Assembly (NCBI GenBank): GCA_017550285.1
Contig: JAFZPP010000047.1
Coordinates: forward strand, 1 to 64,000
Source of the DNA: Oscillospiraceae bacterium
GTDB taxonomy: Bacteria; Bacillota; Clostridia; Oscillospirales; Ruminococcaceae
Length of the DNA stretch: 64,000 nt
Direction: 5' to 3'
Made by a program: the position numbers and the translations under genes. Within the stretch, counting starts at the first letter, position 1, and each line of letters starts with the position of its first letter. Below the pieces are notes generated by a model, which did not search any database, was not told the DNA's origin, and worked only from the letters and a program-made list of their open reading frames with translations. Positions 1 through 64,000 of this stretch are shown one piece after another.

Positions 1-973
1 GATCGGTTTCGTCCTTCAGCCACGGATAACCGTGCGCATACTGACTTTTGGCGGTAAACGGATCATAGCCGTGATCGGCAACGGCATTTTCATCATTGCA
101 GGCGTCAATATCGCCGACACGCACGACCAGCTCTGCTTCTTCCGTGTTTTTGGAAATCACGGTTTTCTCAGCCCAGTCATTGACAGGTGTTTCCGGCGCT
201 GCACCCATAGATTCAAACGGAATATCATGGTCGTTTGCATAGGATTCCGCAAAAGAGCCTGTATAGCCCTTGATTGTCAGATTCGGACAATCTTCAAAAG
301 CAGTATCTTCAATATATTCAATGCTTTTCGGAAGTATGATTTCTTTTAATTGACTGCAACCGTAAAAAGCATACTCACCTATTTCAACGGTACTGTCAGG
401 CAGCGTCACTTCACTCAGCGCTTCGCATTCTTTGAATGTGAAATTGCCTATTTTTTCCACATGATCAGGTATCTGAATTCTTTCAAGAGCAGTACAGCCA
501 TAAAATGCAAAATCATCAAGTACAGTGACACCCTTTGGAAGGGTAATTTGCGTCAGCTTTTTGCAGTCTCTGAATGTACCATAAGGGATAATGGATATTC
601 CGGACGGTATATTGACTTTTGTCAGTGCAGAGCATCCTCTAAATACTTCATCGCCAAAACGAGTCACGCTGTTTGGAATCGTAATGTCGGTTAGTTGTGT
701 ACAATCTTTGAATGCATAGATTGTGATTGCTGTTACCGGAAGCCCCTCAAATGCAGCAGGTATTTCCACTATTTCATCAGAACCGTGATACTTTGCTAAA
801 GCGGAGCTGCTGCCGTCAAGACTGACAGAATACTCGAAATCAAAATAAGTTTTGTTCGCCGCGTGTGCCGTGACCGCAGGGCGCAGCAGCAAAGGCGTGC
901 TCTGCGGCAGCGAACAGACTGACACCGCAGCCGCGGCAAGAATGCAGATGATGCGTTTTCGTGTGCGTTTCAT
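1..973 (-). CDS. BspA-type leucine-rich repeat surface protein, N-terminal part (cut by window edge)
   Basis: Reading leftwards from an ATG at 973 with a GGAGG site just upstream, the frame is open to the window edge (at least 324 codons). It begins with a signal peptide (KRTRKR, then a hydrophobic run ending near AHA). This is followed by repeated LRR_5 units of the form 'AFYGCTALERIQIP' and 'TLPDSTVEIGEYAF', the signature of BspA/Treponema-type LRR proteins. Such proteins are exported and often bind host or partner proteins. The signal peptide is nearly the same as that of the LRR protein starting at 1495, so the two are divergently arranged paralogues. A sigma-A promoter lies at 1046-1074. 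The C-terminus is outside the window, so a dockerin there is possible but unseen. Confidence 0.88.
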   Translation of the reverse strand, partial: MKRTRKRIICILAAAAVSVCSLPQSTPLLLRPAVTAHAANKTYFDFEYSVSLDGSSSALAKYHGSDEIVEIPAAFEGLPVTAITIYAFKDCTQLTDITIPNSVTRFGDEVFRGCSALTKVNIPSGISIIPYGTFRDCKKLTQITLPKGVTVLDDFAFYGCTALERIQIPDHVEKIGNFTFKECEALSEVTLPDSTVEIGEYAFYGCSQLKEIILPKSIEYIEDTAFEDCPNLTIKGYTGSFAESYANDHDIPFESMGAAPETPVNDWAEKTVISKNTEEAELVVRVGDIDACNDENAVADHGYDPFTAKSQYAHGYPWLKDETD

Positions 974-1045
974 AGGAATACCTCCATTCATACGGCGGTT
1001 TCGTTGAAGCAAATGAGTGACTGGGCGGGATGTATAATTACCATT

Positions 1046-1074
1046 ATGATAACATATCTGATTATGCTTGTCAA
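1046..1074 (-). promoter_or_regulatory. sigma-A promoter for the leftward LRR gene
   Basis: On the minus strand a perfect TTGACA (1069-1074) is followed after 17 bp by TATCAT (1046-1051), about 70 bp upstream of the ATG at 973. Confidence 0.75.
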
Positions 1075-1411
1075 GATATAATTAAAAATCCTGCGCCGCC
1101 CATTATACATCGAGATCGGGACGAGCACGAGAAGCGTATTGTACCGAAATGTAAACAGAAAGAATGATGCAACCGAAAACGACAAAACAAATAGGTGGGC
1201 GCAAGCCCACCGTAAATAACATTTCTTTTATTTTCAAATTGCTTCGGGCAATAAAAAATAGGCGGATCAGTATAACACATTTTGGAAATAATGTCGTGCG
1301 TTTCTGCTTGTGCTAGATGAACAGACATTAAAATTGACGTATATATGATTGTTTCGATATGCTTTGCCACGGCAAAAATCAGTGTTCATCGACTATGTTT
1401 GCTGAATTTGC
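1075..1411. other. Non-coding spacer between divergent LRR genes
   Basis: No credible gene is seen. The only clear structure is a GGTGGGC-GCAA-GCCCACC hairpin at 1194-1211, followed by a T-rich run on the minus strand, which resembles an orphan terminator. Short open frames here lack ribosome binding sites. Confidence 0.5.
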
Positions 1412-1440
1412 TTGACACCTGCGGAATAATCAGTTATAAT
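1412..1440 (+). promoter_or_regulatory. Consensus sigma-A promoter for the LRR-dockerin gene
   Basis: TTGACA (1412-1417), a 17-bp spacer and TATAAT (1435-1440) match the consensus perfectly. The LRR-dockerin ATG lies 55 bp downstream. Confidence 0.9.
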
Positions 1441-1494
1441 AGATAAAGATCGTTAGAAGCACCGAAACCAAGCCGAAAAATAAAGGAGGTCACT

Positions 1495-4400
1495 ATGAAA
1501 CACACGCGAAAACGGATTCTGAGCATCCTTGCGGCGGCATCGCTCTCATTCTGCTCCCTGCCGCAGAATATGCCGCTGCTGCTGCGCACTGCAATCACCG
1601 CAAGTGCGGCGGATACAGCAAATCCTGTATCCGAATTTGAAACCTCGCAGATCGGTGACGCAATCCAGATCACAGCATGGAACGGCACCGGCGATACAGT
1701 TGTTATCCCTTCCGTGATCAACGGGATGCCGGTCGACGAGATCAGAAACAGTGCATTCAAGGGGAAATCTCTGTTGAAGGAGGTTGTCATTCCGGACAGC
1801 GTTGAGCGCATCGGCAAAAATGTATTCAACGGCTGTATGATGCTGTCAAAGATCACGCTGCCGAAGCACCTCGAATCCATCGGTGAGGGTGCATTTTGCG
1901 GCTGTATTGAGCTGACGGAATTCACAGTTCCGGACGGCGTGACAAAGATTGAGTATAATACATTCGGAGATTGCGGCGGATTGCAGAAGGTGACCTTACC
2001 GGACAGTTTGACAAGTATCGGCAGGCATTCGTTTGACAGCTGTCATGCCCTGACGACGATCAATTTTCCGGCGGCTTTGACCGAAGTGGATGAATATGCC
2101 TTCTGGGCTTGCTACAAACTGCGAAAAGTAACCTTGCCGGACGGCGTGAAAGAAATCGGGAAGAGTGCGTTTGCAGCCTGCCGTGCTTTGTCGGAAATCA
2201 CACTGCCGATGAATCTGAATACAATCGCTGGTGATGCGTTTTGGCATAGCGATGAGGTGACAATCAAGAGCTATGCAGGCTCCTATGCGGAATCCTATGC
2301 AAAGGAGAACAACATCCCGTATGAACCCCTCGATGCAGTACCGGCAGCGGAAGCCGCCGACCCTTCCGATTTTGACTATACGGTCAATCCGGACGGAAAG
2401 GGCGTCACCGTCACCAAGTATAAAAAATCTGCTGCACAGCTTATCATCCCCGAAAAAATCAACGGGCTTCCTGTCACCGCAATCGGAGATTCGGTGTTTT
2501 TCGGAAACGAAACGCTCACCGCGGTCACGATTCCGGACGGCGTGACTGCAATCGGCAAGAACGCATTTGCGCGCTGCGAAAAGCTGGCGACGATTCAGAT
2601 TCCGGAAACTGTGACGGAGATCGGTTCCGGCGCATTTGAGCGGACGGTCTGGCTGAGCGAACAGCGTGCGGCAAAACAACTCGTAACCGTCAATACGATT
2701 CTGGTGGACGGAGGTGCCTGTGAGGGAACCGTCACTGTTCCCGACGGTATTACGACGATTGCGGCTATGGCATTTTACTTCAATGAATCTGTGGAAAAGG
2801 TGATTCTGCCGGATTCTGTGACCGTGATCGGCGACGAAGCATTTGAGGAATGCACCGAACTGGCGGAAATCAATCTTCCGGTCAAGCTGAATGAAATCGG
2901 TGCGCATGCATTCGATCACTGCATAGCGCTGACAACGCTGACGCTCCCGAAAGGCACAGGTCCGATCGGTGAGGATGCGTTCAAAGACTGCGTGAAGCTG
3001 AAACTCAGATGCTATGCGGATTCCTATGCAGAGTCCTATGCATCACAAAACAAGATTCCGTATGAATCAATCGAACCGGAATACAAGGTCTATCAGGGGC
3101 TGAAATACGATGTTGAAGACGACGGCGTGATAATCGTCGGCTATACCGATGATCTGCCTGCCGTGCTCGTAATCCCCTCGGAGATCGAGGGCAAGCCCGT
3201 AAAAGGCTTTGCACAGTTTGCGCTTGCAAATTGCGATAAGCTGACGGAAGTCACGCTGCCGGATTCCGTCAAATCATTCGGTATGCAGACCTTCTGGGGC
3301 TGCAAGAATCTCAAGAAAGTCACGATTCCGGAGGGCATCACAGCGATCTATGAAGCAGCATTCGCATCCTGCACCTCCCTGACGGAGGTCAAGCTCCCGA
3401 GCACGCTGACAAAGCTCGGTAATCTTGTATTCTCCGGCTGCACCTCGCTTTCCAAGGTCGATATTCCGGAGGGCTGTCTGGACTTTTCCGAGCCGGCATT
3501 CGGCGATACACCGTGGCTTGCAGCACAGCAGGCAAAGAATCCGCTTGTTTCCGTCAACGGTGTGCTGATTGACGCTTCGGCTGCATCCGGCGAAGTGACT
3601 GTTCCGGACGATGTCCAGGTCATCAATCCGTATGCATTCATGGATTGTGATGCAATCACAAAAATTACTCTGCCGCAGAGTGTTGCAAAGCTCGACGGCA
3701 TCGGTTCTTCTGCGCTGACAGAAATCACGATCCTGAATCCGGCATGTGAAATCAAGGATTCGCCGGATACCATTACCAACGGCTATGATGACAAAGCAGG
3801 AAAAGCAACTTTCAAGGGTACGATCATCGGCTATGAGGATTCGACTGCGCAGGCGTATGCGAAGAAATACGGATATAAATTTTCTGCACTGCCAAAGGAA
3901 TCCCTGACGACAACGGTTACCACATCAACCACGGCAAAGCCGACCACAACGGTTACCACATCGACCACAGCAAAACCGACCACAACGGTTACCACATCAA
4001 CCACGGCAAAGCCGACCACAACTGTCACCACCTCGACCACGGCAAATCCGACCACAACGGTTACCACATCGACCACGGCAAAGCCGACCACAACGGTTAC
4101 CACATCGACCACGGCAAAACCGACCACAACCATCACCACATCAACCACGGCAAAACCGACCACAACGGTCACCACATCAACCACGGCACAACCGACCACA
4201 ACGGTTATCACATCGACCACGGCAAAGCCGACCACAACTGTCACCACATCGACCACGGCAAAGCCGACCACAACGGTTACTTCCGGACTGACGACCACAA
4301 TCACGACAACGGTGACGCAAATCTATGTGGACTATGCACCGAAGGTCACATGGGATGATTCCCCGATGCATGTCGGCGAAACACGCCGGATTCATGTGGA

Positions 4401-5631
4401 GGACCCGTATCTTAAGAAAACGGTGGAAAGCGCAGGCATTTATCTCTCGCGCAAAGTATTCACATGGGAATTCGACGCGGAGAAGTCCGATCTCGTGATT
4501 ACCGCAGTGATGGCTTGTACCGATGAGCGCTTTACTGTCAATGCGTCGGGCTGCGCATTCACCGCACAGCTTCGCGTGACGATTCTGCCGGCGGAGACAA
4601 CGACCGGAACAACCGCCGTAAGCACATCGGCAACACAGTCCTCTTTGACCGAAACAACGACCGTAACCACAACGACAACTGTAACACAAATCCATGTGGA
4701 CTATGCACCGAAGGTCACATGGGATGATTCCCCGATGCATGTCGGCGAAACACGCCGGATCCATGTGGAGGACCCGTATCTCAGGAAAACGGTGCAAAGT
4801 GCAGGCATCAACTGCAATTCGGATGTATTCACATGGGCGTTTGACGCGGAGAAGTCCGATCTGGTGATTACTGCGGCAGCGCCCTGCGAGAAGCAGTCAT
4901 TTACCGTCAGAGCGGAAAACTGCGCATTCACCACACAGCTCTTCCTGACGATTCTGCCTGCGGAATCAACAGAAATCCTGACAGGCGATATCAACAGTGA
5001 CGGCACGGTCAGCGTGGAAGATGCACAGCTTGCCCTGCTCGCCTATGTTCAGACCATGGCAGGACTGGAAAGCGGTCTGACAGAACAGCAGACAAAAGCC
5101 GGAGATATCAACGGAGACAATACCGTATCCGTTGAGGACGCGCAGAATATTCTGATTTATTATGTGAACAATACCATTTCCGATATCCCGACGACATGGG
5201 AAACGCTGCTCGGCAAAATCGGTGAGCAGTATATCCGTACACCGAACCGCTCGGCGGATTATCCGATTGTGAAGCAGTTTGCATCCCGTGCAGAGTTGGA
5301 TGCATATATTGCAGAGAATCAGGATGCATTGGATTTTTCGGTCAACAGCGGTCCCGGCGCGTTTGACACAGCCGGCTTTACAGAAGCAGCTGCAAAGTAT
5401 ACGGATGACTGGTTCAAGGAGTATAAGCTGCTGCTGGTTGTTTTGCAGGAGTACAGCGGTTCAATCAGCCATAAGGTCACATCTGTCAGCGAGAATGCCG
5501 TCCGGATTACCCGGTTCGTGCCAAAAACGCAAACAACGGATATGGCAGCATGGCATATCCTGATTGAGCTGGACAAATCTGCAAGTATTTCCGATCAGAT
5601 CAGCGTGCAGTTCACAAATTCGGATTTGTGA
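1495..5631 (+). CDS. Secreted BspA-type LRR protein with Thr-rich linker, duplicated beta domain and dockerin
   Basis: This 1378-residue exported protein probably attaches to the cellulosome. The start is fixed by AAGGAGG at 1483-1489. Domains in order: signal peptide (about 1-38); three blocks of LRR_5 repeats (about 50-270, 290-520, 535-780) with units like 'TLPDSVKSFGMQTFWGC'; ten 12-residue TTTVTTSTTAKP linker repeats (about 805-925); two near-identical modules beginning 'VDYAPKVTWDDSPMHVGE' (about 943-1035 and 1066-1157); a type I dockerin with Ca-binding loops GDINSDGTVSVEDAQ and GDINGDNTVSVEDAQ (about 1164-1225); and a C-terminal domain of about 140 residues that I do not recognise. 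The LRRs suggest binding rather than catalysis, and no enzyme motif is visible. A consensus promoter precedes it and a strong terminator follows. Confidence 0.92.
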   Translation: MKHTRKRILSILAAASLSFCSLPQNMPLLLRTAITASAADTANPVSEFETSQIGDAIQITAWNGTGDTVVIPSVINGMPVDEIRNSAFKGKSLLKEVVIPDSVERIGKNVFNGCMMLSKITLPKHLESIGEGAFCGCIELTEFTVPDGVTKIEYNTFGDCGGLQKVTLPDSLTSIGRHSFDSCHALTTINFPAALTEVDEYAFWACYKLRKVTLPDGVKEIGKSAFAACRALSEITLPMNLNTIAGDAFWHSDEVTIKSYAGSYAESYAKENNIPYEPLDAVPAAEAADPSDFDYTVNPDGKGVTVTKYKKSAAQLIIPEKINGLPVTAIGDSVFFGNETLTAVTIPDGVTAIGKNAFARCEKLATIQIPETVTEIGSGAFERTVWLSEQRAAKQLVTVNTILVDGGACEGTVTVPDGITTIAAMAFYFNESVEKVILPDSVTVIGDEAFEECTELAEINLPVKLNEIGAHAFDHCIALTTLTLPKGTGPIGEDAFKDCVKLKLRCYADSYAESYASQNKIPYESIEPEYKVYQGLKYDVEDDGVIIVGYTDDLPAVLVIPSEIEGKPVKGFAQFALANCDKLTEVTLPDSVKSFGMQTFWGCKNLKKVTIPEGITAIYEAAFASCTSLTEVKLPSTLTKLGNLVFSGCTSLSKVDIPEGCLDFSEPAFGDTPWLAAQQAKNPLVSVNGVLIDASAASGEVTVPDDVQVINPYAFMDCDAITKITLPQSVAKLDGIGSSALTEITILNPACEIKDSPDTITNGYDDKAGKATFKGTIIGYEDSTAQAYAKKYGYKFSALPKESLTTTVTTSTTAKPTTTVTTSTTAKPTTTVTTSTTAKPTTTVTTSTTANPTTTVTTSTTAKPTTTVTTSTTAKPTTTITTSTTAKPTTTVTTSTTAQPTTTVITSTTAKPTTTVTTSTTAKPTTTVTSGLTTTITTTVTQIYVDYAPKVTWDDSPMHVGETRRIHVEDPYLKKTVESAGIYLSRKVFTWEFDAEKSDLVITAVMACTDERFTVNASGCAFTAQLRVTILPAETTTGTTAVSTSATQSSLTETTTVTTTTTVTQIHVDYAPKVTWDDSPMHVGETRRIHVEDPYLRKTVQSAGINCNSDVFTWAFDAEKSDLVITAAAPCEKQSFTVRAENCAFTTQLFLTILPAESTEILTGDINSDGTVSVEDAQLALLAYVQTMAGLESGLTEQQTKAGDINGDNTVSVEDAQNILIYYVNNTISDIPTTWETLLGKIGEQYIRTPNRSADYPIVKQFASRAELDAYIAENQDALDFSVNSGPGAFDTAGFTEAAAKYTDDWFKEYKLLLVVLQEYSGSISHKVTSVSENAVRITRFVPKTQTTDMAAWHILIELDKSASISDQISVQFTNSDL
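3907..4281 (+). repeat. 36-bp coding tandem repeat (Thr/Pro linker)
   Basis: Ten contiguous 36-bp units plus a partial one encode TTTVTTSTTAKP. Variants carry N or Q for K, and I for V or T. Units differ mainly at third positions, so copy number probably varies among strains. The string is a flexible, likely glycosylated linker between the LRR and C-terminal modules. Confidence 0.95.
4321..4966 (+). repeat. Direct duplication of a ~280-bp module inside the LRR-dockerin gene
   Basis: The segment starting at 4321 is repeated from 4690, an offset of 369 bp (123 codons). The first 90 bp are almost identical in DNA and the second half is more diverged. Each copy encodes an all-beta module of about 90 residues. 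A short Thr-rich linker separates the copies. Confidence 0.9.
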
Positions 5632-5642
5632 TATCGGCAGCA

Positions 5643-5680
5643 AAATGCCGCGGACTGTAAATCAGCCCGCGGCATTTTTT
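5643..5680 (+). terminator. Rho-independent terminator after LRR-dockerin gene
   Basis: The stem AATGCCGCGG / CCGCGGCATT is followed by a T run (5675-5680), directly after the stop codon at 5631. Confidence 0.9.
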
Positions 5681-5748
5681 ATCGGTTTCTGTTTTATGTA
5701 TTTGCCGTGAAGCACGCGGCAAGCATGTAAAGCGATTGTTCGGCAGTT

Positions 5749-6522
5749 TTACATCGCGGTATATCCGCCGTCTACGGGCAGAATCACTCCGTTTACATAT
5801 GTACTGCACGGCGACGCCAGAAACAGTGCTGCCGTATCCAGCTCTCCTTCATTGCCGTATCTGGAAACCGGTATCATCTGTTTGGCATAATTCCGGAAAA
5901 ACTCAGAATTCAGTGTTTCAACAGTCAGCGGTGTATAGAAATATCCCGGGCAGATCGCGTTCACGGTAATCCCTTTTTCGCCCCATTCGGAAGCAAGTGC
6001 CCGCGTCATATTGATAACGCCGCCTTTTGCAGCATGATACGGCGCACAGGGTGCGATTTTATTTCCGACAAGTCCGTACATGGATGCGATGTTAATGATT
6101 CTGCCGTATCCGGCAGGAAGCATGGCGTGCTTTGCGACCGCCCGTGCAACCTTGAAGGAACCGAATAAGTCAATATTGATCTCATTCTCAAACTGTGCAT
6201 CTGTGATTTCTTCTGCCGGTGCAACACCGCCTGTTCCGGCGTTATTGATCAGGATATCAATTCTTCCAAAGCGTTCCATGACTGCGGAAACGGTCTTTTC
6301 TACAGTTGCTGTATCGGTGATATCGCAGGAAATCCCGACTGCCTCCACGCCGAATTCTTCCGAAATCTGCGAGGCAACTTCATCCAGCATATTCTGCCTT
6401 CTTGCAACTGCAATGATATTCGCCCCCTGACTTGCCAATGCTTTCGCCATTTGCACACCAAGTCCGGTTGAACAGCCGGTAATCAGTGCTGCCTGACCGG
6501 TCAAATCAAAATAGTTTTTCAT
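5749..6522 (-). CDS. Short-chain dehydrogenase/reductase (gluconate 5-dehydrogenase-like)
   Basis: This 257-residue cytoplasmic NAD(P)-dependent oxidoreductase is of classical SDR length. The ATG at 6522 is chosen because AGGAGGT lies 9 bp upstream; the upstream ATG at 6540 overlaps that site. Motifs seen: the nucleotide-binding TGCSTGLG near the N-terminus, NNAGTG, the catalytic Ser in 'INIASMYG', the YxxxK motif as YHAAK, and a C-terminal 'PVDGGYTAM' typical of the KduD/IdnO branch. The substrate is probably a sugar acid or polyol, but it cannot be fixed from sequence. The gene appears monocistronic, with a promoter at 6573-6602 that overlaps a direct repeat. Confidence 0.9.
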   Translation of the reverse strand: MKNYFDLTGQAALITGCSTGLGVQMAKALASQGANIIAVARRQNMLDEVASQISEEFGVEAVGISCDITDTATVEKTVSAVMERFGRIDILINNAGTGGVAPAEEITDAQFENEINIDLFGSFKVARAVAKHAMLPAGYGRIINIASMYGLVGNKIAPCAPYHAAKGGVINMTRALASEWGEKGITVNAICPGYFYTPLTVETLNSEFFRNYAKQMIPVSRYGNEGELDTAALFLASPCSTYVNGVILPVDGGYTAM

Positions 6523-6564
6523 AATCTGCAACCTCCTCATCTGAACATGCAGCGATCATATAAC

Positions 6565-6602
6565 TATACGACATTATACCATAAATATACGACATTTGTC
6601 AA
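6565..6602 (-). promoter_or_regulatory. SDR promoter with overlapping direct-repeat operator
   Basis: On the minus strand TTGACA (6597-6602), an 18-bp spacer and TATAAT (6573-6578) form the promoter. The plus-strand word TATACGACATT occurs at 6565-6575 and again at 6586-6596, exactly 21 bp (two helical turns) apart. One copy covers the -10 box and the other abuts the -35 box. This suggests a repressor operator. Confidence 0.7.
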
Positions 6603-6692
6603 TGCAAAAACAGCGCATAAAAACATTATGTATTGGCATCATATGAGTAAGCAGGTGAGAAAGTGCATAAATGAATCAAGCTGATAAACAAC

Positions 6693-6719
6693 GAAAAGCC
6701 CGACATTGCCGGGCTTTTC
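6693..6719 (-). terminator. Terminator after HAD gene
   Basis: The stem GAAAAGCCCG / CGGGCTTTTC has a 7-base loop. It lies downstream of the leftward HAD gene ending at 6832 and could work in both directions. Confidence 0.75.
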
Positions 6720-6831
6720 AATATTGCTTTGCAACAGCGTCTCTGACATTTTGCGCTGCGGTGTGCTGTTGATTGCCGCAGTGCTGACCGGTTGAACGGT
6801 CCCCGATTGTGTCACCGTACCGCAGCAAAGA

Positions 6832-7308
6832 TCAGGTGCCTGTTGATGATTTCCTGATCGTTGCTGCCTGCATGATCTTTTCAACCCATTCGTCATCCGG
6901 CGGACCGATCAGGAACACGCGGAATCCGTAATATTCTCCGTTCTGATACACAGAACGGTCATCGTCTACGTGCAGGTCAATGCGGTAATGTGCAGGATAC
7001 TTCGACGGCATCGGGTCCTTATGCTTCGCCTGCACCTCGCTCTCGTGCCGTGCACCGTTCACGATTTCATCAATATGAATGCCGTAATGCCGGAACAGCG
7101 ACCGGATATAGAGCGGTGACCGGAACGAGGTCGTATAGACCCAGATTTCCCAGCCCGCTTCCCGCAGCCGCCGCATCAGCTCCGGCGTACCTTTGCGCAG
7201 CCGTTCCTGAAACACCTTGTTCAGCGGAAACCGCAGCGGCGGCTCTACTGCAAAGCCGTCTTCCTCCGCGACAAACAGCGTGTCATCCAGATCAAATGAT
7301 ATTCGCAT
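6832..7308 (-). CDS. HAD-superfamily hydrolase-like protein
   Basis: This 158-residue protein opens with the HAD motif I 'FDLDDTL' (Asp nucleophile and second Asp). Motif II is seen as 'VYTTSFRSP' (Thr) and an acidic motif as 'DLHVDDDRSV'. It is short for the superfamily and shows no obvious cap domain. It belongs to the small HAD group with 'WVYTTSFRS' often annotated only as a hypothetical hydrolase. The substrate is unknown. The start has AGGAGG upstream. It lies 53 bp after the vWA gene and probably shares its transcript; the macro-domain gene is upstream of both. Confidence 0.75.
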   Translation of the reverse strand: MRISFDLDDTLFVAEEDGFAVEPPLRFPLNKVFQERLRKGTPELMRRLREAGWEIWVYTTSFRSPLYIRSLFRHYGIHIDEIVNGARHESEVQAKHKDPMPSKYPAHYRIDLHVDDDRSVYQNGEYYGFRVFLIGPPDDEWVEKIMQAATIRKSSTGT

Positions 7309-7361
7309 ACAACAGTTCCTCCTGTGGTCATCTGTGCTTTGATCGAATTATCCGTGCAGTA

Positions 7362-7982
7362 TTATTTGAGCGCATCCTTCCATGCATCCGACATGACACC
7401 CTTCCGGCGAACCGATGCGACCGAGCTGTTCATTGCTTTGAACAGGCTTCTGGTACCGCATGCAGATGCTTCGTAATTGGCAGCGCGTTCGCGGGAAATG
7501 CCGATCTTTGCAGCTTCAGCCGCTGCGTCGATATTTGCGCCGAGATACAGGAATTCCCATCCTTTTTCCTTCGCTGCTTCGATCATCTTCTTTACATCGG
7601 CATAGCGGAACTGCGTGCTGGAATTCTCCTGACCGTCCGTTGTGATAATGAACACCGTGTGTGCCGGTACGTCCTCCGGACGGGCATATTTGTGGATTGT
7701 TTCAATCTGCCGGATCGTCATGCCGACTGCATCAAGAAGTGCCGTGCCGCCGCCGACAAAGTAATCCTTGTCGGTCATGGCGGGAACCTTGTCGATCATC
7801 AGACGGTCATGCAGGACACTGTACTGCGTATGGAAGAGTACTGTCGTGACGAATGCCGCGCCTTCTTCCTTTTTCTGCTTGTCGATCATTGCGTTGAAGC
7901 CGCCGATTGTGTCGGCTTCCAGACCGGACATAGAGCCGCTGCGGTCCAGAATAAAGACCATTTCCGTGAGATTGTTTTTCAT
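7362..7982 (-). CDS. von Willebrand factor A domain protein
   Basis: This 206-residue protein is essentially a single vWA domain. The MIDAS motif DRSGSMSG is at residues 13-20, with further metal-site residues in 'GGGTALLDAV' (Thr) and 'ITTDGQENSS' (Asp). No signal peptide or membrane segment is seen, so it is likely intracellular, like TerY-type or phage-associated vWA proteins. AAAGGAGG precedes the ATG. The vWA proteins in Ter-type stress systems occur beside HAD and macro proteins, as here, which is suggestive but not proof of a shared role. Confidence 0.85.
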   Translation of the reverse strand: MKNNLTEMVFILDRSGSMSGLEADTIGGFNAMIDKQKKEEGAAFVTTVLFHTQYSVLHDRLMIDKVPAMTDKDYFVGGGTALLDAVGMTIRQIETIHKYARPEDVPAHTVFIITTDGQENSSTQFRYADVKKMIEAAKEKGWEFLYLGANIDAAAEAAKIGISRERAANYEASACGTRSLFKAMNSSVASVRRKGVMSDAWKDALK

Positions 7983-8059
7983 AATGATTCCTCCTTTGAT
8001 TTGCGGGCGGTTTGTTCCTGTGTCTATATCATACCGCAGATCAAAGGAAAAAAGGTCAA

Positions 8060-8090
8060 CCGGCAGTGGACATTTTCCGTGCGCTGCCGG
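8060..8090. terminator. Hairpin between macro and vWA genes
   Basis: The stem CCGGCAG / CTGCCGG is followed on the plus strand by TTTTTG. On the minus strand a T-run sits a few bases beyond the stem. It may end or attenuate transcription of the macro gene into the vWA gene. Confidence 0.5.
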
Positions 8091-8098
8091 TTTTTGTA

Positions 8099-9154
8099 TC
8101 AGTCAGACCCGAGAACCGGCTGATCATATGTATACAGCGCTTCATTGATGACAAACACATTGAAGATATGCTGACTGATAAAATACTCAATGATGATATC
8201 TGATTTATTGCTGTGCGTGAGCGAATACCCTGCTGTTTTCAGCAGTGCATTCGTTTCGTCAAGGTTCAGGTTCAGCGCAAGCGCGAAGGCAAGGACAGTT
8301 TCCTTTTTCGGTCTGTAGTGCGGGTCGGAACGTATCTTCGAGAAGAGCTGTTTGGAGACATTCGCTTTTTTATAGCATTCGGAATCCTTGATGCCGGCTT
8401 CGTCAATTTTGCGCAAAAGCATTTCGGAGAATCCCTCATCGAGTTGTTTCAGGCGTTCTTCCAGCGGCACGGCTGCTTCTGCGCAAAATGCAAATTTCCG
8501 CATTTCCGATTCCTTAGCCGCAAAACTGCGCCGCGCTGCACCGAACAGACCGCTTTTGTTGGACTCGGCTTGCGCGGACAGGTTGTTTGAGGCGGATGAT
8601 GCAGCCGATGCGGTGAATTGCATAGAGCGGTTGATATACCGTTCCAGATCAAGGATTCTGTTTGCATGGTCGCCGTAGCTGCGCCAGTCAAATGTGATCA
8701 GATACACATCCAGTTCACGGATTTTCGGATACTCCAGAATCGCCTGCACTGCCGTTTCCCGTGCAAGTTCTTTCGGGAAGCCGTAAATGCGGGAGTCGAT
8801 CAGGCTGATGCCGATTGTTTTGCAGCCCAGTCTGACAGCTTCATCCAGACTGCTCCGGTAGCAGCTTTTGAGCAGGTCGGTCTCGTTCTGTGTGCCGTCC
8901 TTCCAGAAGGGGGCAGCCGTGATAATCAGATGTTCGCAGCGCAGACCCGAAAGACACGCATTGCCTTCAATATGGATTGCCTGACCGGTCGTACAGCCGC
9001 CGGCTTCACTGAGAACAGCATGCAGGGTCGGACCGCCGGCACTGCTGCATGCACCGAATACGCTGCCGCCGTATTCAAGGTTTTCATCTGCGGACAGGAC
9101 AGCAGCATCACAGGGGAAACGGGTCAGATCGGTATGGATCAGCTTCAAAGACAT
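8099..9154 (-). CDS. Macro domain protein fused to a C-terminal XRE-like helix-turn-helix module
   Basis: The protein has 351 residues. The start at 9154 is chosen for GGAGGT 8 bp upstream; the frame remains open further upstream without a site. Residues about 1-165 form a macro domain (ADP-ribose / O-acetyl-ADP-ribose binding or hydrolysis), with 'GGCTTGQA' and 'LIDSRIYGFPKELA' recognisable. The usual 'NAAN' is replaced by 'SADE', so hydrolase activity may be altered. A Ser/Ala-rich linker follows. The last ~100 residues ('NVSKQLFSKIRSDP', 'ALALNLNLDETNALLKTAG') resemble an XRE-like module that I recall from clostridial proteins joined to other N-terminal domains. Function is unknown; a stress or conflict role with the vWA and HAD genes is inference. 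Confidence 0.8.
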   Translation of the reverse strand: MSLKLIHTDLTRFPCDAAVLSADENLEYGGSVFGACSSAGGPTLHAVLSEAGGCTTGQAIHIEGNACLSGLRCEHLIITAAPFWKDGTQNETDLLKSCYRSSLDEAVRLGCKTIGISLIDSRIYGFPKELARETAVQAILEYPKIRELDVYLITFDWRSYGDHANRILDLERYINRSMQFTASAASSASNNLSAQAESNKSGLFGAARRSFAAKESEMRKFAFCAEAAVPLEERLKQLDEGFSEMLLRKIDEAGIKDSECYKKANVSKQLFSKIRSDPHYRPKKETVLAFALALNLNLDETNALLKTAGYSLTHSNKSDIIIEYFISQHIFNVFVINEALYTYDQPVLGSD

Positions 9155-9460
9155 CGCCGTGCACCTCCGGAATTTGATAGCACTATTGTACCATATTCTG
9201 CTCCCTGCGTCAAGAGTATGCCTTTTCCCGCTGCTGCTTTTTGCAGTATCAGCGGCGTTTTCGGTTTCTGCATCAGTTTGAAACAGCAGCAAAAATACCG
9301 CTTACGACAGAATTCGTACCGTTCACGACATATTTTCCCGTTTTCGGAAATACTGTGCTATACTCATGTCAGCGATGACGAATGCACGGCGGTGAAACGA
9401 TCCGGACGGCATACAGCATCAGCGCAGAAAACGGATTCGGAGGTGACTGAACAGACATAA

Positions 9461-9730
9461 TTAAAGCACATCCGCAATATCGCAACCGGACAGCAGTTCA
9501 AAATGATGATGAGCGGCAAGCAGACGTTCAACGGCACCGAATATACGAAATTTGTGATTCAGGCAAAATGTGCACCGACATGCCGTCTGAATGTCCACGG
9601 TTCCTATTCTGCACCGGGCTTCAACGTCAATCTCTGGACAAGCAGCATAAACGATACGCAGGATTGGATTTTTGAGCCTGCGCTGGGCTATAAAAAAGGC
9701 AATACCAATCAGATTTGGTATGTGGGATAA
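9461..9730 (+). pseudogene. Remnant of a secreted lectin-like (ricin-type) domain
   Basis: An open frame from the TAA at 9458-9460 to the stop at 9730 reads 'IRNIATGQQFKMMMSGKQ' and later 'NLWTSSINDTQDWIFEP'. This resembles the end of a carbohydrate-binding beta-trefoil or lectin-like module. There is no ribosome binding site at the internal ATG run (9503), no signal peptide and no N-terminal domain. It ends at a good terminator, so it looks like the 3' stub of a lost gene. The family assignment is tentative. Confidence 0.5.
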
Positions 9731-9750
9731 CAGTTTTATACAGTAAATCA

Positions 9751-9781
9751 GAAAGCTCCGGTTTTCAGAACCGGAGCTTTC
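9751..9781 (+). terminator. Terminator after lectin remnant
   Basis: A perfect stem GAAAGCTCCGG / CCGGAGCTTTC with loop TTTTCAGAA follows the stop at 9730. Confidence 0.85.
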
Positions 9782-9830
9782 ATTATTTTGAATGCGTCGT
9801 CTTCATTTCTGGTTTTGCCGGATTTTTTTC

Positions 9831-9859
9831 TTGACAATTATACTGATTTCGGATAAAAT
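9831..9859 (+). promoter_or_regulatory. Promoter for GH10-like dockerin gene
   Basis: TTGACA (9831-9836), 17 bp, and TAAAAT (9854-9859). The leader to the ATG at 9977 is about 110 bases. Confidence 0.75.
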
Positions 9860-9976
9860 ATAAGTGAAGAGATGCAGGGTTTCCATCCGACCGCGAAAGA
9901 TATTGCCAGCATCATATGGTATGCAACTGCAAACATTTTTCAATGCATGCAAATCAGACTGAACAAAGGAGGAATC

Positions 9977-11248
9977 ATGATGCTGTTCAAAAAAAATGCT
10001 GCGCTGTTTCTGCCTGCCGCATTGCTGCTCTCAGGGATTCCGGCGGGCGCTGCGGATGCCGGTCAGTATCTGCCGGAGGACGATTCGATCAAAGGCATCA
10101 TGCACGAAAACGGCGTGTATTCGATCGGAAAGACTGTCATCTCGGAGGACCTGACTGATCCGGCAGAATCTTTCCTTGCGTCCCAGTATGACTTTGGCTA
10201 TATTGACAATCTGACCGGAACCGGCATACAATTTGCTTCCTTTGAGATCGGTAAGCCGATTCACGCCGAAGGCGGCGGGATGTTTGAACGGTATTATGAA
10301 TACTGCGGAGAGAATCATATTCCGGTTGTGACGGGAGATATCATTTCAAGAGATACAATTCGCCACAATTATCTTTTGGATGATTCCGGTGCATATGCTG
10401 CGCCGGAGGTTGTGAACGAACGGTTTGCAGAGAACGTGCAGGAGACATTTCGGGTTGTCAAAGAGTTTTATCCGCAGCTGAAACTCAAAACCATGGTTGT
10501 ATGCAGCTGGTTTTACAGTGGTTTTCCGGAAGAACGGCTTGAAAAAATCTACAAAGGCGATTATACCTCTTTGTACAGTGCGGTATACAGTGCAGCAGCG
10601 CAGAGTGCGCCGGAAGGCTGCAAGCTGTATGTGAAAGAAATGTTCCCCGATGACGATGCCGCTTTGCAGGATATGCTGATGGCTGTCAGCAAAGCCAGAG
10701 AAACGGAAGGCTGCCGCATCGACGGTCTTATGCTGGACCTTGCATTCGGTGATGCGCCGGAGTGGGATCAGCGGGCGCCGTTCTTTGCACATGTGCTCAA
10801 AGAGATCAGCGATCAGGGCTTGGAATGCGGTCTGCTTGTAACCTCGGGCGCGAATGAGCCTTACTTCGATGATTGTGTCTGCGATGCGCTGAACGCGGGC
10901 TTCTCGGATATCATCCAGAACGCTGACAGGCTGTCATTTGTCTGTATGGGTGACCACAGCCGGTTTGCAATGGATGTGGCAAATCCGCTTTGCAAAAATG
11001 CAGGTCTGAAGGATGCGCTAAAGAATGCAGTCAACTACAAGCGCGTGCCGGATTCGCCGCCGGGCGATATCAATACAGACGGTGTGGTGGATGTTTCGGA
11101 TGCGGTCATGCTTGCGCGCGTCATTGCAGAGGATGCAGATGTCATTGTGCCGCAGCATGGATATCGGTTTTCAGATGCCAATGAGGACGGAATCATCTCG
11201 CAGGAGGATGTCATTGCGATTCTCAAGATTATCGCAAAGCTCGCTTGA
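9977..11248 (+). CDS. Secreted dockerin protein with a GH10-like barrel lacking recognisable catalytic acids
   Basis: The protein has 423 residues. The start at 9977 follows AAAGGAGG; the frame extends upstream to 9872 without a site. A signal peptide (to about residue 25) is followed by a ~325-residue domain and a C-terminal dockerin (GDINTDGVVDVSDAV and 'SDANEDGIISQEDV', about 360-423). The order of secondary-structure-like motifs matches GH10 xylanases: 'YYEYCGENHIPVV', 'DYTSLYSAVYSAAAQSAP', 'CKLYVKEMFP' and 'RIDGLMLDL'. Where GH10 enzymes have the acid/base WDVVNEA this protein has 'VVCSWFYSG', and where they have the nucleophile ITE it has 'LLVTSGA'. It may therefore bind carbohydrate without hydrolysing it. 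The GH10 kinship is my alignment by eye and is uncertain; the dockerin is sure. Confidence 0.7.
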   Translation: MMLFKKNAALFLPAALLLSGIPAGAADAGQYLPEDDSIKGIMHENGVYSIGKTVISEDLTDPAESFLASQYDFGYIDNLTGTGIQFASFEIGKPIHAEGGGMFERYYEYCGENHIPVVTGDIISRDTIRHNYLLDDSGAYAAPEVVNERFAENVQETFRVVKEFYPQLKLKTMVVCSWFYSGFPEERLEKIYKGDYTSLYSAVYSAAAQSAPEGCKLYVKEMFPDDDAALQDMLMAVSKARETEGCRIDGLMLDLAFGDAPEWDQRAPFFAHVLKEISDQGLECGLLVTSGANEPYFDDCVCDALNAGFSDIIQNADRLSFVCMGDHSRFAMDVANPLCKNAGLKDALKNAVNYKRVPDSPPGDINTDGVVDVSDAVMLARVIAEDADVIVPQHGYRFSDANEDGIISQEDVIAILKIIAKLA

Positions 11249-11270
11249 CAGGCAAAAGAAGAAATACATA

Positions 11271-11302
11271 AAAACGGGAGAGCTGATTTGCTCTCCCGTT
11301 TT
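11271..11302. terminator. Bidirectional terminator between convergent genes
   Basis: The stem AAAACGGGAGAGC / GCTCTCCCGTTTT has T runs on both strands and lies between the stops at 11248 (plus) and 11314 (minus). Confidence 0.9.
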
Positions 11303-11313
11303 TTGGTGTATGA

Positions 11314-12945
11314 TTACTCGTTGTCGTTCACCGGCTGTGCAATCACGGTATTCTGTCCGTTCGCTTTCAGGTCAGTCAGCTTTGCAACAGCATCCTCATA
11401 GCTTTTCGCATCAATCGCGCATCCGTAGAAATCCCACATCGTATAAAAGTAATTCGGTGCGATGACGCCTTCCAGATTGATTGCCTTTGCATTGCGGTCG
11501 AGCACTGCAAATTCAGACTGTCCGCCGAGCAGGGGATTCGGACGGGTGATCTGCTTCATCGCCCATGAATTATTGACGAAATTGCCGGTGTTCTGTGCGT
11601 ATGAAAGCATTGTTTCACCGTTGACGACAAAATGCTCGATGAAATCATGTGCAGCGGTGCCGGAATCGGCATTTGCGCCGAGCATGAGCCAGTATCCGCC
11701 CCAGAACCACGGAGAGGGTCCCTCGGTGATATTGTACTTGCCGAAACTCTTGCCCTTTTCAGCATTCCCGTCTGTCGTTTGGAAGCAGCCCTCAGCGTTT
11801 TCGAGCATTGCGCCTCTCCCAAGGCACCATGACGAGAAGAAATAGCCGAGTGCCTGATCATTGTATCCAACCTCATACCATTCTTCCGTCCACTGATCAT
11901 ATGTGGCATAATAACCCTCTGCCTGTGCTGTTTTGAAGCAGTCGTAGAATGATTTGAATGTATCCGGAACGATCAGTTTATATGTGCTGCCGTCTTTTTC
12001 ATACGTCTTGCCGTGATTTGCATATTTCAGAGGCTGCAGGAGGTCACCGCGGCTTGCAACCATTGCAGTTTTGCCGTCCGATGCTTTTTTGAGCTTCGCG
12101 GCAGTCTCCATGAAGGTATCCCAGTCCTTGACAAGCGGCTGCATTTCCGCAGGAGAACTGACGCCGAGATATTTTTTAGCAAGATCGCTGCGGTAGACAT
12201 AACCGCCGGGGCATGCGGTATATGTGACGCTCTTGAGCACGCCGCTGCTGTTTCTGCCGACGCTCAGTGTATACGGGTAGCAGCCGCCGAAATCGGATTC
12301 ATTGAAGCCGAGATCGGTGATCGGACGGGTCAACTTGTCATTGTCCGTATAATCCAGAATCCAGTCTGCCTCTGTCACAATCAGGTCGGCATCCTTGCCG
12401 GATGCAAGATAACTTGCATACACTTCGCGGGATTCACCGCCGACCGTGCCGACGTTGACGTATTGGACATGATCCTGATACTTCGGATTGGCTGTCGTAA
12501 AGTGCTCGATCATGCCTGACAGATCATCATCTGTCCAGCAGAGGATTGTCAGCGTATCATTTTTGTCCGGCACCTGATTCTGCGGACGTCCTGCACAGAG
12601 CAGCGCATCCCAGTCGGTCGGAATGTTTGAGACCGTATTCTGAACATAATACTGTAAAATGAACTGCGCATCTTTTACAGTCAGGTCGCCGTCACGGTCC
12701 ACATCGGCAAGCGGCTGTACGGACGAATCAATTCCGCTGTCATTGCCTGCAAGAATCTCAGCAGCAGCAGTCAGCGCGAGCTGTGCATCCTCGACGGAAA
12801 TCTGAACGTCACCGTTGAGATTGCCCCTGAGCATACTGTCACCGACAGGCGTGTCGGCGGCAACGGCGGAAAAACCGGTGTTTGCAGCGCAAAATGTTGT
12901 CAGTGCTGCTGCGAGTGCGATTACTTTTGTGATGTAGTCTTTCAT
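11314..12945 (-). CDS. Extracellular sugar-type solute-binding protein with N-terminal dockerin
   Basis: The protein has 543 residues. The start at 12945 is chosen for AAAGGA 7 bp upstream. After a signal peptide (to about residue 30) comes a dockerin-like pair, 'GNLNGDVQISVEDAQLAL' and 'ADVDRDGDLTVKDAQFIL' (about 40-105). From about 130 it resembles an ABC-transporter family 1 solute-binding protein: 'TLTILCWTDDDLSGMIEHF', 'DADLIVTEADWILDYT' and a C-terminal Trp/Tyr-rich lobe. There is no lipobox Cys, and no permease or ATPase gene is nearby. The protein may therefore be held by scaffoldin rather than by the membrane. An exact promoter lies at 12989-13017. This architecture is unusual. Confidence 0.85.
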   Translation of the reverse strand: MKDYITKVIALAAALTTFCAANTGFSAVAADTPVGDSMLRGNLNGDVQISVEDAQLALTAAAEILAGNDSGIDSSVQPLADVDRDGDLTVKDAQFILQYYVQNTVSNIPTDWDALLCAGRPQNQVPDKNDTLTILCWTDDDLSGMIEHFTTANPKYQDHVQYVNVGTVGGESREVYASYLASGKDADLIVTEADWILDYTDNDKLTRPITDLGFNESDFGGCYPYTLSVGRNSSGVLKSVTYTACPGGYVYRSDLAKKYLGVSSPAEMQPLVKDWDTFMETAAKLKKASDGKTAMVASRGDLLQPLKYANHGKTYEKDGSTYKLIVPDTFKSFYDCFKTAQAEGYYATYDQWTEEWYEVGYNDQALGYFFSSWCLGRGAMLENAEGCFQTTDGNAEKGKSFGKYNITEGPSPWFWGGYWLMLGANADSGTAAHDFIEHFVVNGETMLSYAQNTGNFVNNSWAMKQITRPNPLLGGQSEFAVLDRNAKAINLEGVIAPNYFYTMWDFYGCAIDAKSYEDAVAKLTDLKANGQNTVIAQPVNDNE

Positions 12946-12988
12946 GTTTGTAATCCTTTCTGTCATTGGGTGGAATTGCGGATATTTT

Positions 12989-13017
12989 ATTATATCACAT
13001 CAGATAAAAAATGTCAA
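12989..13017 (-). promoter_or_regulatory. Consensus promoter for the dockerin/solute-binding gene
   Basis: On the minus strand TTGACA (13012-13017), 17 bp, and TATAAT (12989-12994) with the upstream TGTGA extension. Confidence 0.85.
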
Positions 13018-13068
13018 TATTCTGAATAATAGATTTGACAAATTCGGATGTTCACTCTGACTGAAAAA

Positions 13069-13740
13069 CTACAAATTCTTCGGCAGAATAATCTCCATTG
13101 TGAAAACATGCTCTGCACAGGAAACCTTCATCATTCCGCCGTTCTTTTCCACGGTTTTGCGAATATTGCCGATACCGTATCCGTGCAGCGCCTTGTCCTG
13201 TTTGCTTGTGAAGTGACTGTCGCTGAGCATCAGCGCATCACAGTCAAGCTCCTCCGCACAGTTGTTGGATGCCCGTATCAGACGGTGATGCTCCGATTTT
13301 TTGAATTCCAGATCAATGAATCCGTTTTCCGTATTTGCGGCAGCTTCGATTGCATTATCGAGCAGATTGGCAAAGACAGTGCAGATATCCATCGGTTTCC
13401 AGTTCAGCCCGCCGTCAATCACGCCGTCCATGCGAAACGTGATGCCGCATTCAGATATTCTCGCCAGCTTTGCAGAAATCAGCGCATCGACCATTTCATC
13501 TCCGGTTACGACTTTCGGCGAAAGCGCACTGATCTCTGAACGCAGATCGTTCAGATAATGCTGTGCATCTTCTATCTTGCCTTCCTGCATCATCATGGCA
13601 ATCACGGTGAGATTATTCTGCACATCATGCCGGAATGCACGGGTATCCTCCTGCGCAGCCTTATACTGCCACGATGCCTGTAGCTCCGCTTCGAGAAATT
13701 GCGCCTGATATGCATTTTGCTCCTGATAGGATACGCTCAC
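13069..13740 (-). pseudogene. AgrC-like GHKL sensor kinase, 5'-truncated
   Basis: This 223-residue piece carries the DHp-like H box 'FRHDVQNNLTVIAMMM' and the HATPase_c_5 ATP-binding domain ('VFANLLDNAIEAA', 'GYGIGNIRKTV'). Full AgrC/VirS-type kinases have five to seven membrane segments before this. Here the frame runs into an unrelated relaxase tail at about 13740, so the sensor half is lost. There is no ribosome binding site at the first available start and no partner LytTR regulator beside it. It could still yield a soluble kinase fragment, but decay is likelier. Confidence 0.75.
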
Positions 13741-14157
13741 AGCCGTGGACTTGTTTCAAAACTGAACAACCTAAAAACGGAGGTCGAAGATCTGGAAGTC
13801 AAGCTGAAAGTCCTGAAAAAATATCGGGAGGTGAAGCACTACGGCGAAGAGCTGAAAGCTCTCAGCGGTCGAGCCGAGAAGAAGTATAAGGAAACCCACA
13901 GATATGAACTCTCCGAATATGGGAAAGTCCGTACACAGGTGTTGGAGCTTTATCCGTCGGGGCATATTCCGACCGTGGAGAAGCTGGAGAAGAGTATCAC
14001 GGCACTCCGTCAGAAGATGTCTGCAATGAATACAGAGTATAATCAGGCGGACAAGAAAGCTCGTGAGCTTGCCGATGCACAGCGGACGATCGAGGAGTAT
14101 CTGCGACAGGAGCAGAGCTGTGGAGAGCAGAAGCGTAAACGGAATGATCTGGAATAA
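13741..14157 (+). pseudogene. Relaxase (mobilisation nuclease) C-terminal fragment
   Basis: From the junction near 13741 the plus strand encodes about 138 residues of coiled coil ('LKTEVEDLEVKLKVLKKY', 'LEKSITALRQKMSAM', 'EEYLRQEQ'). These match the charged C-terminal tail of MobA/VirD2-like relaxases of clostridial mobilisable elements. The N-terminal nuclease domain is absent and no start is present. It is a remnant of an integrated mobile element. Confidence 0.65.
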
Positions 14158-14235
14158 TATAGCGCATTGCACCGAGGATTTTTGTAATATTGCTGCGCCC
14201 TGCACAAGAATTATTACAATTATTCCGATATTCGC

Positions 14236-14617
14236 AGCACCATTTAACGGCATTTCTCAGCACCTTGACATACTCGCCGCATACAAGGTTGCTTGTTGTA
14301 TGTCCGGGGGTTACACAGCACACACGGTATTTGTCCGTCTGCTTAACCCACATCGCTGGCTGTATACCATTCTGCGACCTCGTTTCTGCGATTATCACGG
14401 TATCTTTACTGCCGAACATTGTCATCATGTAATGCTCGTCATTTTCGGGGAAAGTAAATTCTTTCACATCATCAATTATCGGGTGTTTCCCCAAAGGCTT
14501 GAATGTAACGGGACAGGCTTCGGGGTGACCTGTGAATATGCCGTCTATGACTTTCCTTGCAATAGGGTGATCCGCTTCAAGATCGGTCACGGCAGCGTGA
14601 ACGAGCAGTATGTTCAT
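14236..14617 (-). pseudogene. ThuA-like domain fragment
   Basis: The minus frame reads 'HPIARKVIDGIFTGHPEA', 'PLGKHPIIDDVKEF', 'NDEHYMMTMFGSKDTVII', 'QPAMWVKQTDKYRVCCVT' and 'YVKVLRNAVKW'. This is the C-terminal half of ThuA-type (trehalose utilisation / class I glutamine-amidotransferase-like) proteins. It lacks the N-terminal half and joins unrelated plus-strand sequence at about 14630, so it is a broken gene in the mosaic zone. Confidence 0.65.
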
Positions 14618-14640
14618 TCCGTTCTCCGCAAGGCTGGGCG

Positions 14641-14761
14641 ATACTGCCAACGCTTGGGAAATCGTCTATAAGATCGGCGGCGGGTATAAGCTGTACATCT
14701 ATTGGGCGAAGAACGGCTACAAGGAAACGCCACAGGAGGTGGCGGAGCTTGTGAGTGTGTA
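14641..14761 (+). pseudogene. 3' stub of an unidentified mobile-element gene
   Basis: A frame ending at the TAA at 14759-14761 reads 'AWEIVYKIGGGYKLYIYW', then 'KNGYKETPQEVAELVSV'. It has no start, begins at the ThuA junction and is followed by a strong hairpin. I do not recognise the family; similar short tails occur in conjugative-element genes. Confidence 0.4.
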
Positions 14762-15140
14762 AATATTGATAGAATTTAATAGATAGGAAAAGAGCATCAT
14801 TCTTCATATTACAATCAAATGGAGAGTGACGCTCTTTTATGCACCACAAAACTGTTCGTGAGTTTCGTCAACAACCTTTGTAAATGACACTTATCGACAC
14901 TATTCCAAATCAGCGAAATATCAGTAAAAGCGTTGACCTCTAAGTACAGAGGACAACGCTTTTATTTGAATGTATACCGAATAACAGGCGGATTCGCTAT
15001 GTATTTCATATTTCCATTCGTAAAAATATAAGAGCTATTCCCATAATTCAGAGAATAGCCCTACAAACTCTATCAAACACGTTTTATTCTATAGAATAAG
15101 TAACTCGCTAAAATAGAAGTATTACTTCAATTGCAATAAG
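14762..15140. other. Gene-free stretch with several strong hairpins and a palindrome
   Basis: No coding frame is supported. Structures seen: a 15-bp near-perfect stem AAAAGAGC...GCTCTTTT at 14789-14839, which is a terminator for the preceding stub; a 15-bp stem AAAAGCGTTG...CAACGCTTTT at 14926-14963; a GCTATTC/GAATAGC hairpin around 15031-15058; and the perfect 16-bp palindrome TTATTCTATAGAATAA at 15084-15099. The base composition is AT-rich compared with flanking genes. Confidence 0.6.
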
Positions 15141-15185
15141 AAAAGAGTGCCGTTCACCCGAAACGGTGAATCCGCCACTCTTTTT
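15141..15185 (-). terminator. Terminator after DUF1349 gene
   Basis: An AAAAGAGTG / CACTCTTTT outer stem with an inner CCGTTCACC/GGTGAA(T)CCG-like stem lies 6 bp beyond the leftward stop at 15192. Confidence 0.8.
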
Positions 15186-15191
15186 CATATT

Positions 15192-15800
15192 TTACTTTTT
15201 CCACTCAGCATCAGATTCCCATTGACACTCTGTAACGGTCATATCCGTGAATACAGCCTTGAATGAACCCGTAGTCGGACTTGCGGCATAAATACCGAAC
15301 TTTATACTTTCCGCCCCTGCAAACATATGGAAGATACGCATCTGTTTATAATCTTTGCCGTCCCTGCTGCATTCGATACAGAAATCGCTCTCACGGCGGC
15401 TGAAACGATACCACATTTCCTTTATATCGGAAGAAATATCAGTAGTCGCCCAGTCGGAATAGCCGTTGTTCGTGACAACACTTCCAAGCCGCTGAATATT
15501 CTCGTCCTCGTACTCAATAGAAGCCTTGAACCAGTTGTCACTGTCGAGATACATCGCCACACCGCACTGATCGAAGCGGTCTTTGCTTGCGAACTGCGTC
15601 TTTACAATGAATGAGAAGAACTTCTCATCGGTCTGCGCCTGAAATACAGGTGCATTATCGTTTGTGAAGCCGTAATATGTTCTTTGCCAGAGATCGGTGC
15701 CGCTTTCGGTAACGATCTCGATCCTGTCATCCGATAATGTAGCATTATTCGGCTTGCGTACCCATTCGGGGGACATTTCTGTAAACCTTCTGCTTGTCAT
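15192..15800 (-). CDS. DUF1349 (concanavalin-like) protein
   Basis: This 202-residue protein has a jelly-roll fold typical of DUF1349 ('regulation of enolase 1'-type). Recognisable parts include 'FFSFIVKTQFASKDRFDQ', 'GVAMYLDSDNWFKASIEY', 'GYSDWATTDIS' and 'KFGIYAASPTTGSFKAVF'. Length is normal for the family and no export signal is seen. Its start overlaps the end of the MATE gene by 4 bp (15797-15800), so the two are translationally coupled. Family members bind or modify small carbohydrates, but the precise role is not established. Confidence 0.85.
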   Translation of the reverse strand: MTSRRFTEMSPEWVRKPNNATLSDDRIEIVTESGTDLWQRTYYGFTNDNAPVFQAQTDEKFFSFIVKTQFASKDRFDQCGVAMYLDSDNWFKASIEYEDENIQRLGSVVTNNGYSDWATTDISSDIKEMWYRFSRRESDFCIECSRDGKDYKQMRIFHMFAGAESIKFGIYAASPTTGSFKAVFTDMTVTECQWESDAEWKK

Positions 15801-17191
15801 AATGATTCTCCTTCACATAATAATTCGGACTGCTTTTCATTCTTGTTTACGGTCAGGTCTTTCACCCATTTGTATTTTCGCAGACGCAGCATGACCCACG
15901 GTATCTTTCCTACCTCGTCAAGGCAGGTGCAGGCATAGACAGCGAGAACGGGGAAATGAAAGACGAACGCACCGAGCAGTGCCAGCGGGATAGCTATGCA
16001 CCACATACACACCACTAAGCTGTACATATCGAAAACAGTATCTCCTCCGCCGTCAAGTACACCGTTTATCGTGACGGTATTAACGCATCTGCCTATCATA
16101 TATACCGACATTATGATCATCATTCCGGTAAGGTAGCTTCTCGCTTCGTCGGTCAGCTTGACGGCGTTCACCACAACAGGCGTCACCGCCAGTACCAATG
16201 CTGTTGACAAAAAGCCGATCACAAAGGATATATTTTTCAGCTTTATCCCGTAAGCCTTTCCTGTGTCCAGCTTTCCTGCCCCAAGCTCGTTACCGACGAT
16301 GATACCCGCCGCACTGCCGATACCGTTGCAGATACAGCAGATCAGGTCACGCACCACCGACGCCACCGAGTTTGCCGCAGCGGCATCCGTTCCGATATGA
16401 CCGATGATAGCCGTATATGAGGTAAATCCTACACCCCAGAAAAGTGAACCGCCCATAAGCGGCAGACATTGCTTCATAAAATCCTTTGTAAGCTGTTTGT
16501 TTGTGCTGAAAAGACTGCTCCACACGGGACGTATATGCTTCTTGCCCGATGTCAGGCACACCGCAAGAATAAGCTCTGTGACACGGGCTAAAGTCGTTGC
16601 AAGTGCCGCACCCCTTGCTTTTATGGCAGGAAAACCGAGCATACCGAATATCAGTACCAAATTGAAGATGATGTTGAGTATCACCGCACATGAACTGACA
16701 AAGGCACTTGCTTTCACTCTGTCGGTGACCTTCATCATCGTAAGGTAGCACTGAGATATGCCTGTTATCAGATAAGACCAGCCTGCTGTCCGCAGATACG
16801 CCGAGCCTATGCCAATTATCACATCATCACCCGAAAATATCTGCATCAGCAATGAGGGGATAAGCTCGCAGGCTGTGAAGAATATCAGTGAAACGATGCC
16901 GCTGACACGCAGCATCAGGCAGAATATTTCCTCCATAGTGCGTCTGTCGCCCTTGCCCCAGTACTGCGCTCCGAGTATCGCCCCTGCACCTGTCACAGCA
17001 TAGATGAACATATTCTGCACGAACTGTATCTGCGTCGCAAGAGATACCGCAGTCATTTCGTTCTGCTCTACCCGTCCGAGCATAAGAGCGTCACAGGCAG
17101 CTACAAGAGCGAGCATCAGGCTTTGAAGTGCTATCGGCAAGGAAAGCATTATAAGTTTATGATAGAACGCTTTGTTTTCTGATCTTGACAA
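15797..17191 (-). CDS. MATE-family multidrug/toxin efflux transporter
   Basis: This 464-residue inner-membrane protein has about 12 hydrophobic segments in two MatE halves. Typical pieces are 'LPIALQSLMLALVAACDALMLG', split here as the first helix and loop, and 'GAGAILGAQYWGKGD'. The second half has 'GIGSAAGIIVGNELGAG'. It would use an ion gradient to export cationic compounds. The start codon appears to be TTG at 17191, with GGAGG 7 bp upstream. It is divergent from an AraC regulator that probably controls it, and it is coupled to a DUF1349 gene. Codon use differs slightly from the dockerin genes, in keeping with acquisition. Confidence 0.9.
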   Translation of the reverse strand: MSRSENKAFYHKLIMLSLPIALQSLMLALVAACDALMLGRVEQNEMTAVSLATQIQFVQNMFIYAVTGAGAILGAQYWGKGDRRTMEEIFCLMLRVSGIVSLIFFTACELIPSLLMQIFSGDDVIIGIGSAYLRTAGWSYLITGISQCYLTMMKVTDRVKASAFVSSCAVILNIIFNLVLIFGMLGFPAIKARGAALATTLARVTELILAVCLTSGKKHIRPVWSSLFSTNKQLTKDFMKQCLPLMGGSLFWGVGFTSYTAIIGHIGTDAAAANSVASVVRDLICCICNGIGSAAGIIVGNELGAGKLDTGKAYGIKLKNISFVIGFLSTALVLAVTPVVVNAVKLTDEARSYLTGMMIIMSVYMIGRCVNTVTINGVLDGGGDTVFDMYSLVVCMWCIAIPLALLGAFVFHFPVLAVYACTCLDEVGKIPWVMLRLRKYKWVKDLTVNKNEKQSELLCEGESL

Positions 17192-17209
17192 TCAACCACC
17201 TCCGAAATA

Positions 17210-17273
17210 TTGACTTTATCATTGTTCTGTGCTATACTGATTATATTATATACGATTTTCCAGACCGTTTCAA
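17210..17273. promoter_or_regulatory. Overlapping divergent promoters (MATE leftward, AraC rightward)
   Basis: Rightward: TTGACT (17210-17215), 17 bp, TATACT (17233-17238). Leftward: TTGAAA (17268-17273), 17 bp, TATAAT (17245-17250). The two promoters face each other's start sites, so AraC-family control of both is plausible. Confidence 0.75.
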
Positions 17274-17332
17274 TGCACAAAATCGTATTCTTATTACACA
17301 ATATCACAGATAATAGAGAGGACGGTGAATAT

Positions 17333-18244
17333 ATGCCAGACAGAAACTATCCGAAAATATCAGCAGACGAAACCTTCCGTGAAACAGTCGCTCACGGAAG
17401 TAATGAGTATCCGTTCAGATACTATTATGAAGATATATGGGAGTTTGAGCTTCATACCATTGACTGGCACTGGCACAGCGAGGTGGAATTTATCCTTGTG
17501 GAAAGAGGAACAGCCTATCTTTTGGCTGGCAGCAAACGGTATGTACTTCATGAAGGAGAAGGCGTTTTCATTAATCCCAGAGTGATACACCGTCTTGAAT
17601 GCGAAGGCAGTACGGTCATTCCGAACATTGTATTCTCGCCAAGCTTGCTTGCAACCGAGGGCAGCCTGATAAACGAAAAATATATCGAACCTGTCATCAA
17701 CTCGACAAATGAATGCATGGTTTTCACACAGAAAAACAGCGCCGAACAGAAGATCATTCTTATTATGAAAGAGATATTTTACCTGCAAAGCGAAAGTGAT
17801 AATGAGATAAAAACTGTCAGTGCATTACTTGAATTATGGAGACTTATATATGAGATTTCCGCGCCTGCGAGACAAGTCTCGTCACAAAGCACAACATCTC
17901 TGACACGTTCGAGATTGCAGATGATCATGCAGTATATCCATACCAATTATGCCCGTCAGATCACACTTGATGAGCTTGCGGCTGTAGTCTCTCTCAGCAA
18001 AAGCAGCGTTCTGGAGCTTTTCAAGCAGTATCTTCACACTTCTCCTGTCAGCTATCTGATAGAGTACAGGCTTAAATGTGCGGCAAGGCTGCTTTCGGAT
18101 ACCGAAAAAAGCGTTTCTGCCATTGCTGCCGATACAGGCTTTGAAAATATAGGGTATTTCTGCCGCAAATTCAAGAGCCTGTTTGGTATGACACCATCGG
18201 AATACAGAAAAGCAGCAAGTATGTCAAGAAATCTAACTGTGTAG
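17333..18244 (+). CDS. AraC-family transcriptional regulator with cupin sensor domain
   Basis: The protein has 303 residues. The start at 17333 is chosen for GAGGACGGTGA just upstream; the frame extends to 17210 without a site. The N-terminal ~110 residues form an AraC_binding cupin ('WHWHSEVEFILVERGTAY', 'VFINPRVIHRLEC'). The C-terminal ~100 residues contain two helix-turn-helix motifs (HTH_18): 'ITLDELAAVVSLSKSSV' and 'SVSAIAADTGFENIGYFC', ending in the typical 'GMTPSEYRK'. The likely ligand is a sugar or glycoside, since many cupin-AraC proteins sense carbohydrates. Divergence from MATE-DUF1349 makes that operon its probable target. Confidence 0.9.
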   Translation: MPDRNYPKISADETFRETVAHGSNEYPFRYYYEDIWEFELHTIDWHWHSEVEFILVERGTAYLLAGSKRYVLHEGEGVFINPRVIHRLECEGSTVIPNIVFSPSLLATEGSLINEKYIEPVINSTNECMVFTQKNSAEQKIILIMKEIFYLQSESDNEIKTVSALLELWRLIYEISAPARQVSSQSTTSLTRSRLQMIMQYIHTNYARQITLDELAAVVSLSKSSVLELFKQYLHTSPVSYLIEYRLKCAARLLSDTEKSVSAIAADTGFENIGYFCRKFKSLFGMTPSEYRKAASMSRNLTV

Positions 18245-18261
18245 TAGGAACGGCATATTGT

Positions 18262-19735
18262 TTATGGATAGAAAATTAAATACTGCTGTGTACTTCCGCT
18301 AACTAAATCGACACTGGCATCTGACCACATTTTCAAAAAGCGAGAATCACTGAAAATATAATATCCGTCCTGATAATGATCGGTCGTATCGTATGGATCT
18401 GCCAAGATCAGTACATCGTCAGAAGTATTCTGCGTTCCCATTGTATCATAGCCGATAATTGTCTGCCAGTGACTACCCCAATCGTTCCAATCTACCATGA
18501 TCGGTTCGTCATTTGCCAAACGTTCGATCGTTTCTTCCTTGAATTGTTCCATTGCGGTATCAAAGCTGTTATGATAGAAGTCAAACGGCAGATTGCCCCA
18601 ATCACTAACGATTGTTGTATAATCATAACTCCTGAGATAATCAGAAAGATTTTGTGCAGATACACCATTTCCTGCTCTTGTTCCTGTTTTGTCTGCAAGG
18701 ACCATTTCATCATATTCATTCGCTCCAAGATTAAGATAATGCTCCATCAGCATGATGATATTAGACACACCGCAAGTATAATCGGTCGTTTGTTGGTATG
18801 TTTTATAATGTGGAATCAGCGTGAGCGTGTTACTTGAAGACATATTATAAATATCTGGTGCGATATAGTACTGGTATACAGCAGACTGATTCTTGTCCAT
18901 ATCAAGATAGCCATTTGCCCATGCAGCACCTTCGAGTAAGCTATACCACGAAGGATAACCTACCGTATGCTTTTCTGGAAATTCATTTTGCCGAACAGGT
19001 ACAGCTTGTGAAGATGATGATTTTTTATTGTATTTTTGAGTGGGATACGCAATGACATATTGCTGCATACATCCTTCGATCTCATTTACGCTGCTGTCTG
19101 TCCACATCTTAAGAAAACGTGATGCACTGAACACATAATATCCGTCCTGATAATGATCGGTTGTATCATAAGGATCGGCAAATATCAGTACATCGTCACT
19201 TTTATCATCTGTACCCATCGTATCATACCCGATGATAGTCTGCCAGTGACCGCTCCAATCATTCCAGTCAACCATGATAGGCTGATCGTTATGTAGATGT
19301 TCAATTACCCAATCAGAAAATTCATTGATTGCACGGTTATAATCCGAATGATAATCAAATGGCATATTCATCCATTCGCTTACCTCAACATTTCACCCGA
19401 TAGAGCGCAGATACTTACCAAGATCCTGTGCAGACACACCGTTTTCTGCACTTGTCCCTGTATATTTGGCGAGAGAAAGCTCGTCATATGCTGTTTCATC
19501 ATACCACCCATAGTGCTGCATCAGCATAATAATATTGCTGACACCACAAGTATAGTCCGTTGTCTGCTGATAGGTTTCATAATTTGAGATAATACTTAAA
19601 GTATCAGTGGATTGCATATGATAAATATCGTTAATTCGATAGTATTGTTCTTTTTCTCTGCTTGTAATATCAAGTTCGCCGTTTAATAAAGCTGCGCCTG
19701 ATATATTTCTATACCACGATGGATATTGTATGCAA
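18262..19735 (-). pseudogene. Tandem C39-type cysteine peptidase gene with nonsense codon and lost 5' end
   Basis: Two C39-like modules lie in one frame. Each has the catalytic Cys in 'TTDYTCGVSNIIMLM', a His in 'HWQTIIGYDTMG' and an Asp/Asn region in 'LIFADPYDTTDHY' (or 'LILADPYD'). Both modules are about 215 residues and clearly duplicated. An in-frame TGA at 19393-19395 interrupts the first module. Aligned with the second module ('LRSYDYTTIVSDW' against 'LRSIG*NVEVSEW') there is no gap, so it is a single-base change. The 5' end runs into an integrase fragment near 19735 and no signal peptide remains. The gene is therefore broken twice. Confidence 0.8.
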
Positions 19736-20580
19736 TCGGCATGAAAGAACAGGCAGGGCTTTCGCCTTCGACGATTTACAGCTACACCGGCTGCCGAAAG
19801 CGCGTAGCGCCCTACTTCGGGCATATCCATCTCAACCAGCTTACCCCTGCAGCGATCAACAAGGCGTATTCTGATATGCTCAGCACAGGCGTGTCAAAGG
19901 CGACCGTGTATCAGTATCATCTGTTCATCCATTCGATGCTTGCAATGGCATTCAAGGAGAATCTGATTCCGCGAAACTACGCAAGTGCAGCGATGCCGCC
20001 GAAACGCGATGTGAAAGAGGTGCAGGCGCTCAACGAGGACGAGATCAACGCATTTTTCACGGCTCTGTATGGTGACAGTAAGCATTATATGTATCAGGTG
20101 CTGTTCAGTCTGATGCTTGCAACGGGCTGCCGGATTGGGGAAATCTGTGCGTTGACATGGGATAACATTGATTTTGATGCAAACCGCATTCACATTTGCC
20201 GACATTTTGGTTGCAGCAAATCCGGCTCACAAATTATGGACGGCTGCAAGACCAACGCAGGTGACCGCTGGCTCACAATGGACACAGGTATCATGGATAT
20301 ACTCAAAGAGTACCATGCCTACTATCTGAAAAGGGTAGAGCGATTCGGGAGCAAGTGGAATTATGAGGCGAATGCAGTATTTTTTGCAGAACATCGGTAC
20401 GGAGCCTGTATCAACCCGGACACAGTACGGTATTTCTTGCAAAACTTTACAAAGAAGCATGGTTTGCCGCATATACATCCCCATATGTTTCGTCATACGG
20501 CAGTGAGTCTGGAACTACAGGCGGGTATCAGCATTGCAGATGCAGCAAAGCGGGCAGGACACGCCCGACCGGTTGTTGAC
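19735..20580 (+). pseudogene. Tyrosine recombinase (phage/ICE integrase) fragment, both ends missing
   Basis: About 280 residues match the SAM-like and catalytic domains of Int family enzymes. The SAM-like part reads 'GLSPSTIYSYTGCRKRV'. The first catalytic Arg is in 'ATGCRIGEICALTWDN' and the HxxR is 'HMFRHTAVSLE'. The frame loses homology right after 'AKRAGHA', before the catalytic Tyr, and lacks the N-terminal arm-binding domain. It cannot be active. It starts at the C39 junction, so it marks a deletion or insertion end point of a decayed element. Confidence 0.8.
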
Positions 20581-20861
20581 CAATCAGCAGACCCGACCGA
20601 TGAAAATGCCCGAAAACATCGCAATTTCGCGACGAGGGTTGAAATTTCACGGTTAATGTGCTATAAGGCGGCAGTGCCGCCCTCCATGGATCTAAAGCTC
20701 TCCGAAGAGCCAACTGCTGCAAAAAAGCACTTCTCTCAGCTTGCTTTTTGCGTGATAATGTGCTATAATAAGCATACATAATGCCGGGTTGCGGCGCACT
20801 GAAAAAAGGAACGGATAAAAACCGGCAGCAAACAGAACAGGACGAGAAGGGAGTATGAACA
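20581..20861 (+). promoter_or_regulatory. Intergenic stretch with promoter for the HD-domain gene
   Basis: No gene is seen. TTGCTT (20741-20746), 17 bp and TATAAT (20764-20769) with the TGTGC extension form a good promoter. The ATG at 20862 is about 85 bases after the expected start site. Confidence 0.7.
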
Positions 20862-21551
20862 ATGAGTTCAGAATATTCGGAGAACACAGCGCGCTTTCCG
20901 CTGTATAACAGGGTCAGAAATGAACACGATATCCGTGTATATATCGACGAGCAGAATAAGTCAATGCATGCAATGGGCTATACGGAGCATAGCTTTGCAC
21001 ATATCGGCGTGGTCGCGGAGCGCACGGGCTACATTCTGGAGACGCTGGGCAGGGATGATCACACCGTTGATCTTGCACTGACCGCTGCATGGATGCACGA
21101 TATGGGAAACGTGATCAACCGCGTCGATCACAGCCAGTCCGGTGCACTGATGACATTTTACCTGCTGGATAAAATGGGCATTGCAGCAGAGGATATTGCG
21201 CCGATTATTCGTGCAATCGGCAATCACGACGAGGGAAGCGGCGTTCCGGTCAGCGATATCGCAGCGGCACTCATTCTCGCCGATAAATCGGATGTCCGCC
21301 GGAACCGTGTGCAGGATACGGTCGAGGATTTTGATATTCATGACCGCGTAAATTATTCCGTGACATCTTCGCAGCTGAAAATCAACCGCGAGCAAACCGC
21401 AATCAAGCTGAAACTCGTGATTGATACCCGATACGGCGAGATCGGAGAGTATTTTGAGATTTTCATGGAACGGATGCTGCTCTGCCGGAAGGCTGCGCAC
21501 TTCCTGAATCTCGAATTCCACCTGATTATCAATGAGCAGACATTGATGTGA
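20862..21551 (+). CDS. HD-domain phosphohydrolase-like protein
   Basis: This 229-residue cytoplasmic protein carries an HD metal-dependent phosphohydrolase core: His in 'YTEHSFAHIGVV', the HD pair in 'AAWMHDMGNVINRVDHSQ', and 'AIGNHDEGSG' followed by the Asp in 'ALILADKSDVRRNR'. It resembles clostridial stand-alone HD proteins. The substrate (nucleotide or cyclic nucleotide) cannot be fixed. It is monocistronic, with its own promoter and a strong terminator shared with the convergent kinase gene. Confidence 0.85.
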   Translation: MSSEYSENTARFPLYNRVRNEHDIRVYIDEQNKSMHAMGYTEHSFAHIGVVAERTGYILETLGRDDHTVDLALTAAWMHDMGNVINRVDHSQSGALMTFYLLDKMGIAAEDIAPIIRAIGNHDEGSGVPVSDIAAALILADKSDVRRNRVQDTVEDFDIHDRVNYSVTSSQLKINREQTAIKLKLVIDTRYGEIGEYFEIFMERMLLCRKAAHFLNLEFHLIINEQTLM

Positions 21552-21560
21552 AGAAATAGC

Positions 21561-21600
21561 AGGCAGATGTTCGTTCAAACGTACATCTGCCTGTTTTTTA
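21561..21600. terminator. Terminator after HD-domain gene
   Basis: The stem AGGCAGATGT / ACATCTGCCT is followed by GTTTTTTAG. It abuts the leftward kinase stop at 21598. Confidence 0.85.
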
Positions 21601-22587
21601 GATTGTGGTATGAAAGAAATGAATCGAAAATGCCGCACCGTGCGGTTTGATATTTGATGCACGCAGGCTCCCGTCCTGCGCAGAGATCACTCTCTTTGCG
21701 AAATCCAGTCCGATACCGAATCCGTTTTTTTTGTATTCGGAGGAACGGTAGAACCGCTCAAAAATATGCGGCAGCTCTGCTTCGGGGATTCCTTCGCCCG
21801 TGTCAGTAATCGTAATTTCTGTTGCAATATTGCTGCCTTTTGCTGTGACGGTGACCGTGCCGCCCTCCGGCGTGTGCTCGATTGCATTTTTCAGCAGATT
21901 GACAATCGCCTCGGATGTATAATGCATATCCACGATCAATGCAGGTTCTCCGTCGATGATCGTCCGGAGCTCCACGCCCTTTAATTCTGCCGTGACCGAT
22001 ACGGTCTCAACGGACTGTGCAATCAGTTCACGGCAGGAAACGGTTTTCTTTGCAAAATTGACTGCATCCGCCTTGATCCGCGACAGACTCAGCATGGTTT
22101 CAATCAGCCATTTCATGCGTGCAAGCAGTTCATACAGGTCACGCAGATACGCCATGCGGTCCTTTTCCGTCAGCTCAGAATCATTCATCAGACCGAGTAT
22201 CATCATGACAGAGGTCAGCGGCGTCCGGAGCTGATGGGAAATGTCTTCCAGCGCTTCTTTCGCAAACTGCTTTTCACTTTGCAGCTCTGCATTCTGCTCA
22301 CGCAGACGAATCGTCATCTTGTGTATTTCCGAAGAAAGAACGCTCAGCTCTCCCTCTTTGAATTCATCAAACGAGATCGCATCGTCACTGCGCAGGATAC
22401 GGTCAATATCATCGCATAGCTTCATGACCTGATCCCGTCTTTGAGAGAGAATGATCTCGTAGAACAGGAAAAATGCCGCAGATGTGATCACGACTGTAAC
22501 GGCGCACGGCATACTGAAAACAGCACAGATTGCCGCACCGGCTGCGGTCAGGAGTATGTGAATCAGTCTGCGTTTTTTCGCTCTCAT
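21598..22587 (-). CDS. Sensor histidine kinase of an intramembrane-sensing (Bce/Van-like) pair
   Basis: The protein has 329 residues. Two hydrophobic segments within the first ~50 residues leave almost no extracellular loop, as in intramembrane-sensing kinases that rely on an ABC transporter for ligand detection. A HAMP-like linker and coiled coil precede the H box 'DISHQLRTPLTSVMM'. The HATPase domain shows 'NLLKNAIEHTPEGG', 'DTGEGIPEAELPHIFERFY' and 'GFGIGLDFAKRV'. Its start overlaps the response regulator stop by 4 bp (22584-22587). With the ABC genes upstream, it probably responds to a peptide antibiotic or cell-wall stress. Confidence 0.9.
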   Translation of the reverse strand: MRAKKRRLIHILLTAAGAAICAVFSMPCAVTVVITSAAFFLFYEIILSQRRDQVMKLCDDIDRILRSDDAISFDEFKEGELSVLSSEIHKMTIRLREQNAELQSEKQFAKEALEDISHQLRTPLTSVMMILGLMNDSELTEKDRMAYLRDLYELLARMKWLIETMLSLSRIKADAVNFAKKTVSCRELIAQSVETVSVTAELKGVELRTIIDGEPALIVDMHYTSEAIVNLLKNAIEHTPEGGTVTVTAKGSNIATEITITDTGEGIPEAELPHIFERFYRSSEYKKNGFGIGLDFAKRVISAQDGSLRASNIKPHGAAFSIHFFHTTI

Positions 22588-23258
22588 TCGTCCACCGCCT
22601 TATAGCCGAGCCCTCTGACGGTGATGATGATATGCGGCACCTGCGGATCATCTTCGATCTTTTCGCGCAGCCTGCGGATATAGACACTCAGCGTATTGTC
22701 CGATACAAACTCCTTTGTCAGAGACCAGAGCTCCTCTGCAAGCCTGTCACGGGAGAGCATCTGGTTTTTATTGGAGAAGAATACCAGCAGCAGGCGGTAT
22801 TCCAGCGCAGACATGGCGATCTCGATGCCGTTTTTCCGGACAATGCCCTTGATCGGGTCTATGGTAACATCGCAGCAATGCAGCAGCGGTGAGGATTTCT
22901 GATGCCGGCGCATGACATTTTTCATGCGGGCAAGCAGCTCCCGTGTGCCGAACGGTTTTCCGATATAATCATCCGCACCAATCTCAAATCCGGCGACCGT
23001 GCAGGCTTCGTCTGCCGATGCCGTGATGAAGATGACAGGGGTATCATCCTGTGCCTTGATTGCTGCACAAACAGAGTAGCCGTTGCCGTCTTTGAGCGAA
23101 ATATCGAGCAGCACACAGTCATACGCATTTCCCGCAAACATGCGAAGCGCATCATTCTGACCGCTTGCATAGTCTGTCTGACAGCCCTCGGAATTGAGAA
23201 ACCGCATCAGAAACCGTGCAAGCAGTTCATCGTCCTCGACAAGTAAAATTTTCGGCAT
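22584..23258 (-). CDS. OmpR-family response regulator
   Basis: The protein has 224 residues. The start at 23258 is chosen for AGGAGGTGA upstream. The receiver domain has the acidic pocket 'LVEDDELL', the phospho-acceptor Asp in 'CVLLDISLKDGNG', a Thr/Ser at 'VIFITASADE' and Lys in 'YIGKPFG'. The C-terminal winged helix shows 'LSALEYRLLLVFFSN'-type sequence and ends with 'PHIIITVRGLGYKAVDE'. It would bind direct repeats such as those upstream of the ABC operon (27590-27623). It has its own promoter at 23283-23311. Confidence 0.92.
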   Translation of the reverse strand: MPKILLVEDDELLARFLMRFLNSEGCQTDYASGQNDALRMFAGNAYDCVLLDISLKDGNGYSVCAAIKAQDDTPVIFITASADEACTVAGFEIGADDYIGKPFGTRELLARMKNVMRRHQKSSPLLHCCDVTIDPIKGIVRKNGIEIAMSALEYRLLLVFFSNKNQMLSRDRLAEELWSLTKEFVSDNTLSVYIRRLREKIEDDPQVPHIIITVRGLGYKAVDE

Positions 23259-23282
23259 AGCGTTCACCTCCTGCTGCATATC

Positions 23283-23311
23283 ATTATACACGATTTATAT
23301 GTAAAAAGCAA
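23283..23311 (-). promoter_or_regulatory. Promoter for the two-component pair
   Basis: On the minus strand TTGCTT (23306-23311), 17 bp and TATAAT (23283-23288). It gives the regulator/kinase pair expression independent of the ABC operon. Confidence 0.75.
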
Positions 23312-23362
23312 GCTGAGAATGACGCACTTTATTTTACAGCAGGCTGACCGGAGAACTTTCGA

Positions 23363-26300
23363 TCATTGAAGACGGGCACTGCCGGCTGCAAGGAAATCAA
23401 GAATCGTATCCGCCACTTCATCCGGCTTCTGCGCATAGAAAAGGTGATGATAACCGCCGATTGGGACAAGTCTGCAATTTCCGCACTGCTCCAGAAACGG
23501 CGTCAGTGTATTGTCATAGTAATCCTGACAGTACCATTCCTCACTCTGCCACATTGCTTTTGCAGCAGCTTCCGGCTCCTGCTTGTATTTCAGTCCGGCT
23601 GCCTCATAATCTGCCTTCACGAATTCCATTCCTTCGCGGATATCCTCTTCGCAGGAGGATATCGTCGAGAACCAGAGCTTCGGGGTATCGGTCGGTTTCA
23701 GAAGCTCCCGCAGCTCGCGGGCAGCCTCCGGCGCAGTTGCATCCTGAGAAATCATTGCTGCACTCCATTGACGGTTTTCTGTCAGTTCAATGAGTTTCAG
23801 CTGCTCCTGCGTCAGAACGGATCTCCCGTCTGCCAGATCTTCTTCATCCTTGGGCAGCGGGTTCAGTCTGTCCAGCCCGAGCCATGTCCGCAGCCAGTAT
23901 CTGCGCGCTTCTGCATAGGCAGCGGCTTTCGAGGGGTAATTGTCAACTGTCCATGTCCGCCAGTGTTCATTTTTCGGTACATCCGTGCAGTCCATAAATA
24001 TAATTGCTTCGACCTCCTCCGGATACCGCGCCTGCCACCAGAGCGCATAAAAGCTGGCATAGGAATGCGGCATCAGCACATACGGCGCTGCAAAGCCTGC
24101 GTTTTTGAGTCCTGCGCGGAGATTCTCCACGACCTCTTCCAGCGTCTGTCTTTTGTAGGAATCATCGCTGAAACCGTAGCCCGGACGGTCGGCATACACG
24201 ACAGTATTTTCCTTGCCGAGCCGTTCATTGAGTGTCTTTGCGTAAATCGGATAGCATTGGATGCCCATGCCCGAGAGCCCGACAAACGTATGCTTGCCGT
24301 TCTGTACGCCGGTACTGTAAACATTGATCCTGGTGTCTTTGCCGTCCACGAGATTAAGATAGCCTGCCTTTGCATATTCGTCACGGTCATGATGATAGGC
24401 GGCGACGCTGTAAATCCGCAGCCCCGCAATCACAAGGACAAATGCACCCGCGACCGCAAGAATACTGTTCCGGAGAATATGCGATTTCTTTGTATCGAGC
24501 TTCATTTCCGAGCCGCGAACCTGATCGGTCAGGCTCTCGGTGTTCTGTACCCGCAGCATGACAAGCGAGGTGATACAGCCCGCCGCAAATGCCGCCAGCG
24601 CCGAAAATACGATACGAACCATCGGCGCAATGCAGTCAATTCGCAGCATATCTGTCAGCATATTCTCCATTGCAGTTCTGTCAGCTTCCTCTGCACAGGT
24701 TTCGCGTGCCAGCCACGGCGCCAGACCGCGGTTCACTCCGAAGATGACAAGCCCGCAGATCAGCGCGGAAATGATTGCTGCCGCACCCGCAAATTGCAGG
24801 CATTCAATGATTGCCATGCGGTCAAGCTGCCTGTCAGTCATGCCGACGCACTGTAAAGATGCCAGCTCGCTGCGGCGGTTTGCGATGCCGGTCGAGATAA
24901 TATTCATCAGATTGATGAGCGCCGACAGTGCAAGCAGGATATTCAGCATCAGCACGCCGGCACGAACCGTCGCCATGATGCTGTGCGTTTTCCACTTGAT
25001 GCCGTAAAAATCCTCGTACCAGCAATGCGGATCATCCGGATTGAGTTCAGCCGTGAAATTGAGATCGGTATGCTCGTTAAGCCAGTCCTGTGCCTTTTTA
25101 TAATCCGCAGCATTGTACTGATAATCCTCTGCGCTGCTTCCGGCAAAGGAGAAATTCGCATATGCCGTATCAGTATCGAACCCCTCGCCGAACCATTCTG
25201 CCTGAATCTGTTCATGCGTCTCGATTGCTCCGTACAGGCACTCAGTTGCTCCGTACCAGTAAAAATCCCTTTTGTTTTCATTTTTCATTGAGACCGGACC
25301 GATGATACTGAGTGTATGCTCCTTTTGTTCAATTTTCGCATATTTCCTGTGACGGTCTACGTAACGCATGTTTTCTGTATCAGCATCATCCGGCAGCCGG
25401 CAGTAATTGCTGAAAACCGGCAGCGAACCGCTTTGGAGCTGCTCTGCATACTTTTTGTCATACTCTCCGTTCGCAATGTAAACATACCCGCCGGAGCGGA
25501 CCAGCTCATCATAGCTGACCGTTGCATCTGCTCCGAAATACTGTGTGTATGCTTCCCGGTTGACATAAGAAACATATAGTTTGTCTTTATCTTCTGATGT
25601 GAGAACGCTCTCAAGCGTTGAAACAGCGATGTTTTCAAAGAGTCCGCTGTCCCGCAGCGCCTGTTCTGCTTCGGCATAGCTGATGCCCTTGACAGGATTG
25701 CCGATATCGACTTCAAAATCGAATGACTGCTGACCATAATAGGCAGTTGAAATAAAACCGCTGACACTGCGCTCGATTGTTTCCGTCAGGGTGGAAAACA
25801 GCGAAAACATCGTGATCGAAACGGTCAGCGTCAGCACGGTAACGACAAAACGCTTTTTCTGCCGTCTTGCGTTGCGGGAGGCGATGCTGCCGGAGATGCC
25901 GAACAAAAGCCCCGAAAGCGTGCGCTTTCTGACCTTTTCGACATTGTTGGCGCGTGCCGTGATCGCTTCCATCGGTGTCTTTTTGATGATGCGCATGCCG
26001 ACGCCGTAAGCCGAAAGAAATACCCAGACAATGCCGACAACCGCCGCAACAAGCAGCATTTTGATGTCAACCGAAAACGGCAGAGAGAGCTTTGCGGCGG
26101 TCATGCCCTCAAAGAGATCGGCAAGTCCTGCATTCAGAAGCACATTGTACATCAGATAGGCAAACCCGATGCCTGCAATCAGACCGAACGGAATTGCGAT
26201 CATGCAGAGACGAAGTCCCTCGGAGGTGATGATGCGGACGATCTGCTCCGGCGTTGCGCCGATTGACTGTAATACGCCGTAATGCCGCTCACGCTCCTTA

Positions 26301-26848
26301 GACGAGACTTCAAACGCCGTGTCAATGATCATGCGCAGCGCAACCGCGATCAATATCGCAAAAATGAAGAAGATACAGAAAATCCGCAGCTTGACCAGAT
26401 GCCCGCCGTCATAGACGCTGTCTATTTTCATGAGATTGTCGTTCCATTTGTATGCGCCGTGCATAGAATTGTATTTGCTGCGCTCGTACTTATCAAATGC
26501 GCCGATCTTTTTGGAAGCATTCATCAGCCAGAGTTCGCGGTCGCCGATGTCGCTGCCGAATAAGACATATGCAGAAACGCCGTCCGGTGTGCGCTCCAGC
26601 TGCAAGGAGCGAACTTCGTCGAAATCCGCCATGGCTTCTGCCTGTTCCTCGGTCAGCTCACTGAAAATCAGATGATATGCGCCGCTGCTGTAAAAGGTGC
26701 TCTCCATACAGTCCATGCAGACGCTGTACAGCACAAACACCATCGTCATGACCGCGACGGCGGCGATAATGCTGACACAGGTAAAGACAGACTGTCGCTT
26801 CTGCGCTTTGATATAACGGGACGCTAACAGGCTCTCATATCTCATCAT
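23363..26848 (-). CDS. FtsX-type ABC permease fused to a C-terminal alpha/beta hydrolase
   Basis: The protein has 1161 residues. The ATG at 26848 (or 26845) has AAGGAGG upstream; the frame stays open far upstream inside the ATPase gene and that part is a shadow. Residues about 1-780 are a two-half FtsX/MacB-type permease: TM1 near 20-45, a short outer loop, three TMs ('RERHYGVLQSIGATPEQI' is the FtsX coupling motif), TM5 near 340, an outer domain of about 250 residues, then three TMs ('RRSELASLQCVGMTDRQL'). A ninth hydrophobic segment (about 795-812) leads into an alpha/beta hydrolase with 'GLSGMG', 'YADRPGYGFSDDS', a nucleophile elbow 'MPHSYASF' (Ser ~929) and a C-terminal 'GGYHHLFY' His. 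The hydrolase is probably outside the membrane. It overlaps the ATPase gene by 14 bp. Confidence 0.88.
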   Translation of the reverse strand: MMRYESLLASRYIKAQKRQSVFTCVSIIAAVAVMTMVFVLYSVCMDCMESTFYSSGAYHLIFSELTEEQAEAMADFDEVRSLQLERTPDGVSAYVLFGSDIGDRELWLMNASKKIGAFDKYERSKYNSMHGAYKWNDNLMKIDSVYDGGHLVKLRIFCIFFIFAILIAVALRMIIDTAFEVSSKERERHYGVLQSIGATPEQIVRIITSEGLRLCMIAIPFGLIAGIGFAYLMYNVLLNAGLADLFEGMTAAKLSLPFSVDIKMLLVAAVVGIVWVFLSAYGVGMRIIKKTPMEAITARANNVEKVRKRTLSGLLFGISGSIASRNARRQKKRFVVTVLTLTVSITMFSLFSTLTETIERSVSGFISTAYYGQQSFDFEVDIGNPVKGISYAEAEQALRDSGLFENIAVSTLESVLTSEDKDKLYVSYVNREAYTQYFGADATVSYDELVRSGGYVYIANGEYDKKYAEQLQSGSLPVFSNYCRLPDDADTENMRYVDRHRKYAKIEQKEHTLSIIGPVSMKNENKRDFYWYGATECLYGAIETHEQIQAEWFGEGFDTDTAYANFSFAGSSAEDYQYNAADYKKAQDWLNEHTDLNFTAELNPDDPHCWYEDFYGIKWKTHSIMATVRAGVLMLNILLALSALINLMNIISTGIANRRSELASLQCVGMTDRQLDRMAIIECLQFAGAAAIISALICGLVIFGVNRGLAPWLARETCAEEADRTAMENMLTDMLRIDCIAPMVRIVFSALAAFAAGCITSLVMLRVQNTESLTDQVRGSEMKLDTKKSHILRNSILAVAGAFVLVIAGLRIYSVAAYHHDRDEYAKAGYLNLVDGKDTRINVYSTGVQNGKHTFVGLSGMGIQCYPIYAKTLNERLGKENTVVYADRPGYGFSDDSYKRQTLEEVVENLRAGLKNAGFAAPYVLMPHSYASFYALWWQARYPEEVEAIIFMDCTDVPKNEHWRTWTVDNYPSKAAAYAEARRYWLRTWLGLDRLNPLPKDEEDLADGRSVLTQEQLKLIELTENRQWSAAMISQDATAPEAARELRELLKPTDTPKLWFSTISSCEEDIREGMEFVKADYEAAGLKYKQEPEAAAKAMWQSEEWYCQDYYDNTLTPFLEQCGNCRLVPIGGYHHLFYAQKPDEVADTILDFLAAGSARLQ

Positions 26849-27548
26849 GGCTGTCAGCCTCCTTCGGAGAAGCATTCGCTTCATCGGAGATGATTTTGCC
26901 GTCGCGCAGCACAATGATGCGGTCGCACTGCTCGGCAATTTTTTCATCGTGCGTGATGATGAGCGTCGTCTGTTTGAGCTCACGGTTTGAACGGCGGAGC
27001 AGCTCCATGATCTCGGCACTGTTTTTGCTGTCGAGATTGCCGGTCGGCTCGTCTGCAAGAATCACCTGCGGCGAGGTGAAAAGCGCTCTGCCGATTGATA
27101 CACGCTGCTGCTGTCCGCCGGACATCTGCGAGGGAAGATGATCTCTGCGCGCTTTCAGTCCGAGCATATCCAGTATTTGTTCGAGATGTTCCTTATCCGG
27201 CTTTCTGCTGTCCATGAGCACCGGCAGCATGATGTTTTCTTCGGCAGTCAGAACAGGGATCAGATTATAAAACTGATAGATCAGCCCGACCTGCCGTCTG
27301 CGGAAGATCGCAAGCTCTCGGTTGTTCTGCCGGAATACATCCTGCCCGTCCAGATAGATTTTTCCGGATGTCGGACGGTCTACCGCGCCGATCATATGCA
27401 GCAGCGTGGATTTTCCCGAGCCGCTCGCGCCGACAATCGCAACCATCTGCCCCTTCGGCACGCTGAACGACACGCCGTCCACCGCTCTGACTTCATTTTC
27501 TCCTTTGCCGTAAACCTTGCAAAGATTTTCCACATGCAGTAATTCCAT
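26835..27548 (-). CDS. ABC transporter ATPase (MacB/BceA type)
   Basis: This 237-residue ATPase has Walker A 'GASGSGKST', Q-loop 'LIYQFYNL', signature 'MSGGQQQR', Walker B 'VILADEPTG' and H-loop 'IITHD'. Length and sequence are typical of the LolD/MacB/BceA class that powers FtsX-type permeases. It is the first gene of the two-gene transporter operon, overlaps the permease by 14 bp, and is preceded by a promoter with direct repeats. It probably works with the two-component pair downstream. Confidence 0.95.
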   Translation of the reverse strand: MELLHVENLCKVYGKGENEVRAVDGVSFSVPKGQMVAIVGASGSGKSTLLHMIGAVDRPTSGKIYLDGQDVFRQNNRELAIFRRRQVGLIYQFYNLIPVLTAEENIMLPVLMDSRKPDKEHLEQILDMLGLKARRDHLPSQMSGGQQQRVSIGRALFTSPQVILADEPTGNLDSKNSAEIMELLRRSNRELKQTTLIITHDEKIAEQCDRIIVLRDGKIISDEANASPKEADSHDEI

Positions 27549-27575
27549 AAGCGTACCTCCCGTTCTTTTGATTCT

Positions 27576-27623
27576 ATTATAGCACAGCGATCTTACGGTT
27601 TCTTTATCTGAATCTTACAGTTT
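27576..27623 (-). promoter_or_regulatory. Regulated promoter of the ABC operon with direct repeats at -35
   Basis: The minus strand has a -10 TATAAT (27576-27581) with TGTGC extension but no good -35 box. The plus-strand words ATCTTACGGTTT (27590-27601) and ATCTTACAGTTT (27612-27623) match at 11 of 12 bases, 22 bp apart, and one covers the -35 position. This is the layout expected for activation by an OmpR-family regulator such as the one at 22584-23258. Confidence 0.7.
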
Positions 27624-27705
27624 TGTCATCTTGGGTGAATGTGCAAAGCGAATTCTCATACGATCACAAGGAAACACATTCCGGCATAACCGGCATCTGC
27701 AACTC

Positions 27706-27734
27706 TTGTCCTTCCGCAGTTTCTGTGGTATAAT
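27706..27734 (+). promoter_or_regulatory. Promoter for LysR gene
   Basis: TTGTCC (27706-27711), 17 bp, TATAAT (27729-27734) with TGTGG extension. Confidence 0.7.
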
Positions 27735-27757
27735 AGAAACAGCAAAGGAGGAAGCAT

Positions 27758-28669
27758 ATGACACTACAGCAATTAAAATATATCATCATGATCGCGGAGA
27801 CCGGCTCGATCACCATGGCGGCGGAGCGTCTGTTTACCGCACAGCCGAGTCTCTCCAAATCGGTTGCGGAATTGGAAAAGGAAATGGGCATCACGATCTT
27901 CAACCGCAGCAACCGCGGCGTATATCTTTCCGAAGAAGGCACGAAATTCCTGTCCTATGCGCGGCAGATCGTTGAGCAGGCTGCACTGCTCGAACGCGAA
28001 TACAAATCCGCGCCGCCGCCGAACCGTGCGTTTGCGGTATCCTCGCAGCACTATGCATTTGTGGTCAATGCATTTGTCGAGCTGGTGCGCGAATACGGCA
28101 GGGACAAATACGAATTCACGCTCCGTGAACTGAAAACCGCGGAGATCATCGAGGATGTCCGGACACACCGCAGCGATATCGGCGTGCTGTATCTGAGCAG
28201 CTTCAACCGCGAGGTCATCCGGCATATCCTGCAAAATGAGGAACTGAAATTTGAATCGCTGTTCACGGCAAAGCCGCATGTGTTTGTCAGCCGGAGCAAT
28301 CCGCTCGTCGGCAGGGAATCGGTGACGCTGGATGACCTGAAAGCCTTTCCGCGCCTGACCTACGATCAGGGCGTGAAGAATTCGTTTTACTTTGCGGAGG
28401 AACTGCATATCACGGCGGAGAGCCCGAAAAACATTGTGGTGTCCGACCGTGCGACGCTGTTCAATCTGCTGATCGGTCTGGACGGCTACACGATTTCCTC
28501 CGGTATTCTGAGTGAGGACTTAAACGGCAGCAATATCGTGTCGATTCCGCTTGTCAGCGATGAGATCATGGAGATCGGCTATATCGTCACAACCGACAGA
28601 CCGATGAATGACATCACGCGCCGGTATCTGGAGCATCTGAGAAGCTATATTGCGAACTGTACGCTTTGA
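27758..28669 (+). CDS. LysR-family transcriptional regulator
   Basis: This 303-residue regulator has a standard N-terminal winged helix ('ETGSITMAAERLFTAQPSLS', then 'KSVAELEKEMGITIFNR') and a periplasmic-binding-like effector domain ('FTAKPHVFVSRSNPLVG', 'GYTISSGIL'). AGGAGG lies upstream of the ATG. It is followed after 100 bp by metE-metF in the same direction but with a separate promoter between. A MetR-like role in methionine control is plausible from position only. Divergence from the ABC operon could instead link it to that operon. Confidence 0.88.
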   Translation: MTLQQLKYIIMIAETGSITMAAERLFTAQPSLSKSVAELEKEMGITIFNRSNRGVYLSEEGTKFLSYARQIVEQAALLEREYKSAPPPNRAFAVSSQHYAFVVNAFVELVREYGRDKYEFTLRELKTAEIIEDVRTHRSDIGVLYLSSFNREVIRHILQNEELKFESLFTAKPHVFVSRSNPLVGRESVTLDDLKAFPRLTYDQGVKNSFYFAEELHITAESPKNIVVSDRATLFNLLIGLDGYTISSGILSEDLNGSNIVSIPLVSDEIMEIGYIVTTDRPMNDITRRYLEHLRSYIANCTL

Positions 28670-28707
28670 TATAGCTTTCGGCTATGGCACGGCATGATTT
28701 TTTGATA

Positions 28708-28737
28708 TTAACACATTTCTGACCGATGTGGTATAAT
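28708..28737 (+). promoter_or_regulatory. Promoter for metE-metF
   Basis: TTAACA (28708-28713), 18 bp, TATAAT (28732-28737) with TGTGG extension. The leader to the ATG is only about 30 bases, leaving no room for a SAM riboswitch or T-box. Confidence 0.65.
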
Positions 28738-28771
28738 AAACCTGTCATAAAACATATCGGAGGAATCGGAA

Positions 28772-31045
28772 ATGAAAACTACAATTATCGGCTATCCCAG
28801 AATCGGAAATCTTCGTGAACTGAAATTTGCAAGTGAAAAGTATTTCCGCGGTGAGATCGCCGCAGCAGAACTGGAAGCAGCGGCAAAGGAAATCCGCCTG
28901 AGCAATCTGCAACTGCAAAAGAACAGCGGGCTTGACCTGATCCCTTCAAACGATTTTTCGTTCTACGACGGCGTGCTGGATACTGCATTTCTGCTGAATG
29001 CGGTGTCTGCAAGATATACCGCGCTCGGGCTTTCGGCACTGGATACCTATTTTGCGGCAGCGCGCGGCTATCAGGGCGAAAAGGGCGATGTCAGGGCGCT
29101 GGCAATGAAGAAATGGTACAATACGAATTATCATTATATGGTGCCGGAAATCGACGATGATACGAAAATTTATCTTGCCGGAACAAAGCCGTTCGATCTG
29201 TTCAACGAAGCAATGGAAAACGGTGTCAAAACAAAGCCGGTAATCCTAGGCGCCTATACATTCCTGAAACTGGCACGCTATAAGGGCACAAAAACCGCAG
29301 CGGATTTCATCGAACAGACTGCCGAAGCATATGCGTCGCTGCTCCAGATTTTCAATGAGCTCGGCGCGGAATGGGTGCAGTTTGATGAGCCTTCTCTGGT
29401 TAAGGATATGACTGCTGAGGACATTGCACTGTTCTCTGCGCTGTATGAAAAAATACTGCCGAACAAGGGCAGTGTCAGCGTGCTTGCACAGACCTATTTC
29501 GGCGATGTCCGCGACTGCTGCAAGGCACTTTGCGCGCTGGAGTTTGACGGCATCGGGCTGGATTTTGTCGAAGGCAGACAGTCGCTTGATCTTGTACGGG
29601 CAAACGGTTTCCCGAAGAATAAAACACTCTTTGCAGGTCTTGTCAACGGCAAGAATATCTGGCGCAACAATTACGCCGCGACGCTTACGATTCTGGATGA
29701 ACTGAAACAGCATACAGACAATATCGTGCTGAATACATCCTGTTCTCTGCTGCATGTGCCGTGCACGCTCCGCAATGAGACAAAGCTCGCGGAAAGCTAT
29801 AAAAAGCATTTTGCATATGCAGAGGAGAAGCTCGCAGAGCTGGCAGAGATCAGCAAAATTGCAGATGCAGTCAATCCGGCTGAAACAGAGGCATACTGCC
29901 GCAATCAGGCACTGTACAGCGCACAGCGCTCCGGCAGAAATGACGCCGTCCGTGCAAAGGTTGCAGCGCTGACAGACAAGGATTTTGTCCGCCTGCCTGT
30001 ATTTGCGGAACGCGAGAAGATTCAGAAGAAACGCTTTCATCTGCCGCTCTTTCCGACGACAACTATCGGCTCCTTCCCGCAGACTGCCGATGTCAAATCT
30101 GCGCGCACGGCGCTTCGGAAGGGCGAATTATCTGCTGCGGATTATGAAAAGCTGATCGAGCGCAAGATTGCAGAATGCGTGAAATTGCAGGAGGAGATCG
30201 GGCTGGATGTGCTCGTCCACGGTGAATTTGAGCGCAATGATATGGTAGAGTATTTCGGCGAATGCCTTGACGGATATATCTTTACGGAAAAGGCGTGGGT
30301 GCAGTCCTACGGTACGCGCTGCGTCAAACCGCCGGTTGTCTGGGGCGATATTTCCCGTGCAAAGCCGATGACCGTGCGCTGGTCTGTGTATGCGCAGAGC
30401 CTGACAAAGAAACCGATGAAGGGAATGCTGACCGGTCCGGTTACAATCCTCAACTGGTCATTCCCGCGCGAGGATATTTCTCTGAAAGAGAGCGCCTTGC
30501 AGATCGCGCTTGCAATCCGTGAAGAAGTGCTTGATCTCGAAGCAAACGGCATCAAAATCATTCAGGTCGATGAGGCTGCGCTGCGCGAAAAGCTGCCGCT
30601 CCGCAAATCTGACTGGTGCGAGGATTATCTCGACTGGGCGATTCCGGCGTTCCGGTATGTTCACAGCGGCGTCAAGCCGGAAACTCAGATTCACACGCAT
30701 ATGTGCTACAGCGAATTTGCCGATATCATCCGCGAGATTGATGATATGGACGCGGATGTCATCACGTTTGAGGCATCGCGCTCTGATCTGACGATTCTCG
30801 ATGTGCTGAAAGAAAATAATTTCCGCACCGAAGTCGGTCCGGGCGTATATGATATTCATTCGCCGCGTGTTCCGTCGAAAGAGGAGATCAAGGCGGCAAT
30901 CGGAAAAATGAAGGCGCGGATTCCGGCAGAAAAGCTCTGGGTCAATCCCGACTGCGGACTGAAAACCAGAGGCAATGAGGAGACTGTTCCGAGCCTGAAA
31001 AATCTTGTCAGTGCAGCGGCAGAGGTGCGAAATGAAAACAGCTGA
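28772..31045 (+). CDS. metE: Cobalamin-independent methionine synthase
   Basis: This 757-residue enzyme transfers the methyl of 5-methyltetrahydropteroyl-triglutamate to homocysteine, the last step of methionine synthesis. The N-terminal half begins '[17 protein letters not shown]'. The C-terminal catalytic half begins '[15 protein letters not shown]'. Zinc ligands are visible in '[10 protein letters not shown]' (His, Cys) and '[10 protein letters not shown]' (Cys), and 'DIHSPRVPS' is typical. Length is normal. The start has GGAGGAATCGG upstream. It overlaps metF by 14 bp. Confidence 0.97.
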
Positions 31046-31913
31046 ATTATTTGAACAGAAAACCGTATTTTCGCTGGAGGTATTTCCGCCGAAGCCTGAT
31101 GCGGATGAAAGCGTGATCTATCAGACGCTGGAGCAGCTTTCGGATATCCAGCCGGATTTTATCAGCGTGACCTACGGCGCGGGCGGCGGGAAAAACGGCA
31201 GCAAGACCATTCAGATTGCATCGGATATCCGGCGCAGATACGGCGTGGAGAGCGTTGCGCATCTGCCGTGCATCAATCTGACAAAGGAACAGGCGCGCGA
31301 AATCCTTGACCGGATGCAGGCGGCAGGCATTGAGAATATCCTTGCGCTGCGTGGCGACCGCACCGACGAGACGGCTGCACCGGATGATTTTCACCATGCA
31401 AGCGATCTGATTGCATTTATCAAAGAGCATTATGATTTCAACATTCTGGCTGCGTGCTATCCGGAGGTGCATCCCGAAAGCACAGGCGCAGTCGATGATC
31501 TGAAATGGCTGAAATACAAGGTGGACTGCGGTGCCGATCATCTGATCACGCAGCTTTTCCTGGATAACGGATATTTCTTTGATTTTCATGAAAAAGCAAG
31601 GATTGCGGGGATCAATGTGCCGATTGAAGCAGGCATTATGCCCGTGACGAACAAGCGCCAGATTGAACGCATGGTGAAGCTCTGCGGTGTGGCGCTCCCG
31701 AAGAAATTTGTCCGCGTGCTGGAAAAATATGAGCATAACGAAACCGCGCTGCGCGATGCAGGGATTGCGTATGCAATCGACCAGATCACCGATCTGATTG
31801 CGGAGGGCGTGGACGGCATTCATCTGTATACGATGAACAATCCGTATATTGCACACCGGATTTTTGATGCGGTGCAGAATCTGATCACGGTCAGAACCGG
31901 AATCTGTGCCTGA
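31032..31913 (+). CDS. metF: Methylenetetrahydrofolate reductase
   Basis: This 293-residue flavoprotein reduces 5,10-methylene-THF to the 5-methyl-THF used by MetE. The start at 31032 follows GAGGTG inside the end of metE. Motifs: '[13 protein letters not shown]', '[11 protein letters not shown]', 'ILALRGDR' and '[14 protein letters not shown]'. Length is normal for bacterial MetF. Coupling with metE makes a methionine-cycle operon. An Rho-independent terminator follows at 32095-32130. Confidence 0.96.
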
Positions 31914-32094
31914 TATCCGGAATTGACATGTCCGCTGTCTGTTCAGGACAGTGTGTCCGCTTGAAAATTTGTAATAATCATATCCGCACAGCATGATACT
32001 GGCACGCTATGTTGCCGCATGGGATGACTATGACCAGTATATCATCCAGATCGAGACATAAGAAGCAATCGGATCAATCATTCTCTGATAAAGG
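31914..32094 (+). other. Intergenic stretch with a 22-codon stub
   Basis: No supported gene. A frame from ATG 31994 to the TAA at 32060-32062 would encode 22 residues ending 'DDYDQYIIQIET' without a ribosome binding site. It looks like the tail of a lost protein rather than a gene. Confidence 0.3.
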
Positions 32095-32130
32095 AGCCCC
32101 CTGCATGCACGAAACATGCAGGGGGCTTTT
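32095..32130 (+). terminator. Terminator of the metE-metF transcript
   Basis: A long stem AGCCCCCTGCATG / CATGCAGGGGGCT is followed by TTT. Confidence 0.85.
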
Positions 32131-32162
32131 CAAGGACAGCGATTTCAGACTGTCCGCCGATG

Positions 32163-32725
32163 TCAGTCATTTGAGAACGCATACAGCCTGCATGCGTTCT
32201 GATACATCAGCCGCGCACGCGCCGGCGCTGTGATATCCAGTGCGGCAGCGTAATCAAGATGTGCGCGCTGGGAGCAGCTGCCGAAATCGGAGCCGAACAG
32301 AATCCGCTCCGGTATCCTGCGGATTGCGGCTTCCGCAGCAAGTTTGATCTGCGGCAGCTTTTCCGGATCATCCGCCACAGATGAAATATCAAAATACACA
32401 TTCTCACAGTCTGTGAGGGTATCAAAGCATTGCACAGCCTCCGGATAAAAGCAGTGGCAGTATACAAAAGTATTCTGCAAAGTGCGAGCTGCTCTGTGAA
32501 ATTGAAATACGGGCTGATGCCTGCGACAACCTTGATGATACGGTCGCCGCGGAACAGCGCTGCGCAGTCGCGTACAGAACCGATTGTGCTTTCCGGTGCA
32601 GAGTCTGCAATGACAATGCCTCTGTCCACGCCGTTCCGCTTGAGTTCATGCAGAAGTGCTGCACGTTTGGCAGGGAAATCCGGAAAGTCTGCCGGTAAAT
32701 GCAAATGGGAATCAATGATCATCAT
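32163..32725 (-). pseudogene. Amidohydrolase with frameshift and internal deletion
   Basis: The first frame (from 32725) gives 'MIIDSHLHLPADFPDFPA', 'GVDRGIVIADSA' and 'KVVAGISPYFNF'. The second frame (to 32163) gives 'CENVYFDISSVADDPEKL' and 'RIPERILFGSDFG'. These are the two ends of a TIM-barrel amidohydrolase (amidohydrolase_2 type; HxH and final Asp present). The frames change near 32480, and the usual middle portion (about 70 residues with further metal His) is missing. It is the last gene of the riboflavin transcript and looks dispensable and decayed. Confidence 0.7.
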
Positions 32726-32740
32726 AATTATTCTCAGAAA

Positions 32741-33559
32741 TCAATCCTGAACCGGTTTCATCCAGGGTGCAAAGAATCCAAAATGTTCCAGCGCCTGTGC
32801 AACGCCGTCATGCCAGAGGTCGGCAGTCACATAATCTGCATACGCAATCAGCTGCTTTTCGCCGTTTCCCATTGCGGCTGATGTTCCGCATCCTTCAAAC
32901 ATCGGCAGATCGTTCAGACTGTCCCCGATTGCATATGCATCTTCACGCCGGAGCCCGTAATGATTCAGAACAAATTCAATCCCTGTTTTCTTGCTGAACG
33001 GCAGCGGTACCATTTCCGCAAATCCCCAGCCTCGGTCAATGAATGTGAAATGCGGCGCAATGCCTTGCCGGAACCGTTCCAGATCGGTCTGTTCATCATA
33101 AGCTATGACAAATTTATCAAAGCTGAAATCATCATCCGATACGTTCTGCCGGACATTCTTTTTCTGCATCCGGAACATTTCGCGGATATTTTCGATAAAA
33201 GGCAGATTCCGCGCTTTCGGATCAAAGAAAAAGGCATCCCGCCGTTCGTAAAGCGGAGAAGCGCCGCAGCTTCGGATCAGTGCGGCAGTTTCTATGCAAA
33301 GCGCTCGCGGTACGGTGTGATAAAACAGCTCTTTTCCGCTGCACTCGATATACGTTCCGCAGCCGCAGATATATCCGTCAAATCCGAGTATACGGACATC
33401 TTCATCAACATTGACAAGCGGACGTCCCGTATTCACAAACAGAAGATGTCCGGCGTTCCTTGCACGGCGCAGCGCCGCAGGGGTGCTTTCCGGTACAAAA
33501 TGCGTCGGAGAATCTTCCATCAGCGTGCCGTCAATGTCAAAAAACATGATCTTCTGCAC
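32741..33559 (-). CDS. HAD phosphatase, Cof type; candidate riboflavin-pathway phosphatase
   Basis: This 272-residue protein has HAD motif I 'FFDIDGTLMED', motif II 'FVNTGRPL', a Cof-type C2 cap, Lys in 'FSKKTGIEF' and motif IV 'AIGDSLNDLPMF'. The B. subtilis phosphatases that dephosphorylate the pyrimidine intermediate between RibD and RibH (YcsE, YitU, YwtE) belong to this same family. Here the gene lies 4 bp after ribH in the rib operon. This supports the same reaction, though Cof-type enzymes are promiscuous and the role is inferred. Confidence 0.85.
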   Translation of the reverse strand: MQKIMFFDIDGTLMEDSPTHFVPESTPAALRRARNAGHLLFVNTGRPLVNVDEDVRILGFDGYICGCGTYIECSGKELFYHTVPRALCIETAALIRSCGASPLYERRDAFFFDPKARNLPFIENIREMFRMQKKNVRQNVSDDDFSFDKFVIAYDEQTDLERFRQGIAPHFTFIDRGWGFAEMVPLPFSKKTGIEFVLNHYGLRREDAYAIGDSLNDLPMFEGCGTSAAMGNGEKQLIAYADYVTADLWHDGVAQALEHFGFFAPWMKPVQD

Positions 33560-33563
33560 GGGA

Positions 33564-34025
33564 TTACGCCTTTTTCAGCAGACTGATCAGCTCCAGTGCG
33601 CCGAGTGCACAGTCATAGCCCTTGTTTCCGGCTTTTGTGCCGGCTCTTTCAATCGCCTGTTCAATGGTATCCGTTGTCAGGACGCCGAACATAACCGGTA
33701 CACCGGTCTCCAGCGATACGTTTGCGATGCCTTTGGATACCTCGGCACAGACGTAGTCGTAATGCGAGGTCGAACCGCGAATGACCGCGCCGACACAGAT
33801 CACGGCGTCATAGTTACCGCTTTTTGCCAGTTTTTTTGCGAGCAACGGGATTTCAAATGCACCCGGAACCCATGCCAGTGTGATGTCATCCTCGGCAACA
33901 TCATGCCGGCGCAGACAGTCTGCTGCACCGCTGACGAGCTTGGAGGTAATGAACTCATTGAATCTCGAAGCAATAATTGCGATCTTTACGCCTTTGCCTT
34001 CATAAATGCCTTCCAGAATTTTCAT
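33564..34025 (-). CDS. ribH: 6,7-dimethyl-8-ribityllumazine synthase
   Basis: This 153-residue enzyme condenses 5-amino-6-ribitylaminouracil with 3,4-dihydroxy-2-butanone 4-phosphate. The start at 34025 is chosen for AAGGGAG upstream. Motifs: '[15 protein letters not shown]', '[10 protein letters not shown]', '[16 protein letters not shown]' (catalytic His in the last) and '[15 protein letters not shown]'. Length is standard for the icosahedral enzyme. It lies 14 bp after ribBA. Confidence 0.97.
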
Positions 34026-34039
34026 AATCAAAACTCCCT

Positions 34040-35281
34040 TCAATTCTTCTCATCCGGCGCTTCTGCCGGTACATCCAGCATATGCCCCATTTTGACCTGT
34101 TTGGTCCGAAGATAAAAACGGTTTTCCTTTTTCGGCGGTATGGCAATCGGTTCACGGGAAACGATTGTGATGCCGTATTCAGACAAATCTGAGATTTTCT
34201 CCGGATTATTTGTCATGATCCGGAGCCGGACTGCGCCGAGATCCTTCAGAATCTGCGCGCCCTCACTGTAATCGCGGAGATCCGGTGCAAATCCGAGCCG
34301 GACATTGGCTTCGACCGTGTCCAGACCGTGCTCCTGCAAATCATAGGCTTTGATTTTGTTCAGCAGACCGATGCCTCTGCCTTCCTGCCGCAGATAGACA
34401 ATGATGCCGCGTCCTTCCGCCGAAATATTCCGCATCGCCTGATCAAGCTGCTGTCCGCAGTCGCAGCGGAACGAACCGAATACATCGCCGGTCAGGCATT
34501 CCGAATGCACTCTGCAAAGGACGGGATTTCCGTCGGAGACATCGCCCATGACCAGTGCAACATGCTCTCTGCCTGTGATGCGGTTGCGGTATCCGTGCAG
34601 CATAAAAGTGCCGTATTTTGTCGGCAGATGCGCCGCGGATATATGCTCCATAAACACATCATGCATTCTGCGGTAGCATTGCAGCTCTTTAACGGATGTC
34701 ATGACCAGTCCGTGCTTTTCGGCAAATTCTGCAAGCTCCGGCATCCGCATCATCTGACCGTTATCCGCCATGATCTCGCAGCAGAGACCGCACGGCGCAA
34801 GTCCTGCAAGACGCATGAGATCGACGGTTGCTTCTGTGTGACCGCAGCGTTCCAGCACACCGCCCGGGCGTGCTTCCAGCGGAAACATATGTCCCGGACG
34901 GCGGAAATCGGCAGGTGCCGCATCCGGATGCACACACATTCTTGCAGTAAATCCGCGCTCTTCCGCTGAAATGCCTGTTGTTGTCTGCACATGGTCGATA
35001 GATTCCGTGAACGCCGTGCAGTGGTTATCCGTATTATTTACGACCATCTGTCGAAGACCGAGCTTTGCGGCATGTGCGCTGTCCATCGGCATGCAGATCA
35101 GACCGCGTGCATAGGTCGCCATAAAATTGACGTTTTCGGTCGTTGCAAATTCTGCCGCGCAGATCAGATCGCCCTCATTTTCGCGGTCGGGATCATCGGT
35201 CACAAGGATCAGCTTTCCCTCACGCAATGCCTGTAACGCGGCTTCAACAGACTGAAACCGTGTATCCTGTTCTGTATCCAT
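34040..35281 (-). CDS. ribBA: Bifunctional DHBP synthase / GTP cyclohydrolase II
   Basis: The protein has 413 residues. The start at 35281 is preferred because AGAGG lies about 7 bp upstream. The N-terminal DHBP synthase (about 1-205) shows '[17 protein letters not shown]', '[10 protein letters not shown]' and '[16 protein letters not shown]'. The C-terminal GTP cyclohydrolase II shows the zinc-binding '[15 protein letters not shown]' and '[11 protein letters not shown]', with the final 'RIMTNNPEK' typical. It supplies both precursors of the pathway from GTP and ribulose 5-phosphate. It sits in the order ribD-ribE-ribBA-ribH, as in B. subtilis. Confidence 0.97.
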
Positions 35282-35307
35282 TATCATCCTCTTTTCTGTA
35301 TTTTGAC

Positions 35308-35946
35308 TCAAAGGAAACCGTGCTGTGCCAGAAAATCCGCAGAGATGCCGTCATGCTGCTGCGGACGGAGCAGCTTTTCCGTATATTTCGCAAGGATGTC
35401 GCATTCCAGATTGACGGTATCGCCCGGCTTGCGGGAAAGAAGTGTTGTCTGCTGTGCCGTGTGCGGAATCACCGACACAGAAAAATCCTGCTGCGAGACC
35501 CGTGCGACGGTCAGGCTGATCCCGTCAATTGCAACAGACCCTTTTTCGACGAGATAGCGCAGAACAGACGCATCTGCGGCAACCGTGACCCATACGGCAT
35601 TCTCCTCACGCTGCAATTTCCGGACTGTACCCGTTCCGTCAATATGTCCGGAAACGATATGTCCGCCGAAGCGTCCGTTAGCAGACATCGCACGTTCCAG
35701 ATTCACTTTGCTGCCCTGACGGAGAGTGCCGAGATTTGTCCGCCGCATTGTTTCCGGCATGACATCGGCAGAAAAGCTGCTGCCGTCCGTCCGGCAGACC
35801 GTCAGGCAGGTTCCGTTGACGGCAATGCTGTCTCCGAGGTGTATATCCGACAGAATAAGCGCTGCGGAGATCGTCAGGACGCATGCAGATGTACCGTTCT
35901 GCACCTGCTTTACGGTGCCGGTTTCCTCTATGATTCCTGTGAACAA
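35308..35946 (-). CDS. ribE: Riboflavin synthase, alpha subunit
   Basis: This 212-residue enzyme dismutates two ribityllumazines to riboflavin. Two lumazine-binding repeats are seen, starting '[18 protein letters not shown]' and '[16 protein letters not shown]'. Motifs include '[13 protein letters not shown]' and '[11 protein letters not shown]'. Length is normal. It overlaps ribD by 19 bp. The gene is called ribE or ribC in different organisms. Confidence 0.96.
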
Positions 35947-37040
35947 GCTGCCGCCCCCTTTACCGTATAATCCAGCAGAATATCATCTCCGAACCGTGAA
36001 ATCTCCGGTGCCGAAAGCTGATATGCCTCCGCGACCGCAGCAACGCCGATGCCGCCGACCGCAGTTTTGGCATCTCTGCCGCCAAAAATCTTCGGTGCAA
36101 TGTAAATCTGAACCTGCTGTACGATTCCTGCACGCAGCGCCGCTTCATGCAGTTCTGCACCGCCCTCGATCAGAACACTGTCAAGATGCATTTTTCCGAG
36201 TTCCTGCATCAGCGCGTTCAGACTGACATGCCCGTTTTCAGAAGGCAGCATCAGAACCTGAACACCTGCATCCTCCAGCTGTTTTTGTTTTTCCGGATTC
36301 GTTTCGCAGGCAGCGGCGATGACGGGAATTTCCTGTGCCGTCTGCACAAGTTTCGAGGTCAGCGGAATCCGCAGATGCGTGTCACAGACGATCCGGACCG
36401 GATGACTCGGATTGTCCGTCCGGCAGTTCAGCATCGGGTCATCCGCCAGAACGGTGCCGATGCCGCACAGAATTGCTGCGGTTCGCTTTCGTGTTTCATG
36501 CACATGCCTGCGGGCTGCCTCTCCTGTAATCCACTGGGATTTGCCGGTTCGTGTTGCGGTTTTTCCGTCGGCGGTCATTGCCGTTTTCAGGATGCAGTAC
36601 GGCGCTCCGGTCGTGATATAATGAAAAAAGATGCGGTTGAGCTTGTCGCATTCAGCTTTGCAGATACCGGTCTCCACCGCGATGCCGGCATCACGGAGCT
36701 GCTGAAGCCCTTTTCCGGCAACCAGCGGATTCGGGTCATCCGAACCGACAACGACACGGGAGATACCCGCAGCAATCACAGCCTCCGTACACGGCGGATT
36801 CTTGCCGTAATGACAGCAAGGCTCCAGCGTGACATACATGACTGCACCGCGCGGATCCTCTGTGCAGTTTTTCAGCGCATTCCGTTCGGCATGCAGTCCG
36901 CCGTAGCGTTCATGCCAGCCTTCGCCGATGATTCTGCCGTCCCGCACGATCACACAGCCGACAAGCGGATTCGGATTCACAAATCCGATGCCGCGTTCTG
37001 CAAGGCTGACTGCGCGCAGCATCCATTCTGAATCTGTCAT
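35928..37040 (-). CDS. ribD: Bifunctional deaminase/reductase of riboflavin synthesis
   Basis: This 370-residue enzyme deaminates and then reduces the GTP-derived pyrimidine. The N-terminal deaminase has the zinc motifs 'LHAERNAL' and 'EPCCHYGKNPPCTE'. The C-terminal reductase has 'PYCILKTAMTADGKTA', 'ILCGIGTVLADDPML' and 'VLIEGGAELHEAAL'. Length is normal. It is the first gene of the operon, starting about 75 bp after the riboswitch aptamer and just beyond its terminator hairpin. Confidence 0.97.
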   Translation of the reverse strand: MTDSEWMLRAVSLAERGIGFVNPNPLVGCVIVRDGRIIGEGWHERYGGLHAERNALKNCTEDPRGAVMYVTLEPCCHYGKNPPCTEAVIAAGISRVVVGSDDPNPLVAGKGLQQLRDAGIAVETGICKAECDKLNRIFFHYITTGAPYCILKTAMTADGKTATRTGKSQWITGEAARRHVHETRKRTAAILCGIGTVLADDPMLNCRTDNPSHPVRIVCDTHLRIPLTSKLVQTAQEIPVIAAACETNPEKQKQLEDAGVQVLMLPSENGHVSLNALMQELGKMHLDSVLIEGGAELHEAALRAGIVQQVQIYIAPKIFGGRDAKTAVGGIGVAAVAEAYQLSAPEISRFGDDILLDYTVKGAAACSQES

Positions 37041-37060
37041 CTCAGGACCCCTTTCTGAAA

Positions 37061-37090
37061 ATAAAAAAAACCGAAGACACAGCTTCGGGG
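37061..37090 (-). terminator. Attenuator terminator of the FMN riboswitch
   Basis: On the minus strand the stem CCGAAG / CTTCGG is followed by a run of eight T (37063-37070). It sits between the aptamer and ribD, as in transcription-attenuating FMN switches. Confidence 0.85.
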
Positions 37091-37114
37091 GGTTCGGGTG
37101 TTTGATCAGCGCCC

Positions 37115-37246
37115 GTTCTTCTCCCGTCCGGACTTTACCGTCGGTGCCGGAATCTCACCGGCTCGGCCTGCATCGGCAGGTTCACGGACTTCGGATGCAC
37201 AGGCATCCGTTACCGTCGGTTATGAATTACACATACCCCGAAGAAC
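37115..37246 (-). promoter_or_regulatory. FMN riboswitch (RFN element)
   Basis: The minus strand carries the conserved RFN blocks: a closing stem GTTCTTC (37240-37246) / GAAGAAC (37115-37121), 'TTCGGGG' after the 5' strand, 'AACCGACGGTAA', 'GAAGTCCGTGA', 'GAGATTCCGGCACCGACGG' and 'AGTCCGGACGGGAGAAGAA'. FMN binding would favour the downstream terminator and switch off rib genes. Confidence 0.95.
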
Positions 37247-37253
37247 AGTTATC

Positions 37254-37282
37254 ATTATACAACTTTTTTTCGGTATTGTCAA
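37254..37282 (-). promoter_or_regulatory. Consensus promoter of the riboflavin operon
   Basis: On the minus strand TTGACA (37277-37282), 17 bp, TATAAT (37254-37259); the aptamer starts within a few bases of the expected start site. Confidence 0.9.
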
Positions 37283-37313
37283 TAGGGCAGACGCCGTGTT
37301 TCTGCATGCCGCC

Positions 37314-38231
37314 TCAAAGCCACTTTTTCTTCTTGAAGAACACAAGGCTGACAATCACGATTGCGGCACTGACTGCAATGACAATCGGATAGGAAATTCT
37401 GTATTCGAGTTCAGGCATATACTTAAAGTTCATGCCGTACCAGCCGACGATCAGCGTCAGCGGCATAAATATGGACGAAATGATAGTGAGCAGCGCCATG
37501 ATTCGGTTCTGTTTGATATCCAGCTGCGACTGATACAAATCGTGTATCTGAATCGAGAAATCACGCAGAGACGATGTCAGGTCGTGCAGCCTTGAAACAC
37601 GCTGCGAGAATAAATGAAAATATCGTGTATTTTCCTGTTTGAAGAAATTGTTTTCGTTTTCTTCCAGTTCCTGACTGAGATCGAGCAGCTGCTCGTAATG
37701 ATTGCGCAGATCGCGGAGATCGCTCCGGATGCGGCTGACACGCAGCGACGGGTCATTATATGTTCCTTCGAGAATGCCGGATTCGATTGTATCCAGTTCC
37801 TTGTCGAGCTGCTCCAGAACGCCCTGATCCTGTGCGACGGTTTGTTCGAGAAAATCAAACAGAAACCGCTCGAGACTCGGCATCGCCCAGCGCTTCGTCG
37901 CAATGATATTGCTGATTTTTTCGGTGACGTATCCGCTGTCGTCGATGAAGACGATGCCTTTTTCATCCAGCGCGAAGGCAAATCCGGTCGGCGGCGCAGA
38001 GATATTCCGCAGGTCAGGGATTGAAAACGTGCCGGTCAGGGAATCATAGTTGACCTCGGCTTTGGTGGAATGAATCGAAGAGAGGTCTATGTCCATTTCG
38101 ATTCCCATATCAAACTGTTCCTTGCGCTCCAGCCATTCTGCGGATGTCAGCACTGCGACATACCGGCTGTTCTTCTTGGTGAGATTCAGCTTTTCCACTT
38201 TTTCAAGTGTGCTGTGGATTACATAGTACAT
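37314..38231 (-). CDS. corA: CorA-family divalent cation (Mg/Co) channel
   Basis: This 305-residue protein has a large cytoplasmic N-terminal domain rich in acidic coiled-coil helices ('LRDLRNHYEQLLDLSQELEE', 'FFKQENTRYFHLFSQ'). Two C-terminal membrane helices carry the signature 'YGMNF' between them, and a Lys-rich tail follows. The start at 38231 is chosen for GAGGAG just upstream. It would mediate Mg2+ uptake as a pentamer. It is monocistronic with its own promoter. The family (CorA type) is clear but ion specificity is not. Confidence 0.93.
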   Translation of the reverse strand: MYYVIHSTLEKVEKLNLTKKNSRYVAVLTSAEWLERKEQFDMGIEMDIDLSSIHSTKAEVNYDSLTGTFSIPDLRNISAPPTGFAFALDEKGIVFIDDSGYVTEKISNIIATKRWAMPSLERFLFDFLEQTVAQDQGVLEQLDKELDTIESGILEGTYNDPSLRVSRIRSDLRDLRNHYEQLLDLSQELEENENNFFKQENTRYFHLFSQRVSRLHDLTSSLRDFSIQIHDLYQSQLDIKQNRIMALLTIISSIFMPLTLIVGWYGMNFKYMPELEYRISYPIVIAVSAAIVIVSLVFFKKKKWL

Positions 38232-38272
38232 AGATGACTCCTCACGGATTGATATATGAATGTGATGCATTT

Positions 38273-38301
38273 ATTATAGCATAGAATCCGGTATAGTGCA
38301 A
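38273..38301 (-). promoter_or_regulatory. Promoter for corA
   Basis: On the minus strand TTGCAC (38296-38301), 17 bp, TATAAT (38273-38278). The 16 bases ending in the -10 region (ATTCTATGCTATAATA) are the same as in the GH8 cellulase promoter. Confidence 0.75.
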
Positions 38302-38446
38302 TGGGAGAAGGATAAAATATTCAGCAGGCTAAAACTTTTTTCATCTGCTCGGCGTACAGGATGTTCTGAGCGTGTGTTATAATCTGCTGACCGGCAGAGC
38401 ATCTGTTCAAAAAACAGAATCTTCCTTTGCTTCCATTATTTTTGCA

Positions 38447-38475
38447 TTGAAAGAAAAACACGCATCTGCTATAAT
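38447..38475 (+). promoter_or_regulatory. Promoter for the Cys-rich micropeptide
   Basis: TTGAAA (38447-38452), 17 bp, TATAAT (38470-38475) with TGC extension. Confidence 0.75.
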
Positions 38476-38511
38476 AGTCTTATCCTGCATCAGAGGAAGG
38501 AGGCAAACGTG

Positions 38512-38580
38512 ATGTGCTGTAACAGCTGGTTTCAGTCGCTTTGTACGCTTCTGAGAAACATCTGCGGCGGCTGCTGCTGA
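38512..38580 (+). CDS. 22-residue cysteine-rich micropeptide
   Basis: A 22-codon ORF with ATG at 38512 and TGA at 38578-38580. AAGGAGG (38497-38503) lies 8 bp upstream. Six of 22 residues are Cys (positions 2, 3, 11, 18, 21, 22), including an N-terminal MCC and a C-terminal GGCC. The middle is amphipathic (WFQSL, TLLRN). No signal peptide is seen. The gene has its own promoter and a separate terminator, so this is a complete small transcription unit of about 145 bases. I know no named family. It might be a metal-binding peptide, a membrane-active peptide or a regulatory leader, but nothing downstream in the same transcript is coding. Confidence 0.65.
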   Translation: MCCNSWFQSLCTLLRNICGGCC

Positions 38581-38590
38581 TGACGAAATG

Positions 38591-38631
38591 AAACAGGGAT
38601 TCTTTCTGCGGAAGGAATCCCTGTTTTTCTG
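38591..38631 (+). terminator. Terminator of the micropeptide gene
   Basis: The stem AAACAGGGATTC (38591-38602) / GAATCCCTGTTT (38615-38626) is followed by T residues, starting 11 bases after the stop codon. Confidence 0.88.
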
Positions 38632-38767
38632 TTGATAGACCGGTCACCGTCAGCATCCGAACCGCAATAATCAGTCAGTCTGCATAATCGCCGCAATAAT
38701 TGACTTGTTTATGTGAATATATATGATATAATGAAAATGGAGTATTATATTATGGGAGGGATGACGA

Positions 38768-40471
38768 ATGCAGGAACTGCTGAAACGCAACAAAGGGCTT
38801 CACAGAACGATACTGATTGTCGATGATGAATGCATTGAGCGCGAAATGCTCGGTGCAATGCTGGAAGATGCGTATGCGGTCATCTATGCCGAAAACGGTG
38901 CAGTTGCGCTGAATACGATACGGAAAGAAAAGCAGACACTGTCATTGGTCATTCTTGATCTGCATATGCCTGAGCTGGACGGATACAGTCTGCTGAAGAT
39001 CATACGCGCTGACAGCGAACTGCGGCGCATCCCTGTCATTGTGCTGACATCCGAAAAAGAGGCGGAGGTTTCCGTTTTGCAGCTCGGCGCTGCGGATTTT
39101 ATCACAAAGCCGTATGATGTACCGGATGTGGTCAGGGCAAGAGTCAGCCGCTCCATAGAGCTGGCAGAGGACAGCATCATCATCCACGAAACGGAACGGG
39201 ATGAGCTGACAGGTCTTTTCAACAAGGAATTCTTTTTTCAGTACGGCAGACGGCTGGATACGCAGAATGAGAATATGCCGATGGATGCGCTCGTCATGGA
39301 TATCAACCGGTTCCATATGATCAATGAGATGTACGGCAGAAACTACGGCGACATGATTCTCAAGCAGATCGGCTTCTGTCTGCATGAGATCGTATGCCAC
39401 ACCGGTGGACTTGCCTGCCGGTTCAACAGCAACTGCTTCGGCATTTATCTGCCGCATGTAACCGATCTGCGGGAGAAGCTGCCGCAGTATATTTCCAATA
39501 TCTGTGACCGCATGGGCGACGGCAAGGTCACAATTCGCATGGGTGTCTATCATGATGACGGCAGCGGACTGGATATGGAGCAGCGCTTTGAGCGTGCCGC
39601 GCTGACCTGCCGGAAGCTCCGCAACAGCTATACCACATGCTTTGAATTCTATAATGCCGAGCTGCACAGCAGGGAGCTCTATTCCGAGCGCCTCATCAAC
39701 GATATCGACAAGGCGCTCGAAGAAAAGCAGTTCAAGGTATTCTATCAGCCGAAATACTGCATCTGCGGCAATAAACCGAAGCTCACAAGCGTGGAGGCGC
39801 TGATTCGCTGGTATCATCCTGAATTCGGCATCATTATGCCGGCTGAGTTCATCGCACTGTTCGAGGAGAACGGTCTGATTCAGAAGCTGGACAGATATGT
39901 CTGGAATGTCGCGGCGGAGCAGATCAGCCGCTGGAAGCATGAATTCGGCATTGAGCTGCCGGTATCAGTCAATGTTTCGCGTGTGGATGCGTTTAATCCG
40001 ATGCTCGGCACAATTCTCGACGAGATCACGAAGAAAAACGGGCTGGATAACGGCAAGCTGCTGCTGGAGATTACCGAATCGGCATATACCGATAATTCGC
40101 AGCAGATCATTGATACCGTCAACCAGCTGCGCAGGCAGGGCTACAAAATCGAAATGGACGATTTCGGCAGGGGGTATTCCTCTTTGAATATGCTGACTGC
40201 ACTGCCGATTGACGCGCTCAAGCTCGATATGAATTTCATCCGGAATATCTGCGATAACGTCAAGGACCGCCGTCTTGTCGGGATTATGATCGAGATTGCA
40301 AGGCTGCTGGAGGTTCCTGCGATTGCAGAGGGCGTCGAGACGAAGGAGCAGATGGAGCTGCTCAAGGAGCTCGGCTGCGATGTGATTCAGGGTTATTATT
40401 TTTCCAAGCCGCTTTCCGCAGAGGATTTCCGTATGCTGCTGAAAGAAGAACTGAGAGGAGAGGCTTCATGA
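38768..40471 (+). CDS. Response regulator with degenerate GGDEF and intact EAL domain (c-di-GMP phosphodiesterase)
   Basis: The protein has 567 residues. The receiver domain (about 12-130) has 'ILIVDDE', phospho-acceptor Asp64 in 'VILDLHMPELDG' and Lys in 'FITKPYD'. The GGDEF-like domain (about 140-290) has 'NSNCF' where GGDEF should be, so cyclase activity is unlikely. The EAL domain (about 310-560) keeps the catalytic set: 'VEALIRW', 'NVSR', 'EITES', 'MDDFGRGYSSL', 'LKLDMNF', 'AEGVE' and 'IQGYYFSKPL'. It should hydrolyse c-di-GMP under phosphorelay control. The Hpt gene overlaps its end by 4 bp and the hybrid kinases follow, so all likely form one pathway. Confidence 0.93.
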   Translation: MQELLKRNKGLHRTILIVDDECIEREMLGAMLEDAYAVIYAENGAVALNTIRKEKQTLSLVILDLHMPELDGYSLLKIIRADSELRRIPVIVLTSEKEAEVSVLQLGAADFITKPYDVPDVVRARVSRSIELAEDSIIIHETERDELTGLFNKEFFFQYGRRLDTQNENMPMDALVMDINRFHMINEMYGRNYGDMILKQIGFCLHEIVCHTGGLACRFNSNCFGIYLPHVTDLREKLPQYISNICDRMGDGKVTIRMGVYHDDGSGLDMEQRFERAALTCRKLRNSYTTCFEFYNAELHSRELYSERLINDIDKALEEKQFKVFYQPKYCICGNKPKLTSVEALIRWYHPEFGIIMPAEFIALFEENGLIQKLDRYVWNVAAEQISRWKHEFGIELPVSVNVSRVDAFNPMLGTILDEITKKNGLDNGKLLLEITESAYTDNSQQIIDTVNQLRRQGYKIEMDDFGRGYSSLNMLTALPIDALKLDMNFIRNICDNVKDRRLVGIMIEIARLLEVPAIAEGVETKEQMELLKELGCDVIQGYYFSKPLSAEDFRMLLKEELRGEAS

Positions 40472-40803
40472 TGACGATTGACAGTCTGAGAGCATTCGGT
40501 GCAGATGTGGATGCAGGACTGACGCGCTGCCTGAACAAAGAGGATTTTTACCTGATGCTCGTGAATAAGGCGAGAGAAGATCAAAAACTGACGGAGCTTG
40601 CACAGCAGCTCGGCGACAGGAATCTCGATGCTGCATTTGAAACGGCGCATGCGCTGAAAGGCATGTACGCAAATCTTTCGCTGACGCCGCTGACAGAGCC
40701 TGTCAGCGAAATGACCGAGCTGCTCCGCAAAAGAACGGATACGGATTATTCTGCATTGCTGCATGAGGCGCAGATGCAGTTTGAAAAGCTGTGCAGTTTA
40801 TGA
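40468..40803 (+). CDS. Hpt (histidine phosphotransfer) protein
   Basis: This 111-residue single-domain protein has the phosphorylatable His61 in 'ETAHALKGMYANL' and helical flanks typical of Hpt four-helix bundles. It overlaps the EAL gene in ATGA fashion and so is coupled to it. It should carry phosphate from the hybrid kinases' receivers to the REC-GGDEF-EAL protein. Confidence 0.9.
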   Translation: MMTIDSLRAFGADVDAGLTRCLNKEDFYLMLVNKAREDQKLTELAQQLGDRNLDAAFETAHALKGMYANLSLTPLTEPVSEMTELLRKRTDTDYSALLHEAQMQFEKLCSL

Positions 40804-40931
40804 ATACCCATACGAATCCTTGAAACCGGACAGGGCGGAATGCGTCTGCGTAAAATGTCTGCCGTTTCGGGGATTCATTTGTTTTACGCTCCGGTATATA
40901 CCTGCTTTTCACGCTTACGGAGGATATGATT

Positions 40932-43490
40932 ATGAATCAGGAGCCAAAGGATCACAATGTACCAATCACCGGAAATACAACGGAGGAAGGACAGCTTGTG
41001 CATGAAGCCGTGATAGCTGCGCTGACGAATATCTATCACACGGTATGGCTGATTAACGATATCGAGACGGAAAGCTGCTCGCTTTATCGCGGCGATCGCA
41101 GCAGTCAAAGCATCCATGCCGACGCCATTGAGCATGCACTGACACACGCAAAATATACGGAGGCGCAGGAGGAATATATCCGGACGATGATCATGCCGGA
41201 GGATCAGGAACGCATGAAACAAATTCTCGCGCTGCCGAATATTATCCGTGAGCTGACGGAAAAGGAACGGTTCTCCGCGACATTTCTCCGCAGGTTTGAA
41301 GACGGTCCGCGGTATTACACGATTGAATTCGGCAGACTCAGAATGCCCGGCGGCAAAAAGGGTGTCATGCTCGGCTTCAAGGATATGGACGATGAAATCC
41401 GTGAACGGCAGCAGGAGCTGGACCGCCGCACGAGTCTGCTGGAAAAGCTCCGCAATGAGCAGCACCGCAGAGAAGAACAGGACAGAATGATTACGGCGCT
41501 TGCTTCGGATTACCGCAGCGTGTATCATATTGATCTGGATTCTGATGACGGCGTCTGTTACCGTGCGGACCCGACTGATGTCGAACAGACCAAAGAGGGC
41601 ATCCATTTTCCGTATCTGGAGCGCTTCACATGGTATGCCGAGCATTCGGTTGACGCCAATTACCGCGCGGAGTTTCTGAATTTTATCAATCCGGATCATA
41701 TCCGGAAGGGGCTTGCGCATAAGAAAATCCTTGCCTATCGCTATCTGGTGCACCGCTGCGGCGTGGACTATTATGAGATGATCCGCATTGCCGGTGTCCG
41801 CCATGCTGCCGACCGCGATGACAATATCGTGCATGCGGTCGGGCTCGGTCTGACCGATATCGACGAGGAATTCCGCAAGGCGCTGGTGCAGAATCGGGCG
41901 CTGAGCGAGGCGCTGCGCGTTGCGCAGGAGGCGAGCAAGGCGAAAACCGCGTTCCTTTCCAATATGAGCCATGAAATCCGCACGCCGATGAATGCGATCA
42001 TCGGACTGAACAGCCTTGCACTCCGGAAGGCAGGCAATGATGCAGAAATAAAATCTTATCTTGAGCAGATCGGCAGCAGCGCGCGGCATTTGCTGCATCT
42101 GATCAATGACATTCTTGATATGAGCCGCATCGAATCCGGCAGAATGGTGCTGCGCAAGGAGGAGTTTTCGTTCCGCGCCATGCTTGAGCAGATCAATGTC
42201 ATGGTCATGACACAGTGCAGCGACAAGGGTCTGAAGTATGAATGCAAGGTGATCGGCGGCGTTTCGGATTATTACATCGGCGACGATATGAAGCTCAAGC
42301 AGGTGCTGATCAATATTCTCAGCAATGCCGTGAAATTTACTGAAGCGCCCGGCAGCATTGCGCTGACGGTCGAACGGACTGCGGTCTTTGCGGATCAGTC
42401 CACGCTCCGGTTTGTGATTCAGGATACCGGTATCGGCATGGATAAGGACTTCATCCCCAAAATCTTCGATACCTTCACACAGGAGGACAGCAGCCGCAAA
42501 AGCAAATACGGCAGTACGGGTCTGGGCATGGCAATCGCAAAAAGCATCGTCGATCTGATGAACGGCAAGATTTCGGTTGAATCGGAAAAGGGTTCCGGTA
42601 CGGTGTTCACGGTTGTCGTGACACTGAAAAACTGCCGCCACAGCTATGAGGAGGGCATCGTCATTGACCCGAAGCAGATGCATGTTCTGGTCGTGGATGA
42701 TGATGCCGTTGCAGCGGAGCATGCAAGAATCGTGCTCGAAGAAGCGGGCATCCGCGCGGATACCTGTCTGAACGGCACCGATGCAATGAAGATGCTCCTG
42801 CGGCAGAAAACGGAAGATGACGACTATAATCTGATCCTGCTGGACTGGAAGATGCCGGAGCAGGACGGTCTCACACTGACAAAGCAGATTCGGCAGCAGC
42901 TCAGCCATGAGGCGACAATTATCATCCTGACTGCGTTCAACTGGGATGATATCATGGATGAAGCAATGCAAAACGGCGTGGACAGCTTTCTTGCAAAGCC
43001 GCTTTTTGCCTCAAATGTCATCGGTGAATTTGAACGGATTGTGCGCAAGAATAATTTGCAGCTGACACGCGAAAAGCAGCGCGCCGATCTGCACGGCAGG
43101 CGGATTCTGCTCGCGGAGGATGTGCTCATCAATGCGGAGATCATGAAGGAACTTATCCGGATCATGGGCGCCGAGGCGGATCATGCCGAAAACGGCAGAA
43201 TCGCAGTACAGAAATTCGCGGAAGCACCGGACGGGTATTATGACGCCGTGCTTATGGATGTGCGCATGCCGGAAATGGACGGTCTGGAAGCTGCCGCGGC
43301 AATCCGTGCACTCAGCCGTCCGGATGCAAAAAGCGTCCCGATTATCGCACTGACAGCAAATGCCTTTGACGAGGATGTGCAGCGCTCCCTGCAAGTCGGC
43401 ATGAATGCGCATCTTTCCAAGCCGGTTGAGCCGGAACGCCTTTGCCGGACACTCGAAGTGCTGATCTGGGAGGCATCACAGAACAAGTGA
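40932..43490 (+). CDS. Soluble hybrid histidine kinase with two receivers
   Basis: The protein has 852 residues. The ATG at 40932 is chosen over 40926 because GGAGG then has an 8-bp spacing. Two PAS-like sensor stretches (about 20-150 and 185-310) are joined by coiled coil. The DHp domain has His347 in 'FLSNMSHEIRTPMNAIIG'. The HATPase shows 'NILSNAVKFTEAPG', 'DTGIGMDKDFIPKIFDTF' and 'STGLGMAIAKSIV'. Receiver 1 has 'VLVVDDDAVAAE' and 'LILLDWKMPEQDG'. Receiver 2 has 'RILLAEDVLINAE' and 'AVLMDVRMPEMDG'. No membrane segments are seen, so it senses an internal signal. It ends 10 bp before the permease-kinase gene. Confidence 0.93.
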   Translation: MNQEPKDHNVPITGNTTEEGQLVHEAVIAALTNIYHTVWLINDIETESCSLYRGDRSSQSIHADAIEHALTHAKYTEAQEEYIRTMIMPEDQERMKQILALPNIIRELTEKERFSATFLRRFEDGPRYYTIEFGRLRMPGGKKGVMLGFKDMDDEIRERQQELDRRTSLLEKLRNEQHRREEQDRMITALASDYRSVYHIDLDSDDGVCYRADPTDVEQTKEGIHFPYLERFTWYAEHSVDANYRAEFLNFINPDHIRKGLAHKKILAYRYLVHRCGVDYYEMIRIAGVRHAADRDDNIVHAVGLGLTDIDEEFRKALVQNRALSEALRVAQEASKAKTAFLSNMSHEIRTPMNAIIGLNSLALRKAGNDAEIKSYLEQIGSSARHLLHLINDILDMSRIESGRMVLRKEEFSFRAMLEQINVMVMTQCSDKGLKYECKVIGGVSDYYIGDDMKLKQVLINILSNAVKFTEAPGSIALTVERTAVFADQSTLRFVIQDTGIGMDKDFIPKIFDTFTQEDSSRKSKYGSTGLGMAIAKSIVDLMNGKISVESEKGSGTVFTVVVTLKNCRHSYEEGIVIDPKQMHVLVVDDDAVAAEHARIVLEEAGIRADTCLNGTDAMKMLLRQKTEDDDYNLILLDWKMPEQDGLTLTKQIRQQLSHEATIIILTAFNWDDIMDEAMQNGVDSFLAKPLFASNVIGEFERIVRKNNLQLTREKQRADLHGRRILLAEDVLINAEIMKELIRIMGAEADHAENGRIAVQKFAEAPDGYYDAVLMDVRMPEMDGLEAAAAIRALSRPDAKSVPIIALTANAFDEDVQRSLQVGMNAHLSKPVEPERLCRTLEVLIWEASQNK

Positions 43491-43500
43491 AGGGGGGCGG

Positions 43501-46311
43501 ATGCTCTTGAAGAAACAGACGCAGACACAGCGCGTTGAGCCGTATCTCTCTAAGTTGGATGTCTGGGCTATGGCATTCGGCTGCATGGTCGGCTGGGGTG
43601 CATTTGTCATGCCGGGGACGACCTTTCTGCCGGTTGCCGGTCCTGCCGGTACGGTTATTGCGATGCTGCTGGGAACACTGATCATGCTGGTCATCGGCTG
43701 CAACTTTGCCTTTCTGATGAACAGAAGCCCCGGACCGGGCGGCGTCTATTCCTATACAAAAGAAGCCTTCGGTCGGGATCACGCCTTTCTGAGCTCATGG
43801 TTTCTGTGCCTTTCCTATCTGACAATCGTTTTTCTGAACGGCACCGCACTGTTTATTGTGCTGCGGACGGTCATGGGGGATTCCATTCAGAACGGGATGT
43901 ATTATACCGTATCCGGCAACAGGATATATCTGACGGAGGTGCTTGTCTCCGTCAGCGCCCTTGCAGGCGTCGGTATCCTCTTTATCACGGCGAAAACCGT
44001 TCTGCATAAAATCCATACCTTTCTCTCGGTTGTTATGGTAATCGGGATTCTGATTACGGCTGTGATCTGTATTCCGCATGCGGTCTCAAGCCATGTGCTC
44101 GGCGATTTCGGTTCTGAGCATATCAGTATTCCTTACGGCATTTTCAGTATTGTATTCCTTGCACCGTGGGCATTCGTCGGATTTGACGTCACTGCCTTTG
44201 ATTCGTCAAAGTTCCGGTTCCCGATTCAGAAAACGCGGCGCATCCTGTTCGTTGCAATTATTCTTGCGACATTTGCGTATTCGGCGCTGGTGCTTGTCGG
44301 CGTATCCTCTGTGCCGGACGGATACGGAAGCTGGCAGGAATATATTTCGTCCATCGGGAAGCTGTCCGGCGCAGAAGCCGTCCCGACCTTTTATGCAGCC
44401 AAAACGATCATGGGAAAGCCGGGTCTGATTCTCATCAGCATTGCCGCAATGGCAGGCGTGCTCACCGGCATCATCGGCGGCTACCGCGCAACGATTCGCG
44501 TGCTGACAACGATGGCGGAGGACAGGATTCTCTCGGAGGCATTCTCCAACACCGGATACAGCACACTGTTCATCATGATCTTTTCGATTATACTTGCGCT
44601 GTGCGGCAGAAATACGCTCGGCTGGTTTGTCGATCTGACTTCCTTCGGTGCGATTGTCGGCTTCGGATATACCTCTGCGGCGGCGTTCCGGATTGCCAGA
44701 AGGGAAAAGCTGAAAACCGTGCGGGTGACCGGAATCATCGGCACGCTGCTTTCGGTTTTATTTGTCATTGTGCAGCTTGTTCCGCGGCTGACTGCGATGG
44801 AAGCCATGGGCAGCGAGGCGTTTCTGCTGCTTTCCTTCTGGTGCCTGCTCGGCTTTGTATTCTACTGGCGCACGATTACGCGCAGTACAATCGCCGAATA
44901 CAGCGGGATTGTCACATCCGGTGTCGTACTGTTCGCGCTGCTGCTCTATTCGGCGTTTCTGTGGCTTGCAAAGCGCATTGCCGCGAAGGAAACCGTTGAA
45001 GATGTGCATTTCACGCTGATCAGCGGCGGCATCGTGCTGCTGGCGCTTCTCTTTGCCGGACTGCTGATTATGATTTATGTGCAGAATCTGGTGCGGAAGA
45101 ATCAGGAGGCTGTTGAGCATGAGAAAATCCGTGCGATTGAAGGCAATCTCGCAAAAAGCCGGTTCCTGTTCAATATGTCCCATGATATCCGCACGCCGAT
45201 GAATGCGATCATTGGATATACCAAGCTGGCGTTGAAGGAAAACGATCCCGACGCAATGCATCGGTATCTCGGGAAAATCGACCGCTCCAATCAGCACCTG
45301 CTGACGCTGATCAATGATATTCTCGAAATGAGCCGGATTGAAAGCGGCAAAATGGAAATCGAGAATGTTCCTGCGGACCTCCGGCGGGTATTCGGCGATA
45401 TCTACGAGCTGTTTGAAGAACAGATGAAGCAGAAGCGGATGCATTTTGAGATTGATACATCGCAGGTCAGAGACAGCTTTGTTCTGTGCGATGTCAAGAA
45501 TCTGAATCGCGTCGTGCTGAATCTGCTGAATAATGCGTATAAATTCACGGCGGAGGGCGGACGCATTACTGTCTCCGTGATGCAGAGCGAATCCTCGGCG
45601 GAAGGCACGGGCTCCTATGAAATTCACATTGCCGACAACGGCATCGGCATGTCGAAGGAGTTTGCAGAGCGGATGTTTCATCCCTTTGAACGGGAGCGCA
45701 CCTCCACCGTCAGCGGGATTGAGGGCACCGGTCTGGGATTGTCCATTACCAAGAGCATTATGGACCTCATGGGCGGTACGATTGAAGTGCAGACGGCGCC
45801 CGGCAAGGGTACGGAAATCATCCTGCGGCTGACCTTAACGCTGACAGAGGAACCGGAAACGCAGCCCGCGAAAACAGATGCTGCGGATGCCGCGCAGTTC
45901 GATGTCACCGGAAAGCGGCTGCTGCTGGCAGAGGACAATGCGGTCAATATGGAGATTGCCGGCATGATTCTGACGCAGGCAGGCTTCGAGGTTGAAACCG
46001 CTGAAAACGGACAGATCGCGCTGGATATGCTCTCTGCATCCGAAGCAGGGTACTATGATGCCGTGTTGATGGATATTCAGATGCCGGTCATGGACGGCTA
46101 TACGGCGACAAAAAAGATTCGCGCGCTGCAAAACAAGGCGCTTGCAGAGATCCCGATTCTTGCCATGACTGCAAATGCGTTCAAGGAGGATGCGGAGGAG
46201 GCTGCAAAGGCGGGGATGCAGGCGCATATCTCAAAGCCGATTGATGCAGAGCTGCTTGTCAGGACATTGAAAGAGGTTCTGATGCAGCACGGCGGCAGTT
46301 CTGCAAAATAA
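43501..46311 (+). CDS. APC-type amino acid permease fused to a hybrid histidine kinase
   Basis: The protein has 936 residues, preceded by an AAGGGGGG site. Residues about 15-530 are a multispanning transporter of the amino acid-polyamine-organocation superfamily. The first helix contains 'FGCMVGWGAFVMPG' and helix 2-3 contains 'RSPGPGGVYSYTKEAFG', both characteristic of APC. A linker leads to the DHp domain (His561 in 'FNMSHDIRTPMNAIIG') and a HATPase ('NLLNNAYKFTAEGG', 'GTGLGLSITKSIM'). A receiver follows, with phospho-acceptor Asp858 in 'AVLMDIQMPVMDG' and 'HISKPIDAE'. The permease half probably senses or imports amino acids to control the kinase, analogous in principle to CbrA, whose transporter half is of a different family. 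It likely feeds the Hpt gene upstream. Confidence 0.93.
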   Translation: MLLKKQTQTQRVEPYLSKLDVWAMAFGCMVGWGAFVMPGTTFLPVAGPAGTVIAMLLGTLIMLVIGCNFAFLMNRSPGPGGVYSYTKEAFGRDHAFLSSWFLCLSYLTIVFLNGTALFIVLRTVMGDSIQNGMYYTVSGNRIYLTEVLVSVSALAGVGILFITAKTVLHKIHTFLSVVMVIGILITAVICIPHAVSSHVLGDFGSEHISIPYGIFSIVFLAPWAFVGFDVTAFDSSKFRFPIQKTRRILFVAIILATFAYSALVLVGVSSVPDGYGSWQEYISSIGKLSGAEAVPTFYAAKTIMGKPGLILISIAAMAGVLTGIIGGYRATIRVLTTMAEDRILSEAFSNTGYSTLFIMIFSIILALCGRNTLGWFVDLTSFGAIVGFGYTSAAAFRIARREKLKTVRVTGIIGTLLSVLFVIVQLVPRLTAMEAMGSEAFLLLSFWCLLGFVFYWRTITRSTIAEYSGIVTSGVVLFALLLYSAFLWLAKRIAAKETVEDVHFTLISGGIVLLALLFAGLLIMIYVQNLVRKNQEAVEHEKIRAIEGNLAKSRFLFNMSHDIRTPMNAIIGYTKLALKENDPDAMHRYLGKIDRSNQHLLTLINDILEMSRIESGKMEIENVPADLRRVFGDIYELFEEQMKQKRMHFEIDTSQVRDSFVLCDVKNLNRVVLNLLNNAYKFTAEGGRITVSVMQSESSAEGTGSYEIHIADNGIGMSKEFAERMFHPFERERTSTVSGIEGTGLGLSITKSIMDLMGGTIEVQTAPGKGTEIILRLTLTLTEEPETQPAKTDAADAAQFDVTGKRLLLAEDNAVNMEIAGMILTQAGFEVETAENGQIALDMLSASEAGYYDAVLMDIQMPVMDGYTATKKIRALQNKALAEIPILAMTANAFKEDAEEAAKAGMQAHISKPIDAELLVRTLKEVLMQHGGSSAK

Positions 46312-46320
46312 ACAAAAGAG

Positions 46321-46350
46321 CCCCCGTTTCGGTTCAATGGCCGGAGCGGG
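46321..46350 (-). terminator. Terminator after the serine recombinase
   Basis: The stem CCCCCG...CGGGGG has an inner CGG/CCG pair. The T-rich run (CTCTTTTGTTTATT) is on the minus-strand side, so it serves the leftward gene. Confidence 0.65.
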
Positions 46351-46447
46351 GGATTCATATTGCGGATATCTCCATTGCCGTCAGAACGTCGCAAAATCCA
46401 TAGAAAAAGGCAAGCCGAAAAGAATCCGCCGCGCCGCAGCGGGCATG

Positions 46448-48016
46448 TCAGATGTTCCAGTGAATATGAATCTCCCGCTGACCGGTTTCGTCGGTCAGAC
46501 CGATCTCTATGTACGCAATAAACTCGTCCGCGACCGTGCGGTCCAGTATATCGAAATGCATATACTGTTCGGGCAGCGCCTGCTGTCCGGCGGCTTGCTT
46601 CATCTGTTCACGGGTATCCTTGATCTGCCGTCTGATCTCCTTCATCCGGCGTGCGATCTCCTGTTCCTCCTCCGTGAGATGCTGCCGGAACAGGCTGTAA
46701 TCCGCCTCGGAAAGCAGACCGTCGAGCTTGTCCTTATACATCTGTACCAGACGGTTCTGCGCTGCTGTCTGCTTCTCATTCAGCTTTGCAAGGCTGTTTT
46801 CCAGCACCGTAAGCTGCTCCTCATAGAGATTTGTGAACCGGATTTCATCTGACTGACAGTATTGTCCGACAATCCGGTTCAGCTCTGCCAGAATGGTTTC
46901 CTCGAGCACCATGCCGCTCATTGTCTTTGCATTCGGACAGTTCATCGCGCCGGTTTTATACGATGCACATTGCAGTCCGTAATACTTGATTGTATTGGAT
47001 TTGTTATAGTAGACATTGCGCTTCATCGGTCTGCCGCAGACTGCGCACCGCACCTTGCCGGAAAGCGGCGGGAGCTCCTGCATCCGGCTGCCGACTCTGG
47101 CGCGGCTGTGCAGACGTTCCTGTGCCCGCGCCCATGTTTCCGCGCAGATGATTGCCTCGTGTGCGTTCGGGATGCGTACCCAGTCTGCCGGATCGACCTT
47201 CCTGCGTTTCCTGTTTTTGTAGCTGACATGATGCGATTTGCCCTGCACGAGCGTACCGGTATATACTTCGTTTGCCAGAATTTTCGCTACGGTCGAGAGC
47301 GTCCACAGACCGCCGGCGCTGCTGTTCTCCGCATTGCAGTTCGTATAGTTTGAGCCGTGCTGCCGCTTATATGCGCTCGGGCTTGCAATGCCTTCCGCAT
47401 TCAGCTTCTGCACAATATGACGGTAGCCTTCGCCCTGCACATACAGATCAAAGATCATCTTTACGACCGGCACGGTCTCCGGATCGGCAATCAGATGATG
47501 CCTGTCATCGGGGTCAATCCTGTATCCATAGGGTGCGAAGGAGCCGACAAACTGTCCCTGCTCGCGCTTGTAGGCGAGCGTCCGCCGGATTTTGGATGAG
47601 ATATCCTTGACGTACATCTCATTGTAAGCGGAGGTGAAAAGCCGCATGGTGCCGAAGCTCTCGCTGTCGGTATCGGCATTGTCCGCAAGTCCGATGAACC
47701 GCACGCCCCATTCGAGAAACTTGTCGTTGAGATACATCTCGCTGATCAGCGTGTCGCGTGAAAAACGGCTCTGATCCTTGCATAAAACAATGTCCACATT
47801 GCCCGCTTCACAGTCCCTGAGCAGCCGGTTGAATGCCGGACGGTTTCGGTCCGTTCCGCTGTAGCCGTCGTCAATGTAAATTTCATAGATATCCCAGTTC
47901 CGCTCGCGGCAGTATTCCGAGAGCATCGCCTTTTGATTTTGAATGCTGATGCTGTCAGCGTTGTTTTTGTCCTGATCTTCAATGGACAGACGGCAGTAGA
48001 TGCCGACCTTCGGCAT
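46448..48016 (-). CDS. Large serine recombinase
   Basis: This 522-residue recombinase has an N-terminal resolvase domain: catalytic Ser in 'YCRLSIEDQ', 'DDGYSGTDRNRPAF', and the 'CKDQSRFSRD' Arg motif. A recombinase domain follows ('YGYRIDPDDRHHLI'), then a zinc ribbon ('VRCAVCGRPMKRN', with later 'CASYKTGAMNCPN') and a coiled coil ('LAKLNEKQTAAQ', 'EEEQEIARRMKEIRRQ'). Such enzymes integrate phages and transposons such as Tn4451-like elements. Apart from a 39-residue ORF just upstream, no cargo is seen, so it is either a lone remnant or a domesticated switch. Confidence 0.93.
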   Translation of the reverse strand: MPKVGIYCRLSIEDQDKNNADSISIQNQKAMLSEYCRERNWDIYEIYIDDGYSGTDRNRPAFNRLLRDCEAGNVDIVLCKDQSRFSRDTLISEMYLNDKFLEWGVRFIGLADNADTDSESFGTMRLFTSAYNEMYVKDISSKIRRTLAYKREQGQFVGSFAPYGYRIDPDDRHHLIADPETVPVVKMIFDLYVQGEGYRHIVQKLNAEGIASPSAYKRQHGSNYTNCNAENSSAGGLWTLSTVAKILANEVYTGTLVQGKSHHVSYKNRKRRKVDPADWVRIPNAHEAIICAETWARAQERLHSRARVGSRMQELPPLSGKVRCAVCGRPMKRNVYYNKSNTIKYYGLQCASYKTGAMNCPNAKTMSGMVLEETILAELNRIVGQYCQSDEIRFTNLYEEQLTVLENSLAKLNEKQTAAQNRLVQMYKDKLDGLLSEADYSLFRQHLTEEEQEIARRMKEIRRQIKDTREQMKQAAGQQALPEQYMHFDILDRTVADEFIAYIEIGLTDETGQREIHIHWNI

Positions 48017-48052
48017 GGCGTTTCACCTCCCTGCCAGCCGGAATATGCAGCA

Positions 48053-48172
48053 TCAGCCTGCTTTCTTCATTCGCTTGCCGGCGAGCTTTTCAACCTTCTG
48101 TGTGACATTTCTGCGGAGCTGTTCACGGCTCTGCGCCGCATAACTGCTGCGGATTATGATTTTTGTTTTCAT
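48053..48172 (-). CDS. 39-residue basic protein beside the recombinase
   Basis: The ATG at 48172 has GAGGAGG upstream. The product is 39 residues, strongly basic in the second half ('REQLRRNVTQKVEKLAGKR'), starting 'MKTKIIIRSSYAAQS'. It ends 36 bp before the recombinase start and is probably co-transcribed. Short basic ORFs often precede large serine recombinases in Clostridia and may act as directionality or regulatory factors. This role is inference. Confidence 0.6.
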   Translation of the reverse strand: MKTKIIIRSSYAAQSREQLRRNVTQKVEKLAGKRMKKAG

Positions 48173-48336
48173 GATGATCCCTCCTCTCGCAATCATATGT
48201 TTCTGCTTCGCAGAATATGTGCTGCATGATTTGCTCATTCACATGTTAAGAAGGTCAGGAAGTGCTGCTGTGTCCGTGGATACTCGCTGTGACAGTGTAT
48301 CGGACGACGGCCCGCGGATACTGCCGGATATAAAAG

Positions 48337-48374
48337 AGCCCGCCTGATTCTGTGATCAGACGGGCATTTTTATT
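48337..48374. terminator. Terminator after the GH8 cellulase gene
   Basis: The stem GCCCG(C)CTGATTC / GATCAGACGGGC has T-rich sequence on both sides, between the cellulase stop (48392) and the recombinase region. Confidence 0.75.
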
Positions 48375-48391
48375 GTATACGCAAAACGGTT

Positions 48392-50602
48392 TTACGGCAG
48401 GATTTCCGCACCGCCCCATTCTACAACTGCAAATCCCTTTCTTTCAAAGGGTTCCAGCTCCTGCGGTTCAATCTCCACGGGTTCTTCAAGCGGAACATAC
48501 GCCATGAAGATGCGGCATTCGCTGTCCGGCGCGGGCGTAATTGTCATTTTGGCGGTATCCGTGTAGACATCGCCCTGGAAGGCAATGAGATTATACGTGT
48601 TATGCTCCAGCTTCGGCAGCCAGTAAATGATAAACTCGTTCATTTCCTCCTCGTTCAGACCCATATAAGTCAGCTTTTCTTTCAGAAAACGCTCCGTATC
48701 ACTGCCGGCAATGCAGAAGCCCTTTGAATAGTCAAATCTGGTCCGGCAGTTTACGGAATCCCAGAACAGGTATCTGTGATGTGACCCGTCCGCTTTGTTC
48801 AGGAGCGTGCCGTCCGGATACGCGGTCACATCCCAGCCGCCGTTGTATTTCGGATAGGTTGTGTAAAGCTCGGATTCGGTCAGCTCCAGCTCCACATGCA
48901 CATCAGTTTCCTGCTCGGGATAAAGATAGATTACAGGTTTGCCGCCCATCATACTGAATGTGACCGTCATTGTGACATTGTCCTCTTCATAAATTCTGAT
49001 CCAGCCGTACTGCCCGTCGTACTGTGTAAACACCCAGTACGGATTATCCTTCTGATATCCCGTTTCAATGAGGCGTGTGCCGCCCGGGATGAACGCAGCG
49101 GCTTCATAGCTTTCATCAGGACCGCGATACAGATTCAGACCTTTTCCGTTTACCGTAAACTGAGTACCGTAGGTCAGATGCACTTCCGGTTCCACATAAT
49201 CAGGTGCTGTTTGCGTCAGCAATGCCTGTTTCATCAGGCTGAGGTCGGCGGTATTCAGCGTATTGTCGTTGCAGAAGTCTGCTGCTTTCCAGTTTGCAAG
49301 CTGCGTATCCGGAGCGGTGAGAAGCCATTTTCGGAGCAGAATGACATCCGTATGATTCAACGCGCCGTCATCGTTCACATCGCCGGTCGGTTTTGCTGCT
49401 GCGGGTTCCGGCACGAGCCAGCCGCCGTCATCGGTGATCAGGCAGAGCATGGCAATGGTGTTGCCGAAATAGGAATCTGTGCCGATGTCCATAACTTCCT
49501 TGCGTACCGAATCATGCCACTTGGTATCGCCGGCTGCTGCTGCGGAGAGCATCAGCGGGGCAGTGAAGCAGAGATCGTCCCAGTCTGCGACCGCCCTGCC
49601 GTCCGGCGTATAGCCCGCCATAATCTTTTCCGGATTGCCGCCCGTTTCCTTTACGAAAAACGCATTGACAGTTTCCGCATATTTTTTTGCATCTGTGTTT
49701 TTGCCGACGAGCGCATCTGTACTGATACGCCACGGAACACGGCAGGAATTGTATTCGTAGACACCGTCATTTTCATTTTCAAGGAAGTTTGCGGGCGCCG
49801 GAATCCACTCGCCGCTGCTGTCCTTTATGATGAAATCCGGCAGCAGACCGGTCTGATATTTCTCTACAAAATGATTGATAATGCCGTAGGTGTTGTCATA
49901 CAGCTGCATCCAGCGTTCGTCGCCGGTCACGCCGTAAAACACCGGAAAATACTGCATGATGAAATCTGAGGCGCGTGTCGCGGTGTAGTATTTGTCATTT
50001 TTATCGACATCATATGCCCAGTCACCGAGCCTCAGAATGTTGTCATCATGGCTCACATCATATTGCATAATGTCATTGATGACTAGCTCTGCTGCCTGCC
50101 GGTAATTGATGCTGCCGCTGCTGCCCCAGATCGTATCAGCCAGCAGCAGGGCATAGGCGATGTCCAGATCACCGTCCGTTGCAGAATCCGCACCGTTGGA
50201 ATCAATGAGTTCCTTGCCGTTGTCACTCTGCTGCCACGCCATCAGATGTGCCCCGATGCTGCTCGGATGCGCCAGGTAATAGCGGTACATGCCGTCGAAG
50301 ATGTCCTTTGCCTGATTGTCATAGTCTGACATCAGTGCCGCGATCAGCATGCCGTAGCCATGGGCTTCGGAAACAGTGACTTCGACTGTGGTATGCGCCT
50401 CTGCATATTCCTGCTCTCCGTAGAACACATAGTACTGGTCTTCGTTCTTTACATACGGATTTTTGCGCAGATAGGTTTCTTTCCATGCACTGTAATACGC
50501 TGCCGTGTCACTGCTCAGTGTCTGTGCCGATGCAGGGGACGGTATGCTGTTCGCGTTCAGAAACAGCATACAGCCGAGTAATGCAAGTAGTTTCTTTTTC
50601 AT
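48392..50602 (-). CDS. Secreted GH8 endoglucanase with internal dockerin, SH3-like and 'IYLYPE' domains
   Basis: The protein has 736 residues. The start at 50602 is chosen for GGGAGG upstream. A signal peptide (about 1-26) is followed by a GH8 catalytic domain (about 30-400), with the proton donor Glu79 in 'TVSEAHGYGM' and the conserved Asp in 'ATDGDLDIAYALL'. A dockerin ('GDVNDDGALNHTDVILLR', 'DFCNDNTLNTADLSLM'; about 410-470) comes next. Then come an SH3b-like module ('GKGLNLYRGPDESYEAAA') and a C-terminal ~180-residue domain starting 'GKPVIYLYPEQETDVHVELE', found in varied bacterial surface proteins and of unknown function. Family GH8 acts on beta-1,4-glucans, chitosan or xylan; cellulose is most likely here. 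An internal dockerin is less usual than a terminal one. Confidence 0.92.
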   Translation of the reverse strand: MKKKLLALLGCMLFLNANSIPSPASAQTLSSDTAAYYSAWKETYLRKNPYVKNEDQYYVFYGEQEYAEAHTTVEVTVSEAHGYGMLIAALMSDYDNQAKDIFDGMYRYYLAHPSSIGAHLMAWQQSDNGKELIDSNGADSATDGDLDIAYALLLADTIWGSSGSINYRQAAELVINDIMQYDVSHDDNILRLGDWAYDVDKNDKYYTATRASDFIMQYFPVFYGVTGDERWMQLYDNTYGIINHFVEKYQTGLLPDFIIKDSSGEWIPAPANFLENENDGVYEYNSCRVPWRISTDALVGKNTDAKKYAETVNAFFVKETGGNPEKIMAGYTPDGRAVADWDDLCFTAPLMLSAAAAGDTKWHDSVRKEVMDIGTDSYFGNTIAMLCLITDDGGWLVPEPAAAKPTGDVNDDGALNHTDVILLRKWLLTAPDTQLANWKAADFCNDNTLNTADLSLMKQALLTQTAPDYVEPEVHLTYGTQFTVNGKGLNLYRGPDESYEAAAFIPGGTRLIETGYQKDNPYWVFTQYDGQYGWIRIYEEDNVTMTVTFSMMGGKPVIYLYPEQETDVHVELELTESELYTTYPKYNGGWDVTAYPDGTLLNKADGSHHRYLFWDSVNCRTRFDYSKGFCIAGSDTERFLKEKLTYMGLNEEEMNEFIIYWLPKLEHNTYNLIAFQGDVYTDTAKMTITPAPDSECRIFMAYVPLEEPVEIEPQELEPFERKGFAVVEWGGAEILP

Positions 50603-50707
50603 GGTGCTTCCTCCCATCTTAACACACTGCATATCTTCCGAGTCCGGTTTGCGGAATCGTGATTGCCCGATCGGGAAAGGAACAGATTTCCCTCAGCTTT
50701 TATCGCT

Positions 50708-50736
50708 ATTATAGCATAGAATTCCACGAAATGCAA
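50708..50736 (-). promoter_or_regulatory. Promoter for the GH8 gene
   Basis: On the minus strand TTGCAT (50731-50736), 17 bp, TATAAT (50708-50713) with ATTCTATGC before it, as at corA. Confidence 0.75.
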
Positions 50737-50861
50737 TGGGGCAGAAAAAACATCATATATCATTTTACGACAGGGGAAATGACGGCATTCTCTTTGTATA
50801 TTTTTATAGAATATCTGATAGATTACTGCAATAGCGGACTGCTTTCTTTTGTAAAAGCAAA

Positions 50862-50883
50862 CGGCAGGGCGCAAAGCCCTGCC
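50862..50883 (-). terminator. Terminator after the dockerin-peptidase gene
   Basis: The stem CGGCAGGGC / GCCCTGCCG has loop GCAAA; on the minus strand it is followed by TTTGCTTTT. Confidence 0.8.
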
Positions 50884-50911
50884 GGAAGCATCCTGTCTGT
50901 GATGTACAGCC

Positions 50912-51859
50912 TTAATCAGTGAGGCATGTGATAAATCTCTGACCGCTGAAATAACCGCTGCCGTCATATTGCGTGTAGGCGATATAATAGTCTGCAAATG
51001 TCACCTGATTGTCGTTGTTCAGGTCGGCTGCCTCTCTGATGATTGTCATGTCCTTGCCGTTCGTATCGAAGTAACCTGCATAAATCGCCCAGATCGAATC
51101 GACATCCGTCATCGTGATTCTGCAATCACCGTCGATATCGCCTGCCATGACCGGACGCTGAATGCTGTCGATGCTCCACCGCTGATTTTGTCCGTTTTCA
51201 TCCCTGAATTTCAGATAGGCGTGAATCTGCCCGTCACTGCCGTATGATTTGGTGATTGTTGCCGAAACATCCCAGCGGATGCGGCAATGGTTATCGGCAT
51301 TGCAGTCTGCAAATGTCAGGGTATTGCCGTTCACTCCGGTCACAAAGATGACATGCGAGCTGTTTATGACACGGAGCTGATCGCCGAACCGGAACTGGAA
51401 CCCGTTTTTATACGGAATATTCATCCATACGCCGTCATCCTGCGTATTATCAATCTTATCACCGTTAAAGCCGAAGAAGTCTGATGCCAGCATTCTTGCA
51501 AAGCCTGCGCACTGCCAGTATTTCTGCCCCTTCATATGAGACGGGTACGACCAGTAGGATTCATATTTGTCCCGGACCTCGATGCCGGCAGGATATGAAT
51601 TGCACATGCTTGTCGTGGAATGATCCTCACAGGGTCTCCATGAGCACTGCTCCGGAAGTCCGCAGTTCCAATAAAATCCTGCGCGAAACTTATTCATTTC
51701 ACCGTATTTCCAGTAAGTTTGTGCAGCAGGCATGAATGCAGTGCCCTGCGTGGTTGTTGAGAGGTTGTATTTTGCGGATGCGGGCATGGTTGCTGCACCG
51801 GCTGCGATTGCCGCTGCAATGAGGACAGCACTGATTTTTGCTTTGCGAATGTGTTTCAT
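50912..51859 (-). CDS. Secreted papain-like (amidase/NlpC-type) protein with dockerin
   Basis: The protein has 315 residues. The start at 51859 is chosen for AAGGAG upstream. A signal peptide (to about 29) precedes a domain with a putative catalytic Cys in 'KYWQCAGFARMLASDFFG' and His in 'VINSSHVIFVTGV', then 'TFADCNADNHCRIRWD'. The arrangement fits the CHAP/NlpC/amidase cysteine-peptidase group. The C-terminal dockerin shows 'GDIDGDCRITMTDVDSIW' and 'ADLNNDNQVTFADYYIAY'. It could cleave peptidoglycan or peptides near the cellulosome. The exact family is unsure, while the dockerin and signal are clear. Confidence 0.8.
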   Translation of the reverse strand: MKHIRKAKISAVLIAAAIAAGAATMPASAKYNLSTTTQGTAFMPAAQTYWKYGEMNKFRAGFYWNCGLPEQCSWRPCEDHSTTSMCNSYPAGIEVRDKYESYWSYPSHMKGQKYWQCAGFARMLASDFFGFNGDKIDNTQDDGVWMNIPYKNGFQFRFGDQLRVINSSHVIFVTGVNGNTLTFADCNADNHCRIRWDVSATITKSYGSDGQIHAYLKFRDENGQNQRWSIDSIQRPVMAGDIDGDCRITMTDVDSIWAIYAGYFDTNGKDMTIIREAADLNNDNQVTFADYYIAYTQYDGSGYFSGQRFITCLTD

Positions 51860-52012
51860 ATTGATCTGCTCCTTACGGTAATAGATTCTGATGCATACCG
51901 GTATTTCAGGCTGCACCTCTACAATGATACCATATTTGCTTCCGGAATACTATGCATAAATTTATGACAGATGTCTGATATTCTATAACCTTGCTGCCGG
52001 CTTGCAAAAAAA

Positions 52013-52034
52013 CAGCAGGCTGCCGCGCCTGCTG
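52013..52034 (-). terminator. Terminator after the membrane protein gene
   Basis: The stem CAGCAGGC / GCCTGCTG; on the minus strand it is followed by seven T residues. Confidence 0.85.
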
Positions 52035-52064
52035 TTTTGCGTTATCCGGATATATAAAGATTCC

Positions 52065-53294
52065 TTATCCGACATGATACACCGAAAACCAATATTCGTA
52101 ATCCTTCGGAATGGGTGTGCCGGGCGAACAGTGATAGGTGTGGAGCACATCTTTGGAATGATCTGCTTCATCCTTGTTCCCCTTGCAGCCGAAACAGTCA
52201 TACCGCCACTTGATGCCTGCATCATCGAGAATTTTGCCGATCTCAGTCAGTGTACCTGCATACGGGAGCGGCGGAATCTGCACCATTTCCTCCTTGTCAT
52301 TGTCACGCGCAACATAAACAGCTTTATTCAGATTATCAAAGAAGGCAACTTCTCCGGACGCAAAATAATCTGTGCTGATGTAAATGATGTCGTATGTGTT
52401 TTCAATGCCTCTGCGTTCGAGATCGGCAGCGATTTCTGCGTAATTCTCTCCGGCAGAACCGAAAAAGGCATCAAAGAGCGCCAGACTGTTTTTCTCTTCT
52501 GCTTCTTTGGCAGCTGCTTCGGCAGCTTCCTTTGCTTCCTTTTCACGCTTTTCGGCTTCTTCTTTTTCTGCCCGTTTCGCGGCTTCAATGCTGTTCAGCT
52601 CGTCTGCTGCCTGATCGAATTGCTCCCGGTCATAGATATAGATGTCGTCTATCGTCTGAATGATGCCGGAATGTTTGTAATATGTCACCTCAATCAGTTT
52701 GTTGGATTTCTGACATGCGTCAATATAATCTGCGGCTGCATCCGCATACAGATATACGCTGTTTTTGCTGTAGTATGCAAAATCGGCTTTTAAGCGGCGT
52801 GAAGGACCGTGCTGCCTGAACGTAATACTAAATAAATCGTCGTCGCCGATGCGAAAGTTCTTTCCGTTGATTTTCACTGTTTCTGTTTCACGGTCGAGCG
52901 CATCGCGGATCAGAGCATAGTTGTATTGCAGCCGGAGCGGTTTTTTGCCATTGAGCCGCAGTTTGTCGAACCGTTCTGTATAAGGCAGTGCCTGGATCAC
53001 AACCAGAAAGATCAGAATGATCGTCAGAATCTTTTTGCACAGCGGACTCTTGATCGCTTCCAGCAGATCGGAGCGCATGGTTCTGCGGGAATCCGGAATA
53101 CAAAGCACTGCAATCATGATCAGGAAGATGATTCCGAAGAAAAAGCCGTTTGTAGACATATCTATCAGAATCAAAAAAGGCGAATTGGTTTTGATGCAGC
53201 ACTTTGCAAGCAGCAGCTTGAAGCCGAAAATGGCAGCAAGCATCACGATTGAGAGAATGATGACGCCCTCACGATATTTTGTTTGTTTTTTCAT
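52065..53294 (-). CDS. Membrane protein with coiled coil and unidentified C-terminal domain
   Basis: The 409-residue product has three hydrophobic segments in the first ~120 residues. A small domain follows ('LIEVTYYKHSGIIQTIDD'), then an Ala/Glu/Lys coiled coil of about 50 residues (EAAKRAEKEEAEKREKEAKE). The ~130-residue C-terminus has 'RGIENTYDIIYIST' and 'WRYDCFGCKG' (two Cys) and the His/Cys-rich 'HTYHCSPGTPIPK'. I do not recognise the family, and no enzyme motif is evident. It is monocistronic with its own promoter and terminator. The Cys/His pairs could bind metal, which is speculation. Confidence 0.7.
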   Translation of the reverse strand: MKKQTKYREGVIILSIVMLAAIFGFKLLLAKCCIKTNSPFLILIDMSTNGFFFGIIFLIMIAVLCIPDSRRTMRSDLLEAIKSPLCKKILTIILIFLVVIQALPYTERFDKLRLNGKKPLRLQYNYALIRDALDRETETVKINGKNFRIGDDDLFSITFRQHGPSRRLKADFAYYSKNSVYLYADAAADYIDACQKSNKLIEVTYYKHSGIIQTIDDIYIYDREQFDQAADELNSIEAAKRAEKEEAEKREKEAKEAAEAAAKEAEEKNSLALFDAFFGSAGENYAEIAADLERRGIENTYDIIYISTDYFASGEVAFFDNLNKAVYVARDNDKEEMVQIPPLPYAGTLTEIGKILDDAGIKWRYDCFGCKGNKDEADHSKDVLHTYHCSPGTPIPKDYEYWFSVYHVG

Positions 53295-53358
53295 GGTGTA
53301 CTCCTGATTCAGTCGTAGCTTTCCGTCGGTTTTTATCGGAGCAGAATCCGATATTTAT

Positions 53359-53387
53359 ATTATACCACAGCGTTCGGAAAAAAACAA
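53359..53387 (-). promoter_or_regulatory. Promoter for the membrane protein gene
   Basis: On the minus strand TTGTTT (53382-53387), 17 bp, TATAAT (53359-53364) with TGTGG extension. Confidence 0.7.
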
Positions 53388-53524
53388 TGTACAATTTGCA
53401 GAATGACTGGATTTGCGGCTAAATGATATATCATCTATTGCTGAGACCGGCTACCCCTGTGTCCGCTCTTTCTGTTTCCGGAATCGACGTCGGAATATGA
53501 CGAAAAAGTATACTGCCGGTTTAC

Positions 53525-53553
53525 TTGACATTTTCAGAAAGCTGTGCTATAAT
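53525..53553 (+). promoter_or_regulatory. Consensus promoter of the leader ORF / XRE unit
   Basis: TTGACA (53525-53530), 17 bp, TATAAT (53548-53553) with TGTGC extension. Confidence 0.88.
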
Positions 53554-53613
53554 GAGCACATCAACGGGAACAATCCCGCAAATCAAATTCTGACGAACGA
53601 AAGGGTGAAAACG

Positions 53614-53769
53614 ATGAACGCAATCATGAACAATGCCGAGCTGACCGCAGGGCGCCTGTACAGTGAGCGATATCAGCATATGAGCTTTTTCCGATATGGA
53701 GAGAGCGCTGTTGTGCTGCGCACAGAACATACAGGTATTTGTTCAGCCGCCCTGACGGGGCGCGCATAG
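53614..53769 (+). CDS. 51-residue leader-like small protein
   Basis: The ATG at 53614 follows AAAGGGTG at a suitable distance and lies about 55 bases after the promoter start site. The 51-residue product ('MNAIMNNAELTAGRLYSE', ending 'SAALTGRA') has no match I know, no signal and one Cys. A strong terminator at 53805-53847 separates it from the XRE gene. The layout (consensus promoter, short ORF, terminator, regulator) suggests an attenuation leader or a stand-alone small protein. Confidence 0.5.
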   Translation: MNAIMNNAELTAGRLYSERYQHMSFFRYGESAVVLRTEHTGICSAALTGRA

Positions 53770-53804
53770 ATTGTGTTTCAACGGAAACCGCCTTCTGAAA
53801 GAAC

Positions 53805-53847
53805 AAAACCGTCTGTGTGCAGTATGGAATGTACACAGACGGTTTTT
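53805..53847 (+). terminator. Terminator/attenuator upstream of XRE gene
   Basis: The stem AAAACCGTCTGTGT (53805-53818) / ACACAGACGGTTTT (53833-53846) is followed by further T-rich sequence. The XRE ribosome binding site lies 15 bases beyond. Confidence 0.85.
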
Positions 53848-53873
53848 ACGTTTTTCAGAAAGGTGGTATTTTT

Positions 53874-54104
53874 ATGTCTTCCGCAGCTCCGACGATCAAT
53901 CTGACGGCAACCGGCGCGAATATCAAAGCATTGCTCAGGCGCAGGGGGCTCAGGGTAGCCGATGTGCAGAACAGATGCGGATTCAATACGCCGCAGGCAA
54001 TCTTCAAATGGATGAGAGGCGATACAATGCCCTCGATTGACAATATGGTGATTCTGGCAGATATACTGGATGTGACCATAGATGAGATTCTCATTCTGAA
54101 TTGA
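53874..54104 (+). CDS. Small XRE-family HTH regulator
   Basis: This 76-residue protein is a single Cro/CI-type helix-turn-helix ('NIKALLRRRGLRVADVQNRC', 'TPQAIFKWMRGDTMPSIDN', 'ILADILDVTIDEIL'). The start at 53874 has AAAGGTGG upstream. It has no own promoter that I can see, so it depends on read-through from 53525 past the terminator. The target is unknown. Confidence 0.85.
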   Translation: MSSAAPTINLTATGANIKALLRRRGLRVADVQNRCGFNTPQAIFKWMRGDTMPSIDNMVILADILDVTIDEILILN

Positions 54105-54151
54105 ATCCTCCGTTCTTGCATAGCGGAAATATACAGATGATTCGTTTGTAT

Positions 54152-54223
54152 GGTGATCGTCGTCTAACGGCAGGACATCAGATTGTGGATCTGAGAATAC
54201 GGGTTCGATTCCCCTCGATCACC
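54152..54223 (+). tRNA. tRNA-His (anticodon GTG)
   Basis: It folds as a cloverleaf with an 8-bp acceptor stem GGTGATCG / CGATCACC, which includes the extra G-1:C73 pair typical of tRNA-His. The anticodon arm is TCAGA-TTGTGGA-TCTGA and the T arm contains GGTTCGATTCC. CCA is not encoded. Confidence 0.92.
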
Positions 54224-54323
54224 CTGCGGGCAGTGCCCGCTTCCGTATTGTGTTCCGGAAGCATCCGGTTCACAATAAGGTCCATTTGTTTCCGGCAGCT
54301 TTTCGGTTACCGGAAACGCATTT

Positions 54324-54406
54324 GGGTAAGTACGCATAGCGGCGATTGCAGAGGACTGTAAATCCGTCACATAGAAACACCGCAGGTTCGAGTCCTGCCT
54401 TACCCA
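54324..54406 (+). tRNA. tRNA-Tyr (anticodon GTA)
   Basis: The acceptor stem is GGGTAAG / CTTACCC, the anticodon loop CTGTAAA, and the T arm contains GGTTCGAGTCC. The length of 83 with an extended variable region fits bacterial tRNA-Tyr. It lies 100 bp after tRNA-His. CCA is not encoded. Confidence 0.88.
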
Positions 54407-54630
54407 TCAGCAGTGCCGCAGCCGTTTTGATTCTCCGGCGGCGATACTTGTCACTTTGGCTTGTACCGCTCTGGAGAGAGCCGGCAGGCATACTCATTTC
54501 TATATCAGAATCCGGCGCAGACACAGAGCAGATTACAAATTTGTAATTCTGCACATTTTTCAGAATGCATATGGTATGATAAGGTCAGAGAAAGATCGGT
54601 CAGTCTACCGGAAAATTATGCGCAGCTGCA

Positions 54631-54660
54631 TTGACATGCATGAACCGGATGTGGTATAAT
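54631..54660 (+). promoter_or_regulatory. Promoter for the lipoprotein gene
   Basis: TTGACA (54631-54636), 18 bp, TATAAT (54655-54660) with TGTGG extension. Confidence 0.8.
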
Positions 54661-54738
54661 AACGCTGTTGAACCTGTTTTATGCTGAGGAAAAGCAGTTT
54701 TCATCAGACCGGAGAATGCAGTGCGGGGGAGTGTTCAT

Positions 54739-56190
54739 ATGAATCAGCCAATCATGGTTTTCACAGCAGCAATGCTTTGCCTTTGCATGACCGGATGCAG
54801 CGGCGGGGATCAGCTGACAACACAGAAGGACAGTGTGCCGATTACGCCGGCTGAAACAACGCAGTTCAGCGTAACGGGAGAAAGCAGTGAAGCTCATACG
54901 GAAACCGTAACCACACTGACAGATACGCTGAACGGTCAGACGGAAACCGCATCTGCCGAAAGCCGGACTTCTGCCGCAGCAGAAACAGCCCCGACAGCGG
55001 CAGCATCGCAGACAGATGCAGAAAACAGCGGCAATTCCGCAGGCACACAGGACGCAAAGACGCTGTACGGAAAATGGGAAACGGTTTCCTTCACCAAAAG
55101 TACCGGCGAACGCGTGACATATGATCTGTCCGATCCGGTTCACAGAAGCTATTATGTGGGACTGGATCTGCGCAGCGTCGGGCAGTCTGCGCTGACCGTC
55201 GGGACGGAGCGCTTCCCTGCGACGATTGCCGTCAACGGCGATACGCTTTTCGTCTGGAAAGCAGCCGGCAATTCCGGCAGCATGGATTTTCAGATCAGCA
55301 GGGACAGAGACCTCCTGACCGTTGAACTGATGAACGGGAGAATCACAGCAACGCTGAAACCGGTCAGAACGGATTTTGCGATCAAACCGTATCAGAAAGC
55401 AGCGGAAGAACCGGAGTGCCCCTTTTCCGCATCGGATCTGACCGGTGACTGGTCTATGCCGGGTACCTTCGGATCAAGGAACAATACGCTGCATGTCAAC
55501 GCAGACGGCTCGGTGATTCTGCGCTATGCAGCAGGCGGCTCACGCAGCGGAACCGTCCGGATCGACAGAGAAGATCAGACGGACGGTACGCCCAATTATT
55601 ATTATTCGCTTTGTGATGACACCGGAATACCGTGGATGCGATTCCCTTGTGCCGCAGTCTCTGCCGATCATATTTATACAGAGGACGGCGGAACGGAGTT
55701 TGTGCGTCTCAGCTTTGCGGATATTGCTGTTGAGAAAATGGAAAATCTGAACTTCCTGATGTCCAGCATGAGCGGCGGAGGCGGCGATCTGGAGATCGAC
55801 CGCGACATGACGGTCAAAGTGGCGGATGAAGCCGGCGGACCGGATCGTACCTATGCACTGGTCAGAGACGAACGCTTTGCGATCAACAGCCTCGGCAAAG
55901 CCGCATTCGAGTGGCTGCTGGAGGAAACAACATCCGTTGAAGTCAGAGCGCAATGGCAGGCTGCGCTGGATGACTGCTTGATTGAGCAGGACGGACAGAC
56001 CTATGTTCTCATCAGCCAAGCGCACGGTTTTTATCGCTTTGAAACCGAACACGGCGTAACGGTCACGGAAGAATCCGAAACCGCCTTTTCTGCGGAAACC
56101 CGTGATTCGGATATGATGAACGGCAGAGGCAGTGCGCATTTCGTATGTGACGGCTCCGGCTGGACAATCGACAGCTACGAATTTCACTGA
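54739..56190 (+). CDS. Lipoprotein with Thr/Ala-rich linker and beta-rich domains
   Basis: The protein has 483 residues. The start at 54739 is chosen for GGGGAG upstream. The signal peptide ends in the lipobox 'LCMTGC' (Cys20 lipidated). A Thr/Ala/Glu-rich stretch (about 30-105) resembles a wall-spanning linker. Two or three ~100-residue beta-rich modules follow, beginning 'LYGKWETVSFTKSTGE' and 'LTGDWSMPGTFG'. The second matches a module in the gene at 63471-64000 ('HVNADGSVILRYAAGG' against 'HIDADGHFKSFYASG'). No catalytic motif is seen. It probably binds something at the cell surface; function is unknown. Confidence 0.8.
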   Translation: MNQPIMVFTAAMLCLCMTGCSGGDQLTTQKDSVPITPAETTQFSVTGESSEAHTETVTTLTDTLNGQTETASAESRTSAAAETAPTAAASQTDAENSGNSAGTQDAKTLYGKWETVSFTKSTGERVTYDLSDPVHRSYYVGLDLRSVGQSALTVGTERFPATIAVNGDTLFVWKAAGNSGSMDFQISRDRDLLTVELMNGRITATLKPVRTDFAIKPYQKAAEEPECPFSASDLTGDWSMPGTFGSRNNTLHVNADGSVILRYAAGGSRSGTVRIDREDQTDGTPNYYYSLCDDTGIPWMRFPCAAVSADHIYTEDGGTEFVRLSFADIAVEKMENLNFLMSSMSGGGGDLEIDRDMTVKVADEAGGPDRTYALVRDERFAINSLGKAAFEWLLEETTSVEVRAQWQAALDDCLIEQDGQTYVLISQAHGFYRFETEHGVTVTEESETAFSAETRDSDMMNGRGSAHFVCDGSGWTIDSYEFH

Positions 56191-56231
56191 GCAGAATTTA
56201 CTGCTTACCGGATATGATGCACTTCTTTCAG

Positions 56232-56261
56232 CGGCAGGATTTTTCCTGCCGTTTTCTTTTC
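56232..56261 (+). terminator. Terminator after lipoprotein gene
   Basis: The stem CGGCAGGA / TCCTGCCG is followed by TTTTCTTTT. Confidence 0.85.
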
Positions 56262-56270
56262 TGATGAATA

Positions 56271-56299
56271 TTGCATTTTTCAGCAAAATATGATATGAT
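56271..56299 (+). promoter_or_regulatory. Promoter for the PqqD / ABC exporter unit
   Basis: TTGCAT (56271-56276), 17 bp, TATGAT (56294-56299). A small GGGGA-GAA-TCCCC hairpin lies in the leader. Confidence 0.65.
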
Positions 56300-56341
56300 A
56301 GATTGAAACAGGGGAGAATCCCCGCGAAAGGAAGATGAAAG

Positions 56342-56602
56342 ATGAAACTGAACAGCGGCTTTATTACACATAATGACGGTGAGGACAAGATTCTCGTTTC
56401 GACCGGCGCAACGGAGTTCTCCGGACTTGTGCGCAGCAACGTGACGGCAGGCTTTATCATTGCGTGTTTGGAGAATGAGACAACTGAAGATGAGATCGTT
56501 GCAAAAATGCAGAAGAAATGGGACGTTTCTGATGAACTTGCACGGCGTGACGTGCGCAAAATTGTAGGCCAGCTGAAGGGAATCGGAGCGATTGACGGAT
56601 GA
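56342..56602 (+). CDS. PqqD-family (RiPP recognition element) protein
   Basis: This 86-residue protein fits the PqqD/RRE fold: a beta-rich N-terminus ('NSGFITHNDGEDKILVS', 'FSGLVRSNVTAGFIIACL') and a helical C-terminus ('TTEDEIVAKMQKKWDVS', 'RDVRKIVGQLKGIGAI'). Such proteins hold the leader peptide of ribosomally made, modified peptides for a radical-SAM or other maturase. AAAGGAAG precedes the ATG. A 35-codon ORF and an ABC exporter follow, but no radical-SAM gene is next to it. Confidence 0.85.
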   Translation: MKLNSGFITHNDGEDKILVSTGATEFSGLVRSNVTAGFIIACLENETTEDEIVAKMQKKWDVSDELARRDVRKIVGQLKGIGAIDG

Positions 56603-56632
56603 TGAAATCATCCGTATAAGTAAGGCGTATAT

Positions 56633-56740
56633 ATGCAGCGGCAGAAAGAATGCAGAGACCATTGTATTGACGGTCGGATCCGGTCGGATTATGTATCTGT
56701 CAGAGTTTTGCTGCTGCGAATGAAATGCAAGTTAAAATGA
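56633..56740 (+). CDS. 35-residue ORF between PqqD and the exporter (candidate precursor or coupling ORF)
   Basis: The ATG at 56633 has a weak AAGG site 7 bp upstream. The product is basic and has Cys at positions 7, 11 and 32 ('MQRQKECRDHCIDGRI', ending 'LLLRMKCKLK'). Its TGA (56738-56740) overlaps an exporter ATG (56737) as ATGA. The exporter start has no ribosome binding site of its own, so translation of this ORF may drive it. It could be a peptide substrate, but typical leader motifs are not evident. Confidence 0.4.
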   Translation: MQRQKECRDHCIDGRIRSDYVSVRVLLLRMKCKLK

Positions 56741-58476
56741 ATGATAACGCGATGAAGAATAACGCAATAAGATGGCTCTGGTGTTCCTCAGGCAAGCAGA
56801 AACAGAACATCGGTGCATTGATGCTGGTGCAGGCACTTTACGGCGGCAGCGGCGTACTGTATGCGCTGCTGCTGCGAAATATCATAGATTATGCTGTGAA
56901 CGGCGATTACACCGGATTCAGAAAGTATGTCCTGCTGATAATCCTGCTTGTGCTTGCACAAGTTGGAATGCGGACGCTCAGCCGATGGCTGGAGGAACTG
57001 TCCCGTGCATCGCTCGAAAATCTTTTCAAGCAGCGATTACTGAACATTATTCTCACGAAGGATTTCGGAACGGTCAGTGCAGTTCACTCCGGTGAGTGGC
57101 TGAACCGTCTGACGAACGATACAGTCTTTGTCGCACAGACCAGCGTAGAGATTCTGCCGGGGCTTTGCAGCATGATCGTCAAAATGATCAGTGCAGCGGT
57201 CATGCTGATGATTCTCGATTATCGCTTTGCATTGGTGCTGCTGCCAGTTGGTACTGTCCTGCTTTTCGCAACTTACGGTTTCCGCAAGGTGCTGAAAAAG
57301 ATGCACAAGCATATTCAGGAGCGTGACGGCAAGCTGCGCGTTTTCCTGCTGGAGCGCCTCGGCAGCCTGATGATGATTCGTTCCTTTGCGGCTGAACAGC
57401 AGACCAAAGTCGAAGCAGCAGAAAAGATGCGCGCACAAAAAAACAGCCGTATGAAGCGCGTCCGTTTTTCCAATTTCTGCAACGTCGGCTTTCAGACCGG
57501 AATGCAAGGAATGTATGTCGGCGGTGTGATTTACTGCGGTTGGGGGATTCTTGCCGGAACGATCAGCTATGGAACGCTTACTGCAATTACACAGCTCATC
57601 ACGCAGATCCAATCCCCGTTTGCAAATATCACAGGCTATCTTCCGAAATTCTATGCGATGACGGCGAGCGCCGAGCGCCTCATGGAGATTGAAGATTTTG
57701 AGAATGATTCCGATGTGCAGCCAATGCCGATTGCGGACACGCTTGCATATTATCGGAATGATTTTGTTGCAATCAGGCTTGACAGCGCAGAATTTGCGTA
57801 CTATCCTTCCGGAGACAGTGTACGTCAGCTCAGCAAGGATGCAATGCCGGTTGTGCTGAAGAACCTGAGTCTGGAGATCAAAAAAGGACAGTATGTGGCG
57901 TTTACCGGACACAGCGGCTGCGGAAAATCAACGGTTTTGAAGCTGATGATGTGCATTTATAAGCTCGACGGCGGCAGACGGTATATCACCGCCGGAAACG
58001 GCATGACAGAGGAGCTCTCGGCAAAATATCACCGACTGTTCGCTTATGTGCCGCAGGGAAATCAGCTTATGTCGGGAACGATTCGGAATGTTGTTTGTTT
58101 TGCGGATCAGACGCAGTCTGATAACACGAAAAAGATAGAAGAAGCCTTGAAAATCGCTTGCGCAGATGAATTTGTCAATGCGCTGGATAACGGAATAGAT
58201 ACGCTGCTCGGTGAGCGGGGAACCGGTCTTTCCGAGGGGCAGATGCAGCGTGTTGCAATCGCAAGAGCGGTGTTCTCTGACAGTCCGATTCTGCTCCTTG
58301 ATGAGGCGACATCAGCACTTGATGAAAAAACAGAACAGCAGGTACTCCGGAATCTGCGGCGCATGACGGATAAGACTGTTGTGATTGTGACGCACCGTCC
58401 GGCGGCACTTGAAATCTGCGACCGGATACTGAATTTTACCGGCTACGGTGTGATGGAAATAAATGGTAAAACGTGA
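56737..58476 (+). CDS. ABC exporter (transmembrane plus ATPase)
   Basis: The protein is about 579 residues if started at 56737 (ATGs at 56725 and 56752 are alternatives; none has a clear ribosome binding site). The N-terminal ~320 residues form a six-helix exporter domain. The ATPase has Walker A 'GHSGCGKST', signature 'LSEGQMQR', Walker B 'PILLLDEATSALDE' and H-loop 'VTHRPAAL'. No peptidase domain is fused. Type I half-exporters like this dimerise to move peptides, lipids or drugs. Linkage to PqqD suggests a modified peptide as cargo. Confidence 0.9.
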   Translation: MNDNAMKNNAIRWLWCSSGKQKQNIGALMLVQALYGGSGVLYALLLRNIIDYAVNGDYTGFRKYVLLIILLVLAQVGMRTLSRWLEELSRASLENLFKQRLLNIILTKDFGTVSAVHSGEWLNRLTNDTVFVAQTSVEILPGLCSMIVKMISAAVMLMILDYRFALVLLPVGTVLLFATYGFRKVLKKMHKHIQERDGKLRVFLLERLGSLMMIRSFAAEQQTKVEAAEKMRAQKNSRMKRVRFSNFCNVGFQTGMQGMYVGGVIYCGWGILAGTISYGTLTAITQLITQIQSPFANITGYLPKFYAMTASAERLMEIEDFENDSDVQPMPIADTLAYYRNDFVAIRLDSAEFAYYPSGDSVRQLSKDAMPVVLKNLSLEIKKGQYVAFTGHSGCGKSTVLKLMMCIYKLDGGRRYITAGNGMTEELSAKYHRLFAYVPQGNQLMSGTIRNVVCFADQTQSDNTKKIEEALKIACADEFVNALDNGIDTLLGERGTGLSEGQMQRVAIARAVFSDSPILLLDEATSALDEKTEQQVLRNLRRMTDKTVVIVTHRPAALEICDRILNFTGYGVMEINGKT

Positions 58477-58513
58477 ATATCGGTATTCTGTCTGCAAATT
58501 TAGGTTACAATAC

Positions 58514-58542
58514 TTGACAAATCCGCGTATCTGTGTTATAAT
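58514..58542 (+). promoter_or_regulatory. Consensus promoter with no evident gene
   Basis: TTGACA (58514-58519), 17 bp, TATAAT (58537-58542) with TGT extension. The next supported CDS starts only at 58848, beyond a terminator. Confidence 0.85.
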
Positions 58543-58548
58543 GACAAA

Positions 58549-58712
58549 CGCAGCCTGTTCTGGAGCATTGACAGGCATTCTTCACAAGAAGTTGACAGAG
58601 ATGCTGCGGTTTAATTCGCACAATCACAAAAAGACAGCAGTATTTTTGCCGGGATTTGTCGCTACACAGCAGTGCACACTGCCCTGAAAGGGGACAGTGT
58701 GCCTTTTTGTTT
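58549..58712 (+). ncRNA. Putative small RNA or leader transcript
   Basis: The boundaries are inferred: a start about 7 bases after the -10 box and an end in the terminator hairpin GCACACTG(C)CCC / GGGGACAGTGTGC followed by CTTTTTG (about 58673-58710). The ~160-base transcript has no ORF with a good ribosome binding site. The 48-codon frame from 58541 overlaps the -10 box, so it cannot be translated from its first codon on this transcript. It may attenuate the InlB-repeat gene at 58848. Confidence 0.45.
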
Positions 58713-58847
58713 TGTGAAGCCGGATGCTGCGGCTTTCATGAAAGCGGATTGCTGTCTCTGCATAGCTGCGGAGCATGCCTTGCGGGAAAATGGCTTTTGC
58801 ACAGCTGCGAACAATTCTGAACAGACATCAGATGAAAGGATGATTGT

Positions 58848-59645
58848 ATGAAAACAAAGATTCTGGCATGCAGCATTGCGTGTGCGGTGCTGCTTGCGGA
58901 AACATCGGCTGTATGGAGCGTCAGTGCGGCACAGACTGCGGCGCCCGGAGATGCATCGAAAGCGGTTGCTTACAGCAAGGCTGCTGCGGCGGCATCGGCT
59001 GATGATGATCGGGCAGGCGAGAACGAAAACGAGGATCCCAGGCAGAAAACAGTCACGGTGAAAGCATATCAGATTACATCGGATCATGTGAAGATTCTGC
59101 TGAATAAGAGGGATCTGCGTCCCGCCTATGAAACTTACAGTCTGCTGCTCAGCGGTCTGTATCCGTCCAATTCGTATGACAAAACCCTGGAACAGCCGGA
59201 GGATACCGCCCGGATTTCTGACTGGTTCCTGACAGAGGACGGCTATCAGCGCGTGGACAGATACGGAAAGCTGGCGCTGGAAGAGGACCATTCTGTTTAT
59301 TATATGACGAAGTATGTACCTTTGCATTATGTCCGGTTCGATGCCGGAGAAGGCAAAACGATCTGGCTTTCCGCAAAGCCGTCTTATTCCGGCAGGGTAC
59401 GCAGTGTCGCAGAGAATGAGGCGATCCTGGCAGAGCAGGATAAGCTCGGCAACCGGCTCCCGACGGCTGAATGGGGCGACCGCGCATTCCTTGGCTGGTT
59501 TACTGCACCGGAGGGCGGCGAGGAGATTACAAAGGATACTCCTATTTCCGGTGACAAGGAGCTGACGTTCTATGCGCACTGGGACAAGGAAGGTACGGCT
59601 TCGCCGCGCAGCGAATATTACGTCAGTATGCTGTATACTTTTTAA
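58848..59645 (+). CDS. Secreted InlB-B-repeat protein, probably 3'-truncated
   Basis: The 265-residue product starts with a signal peptide (to about 27; 'MKTKILACSIACAVLLAE') preceded by AAAGGATGA. A low-complexity Ala/Asp region follows, then a domain ending in the InlB B-repeat-like 'AFLGWFTAPEGGEEIT' and 'KELTFYAHWDKEG'. The frame stops at 59645, a few codons into or just before a region that is coding on the opposite strand (TPR fragment). The natural C-terminus is probably lost, and it may once have continued into the ricin-amidase-CHAP-dockerin frame at 60687. Confidence 0.7.
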   Translation: MKTKILACSIACAVLLAETSAVWSVSAAQTAAPGDASKAVAYSKAAAAASADDDRAGENENEDPRQKTVTVKAYQITSDHVKILLNKRDLRPAYETYSLLLSGLYPSNSYDKTLEQPEDTARISDWFLTEDGYQRVDRYGKLALEEDHSVYYMTKYVPLHYVRFDAGEGKTIWLSAKPSYSGRVRSVAENEAILAEQDKLGNRLPTAEWGDRAFLGWFTAPEGGEEITKDTPISGDKELTFYAHWDKEGTASPRSEYYVSMLYTF

Positions 59646-60690
59646 CGCAGGTTCCAAAGCTTTCACAGTCTTTTCTCCGTATTTTGAAAGCTTATCAATC
59701 AATTTCTTAGCTTTACGCATCAATGCTTTCAGCTTTTGTTGATCCGCCAAATCCGGATGCAGCATTATAAATTCGCCGTAAAATGCGATGACTGCTATCA
59801 GTGTTTGTTCCGCAGCCAGCGAAGCATCCTGATTCAGATTGGAAACATATGATATGATCGTGTGATACTCAGCAAGGATATCTTTACTGTCGTCCTTCAG
59901 AGCATCAGAAACCAGCAATTTGCCAAGTACTGCATTTACAGAAAAAATGCCGTATCTGCGATCACCGCACGAAATCTTATTAAATTTCAGATTTTCAGAT
60001 TCATCCTTTTTCAGTTCTTCTATCAAGCTCTCTGCTTGGGAAAAGAGATAGAATGCTGCGATATATAGATCCTCTTGTCCGGTTTTGAAACCCAACTGCT
60101 TTACGGCAGCCGTTCGTGTTGCACATTCTCTGGCAGTCTCTGATAATTTGCCCAGTGTAAACAGATAAACAGCTTCGATCATCCTGTGGTTAAACAGTAC
60201 ATTCTGCTGATTCGCCGACATTTTTTGTGGAGTACAGTCTTTCTGATCGAATGTCTCCCAGCTTTCTGCAAGCAGCGCCGCGATCTCCTCAGCCCAGCTT
60301 TTTTCCAGTAGAACCTTGTCAAATCTCAATCCATTCACACAGGCAGATTGTGATATATAATATGAAGCCAAAGAATACGCAGATATGCTTACCTTTTCAG
60401 CAAAATCTTCGGGCTTTTCTTTTTTTAGTCTTCTTCGCACTTCCAGTGCGTCCTTTAATAATTGATTTGCTGAATGATAATCATGTACCAGTGTGTATGC
60501 AATACCAAGATTGGTCTGCGCGAGTGCAACCAGATTGGGGATTTCTTCCTTGAACTTCAATCTTGTGATCAGCGCCGACTGATACCAGCGGATTGCCTTA
60601 TCCATATTAAATTGCTTGCGATAAATTATCGCGCGGTTATTGAACAGTTTGGTTTTGTGCAGTTCTTCCCAGCGGGTCAGATCCTCATGC
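59640..60690 (-). pseudogene. Internal fragment of a TPR-repeat gene in antisense orientation
   Basis: The minus strand from about 60690 to 59640 encodes ~350 residues of helical repeats ('KLFNNRAIIYRKQFNMDKAI', 'LVALAQTNLGIAYTLVHDYH', 'RMIEAVYLFTLGKLSETA'), typical of TPR regions of large STAND/NB-ARC-like or signalling proteins. It has neither a plausible start nor a natural stop. Both ends butt onto secreted-protein coding sequence on the plus strand. Its base composition is more AT-rich. The frame continues open past 59640 only as a shadow of the InlB gene. Confidence 0.7.
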
Positions 60691-63320
60691 CGGACAGCAC
60701 AGTCGTCATCCAGACTCTGGCGGAAGCGAATAACCTTGCCGTCGATATTGAAGGCGGCAATCTCACAGAGGGTACGAACTGTCAGCTCTATGACCGCAAT
60801 AATTCAGCAGCTCAGATTTGCCGCTTTATTTCAGCCGGAAGCGGCTACTACTACATCCTGCTTGCCAAAACCAAGAATATGGTTCTGGATGTCAAGGGCG
60901 GAAAGGGCTTTTCCGGCTGCAATGTACAGCTCTATTCCGCAAACGGATCGGACGGTCAGCTATGGACTCTGGAAAGCACAGACGAAGAGGGTGCCGTCCG
61001 CATCAAATCCAAAACCGGCTTCTATCTCGACGTATCCGGCGGCAATTTCGAGAACGGCACCAATATTCAGGTATATGACGGCAATCAGTCCATTTCGCAG
61101 AAATTCTATCTGAATAAGGCATATGATCCGAACGATGCAATCACCTATGCACGGAAGTATTCGGAGGATACCGGCAAATATACCGGCGTATATAATAAGA
61201 ATTTTACGACTGATTTTGTTCTGAACGGCGGAGACTGTGCCAATTTCGGTTCTCAGTGTCTGTTCGCCGGCCATTTTACTCTGACACCGGACTGGAATCC
61301 GGTTTATCCGGGCGGTGACAAGAATTACAGCAACGGTCAGCTGAACTGGATCAGAGCAAACGGCTTGAAGAATTATCTCGAATCACTGGGGTATCCGATT
61401 CGCAGAATTCAGTCCAAGGACGATCTGAACCTGATTCACAAGGGCGATATCGTTTTCAAGATCAATGACAAAGGCGAGGTGTCCCATACAACGATCTGTT
61501 CTGATGTCAGCGGTACACCGAAATTCTGTGCGCATTCCGCATGGCGCAGGGATCATGAATATCTGGATGTTTATGATCAGTTTATAAACGGCTATATCGT
61601 GGATTTGACTTTCTCCGACAGTGCAAAGGTATCCCTGCCTGCGCCGAGAAATACGGGTGCGGCGCAGCAGACTGTTCAGACCGTACAGCCGACCGCCTCG
61701 AACGGACAGGTCTGCCGGACACCGGAGGAGACAATGGCATGGATTCGTGCCAGAGTTGCCGAAAAGTGGGGCGAGGATGTTGACGGATTTGCGGGCTGTC
61801 AATGTGTTGATTTAATTAAATTCTATATCAAATATTTGACGGGCGGAAAAACCCCGAACTTTATTGCAAACGCATTTGAATATGCATATTTCGCACTGCC
61901 GGACGGTTTTACCCGCATCACATCCAATCCGCAGCCGGGTGATATCGTTGTCTGGGACAAAAACAAAGGCAGTGCCGGAAGCTACGGACATGTCGGCATC
62001 GTGATGAGCGTCAGCGGCGGCACGATCACTGTTGCAGAAACGAATTACAGCGGAATGATGTATGTTACAGTGCATGATCATCCGACCTCGACAGTAACCT
62101 GCTACATCCGCCCGTCCTTTGTTTCCTCGAATCAGCCTGCCGTGAGCACGAATCTCCAGCCCGGCAGATACAAGGTAATCACGCCGGTCGGCGTCAATGT
62201 CCATGCACAGGCATCGCAGAATTCCACGCTGATTGCAGCAGCATCTCCCAACGTCACATTTGTTGTCACAGAAGTCAAAAACGGTTACGGCTATACGCCT
62301 GAAATCTACAGTTGGGTCGGCAACTCGCAAAGCAATCACGCAGGCTGGGTCATTCTGGATGCAGATTGCTGCGAATATCTCGGCGAAGCAGTCAAGACGA
62401 CGGAGAAACCGGCAACAACGACGAAGACTACGACGACTACAACGACAACCACAACAACTAGTACGACAACCGCACCGCCGGAACCGAAGCTGGCAGGCGA
62501 TATCAATACCGATGAGCGGGTAGATGTGTCGGATGCAGTGCTCATGGCAAGATTTGTCGCAGAGGATACTGTGAACATCAGCACGGCAGGCCGCAGAAAC
62601 GCCGATGCAGACGGCGACGGCATGCTCAATTCCGACGATGTGATCACGATTCTGAAAATGATCGCGCATCTGCCGGTGGACACATGGAAGGAAGATGACG
62701 GAAAAACACAGACCGGTACCGTCAAGAGCGAATACTGGGAATATGACATTGTTTCAAAGAAGACCGCGGATGCACCGACGATGCAGGGCTGGAAGCTCGT
62801 TTCGACCGGCTGGCAGCAAACCGGAACCGGTACCTATCAGTATGCAGATTTCCCGTCCGGATTTTCGCAGTCCGATGCGAGATATCAGGCAATCGGCAAA
62901 TCCGCCGGAAAGAATACGGAATCTGAAACCGCGAAGCGTGTCTACGGCAATGCGGCGGTCAAGGAATACATCTACTGGCACTGGTGTTATCCCATGGCTG
63001 AAAAATGCAGCGAGAATGACCGCTATATCGGCGAATACAACGGCGATCAAACACCTGCCGGAACCTGTACGGTATGGGAAGCCTTCACCTCAGCCGAAAA
63101 CGTGAATCCTTCGGATAAAAGCGGTACGGCATGCAAGATCACCGGTCATTCCGACGGATATTCCTACTGGTGGTTCCGGCTGCCGGTTTATCAGCAGAGC
63201 TATACAGATTATCAGAAGCAGTACACCTTCGAGAAAACCGAGCATTTTAAGTCAGAACAGGCACCCGCTGCAAATCAGAATGCGGTCAATGTCCGGCACT
63301 ATGTGCTGACAGCAAACTGA
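60687..63320 (+). CDS. Ricin-lectin / amidase / CHAP / SH3 / dockerin protein lacking its signal peptide
   Basis: There are about 877 residues from the first in-frame ATG near the homology start (60687), which has no ribosome binding site. Domains: ricin B-lectin trefoil ('LAVDIEGGNLTEGTNCQLY', 'MVLDVKGGKGFSGCNVQLY'; about 1-145); Amidase_6-like domain ('GDCANFGSQCLFAGHF', His in 'KGEVSHTTICSDV'; 150-315); CHAP-type domain (Cys in 'GFAGCQCVDLIKFY', His in 'SYGHVGIVMSV'; 345-480); SH3b-like domain ('VGVNVHAQASQNSTLI'; 490-565); a Thr linker; dockerin ('GDINTDERVDVSDAV', 'ADADGDGMLNSDDV'; about 605-665); and a ~200-residue C-terminal domain. It reads as a secreted cell-wall hydrolase bound to cellulosome or wall. 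The missing 5' end suggests a broken gene. Confidence 0.8.
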   Translation: MPDSTVVIQTLAEANNLAVDIEGGNLTEGTNCQLYDRNNSAAQICRFISAGSGYYYILLAKTKNMVLDVKGGKGFSGCNVQLYSANGSDGQLWTLESTDEEGAVRIKSKTGFYLDVSGGNFENGTNIQVYDGNQSISQKFYLNKAYDPNDAITYARKYSEDTGKYTGVYNKNFTTDFVLNGGDCANFGSQCLFAGHFTLTPDWNPVYPGGDKNYSNGQLNWIRANGLKNYLESLGYPIRRIQSKDDLNLIHKGDIVFKINDKGEVSHTTICSDVSGTPKFCAHSAWRRDHEYLDVYDQFINGYIVDLTFSDSAKVSLPAPRNTGAAQQTVQTVQPTASNGQVCRTPEETMAWIRARVAEKWGEDVDGFAGCQCVDLIKFYIKYLTGGKTPNFIANAFEYAYFALPDGFTRITSNPQPGDIVVWDKNKGSAGSYGHVGIVMSVSGGTITVAETNYSGMMYVTVHDHPTSTVTCYIRPSFVSSNQPAVSTNLQPGRYKVITPVGVNVHAQASQNSTLIAAASPNVTFVVTEVKNGYGYTPEIYSWVGNSQSNHAGWVILDADCCEYLGEAVKTTEKPATTTKTTTTTTTTTTTSTTTAPPEPKLAGDINTDERVDVSDAVLMARFVAEDTVNISTAGRRNADADGDGMLNSDDVITILKMIAHLPVDTWKEDDGKTQTGTVKSEYWEYDIVSKKTADAPTMQGWKLVSTGWQQTGTGTYQYADFPSGFSQSDARYQAIGKSAGKNTESETAKRVYGNAAVKEYIYWHWCYPMAEKCSENDRYIGEYNGDQTPAGTCTVWEAFTSAENVNPSDKSGTACKITGHSDGYSYWWFRLPVYQQSYTDYQKQYTFEKTEHFKSEQAPAANQNAVNVRHYVLTAN

Positions 63321-63332
63321 ATACAACCAAAA

Positions 63333-63362
63333 GAACCCTGCTGTAGCAATCCAGCAGGGTTC
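63333..63362. terminator. Terminator between convergent genes
   Basis: The stem GAACCCTGCTG / CAGCAGGGTTC has an 8-base loop, with CTTTTTC a few bases after it on the plus strand. Confidence 0.8.
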
Positions 63363-63470
63363 AGCTTTTTCGTATTGATTTCTGTATCAAAACTGAAACG
63401 GCATGTTATCTGCGCTGTGCTCGTTCAGGTTTGTCCGGACCGCACCGGCATCCTGTATGACAAATTCTTC

Positions 63471-64000
63471 TCACGAATTACGAGGGGTATCTGTAAGAAT
63501 GCCCGCACCGATTTTTTTATAGTGCGGAAATGCGCCGTTCCCGACATAGAGATCGGTATCGCTGTCGGTTTTCAGGAAGCCCAGGATAAATTCGCCGTCT
63601 TTGCTGTAGAGATTATACCAGTAATTGACAGTTCCTTCGATTTCCGCTGGCTCAAGGCGGATGATGCCTTCGTTTTCCTGACTGCCGGATGCATAGAAGG
63701 ACTTGAAGTGACCGTCCGCGTCAATGTGGATTGAAGCAGCTGCCGGATCGCCGTCAATATACCATAATCCGGCGATAGAGCTGAAATCAGCATCCGGCGC
63801 ACCCTTCATTTCGGTTGTTGCGGCAGTTGTTTCCGGTTCGGCAGTGGTTTCAGTTTCAGCAGTGGTTTCTGTTTCGGATGCTGTTGCGGATTCTGTGGTT
63901 TCCGTGGCTGCCTCTGCGGTTGTGCTCGCAGTCGTTTCAGTTGTATCTGCGGAGAGGACTGTTTCGGATGTTACAGTAGTTGAATCCGGCGCGGATGCAG
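63471..64000 (-). CDS. C-terminal part of a surface protein with Thr/Glu-rich linker (cut by window edge)
   Basis: The minus frame is open from 64000 to the stop at 63471 (about 176 codons). The upstream ~70 residues are Thr/Ala/Glu repeats (TETTAETETTAEPETTA). The last ~105 residues form one beta-rich module ('IAGLWYIDGDPAAASIHI', 'EIEGTVNYWYNLYSKDG'). This module matches one in the lipoprotein at 54739-56190. The N-terminus, probably a lipoprotein signal, is outside the window. Confidence 0.75.
   Translation of the reverse strand, partial: ASAPDSTTVTSETVLSADTTETTASTTAEAATETTESATASETETTAETETTAEPETTAATTEMKGAPDADFSSIAGLWYIDGDPAAASIHIDADGHFKSFYASGSQENEGIIRLEPAEIEGTVNYWYNLYSKDGEFILGFLKTDSDTDLYVGNGAFPHYKKIGAGILTDTPRNS

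Follow-up and report, generated by a model that had tools for sequence, protein, structure and literature searches.

The micro-gene and its transcription unit

The window, by which we mean the whole 64,000-nt stretch of DNA that was analyzed, holds on its + strand a complete small transcription unit, in which a promoter, a Shine-Dalgarno sequence, an ORF of 22 codons and a terminator are all present. The promoter (TTGAAA-17 nt-TATAAT, 38447–38475) agrees with the consensus at 11 of 12 positions and has an extended −10, with TGC preceding the hexamer; a conserved upstream element, TTCCATTATTTTTGCATTG (38431–38449, +), overlaps the first bases of the −35. Transcription is predicted to start at an A at 38482 (+), 7 nt past the −10, on the basis of the fixed N6-A spacing that follows TATAAT, a spacing that was not required in our set of 19 loci and was required by the pattern in the scan that gave 76 stretches. 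The Shine-Dalgarno AAGGAGG occupies 38497–38503 (+), and its GGAG is aligned among relatives, though the search pattern demanded GGAG. From ATG at 38512 to the stop codon at 38578–38580, the ORF (38512–38580, +), which homologues and pN/pS values support, encodes the peptide MCCNSWFQSLCTLLRNICGGCC, with Cys at positions 2, 3, 11, 18, 21 and 22. An in-frame GTG lies one codon 5′ of the ATG, at 38509; because the aligned start in relatives is ATG-TGY, with GTG at that place in L239 alone, 22 residues is a better reading than the GTG-extended ORF. An intrinsic terminator hairpin with a T run (38591–38626, +; 17-pair stem in the fold) starts about 10 nt past the stop. Its inverted repeat shows up as an opposite-strand self-match, and its absence from the list of a simple terminator scan probably reflects A-U pairs that absorb the T run. 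Promoter, AAGGAGG, ORF, cysteines and terminator are thus each where the preliminary description had placed them. None of 200 shuffled versions folds as well as the whole RNA of the unit (z = −4.35), a difference that probably comes mostly from the terminator.

The micro-gene is flanked by CorA, encoded on the opposite strand, and downstream by genes for a receiver-GGDEF-EAL protein, an Hpt protein and a hybrid kinase. Elsewhere in the region, an FMN riboswitch (37112–37249, −) precedes a RibD-like ORF (35928–37040, −; named by eye).

Distribution of the gene family

A DNA search of 60 relatives and the source genome with the 201-bp unit found eight clear homologues of the same genus (L003–L010, E up to 3.5e-16), all of which encode MCCN-type peptides. 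Weaker matches led to the divergent peptide types MCSTSFF and MCRQSIW. L041 was dropped as a likely chance match. A model built from promoter, 5′UTR and start (R1) found a single strong match apiece in 18 of the genus's 30 genomes (E up to 1.3e-6; next best 1.1e-3). Of the 13 genomes with a completeness of 90% or more and a contamination of 5% or less, 8 have it. No R1 match was found in the other 12 genomes (5 of the 13 good ones), where a copy too divergent for the model is possible; given this absence, the gene is considered common but not essential in the genus.

The first members outside the genus came from a peptide profile (HMM), which is too weak for counting; profile searches barely detect peptides of 16–25 residues. 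Genome contigs were also scanned with a pattern of the shared layout, giving 76 stretches. In 72 of these there is a Cys-rich micropeptide gene, one of them truncated by a contig end; L142, L150, L176 and L205 encode no such peptide and were dropped as chance matches. Named carriers are the Ruminococcus flavefaciens isolates SAb67, ND2009 and YRD2003 and Anaerotruncus sp. MC2020, and the others include many metagenome genomes of Ruminococcus, Oscillospiraceae and Clostridia. One bin labelled Alistipes (L191) is probably mislabelled, because its peptide is identical to that of the Ruminococcus records L194 and L198. Among 396 sampled genomes of the window's family, R1 matched in 18 at E up to 3e-4; 16 of these matches encode the peptide, and in L264 and L267 the promoter element stands before other genes. 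The carriers of this sample belong to nine genera, to which the peptide profile adds one (L051), giving at least 10 genera, a lower bound because the stricter-filter R1 run missed the known members L048 and L051.

The scan pattern fixes TTTGYATTG, TATAAT, GGAG and ATGTG, so that conservation there and in R1 is partly by construction; the DNA-similarity search, the peptide profile and the pattern-departing R1 matches L265, L266 and L268 are free of this bias. Two other patterns were set aside. GGGAAAT-GGAG-ATGTGY matched in 18 of 295 order-level genomes, with L089 as the only member (L074 and L089 judged by translation, the rest from the match listing), and a loose promoter pattern with 2 mismatches, which among the matches listed found mostly AT-rich, seemingly unrelated promoters, was excluded from the counts. 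The DNA pattern had no matches in viral contigs and the 22-residue window peptide none in phages or plasmids, and an origin from these elements was rejected on that ground. Taken together, the sequence comparisons indicate a family of Cys-rich amphipathic micropeptides that is conserved across rumen and gut relatives of Ruminococcus.

The family has no counterpart in the libraries that we searched. Pfam and NCBIfam gave no match for the window peptide or for five peptides of 21–25 residues, a weak test at such lengths. Rfam 15 gave no match at gathering score at the window locus or at six loci, the only sub-threshold matches being over the gene in L039 and L052. In a profile search of the PDB, the best 60 of 70 matches were all caspase-3 chains (one listed as apopain); these are weak and partial (best E 0.29) and were rejected as chance. 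Among the papers listed by our literature searches, none was seen to describe a family of this form in these bacteria, and no paper matched the family's motif strings. According to passages of its paper, the GMSC small-protein catalogue predicts ORFs down to 30 nt, and the recovery of 20-residue sequences drops drastically (PMC11364881); those passages contain no family like the Cys-rich micropeptides. Given the 30-nt limit, some members may sit in the catalogue as anonymous entries.

Purifying selection on the reading frame

Selection was assessed on a set of 73 distinct coding sequences, with one truncated copy excluded from the three-frame test. The test covered 142 pairs of equal length with a DNA identity of 65% or more and excluded the first two codons, which the pattern largely sets; pN/pS was 0.23 in frame, and the two shifted frames gave 1.48 and 1.74. 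Separate length groups gave 0.12–0.25, values biased low because only pairs of at least 60% peptide identity were kept, and the nine window-type sequences, with no identity filter, gave 0.21. The reading frame is under purifying selection. The preliminary description had suggested searching relatives for conserved cysteines and a bias to synonymous change, and had regarded a frame or Cys pattern unconserved in close relatives as evidence against a gene. That outcome did not occur: homologues were found with Cys at conserved positions and with substitutions at synonymous sites (in-frame pN/pS 0.23). The window micro-gene is therefore more than a chance ORF, its DNA being kept in genomes of the same genus and its frame being under purifying selection. 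As judged from sequence, the 22-residue peptide with six cysteines is encoded by a real micro-gene.

Peptide features and the arrangement of cysteines

The related copies of the gene provide 65 distinct complete peptides, from which L190 (cut by a contig end) and the second and third tandem copies were left out, save the second pattern matches in L157 and L195. The peptides are 16–25 residues long, about 25% Cys, and each contains 3–6 cysteines at differing spacings. Cys is found at position 2 in all 65, a conservation that the search pattern forced for most, but not for members that came from the DNA-similarity search or the profile; it is also found at positions 8–11 in 60 and among the last three residues in 63. 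An aromatic residue occupies one of positions 4–8 in 64 of the 65. Pro is absent from all of them, and His and Val each occur once in the whole set; 42 have a net side-chain charge of +1, and mean hydrophobicity is modest (0.27).

The preliminary description was right about the amphipathic middle of the peptide, and most of the family fits an amphipathic helix. When modeled as a helix, 54 of the 65 peptides have a hydrophobic moment above that of their shuffled versions (p < 0.05), and the best helical angle is 90–110 degrees in 63. Relative to the hydrophobic face, the direction of the cysteines has a mean cosine of 0.10 (shuffles 0.005, sd 0.037); cysteines are most frequent 60–120 degrees from the hydrophobic center, on one side (93 of 299), and the mid Cys has a mean cosine of −0.36. 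Such a geometry, computed on short sequences, would be expected of an interfacial helix but proves neither the helix nor membrane binding. The CC-C-C-CC arrangement of six cysteines, which the preliminary description had emphasized, holds in the window's subgroup; family-wide it gives way to 3–6 cysteines, with the second-position, mid and terminal Cys persisting.

These features bear on whether the product might be a soluble metal- or thiol-handling micropeptide, that is, a minimal metallothionein-like carrier or redox buffer. The Cys content and the near-constant presence of second-position, mid and terminal cysteines would suit such a role. However, cysteine number and spacing vary so that no single scaffold for a metal site or disulfide is kept family-wide, the conserved hydrophobic pattern and aromatics would be unneeded, and the upstream element contains no obvious palindromic operator for a metal regulator (by eye). 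We regard a soluble carrier as rather improbable.

Upstream element, 5′ hairpin and terminators

Most members share one order of parts, in which the upstream element (ending GCATTG) is followed by TATAAT, a 5′ hairpin, GGAG, the peptide and often a terminator. The layout of most promoters is an element ending TTTGCATTG, exactly 20 nt, TATAAT, 6 nt and then A. Of 19 loci, 18 have an ATTG-N20-TATAAT distance of exactly 20 nt, and by eye so does the 19th, L037, which failed the Shine-Dalgarno pattern; members L048 and L051 lie outside this set. With up to 2 mismatches, TTCCATTATTTTTGCATTG occurs 16 times in 15 of the 30 genomes of the genus, and 13 of the 16 matches are at the peptide gene. A shorter form searched with 1 mismatch in six genomes gave 11 matches, five of which have TATAAT at the right distance, and four of these five are the peptide gene; in two of the six genomes, L162 and L165, the peptide gene's own element is too divergent to match. 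The element was not recognizable in members L051, L266 and L268. These counts make it a rarely used promoter element, perhaps the binding site of an activator.

The upstream element also precedes other genes in L224, L264 and L267, the last two being from other genera. In L267 the full TTCCATTATTTTTGCATTG with TATAAT at 20 nt stands, around position 1500 on the reverse strand, before the gene of a CAP-domain protein (Pfam match, first 100 residues scanned) with a signal-like start. The gene that the element precedes in L264 (about 1260–1600, − strand) encodes an 81-residue protein rich in Cys and Lys, which has a signal-like start, is without a Pfam match and is possibly a second Cys-rich product under the same control as the peptide. 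In L224 (Ruminococcus) the element lies, at the correct distance from a −10, ahead of a different ORF, one starting MKELLETLCDKY (by eye).

In the 5′UTRs of 63 members, folded alone, a hairpin (UCCC/GGGA) is often predicted from +2. A perfect 4-pair stem starting at +2 or +3 is present in 49 of 60 distinct 5′UTRs, where 5.0 would be expected with the rest of the UTR shuffled; loop lengths differ, and some stems extend further, to 8 pairs in L178. When whole transcripts are folded, 55 of 73 give the hairpin a probability above 0.5; in the window's subgroup only 2 of 12 do so (L147 and L179). The window's own version is weak (TCCT/AGGA, 38483–38497, +): it forms from +2 when the 5′UTR is folded alone, has a probability of 0.18 in the whole RNA and is missing from the MFE structure. 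Covariation in the hairpin, tested on fixed columns, did not reach significance, perhaps owing to a near-invariant core stem and an unaligned far arm. Of 71 distinct copies, 49 have a terminator no more than 87 nt past the stop, compared with 3.9 in shuffles. The other 22 have none within this distance, and among ten of these that were inspected, five run into another copy.

A hairpin in most members, a strong terminator and a short, stable-looking RNA are features that might be expected if the RNA itself were the functional product, a small regulatory RNA whose ORF is secondary or which has a dual function. Against this, substitutions fall at synonymous sites, Rfam has no match at the locus, the window's subgroup has mostly lost the hairpin yet keeps the peptide, and in two of three inspected arrays (L138 and L158) the second ORF, though provided with a ribosome site, lacks such a hairpin. 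An RNA function of this kind is quite unlikely.

The GGAG site is unpaired with a probability above 0.5 in only 20 of the 73 whole-transcript folds; being mostly paired, it may be a point at which structure limits translation. Together with small amphipathic peptides, patchy presence and tandem copies, a paired ribosome site would fit a type I toxin, in which a small membrane peptide is restrained by RNA structure or by an antisense RNA. The modest hydrophobicity of the peptides (mean 0.27) argues against a toxin, and a promoter scan of the window region listed no promoter-like site on the − strand there. We assign this explanation only a slight chance.

Neighboring genes and tandem copies

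Clustering of the flanking ORFs of 73 loci gave 23 upstream families (69 loci) and 47 downstream families (68 loci), the commonest downstream family being present in 8 of the 68; because flanking ORFs were called simply, some of these families may be spurious and the downstream count perhaps inflated. Many downstream genes face the other way. Such wide variation bears out the earlier view of a stand-alone transcription unit. CorA and the c-di-GMP phosphorelay, which had been offered as a hint to function, are not recurrent neighbors across loci, and their proximity in the window looks coincidental. In L067, the peptide gene appears by eye to adjoin a tmRNA gene.

Two or three copies of the gene are found in 13 of 76 loci (two copies in eleven, three in two), in a scan that required a ribosome-site-like stretch and missed L265. 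By eye, the arrays of L138 and L158 show a terminator-like hairpin after the second copy but not between the copies, and the promoter pattern matches separately for each copy in L157 and L195. The variability of the neighbors and the repetition of the ORF therefore argue against both a leader peptide and a function of the RNA alone. A cis-acting leader, mediating cysteine attenuation of a downstream gene, would account for a Cys-rich end followed by a terminator hairpin, but it is contradicted by the diversity of downstream families and by the opposite orientation of many downstream genes, and the next gene in the window has promoter-like sites of its own; we give it next to no credence.

The only widely recurrent neighbor is TspO, which lies upstream in 36 of the 73 loci (e.g. 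L165 and L182; one representative was confirmed by Pfam) and in none of the window's subgroup. Within the genus, TspO was present in all 11 carriers tested and in 6 of 11 non-carriers (Fisher p = 0.035), the sample comprising 11 of 18 carriers and 11 of 12 non-carriers. This association is a lead only, since it is confounded by kinship, genome size and completeness. The precursor of a modified peptide (RiPP) would be expected to have a maturation enzyme next door; apart from TspO, which is no maturase, no neighbor family is widely recurrent among neighbors that were mostly classed by clustering.

The neighborhood also bears on whether the product is an exported signal or antimicrobial, a leaderless peptide secreted by an exporter encoded elsewhere in the genome and acting on kin or competitors. 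At 16–25 residues the peptides leave no room for a signal peptide, and their leaderless amphipathic form, short variable sequences, tandem copies, stand-alone location and patchy occurrence (R1 matches in 18 of the genus's 30 genomes) are all compatible with export by such a route. On the other hand, no exporter, receptor or immunity gene recurs widely beside the peptide gene, an ABC-2 permease being found in only 6 of 73 loci, where it lies downstream and converges on the gene, and purifying selection is strong. Export of this kind is unlikely, in our estimation, while retaining some weight.

Proposed function and comparison with known systems

With a probability of roughly one in two, we favor a leaderless micropeptide of the membrane surface with functional thiols, made from a stand-alone gene. 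RNA polymerase would use the consensus-like promoter with its conserved upstream element to make an mRNA of about 150 nt, the 3′ end of which would be the terminator hairpin. The small 5′ hairpin of most relatives, less frequent in the window's subgroup, may protect the 5′ end of the mRNA and so could contribute to its stability. Translation is predicted to yield an amphipathic helix of 16–25 residues, which most likely lies flat on the membrane with its face of Leu, Ile, Phe and Trp inserted. Cysteines near the polar boundary would then act through thiol chemistry or through a bound soft metal. The peptide may either stay in the cell or be exported.

More tentatively, and with somewhat less than even confidence, we propose that Cys-lined amphipathic micropeptides represent a new class of effectors, membrane-active and thiol-bearing modulins or signals of fiber-degrading Ruminococcus and relatives, marked by a dedicated stand-alone gene, a rarely used promoter element, a 5′-terminal hairpin in most members and occasional tandem amplification. 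Our analysis shows that a coherent gene family can lie beneath the size limit of annotation and of family libraries; it was the shared promoter, leader and start that made these micropeptides findable in at least 10 genera. Because the family includes cultured isolates of the fiber degrader R. flavefaciens, its function is directly testable.

Among known systems, cysteine-responsive leader peptides resemble the micropeptide genes in having a short Cys-rich ORF followed by a terminator; the micropeptide genes differ from them in standing alone, in occurring as tandem copies and in having no recurrent downstream gene. Metallothioneins and other small Cys-rich metal carriers share the high fraction of cysteine, whereas the micropeptides are far shorter, are amphipathic and lack a conserved Cys spacing. 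The phenol-soluble modulins of staphylococci are leaderless amphipathic helices of about 20–25 residues, expressed from their own promoters and in some cases from tandem operons, with a known exporter and regulator and under quorum-sensing control. The micropeptides are like them in being short, leaderless and amphipathic as helices (54 of 65 beat their shuffles), a likeness of general traits. The staphylococcal modulins are not known to contain cysteine, and membership in that family was rejected for this reason. Unlike the modulins, the Ruminococcus-type peptides have 3–6 cysteines and, in most members, a 5′ hairpin, and they come from a different class of bacteria. Beside their genes, neither an exporter nor a regulator recurs widely. 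By analogy, the micropeptide would work most like a leaderless amphipathic modulin to which thiols have been added.
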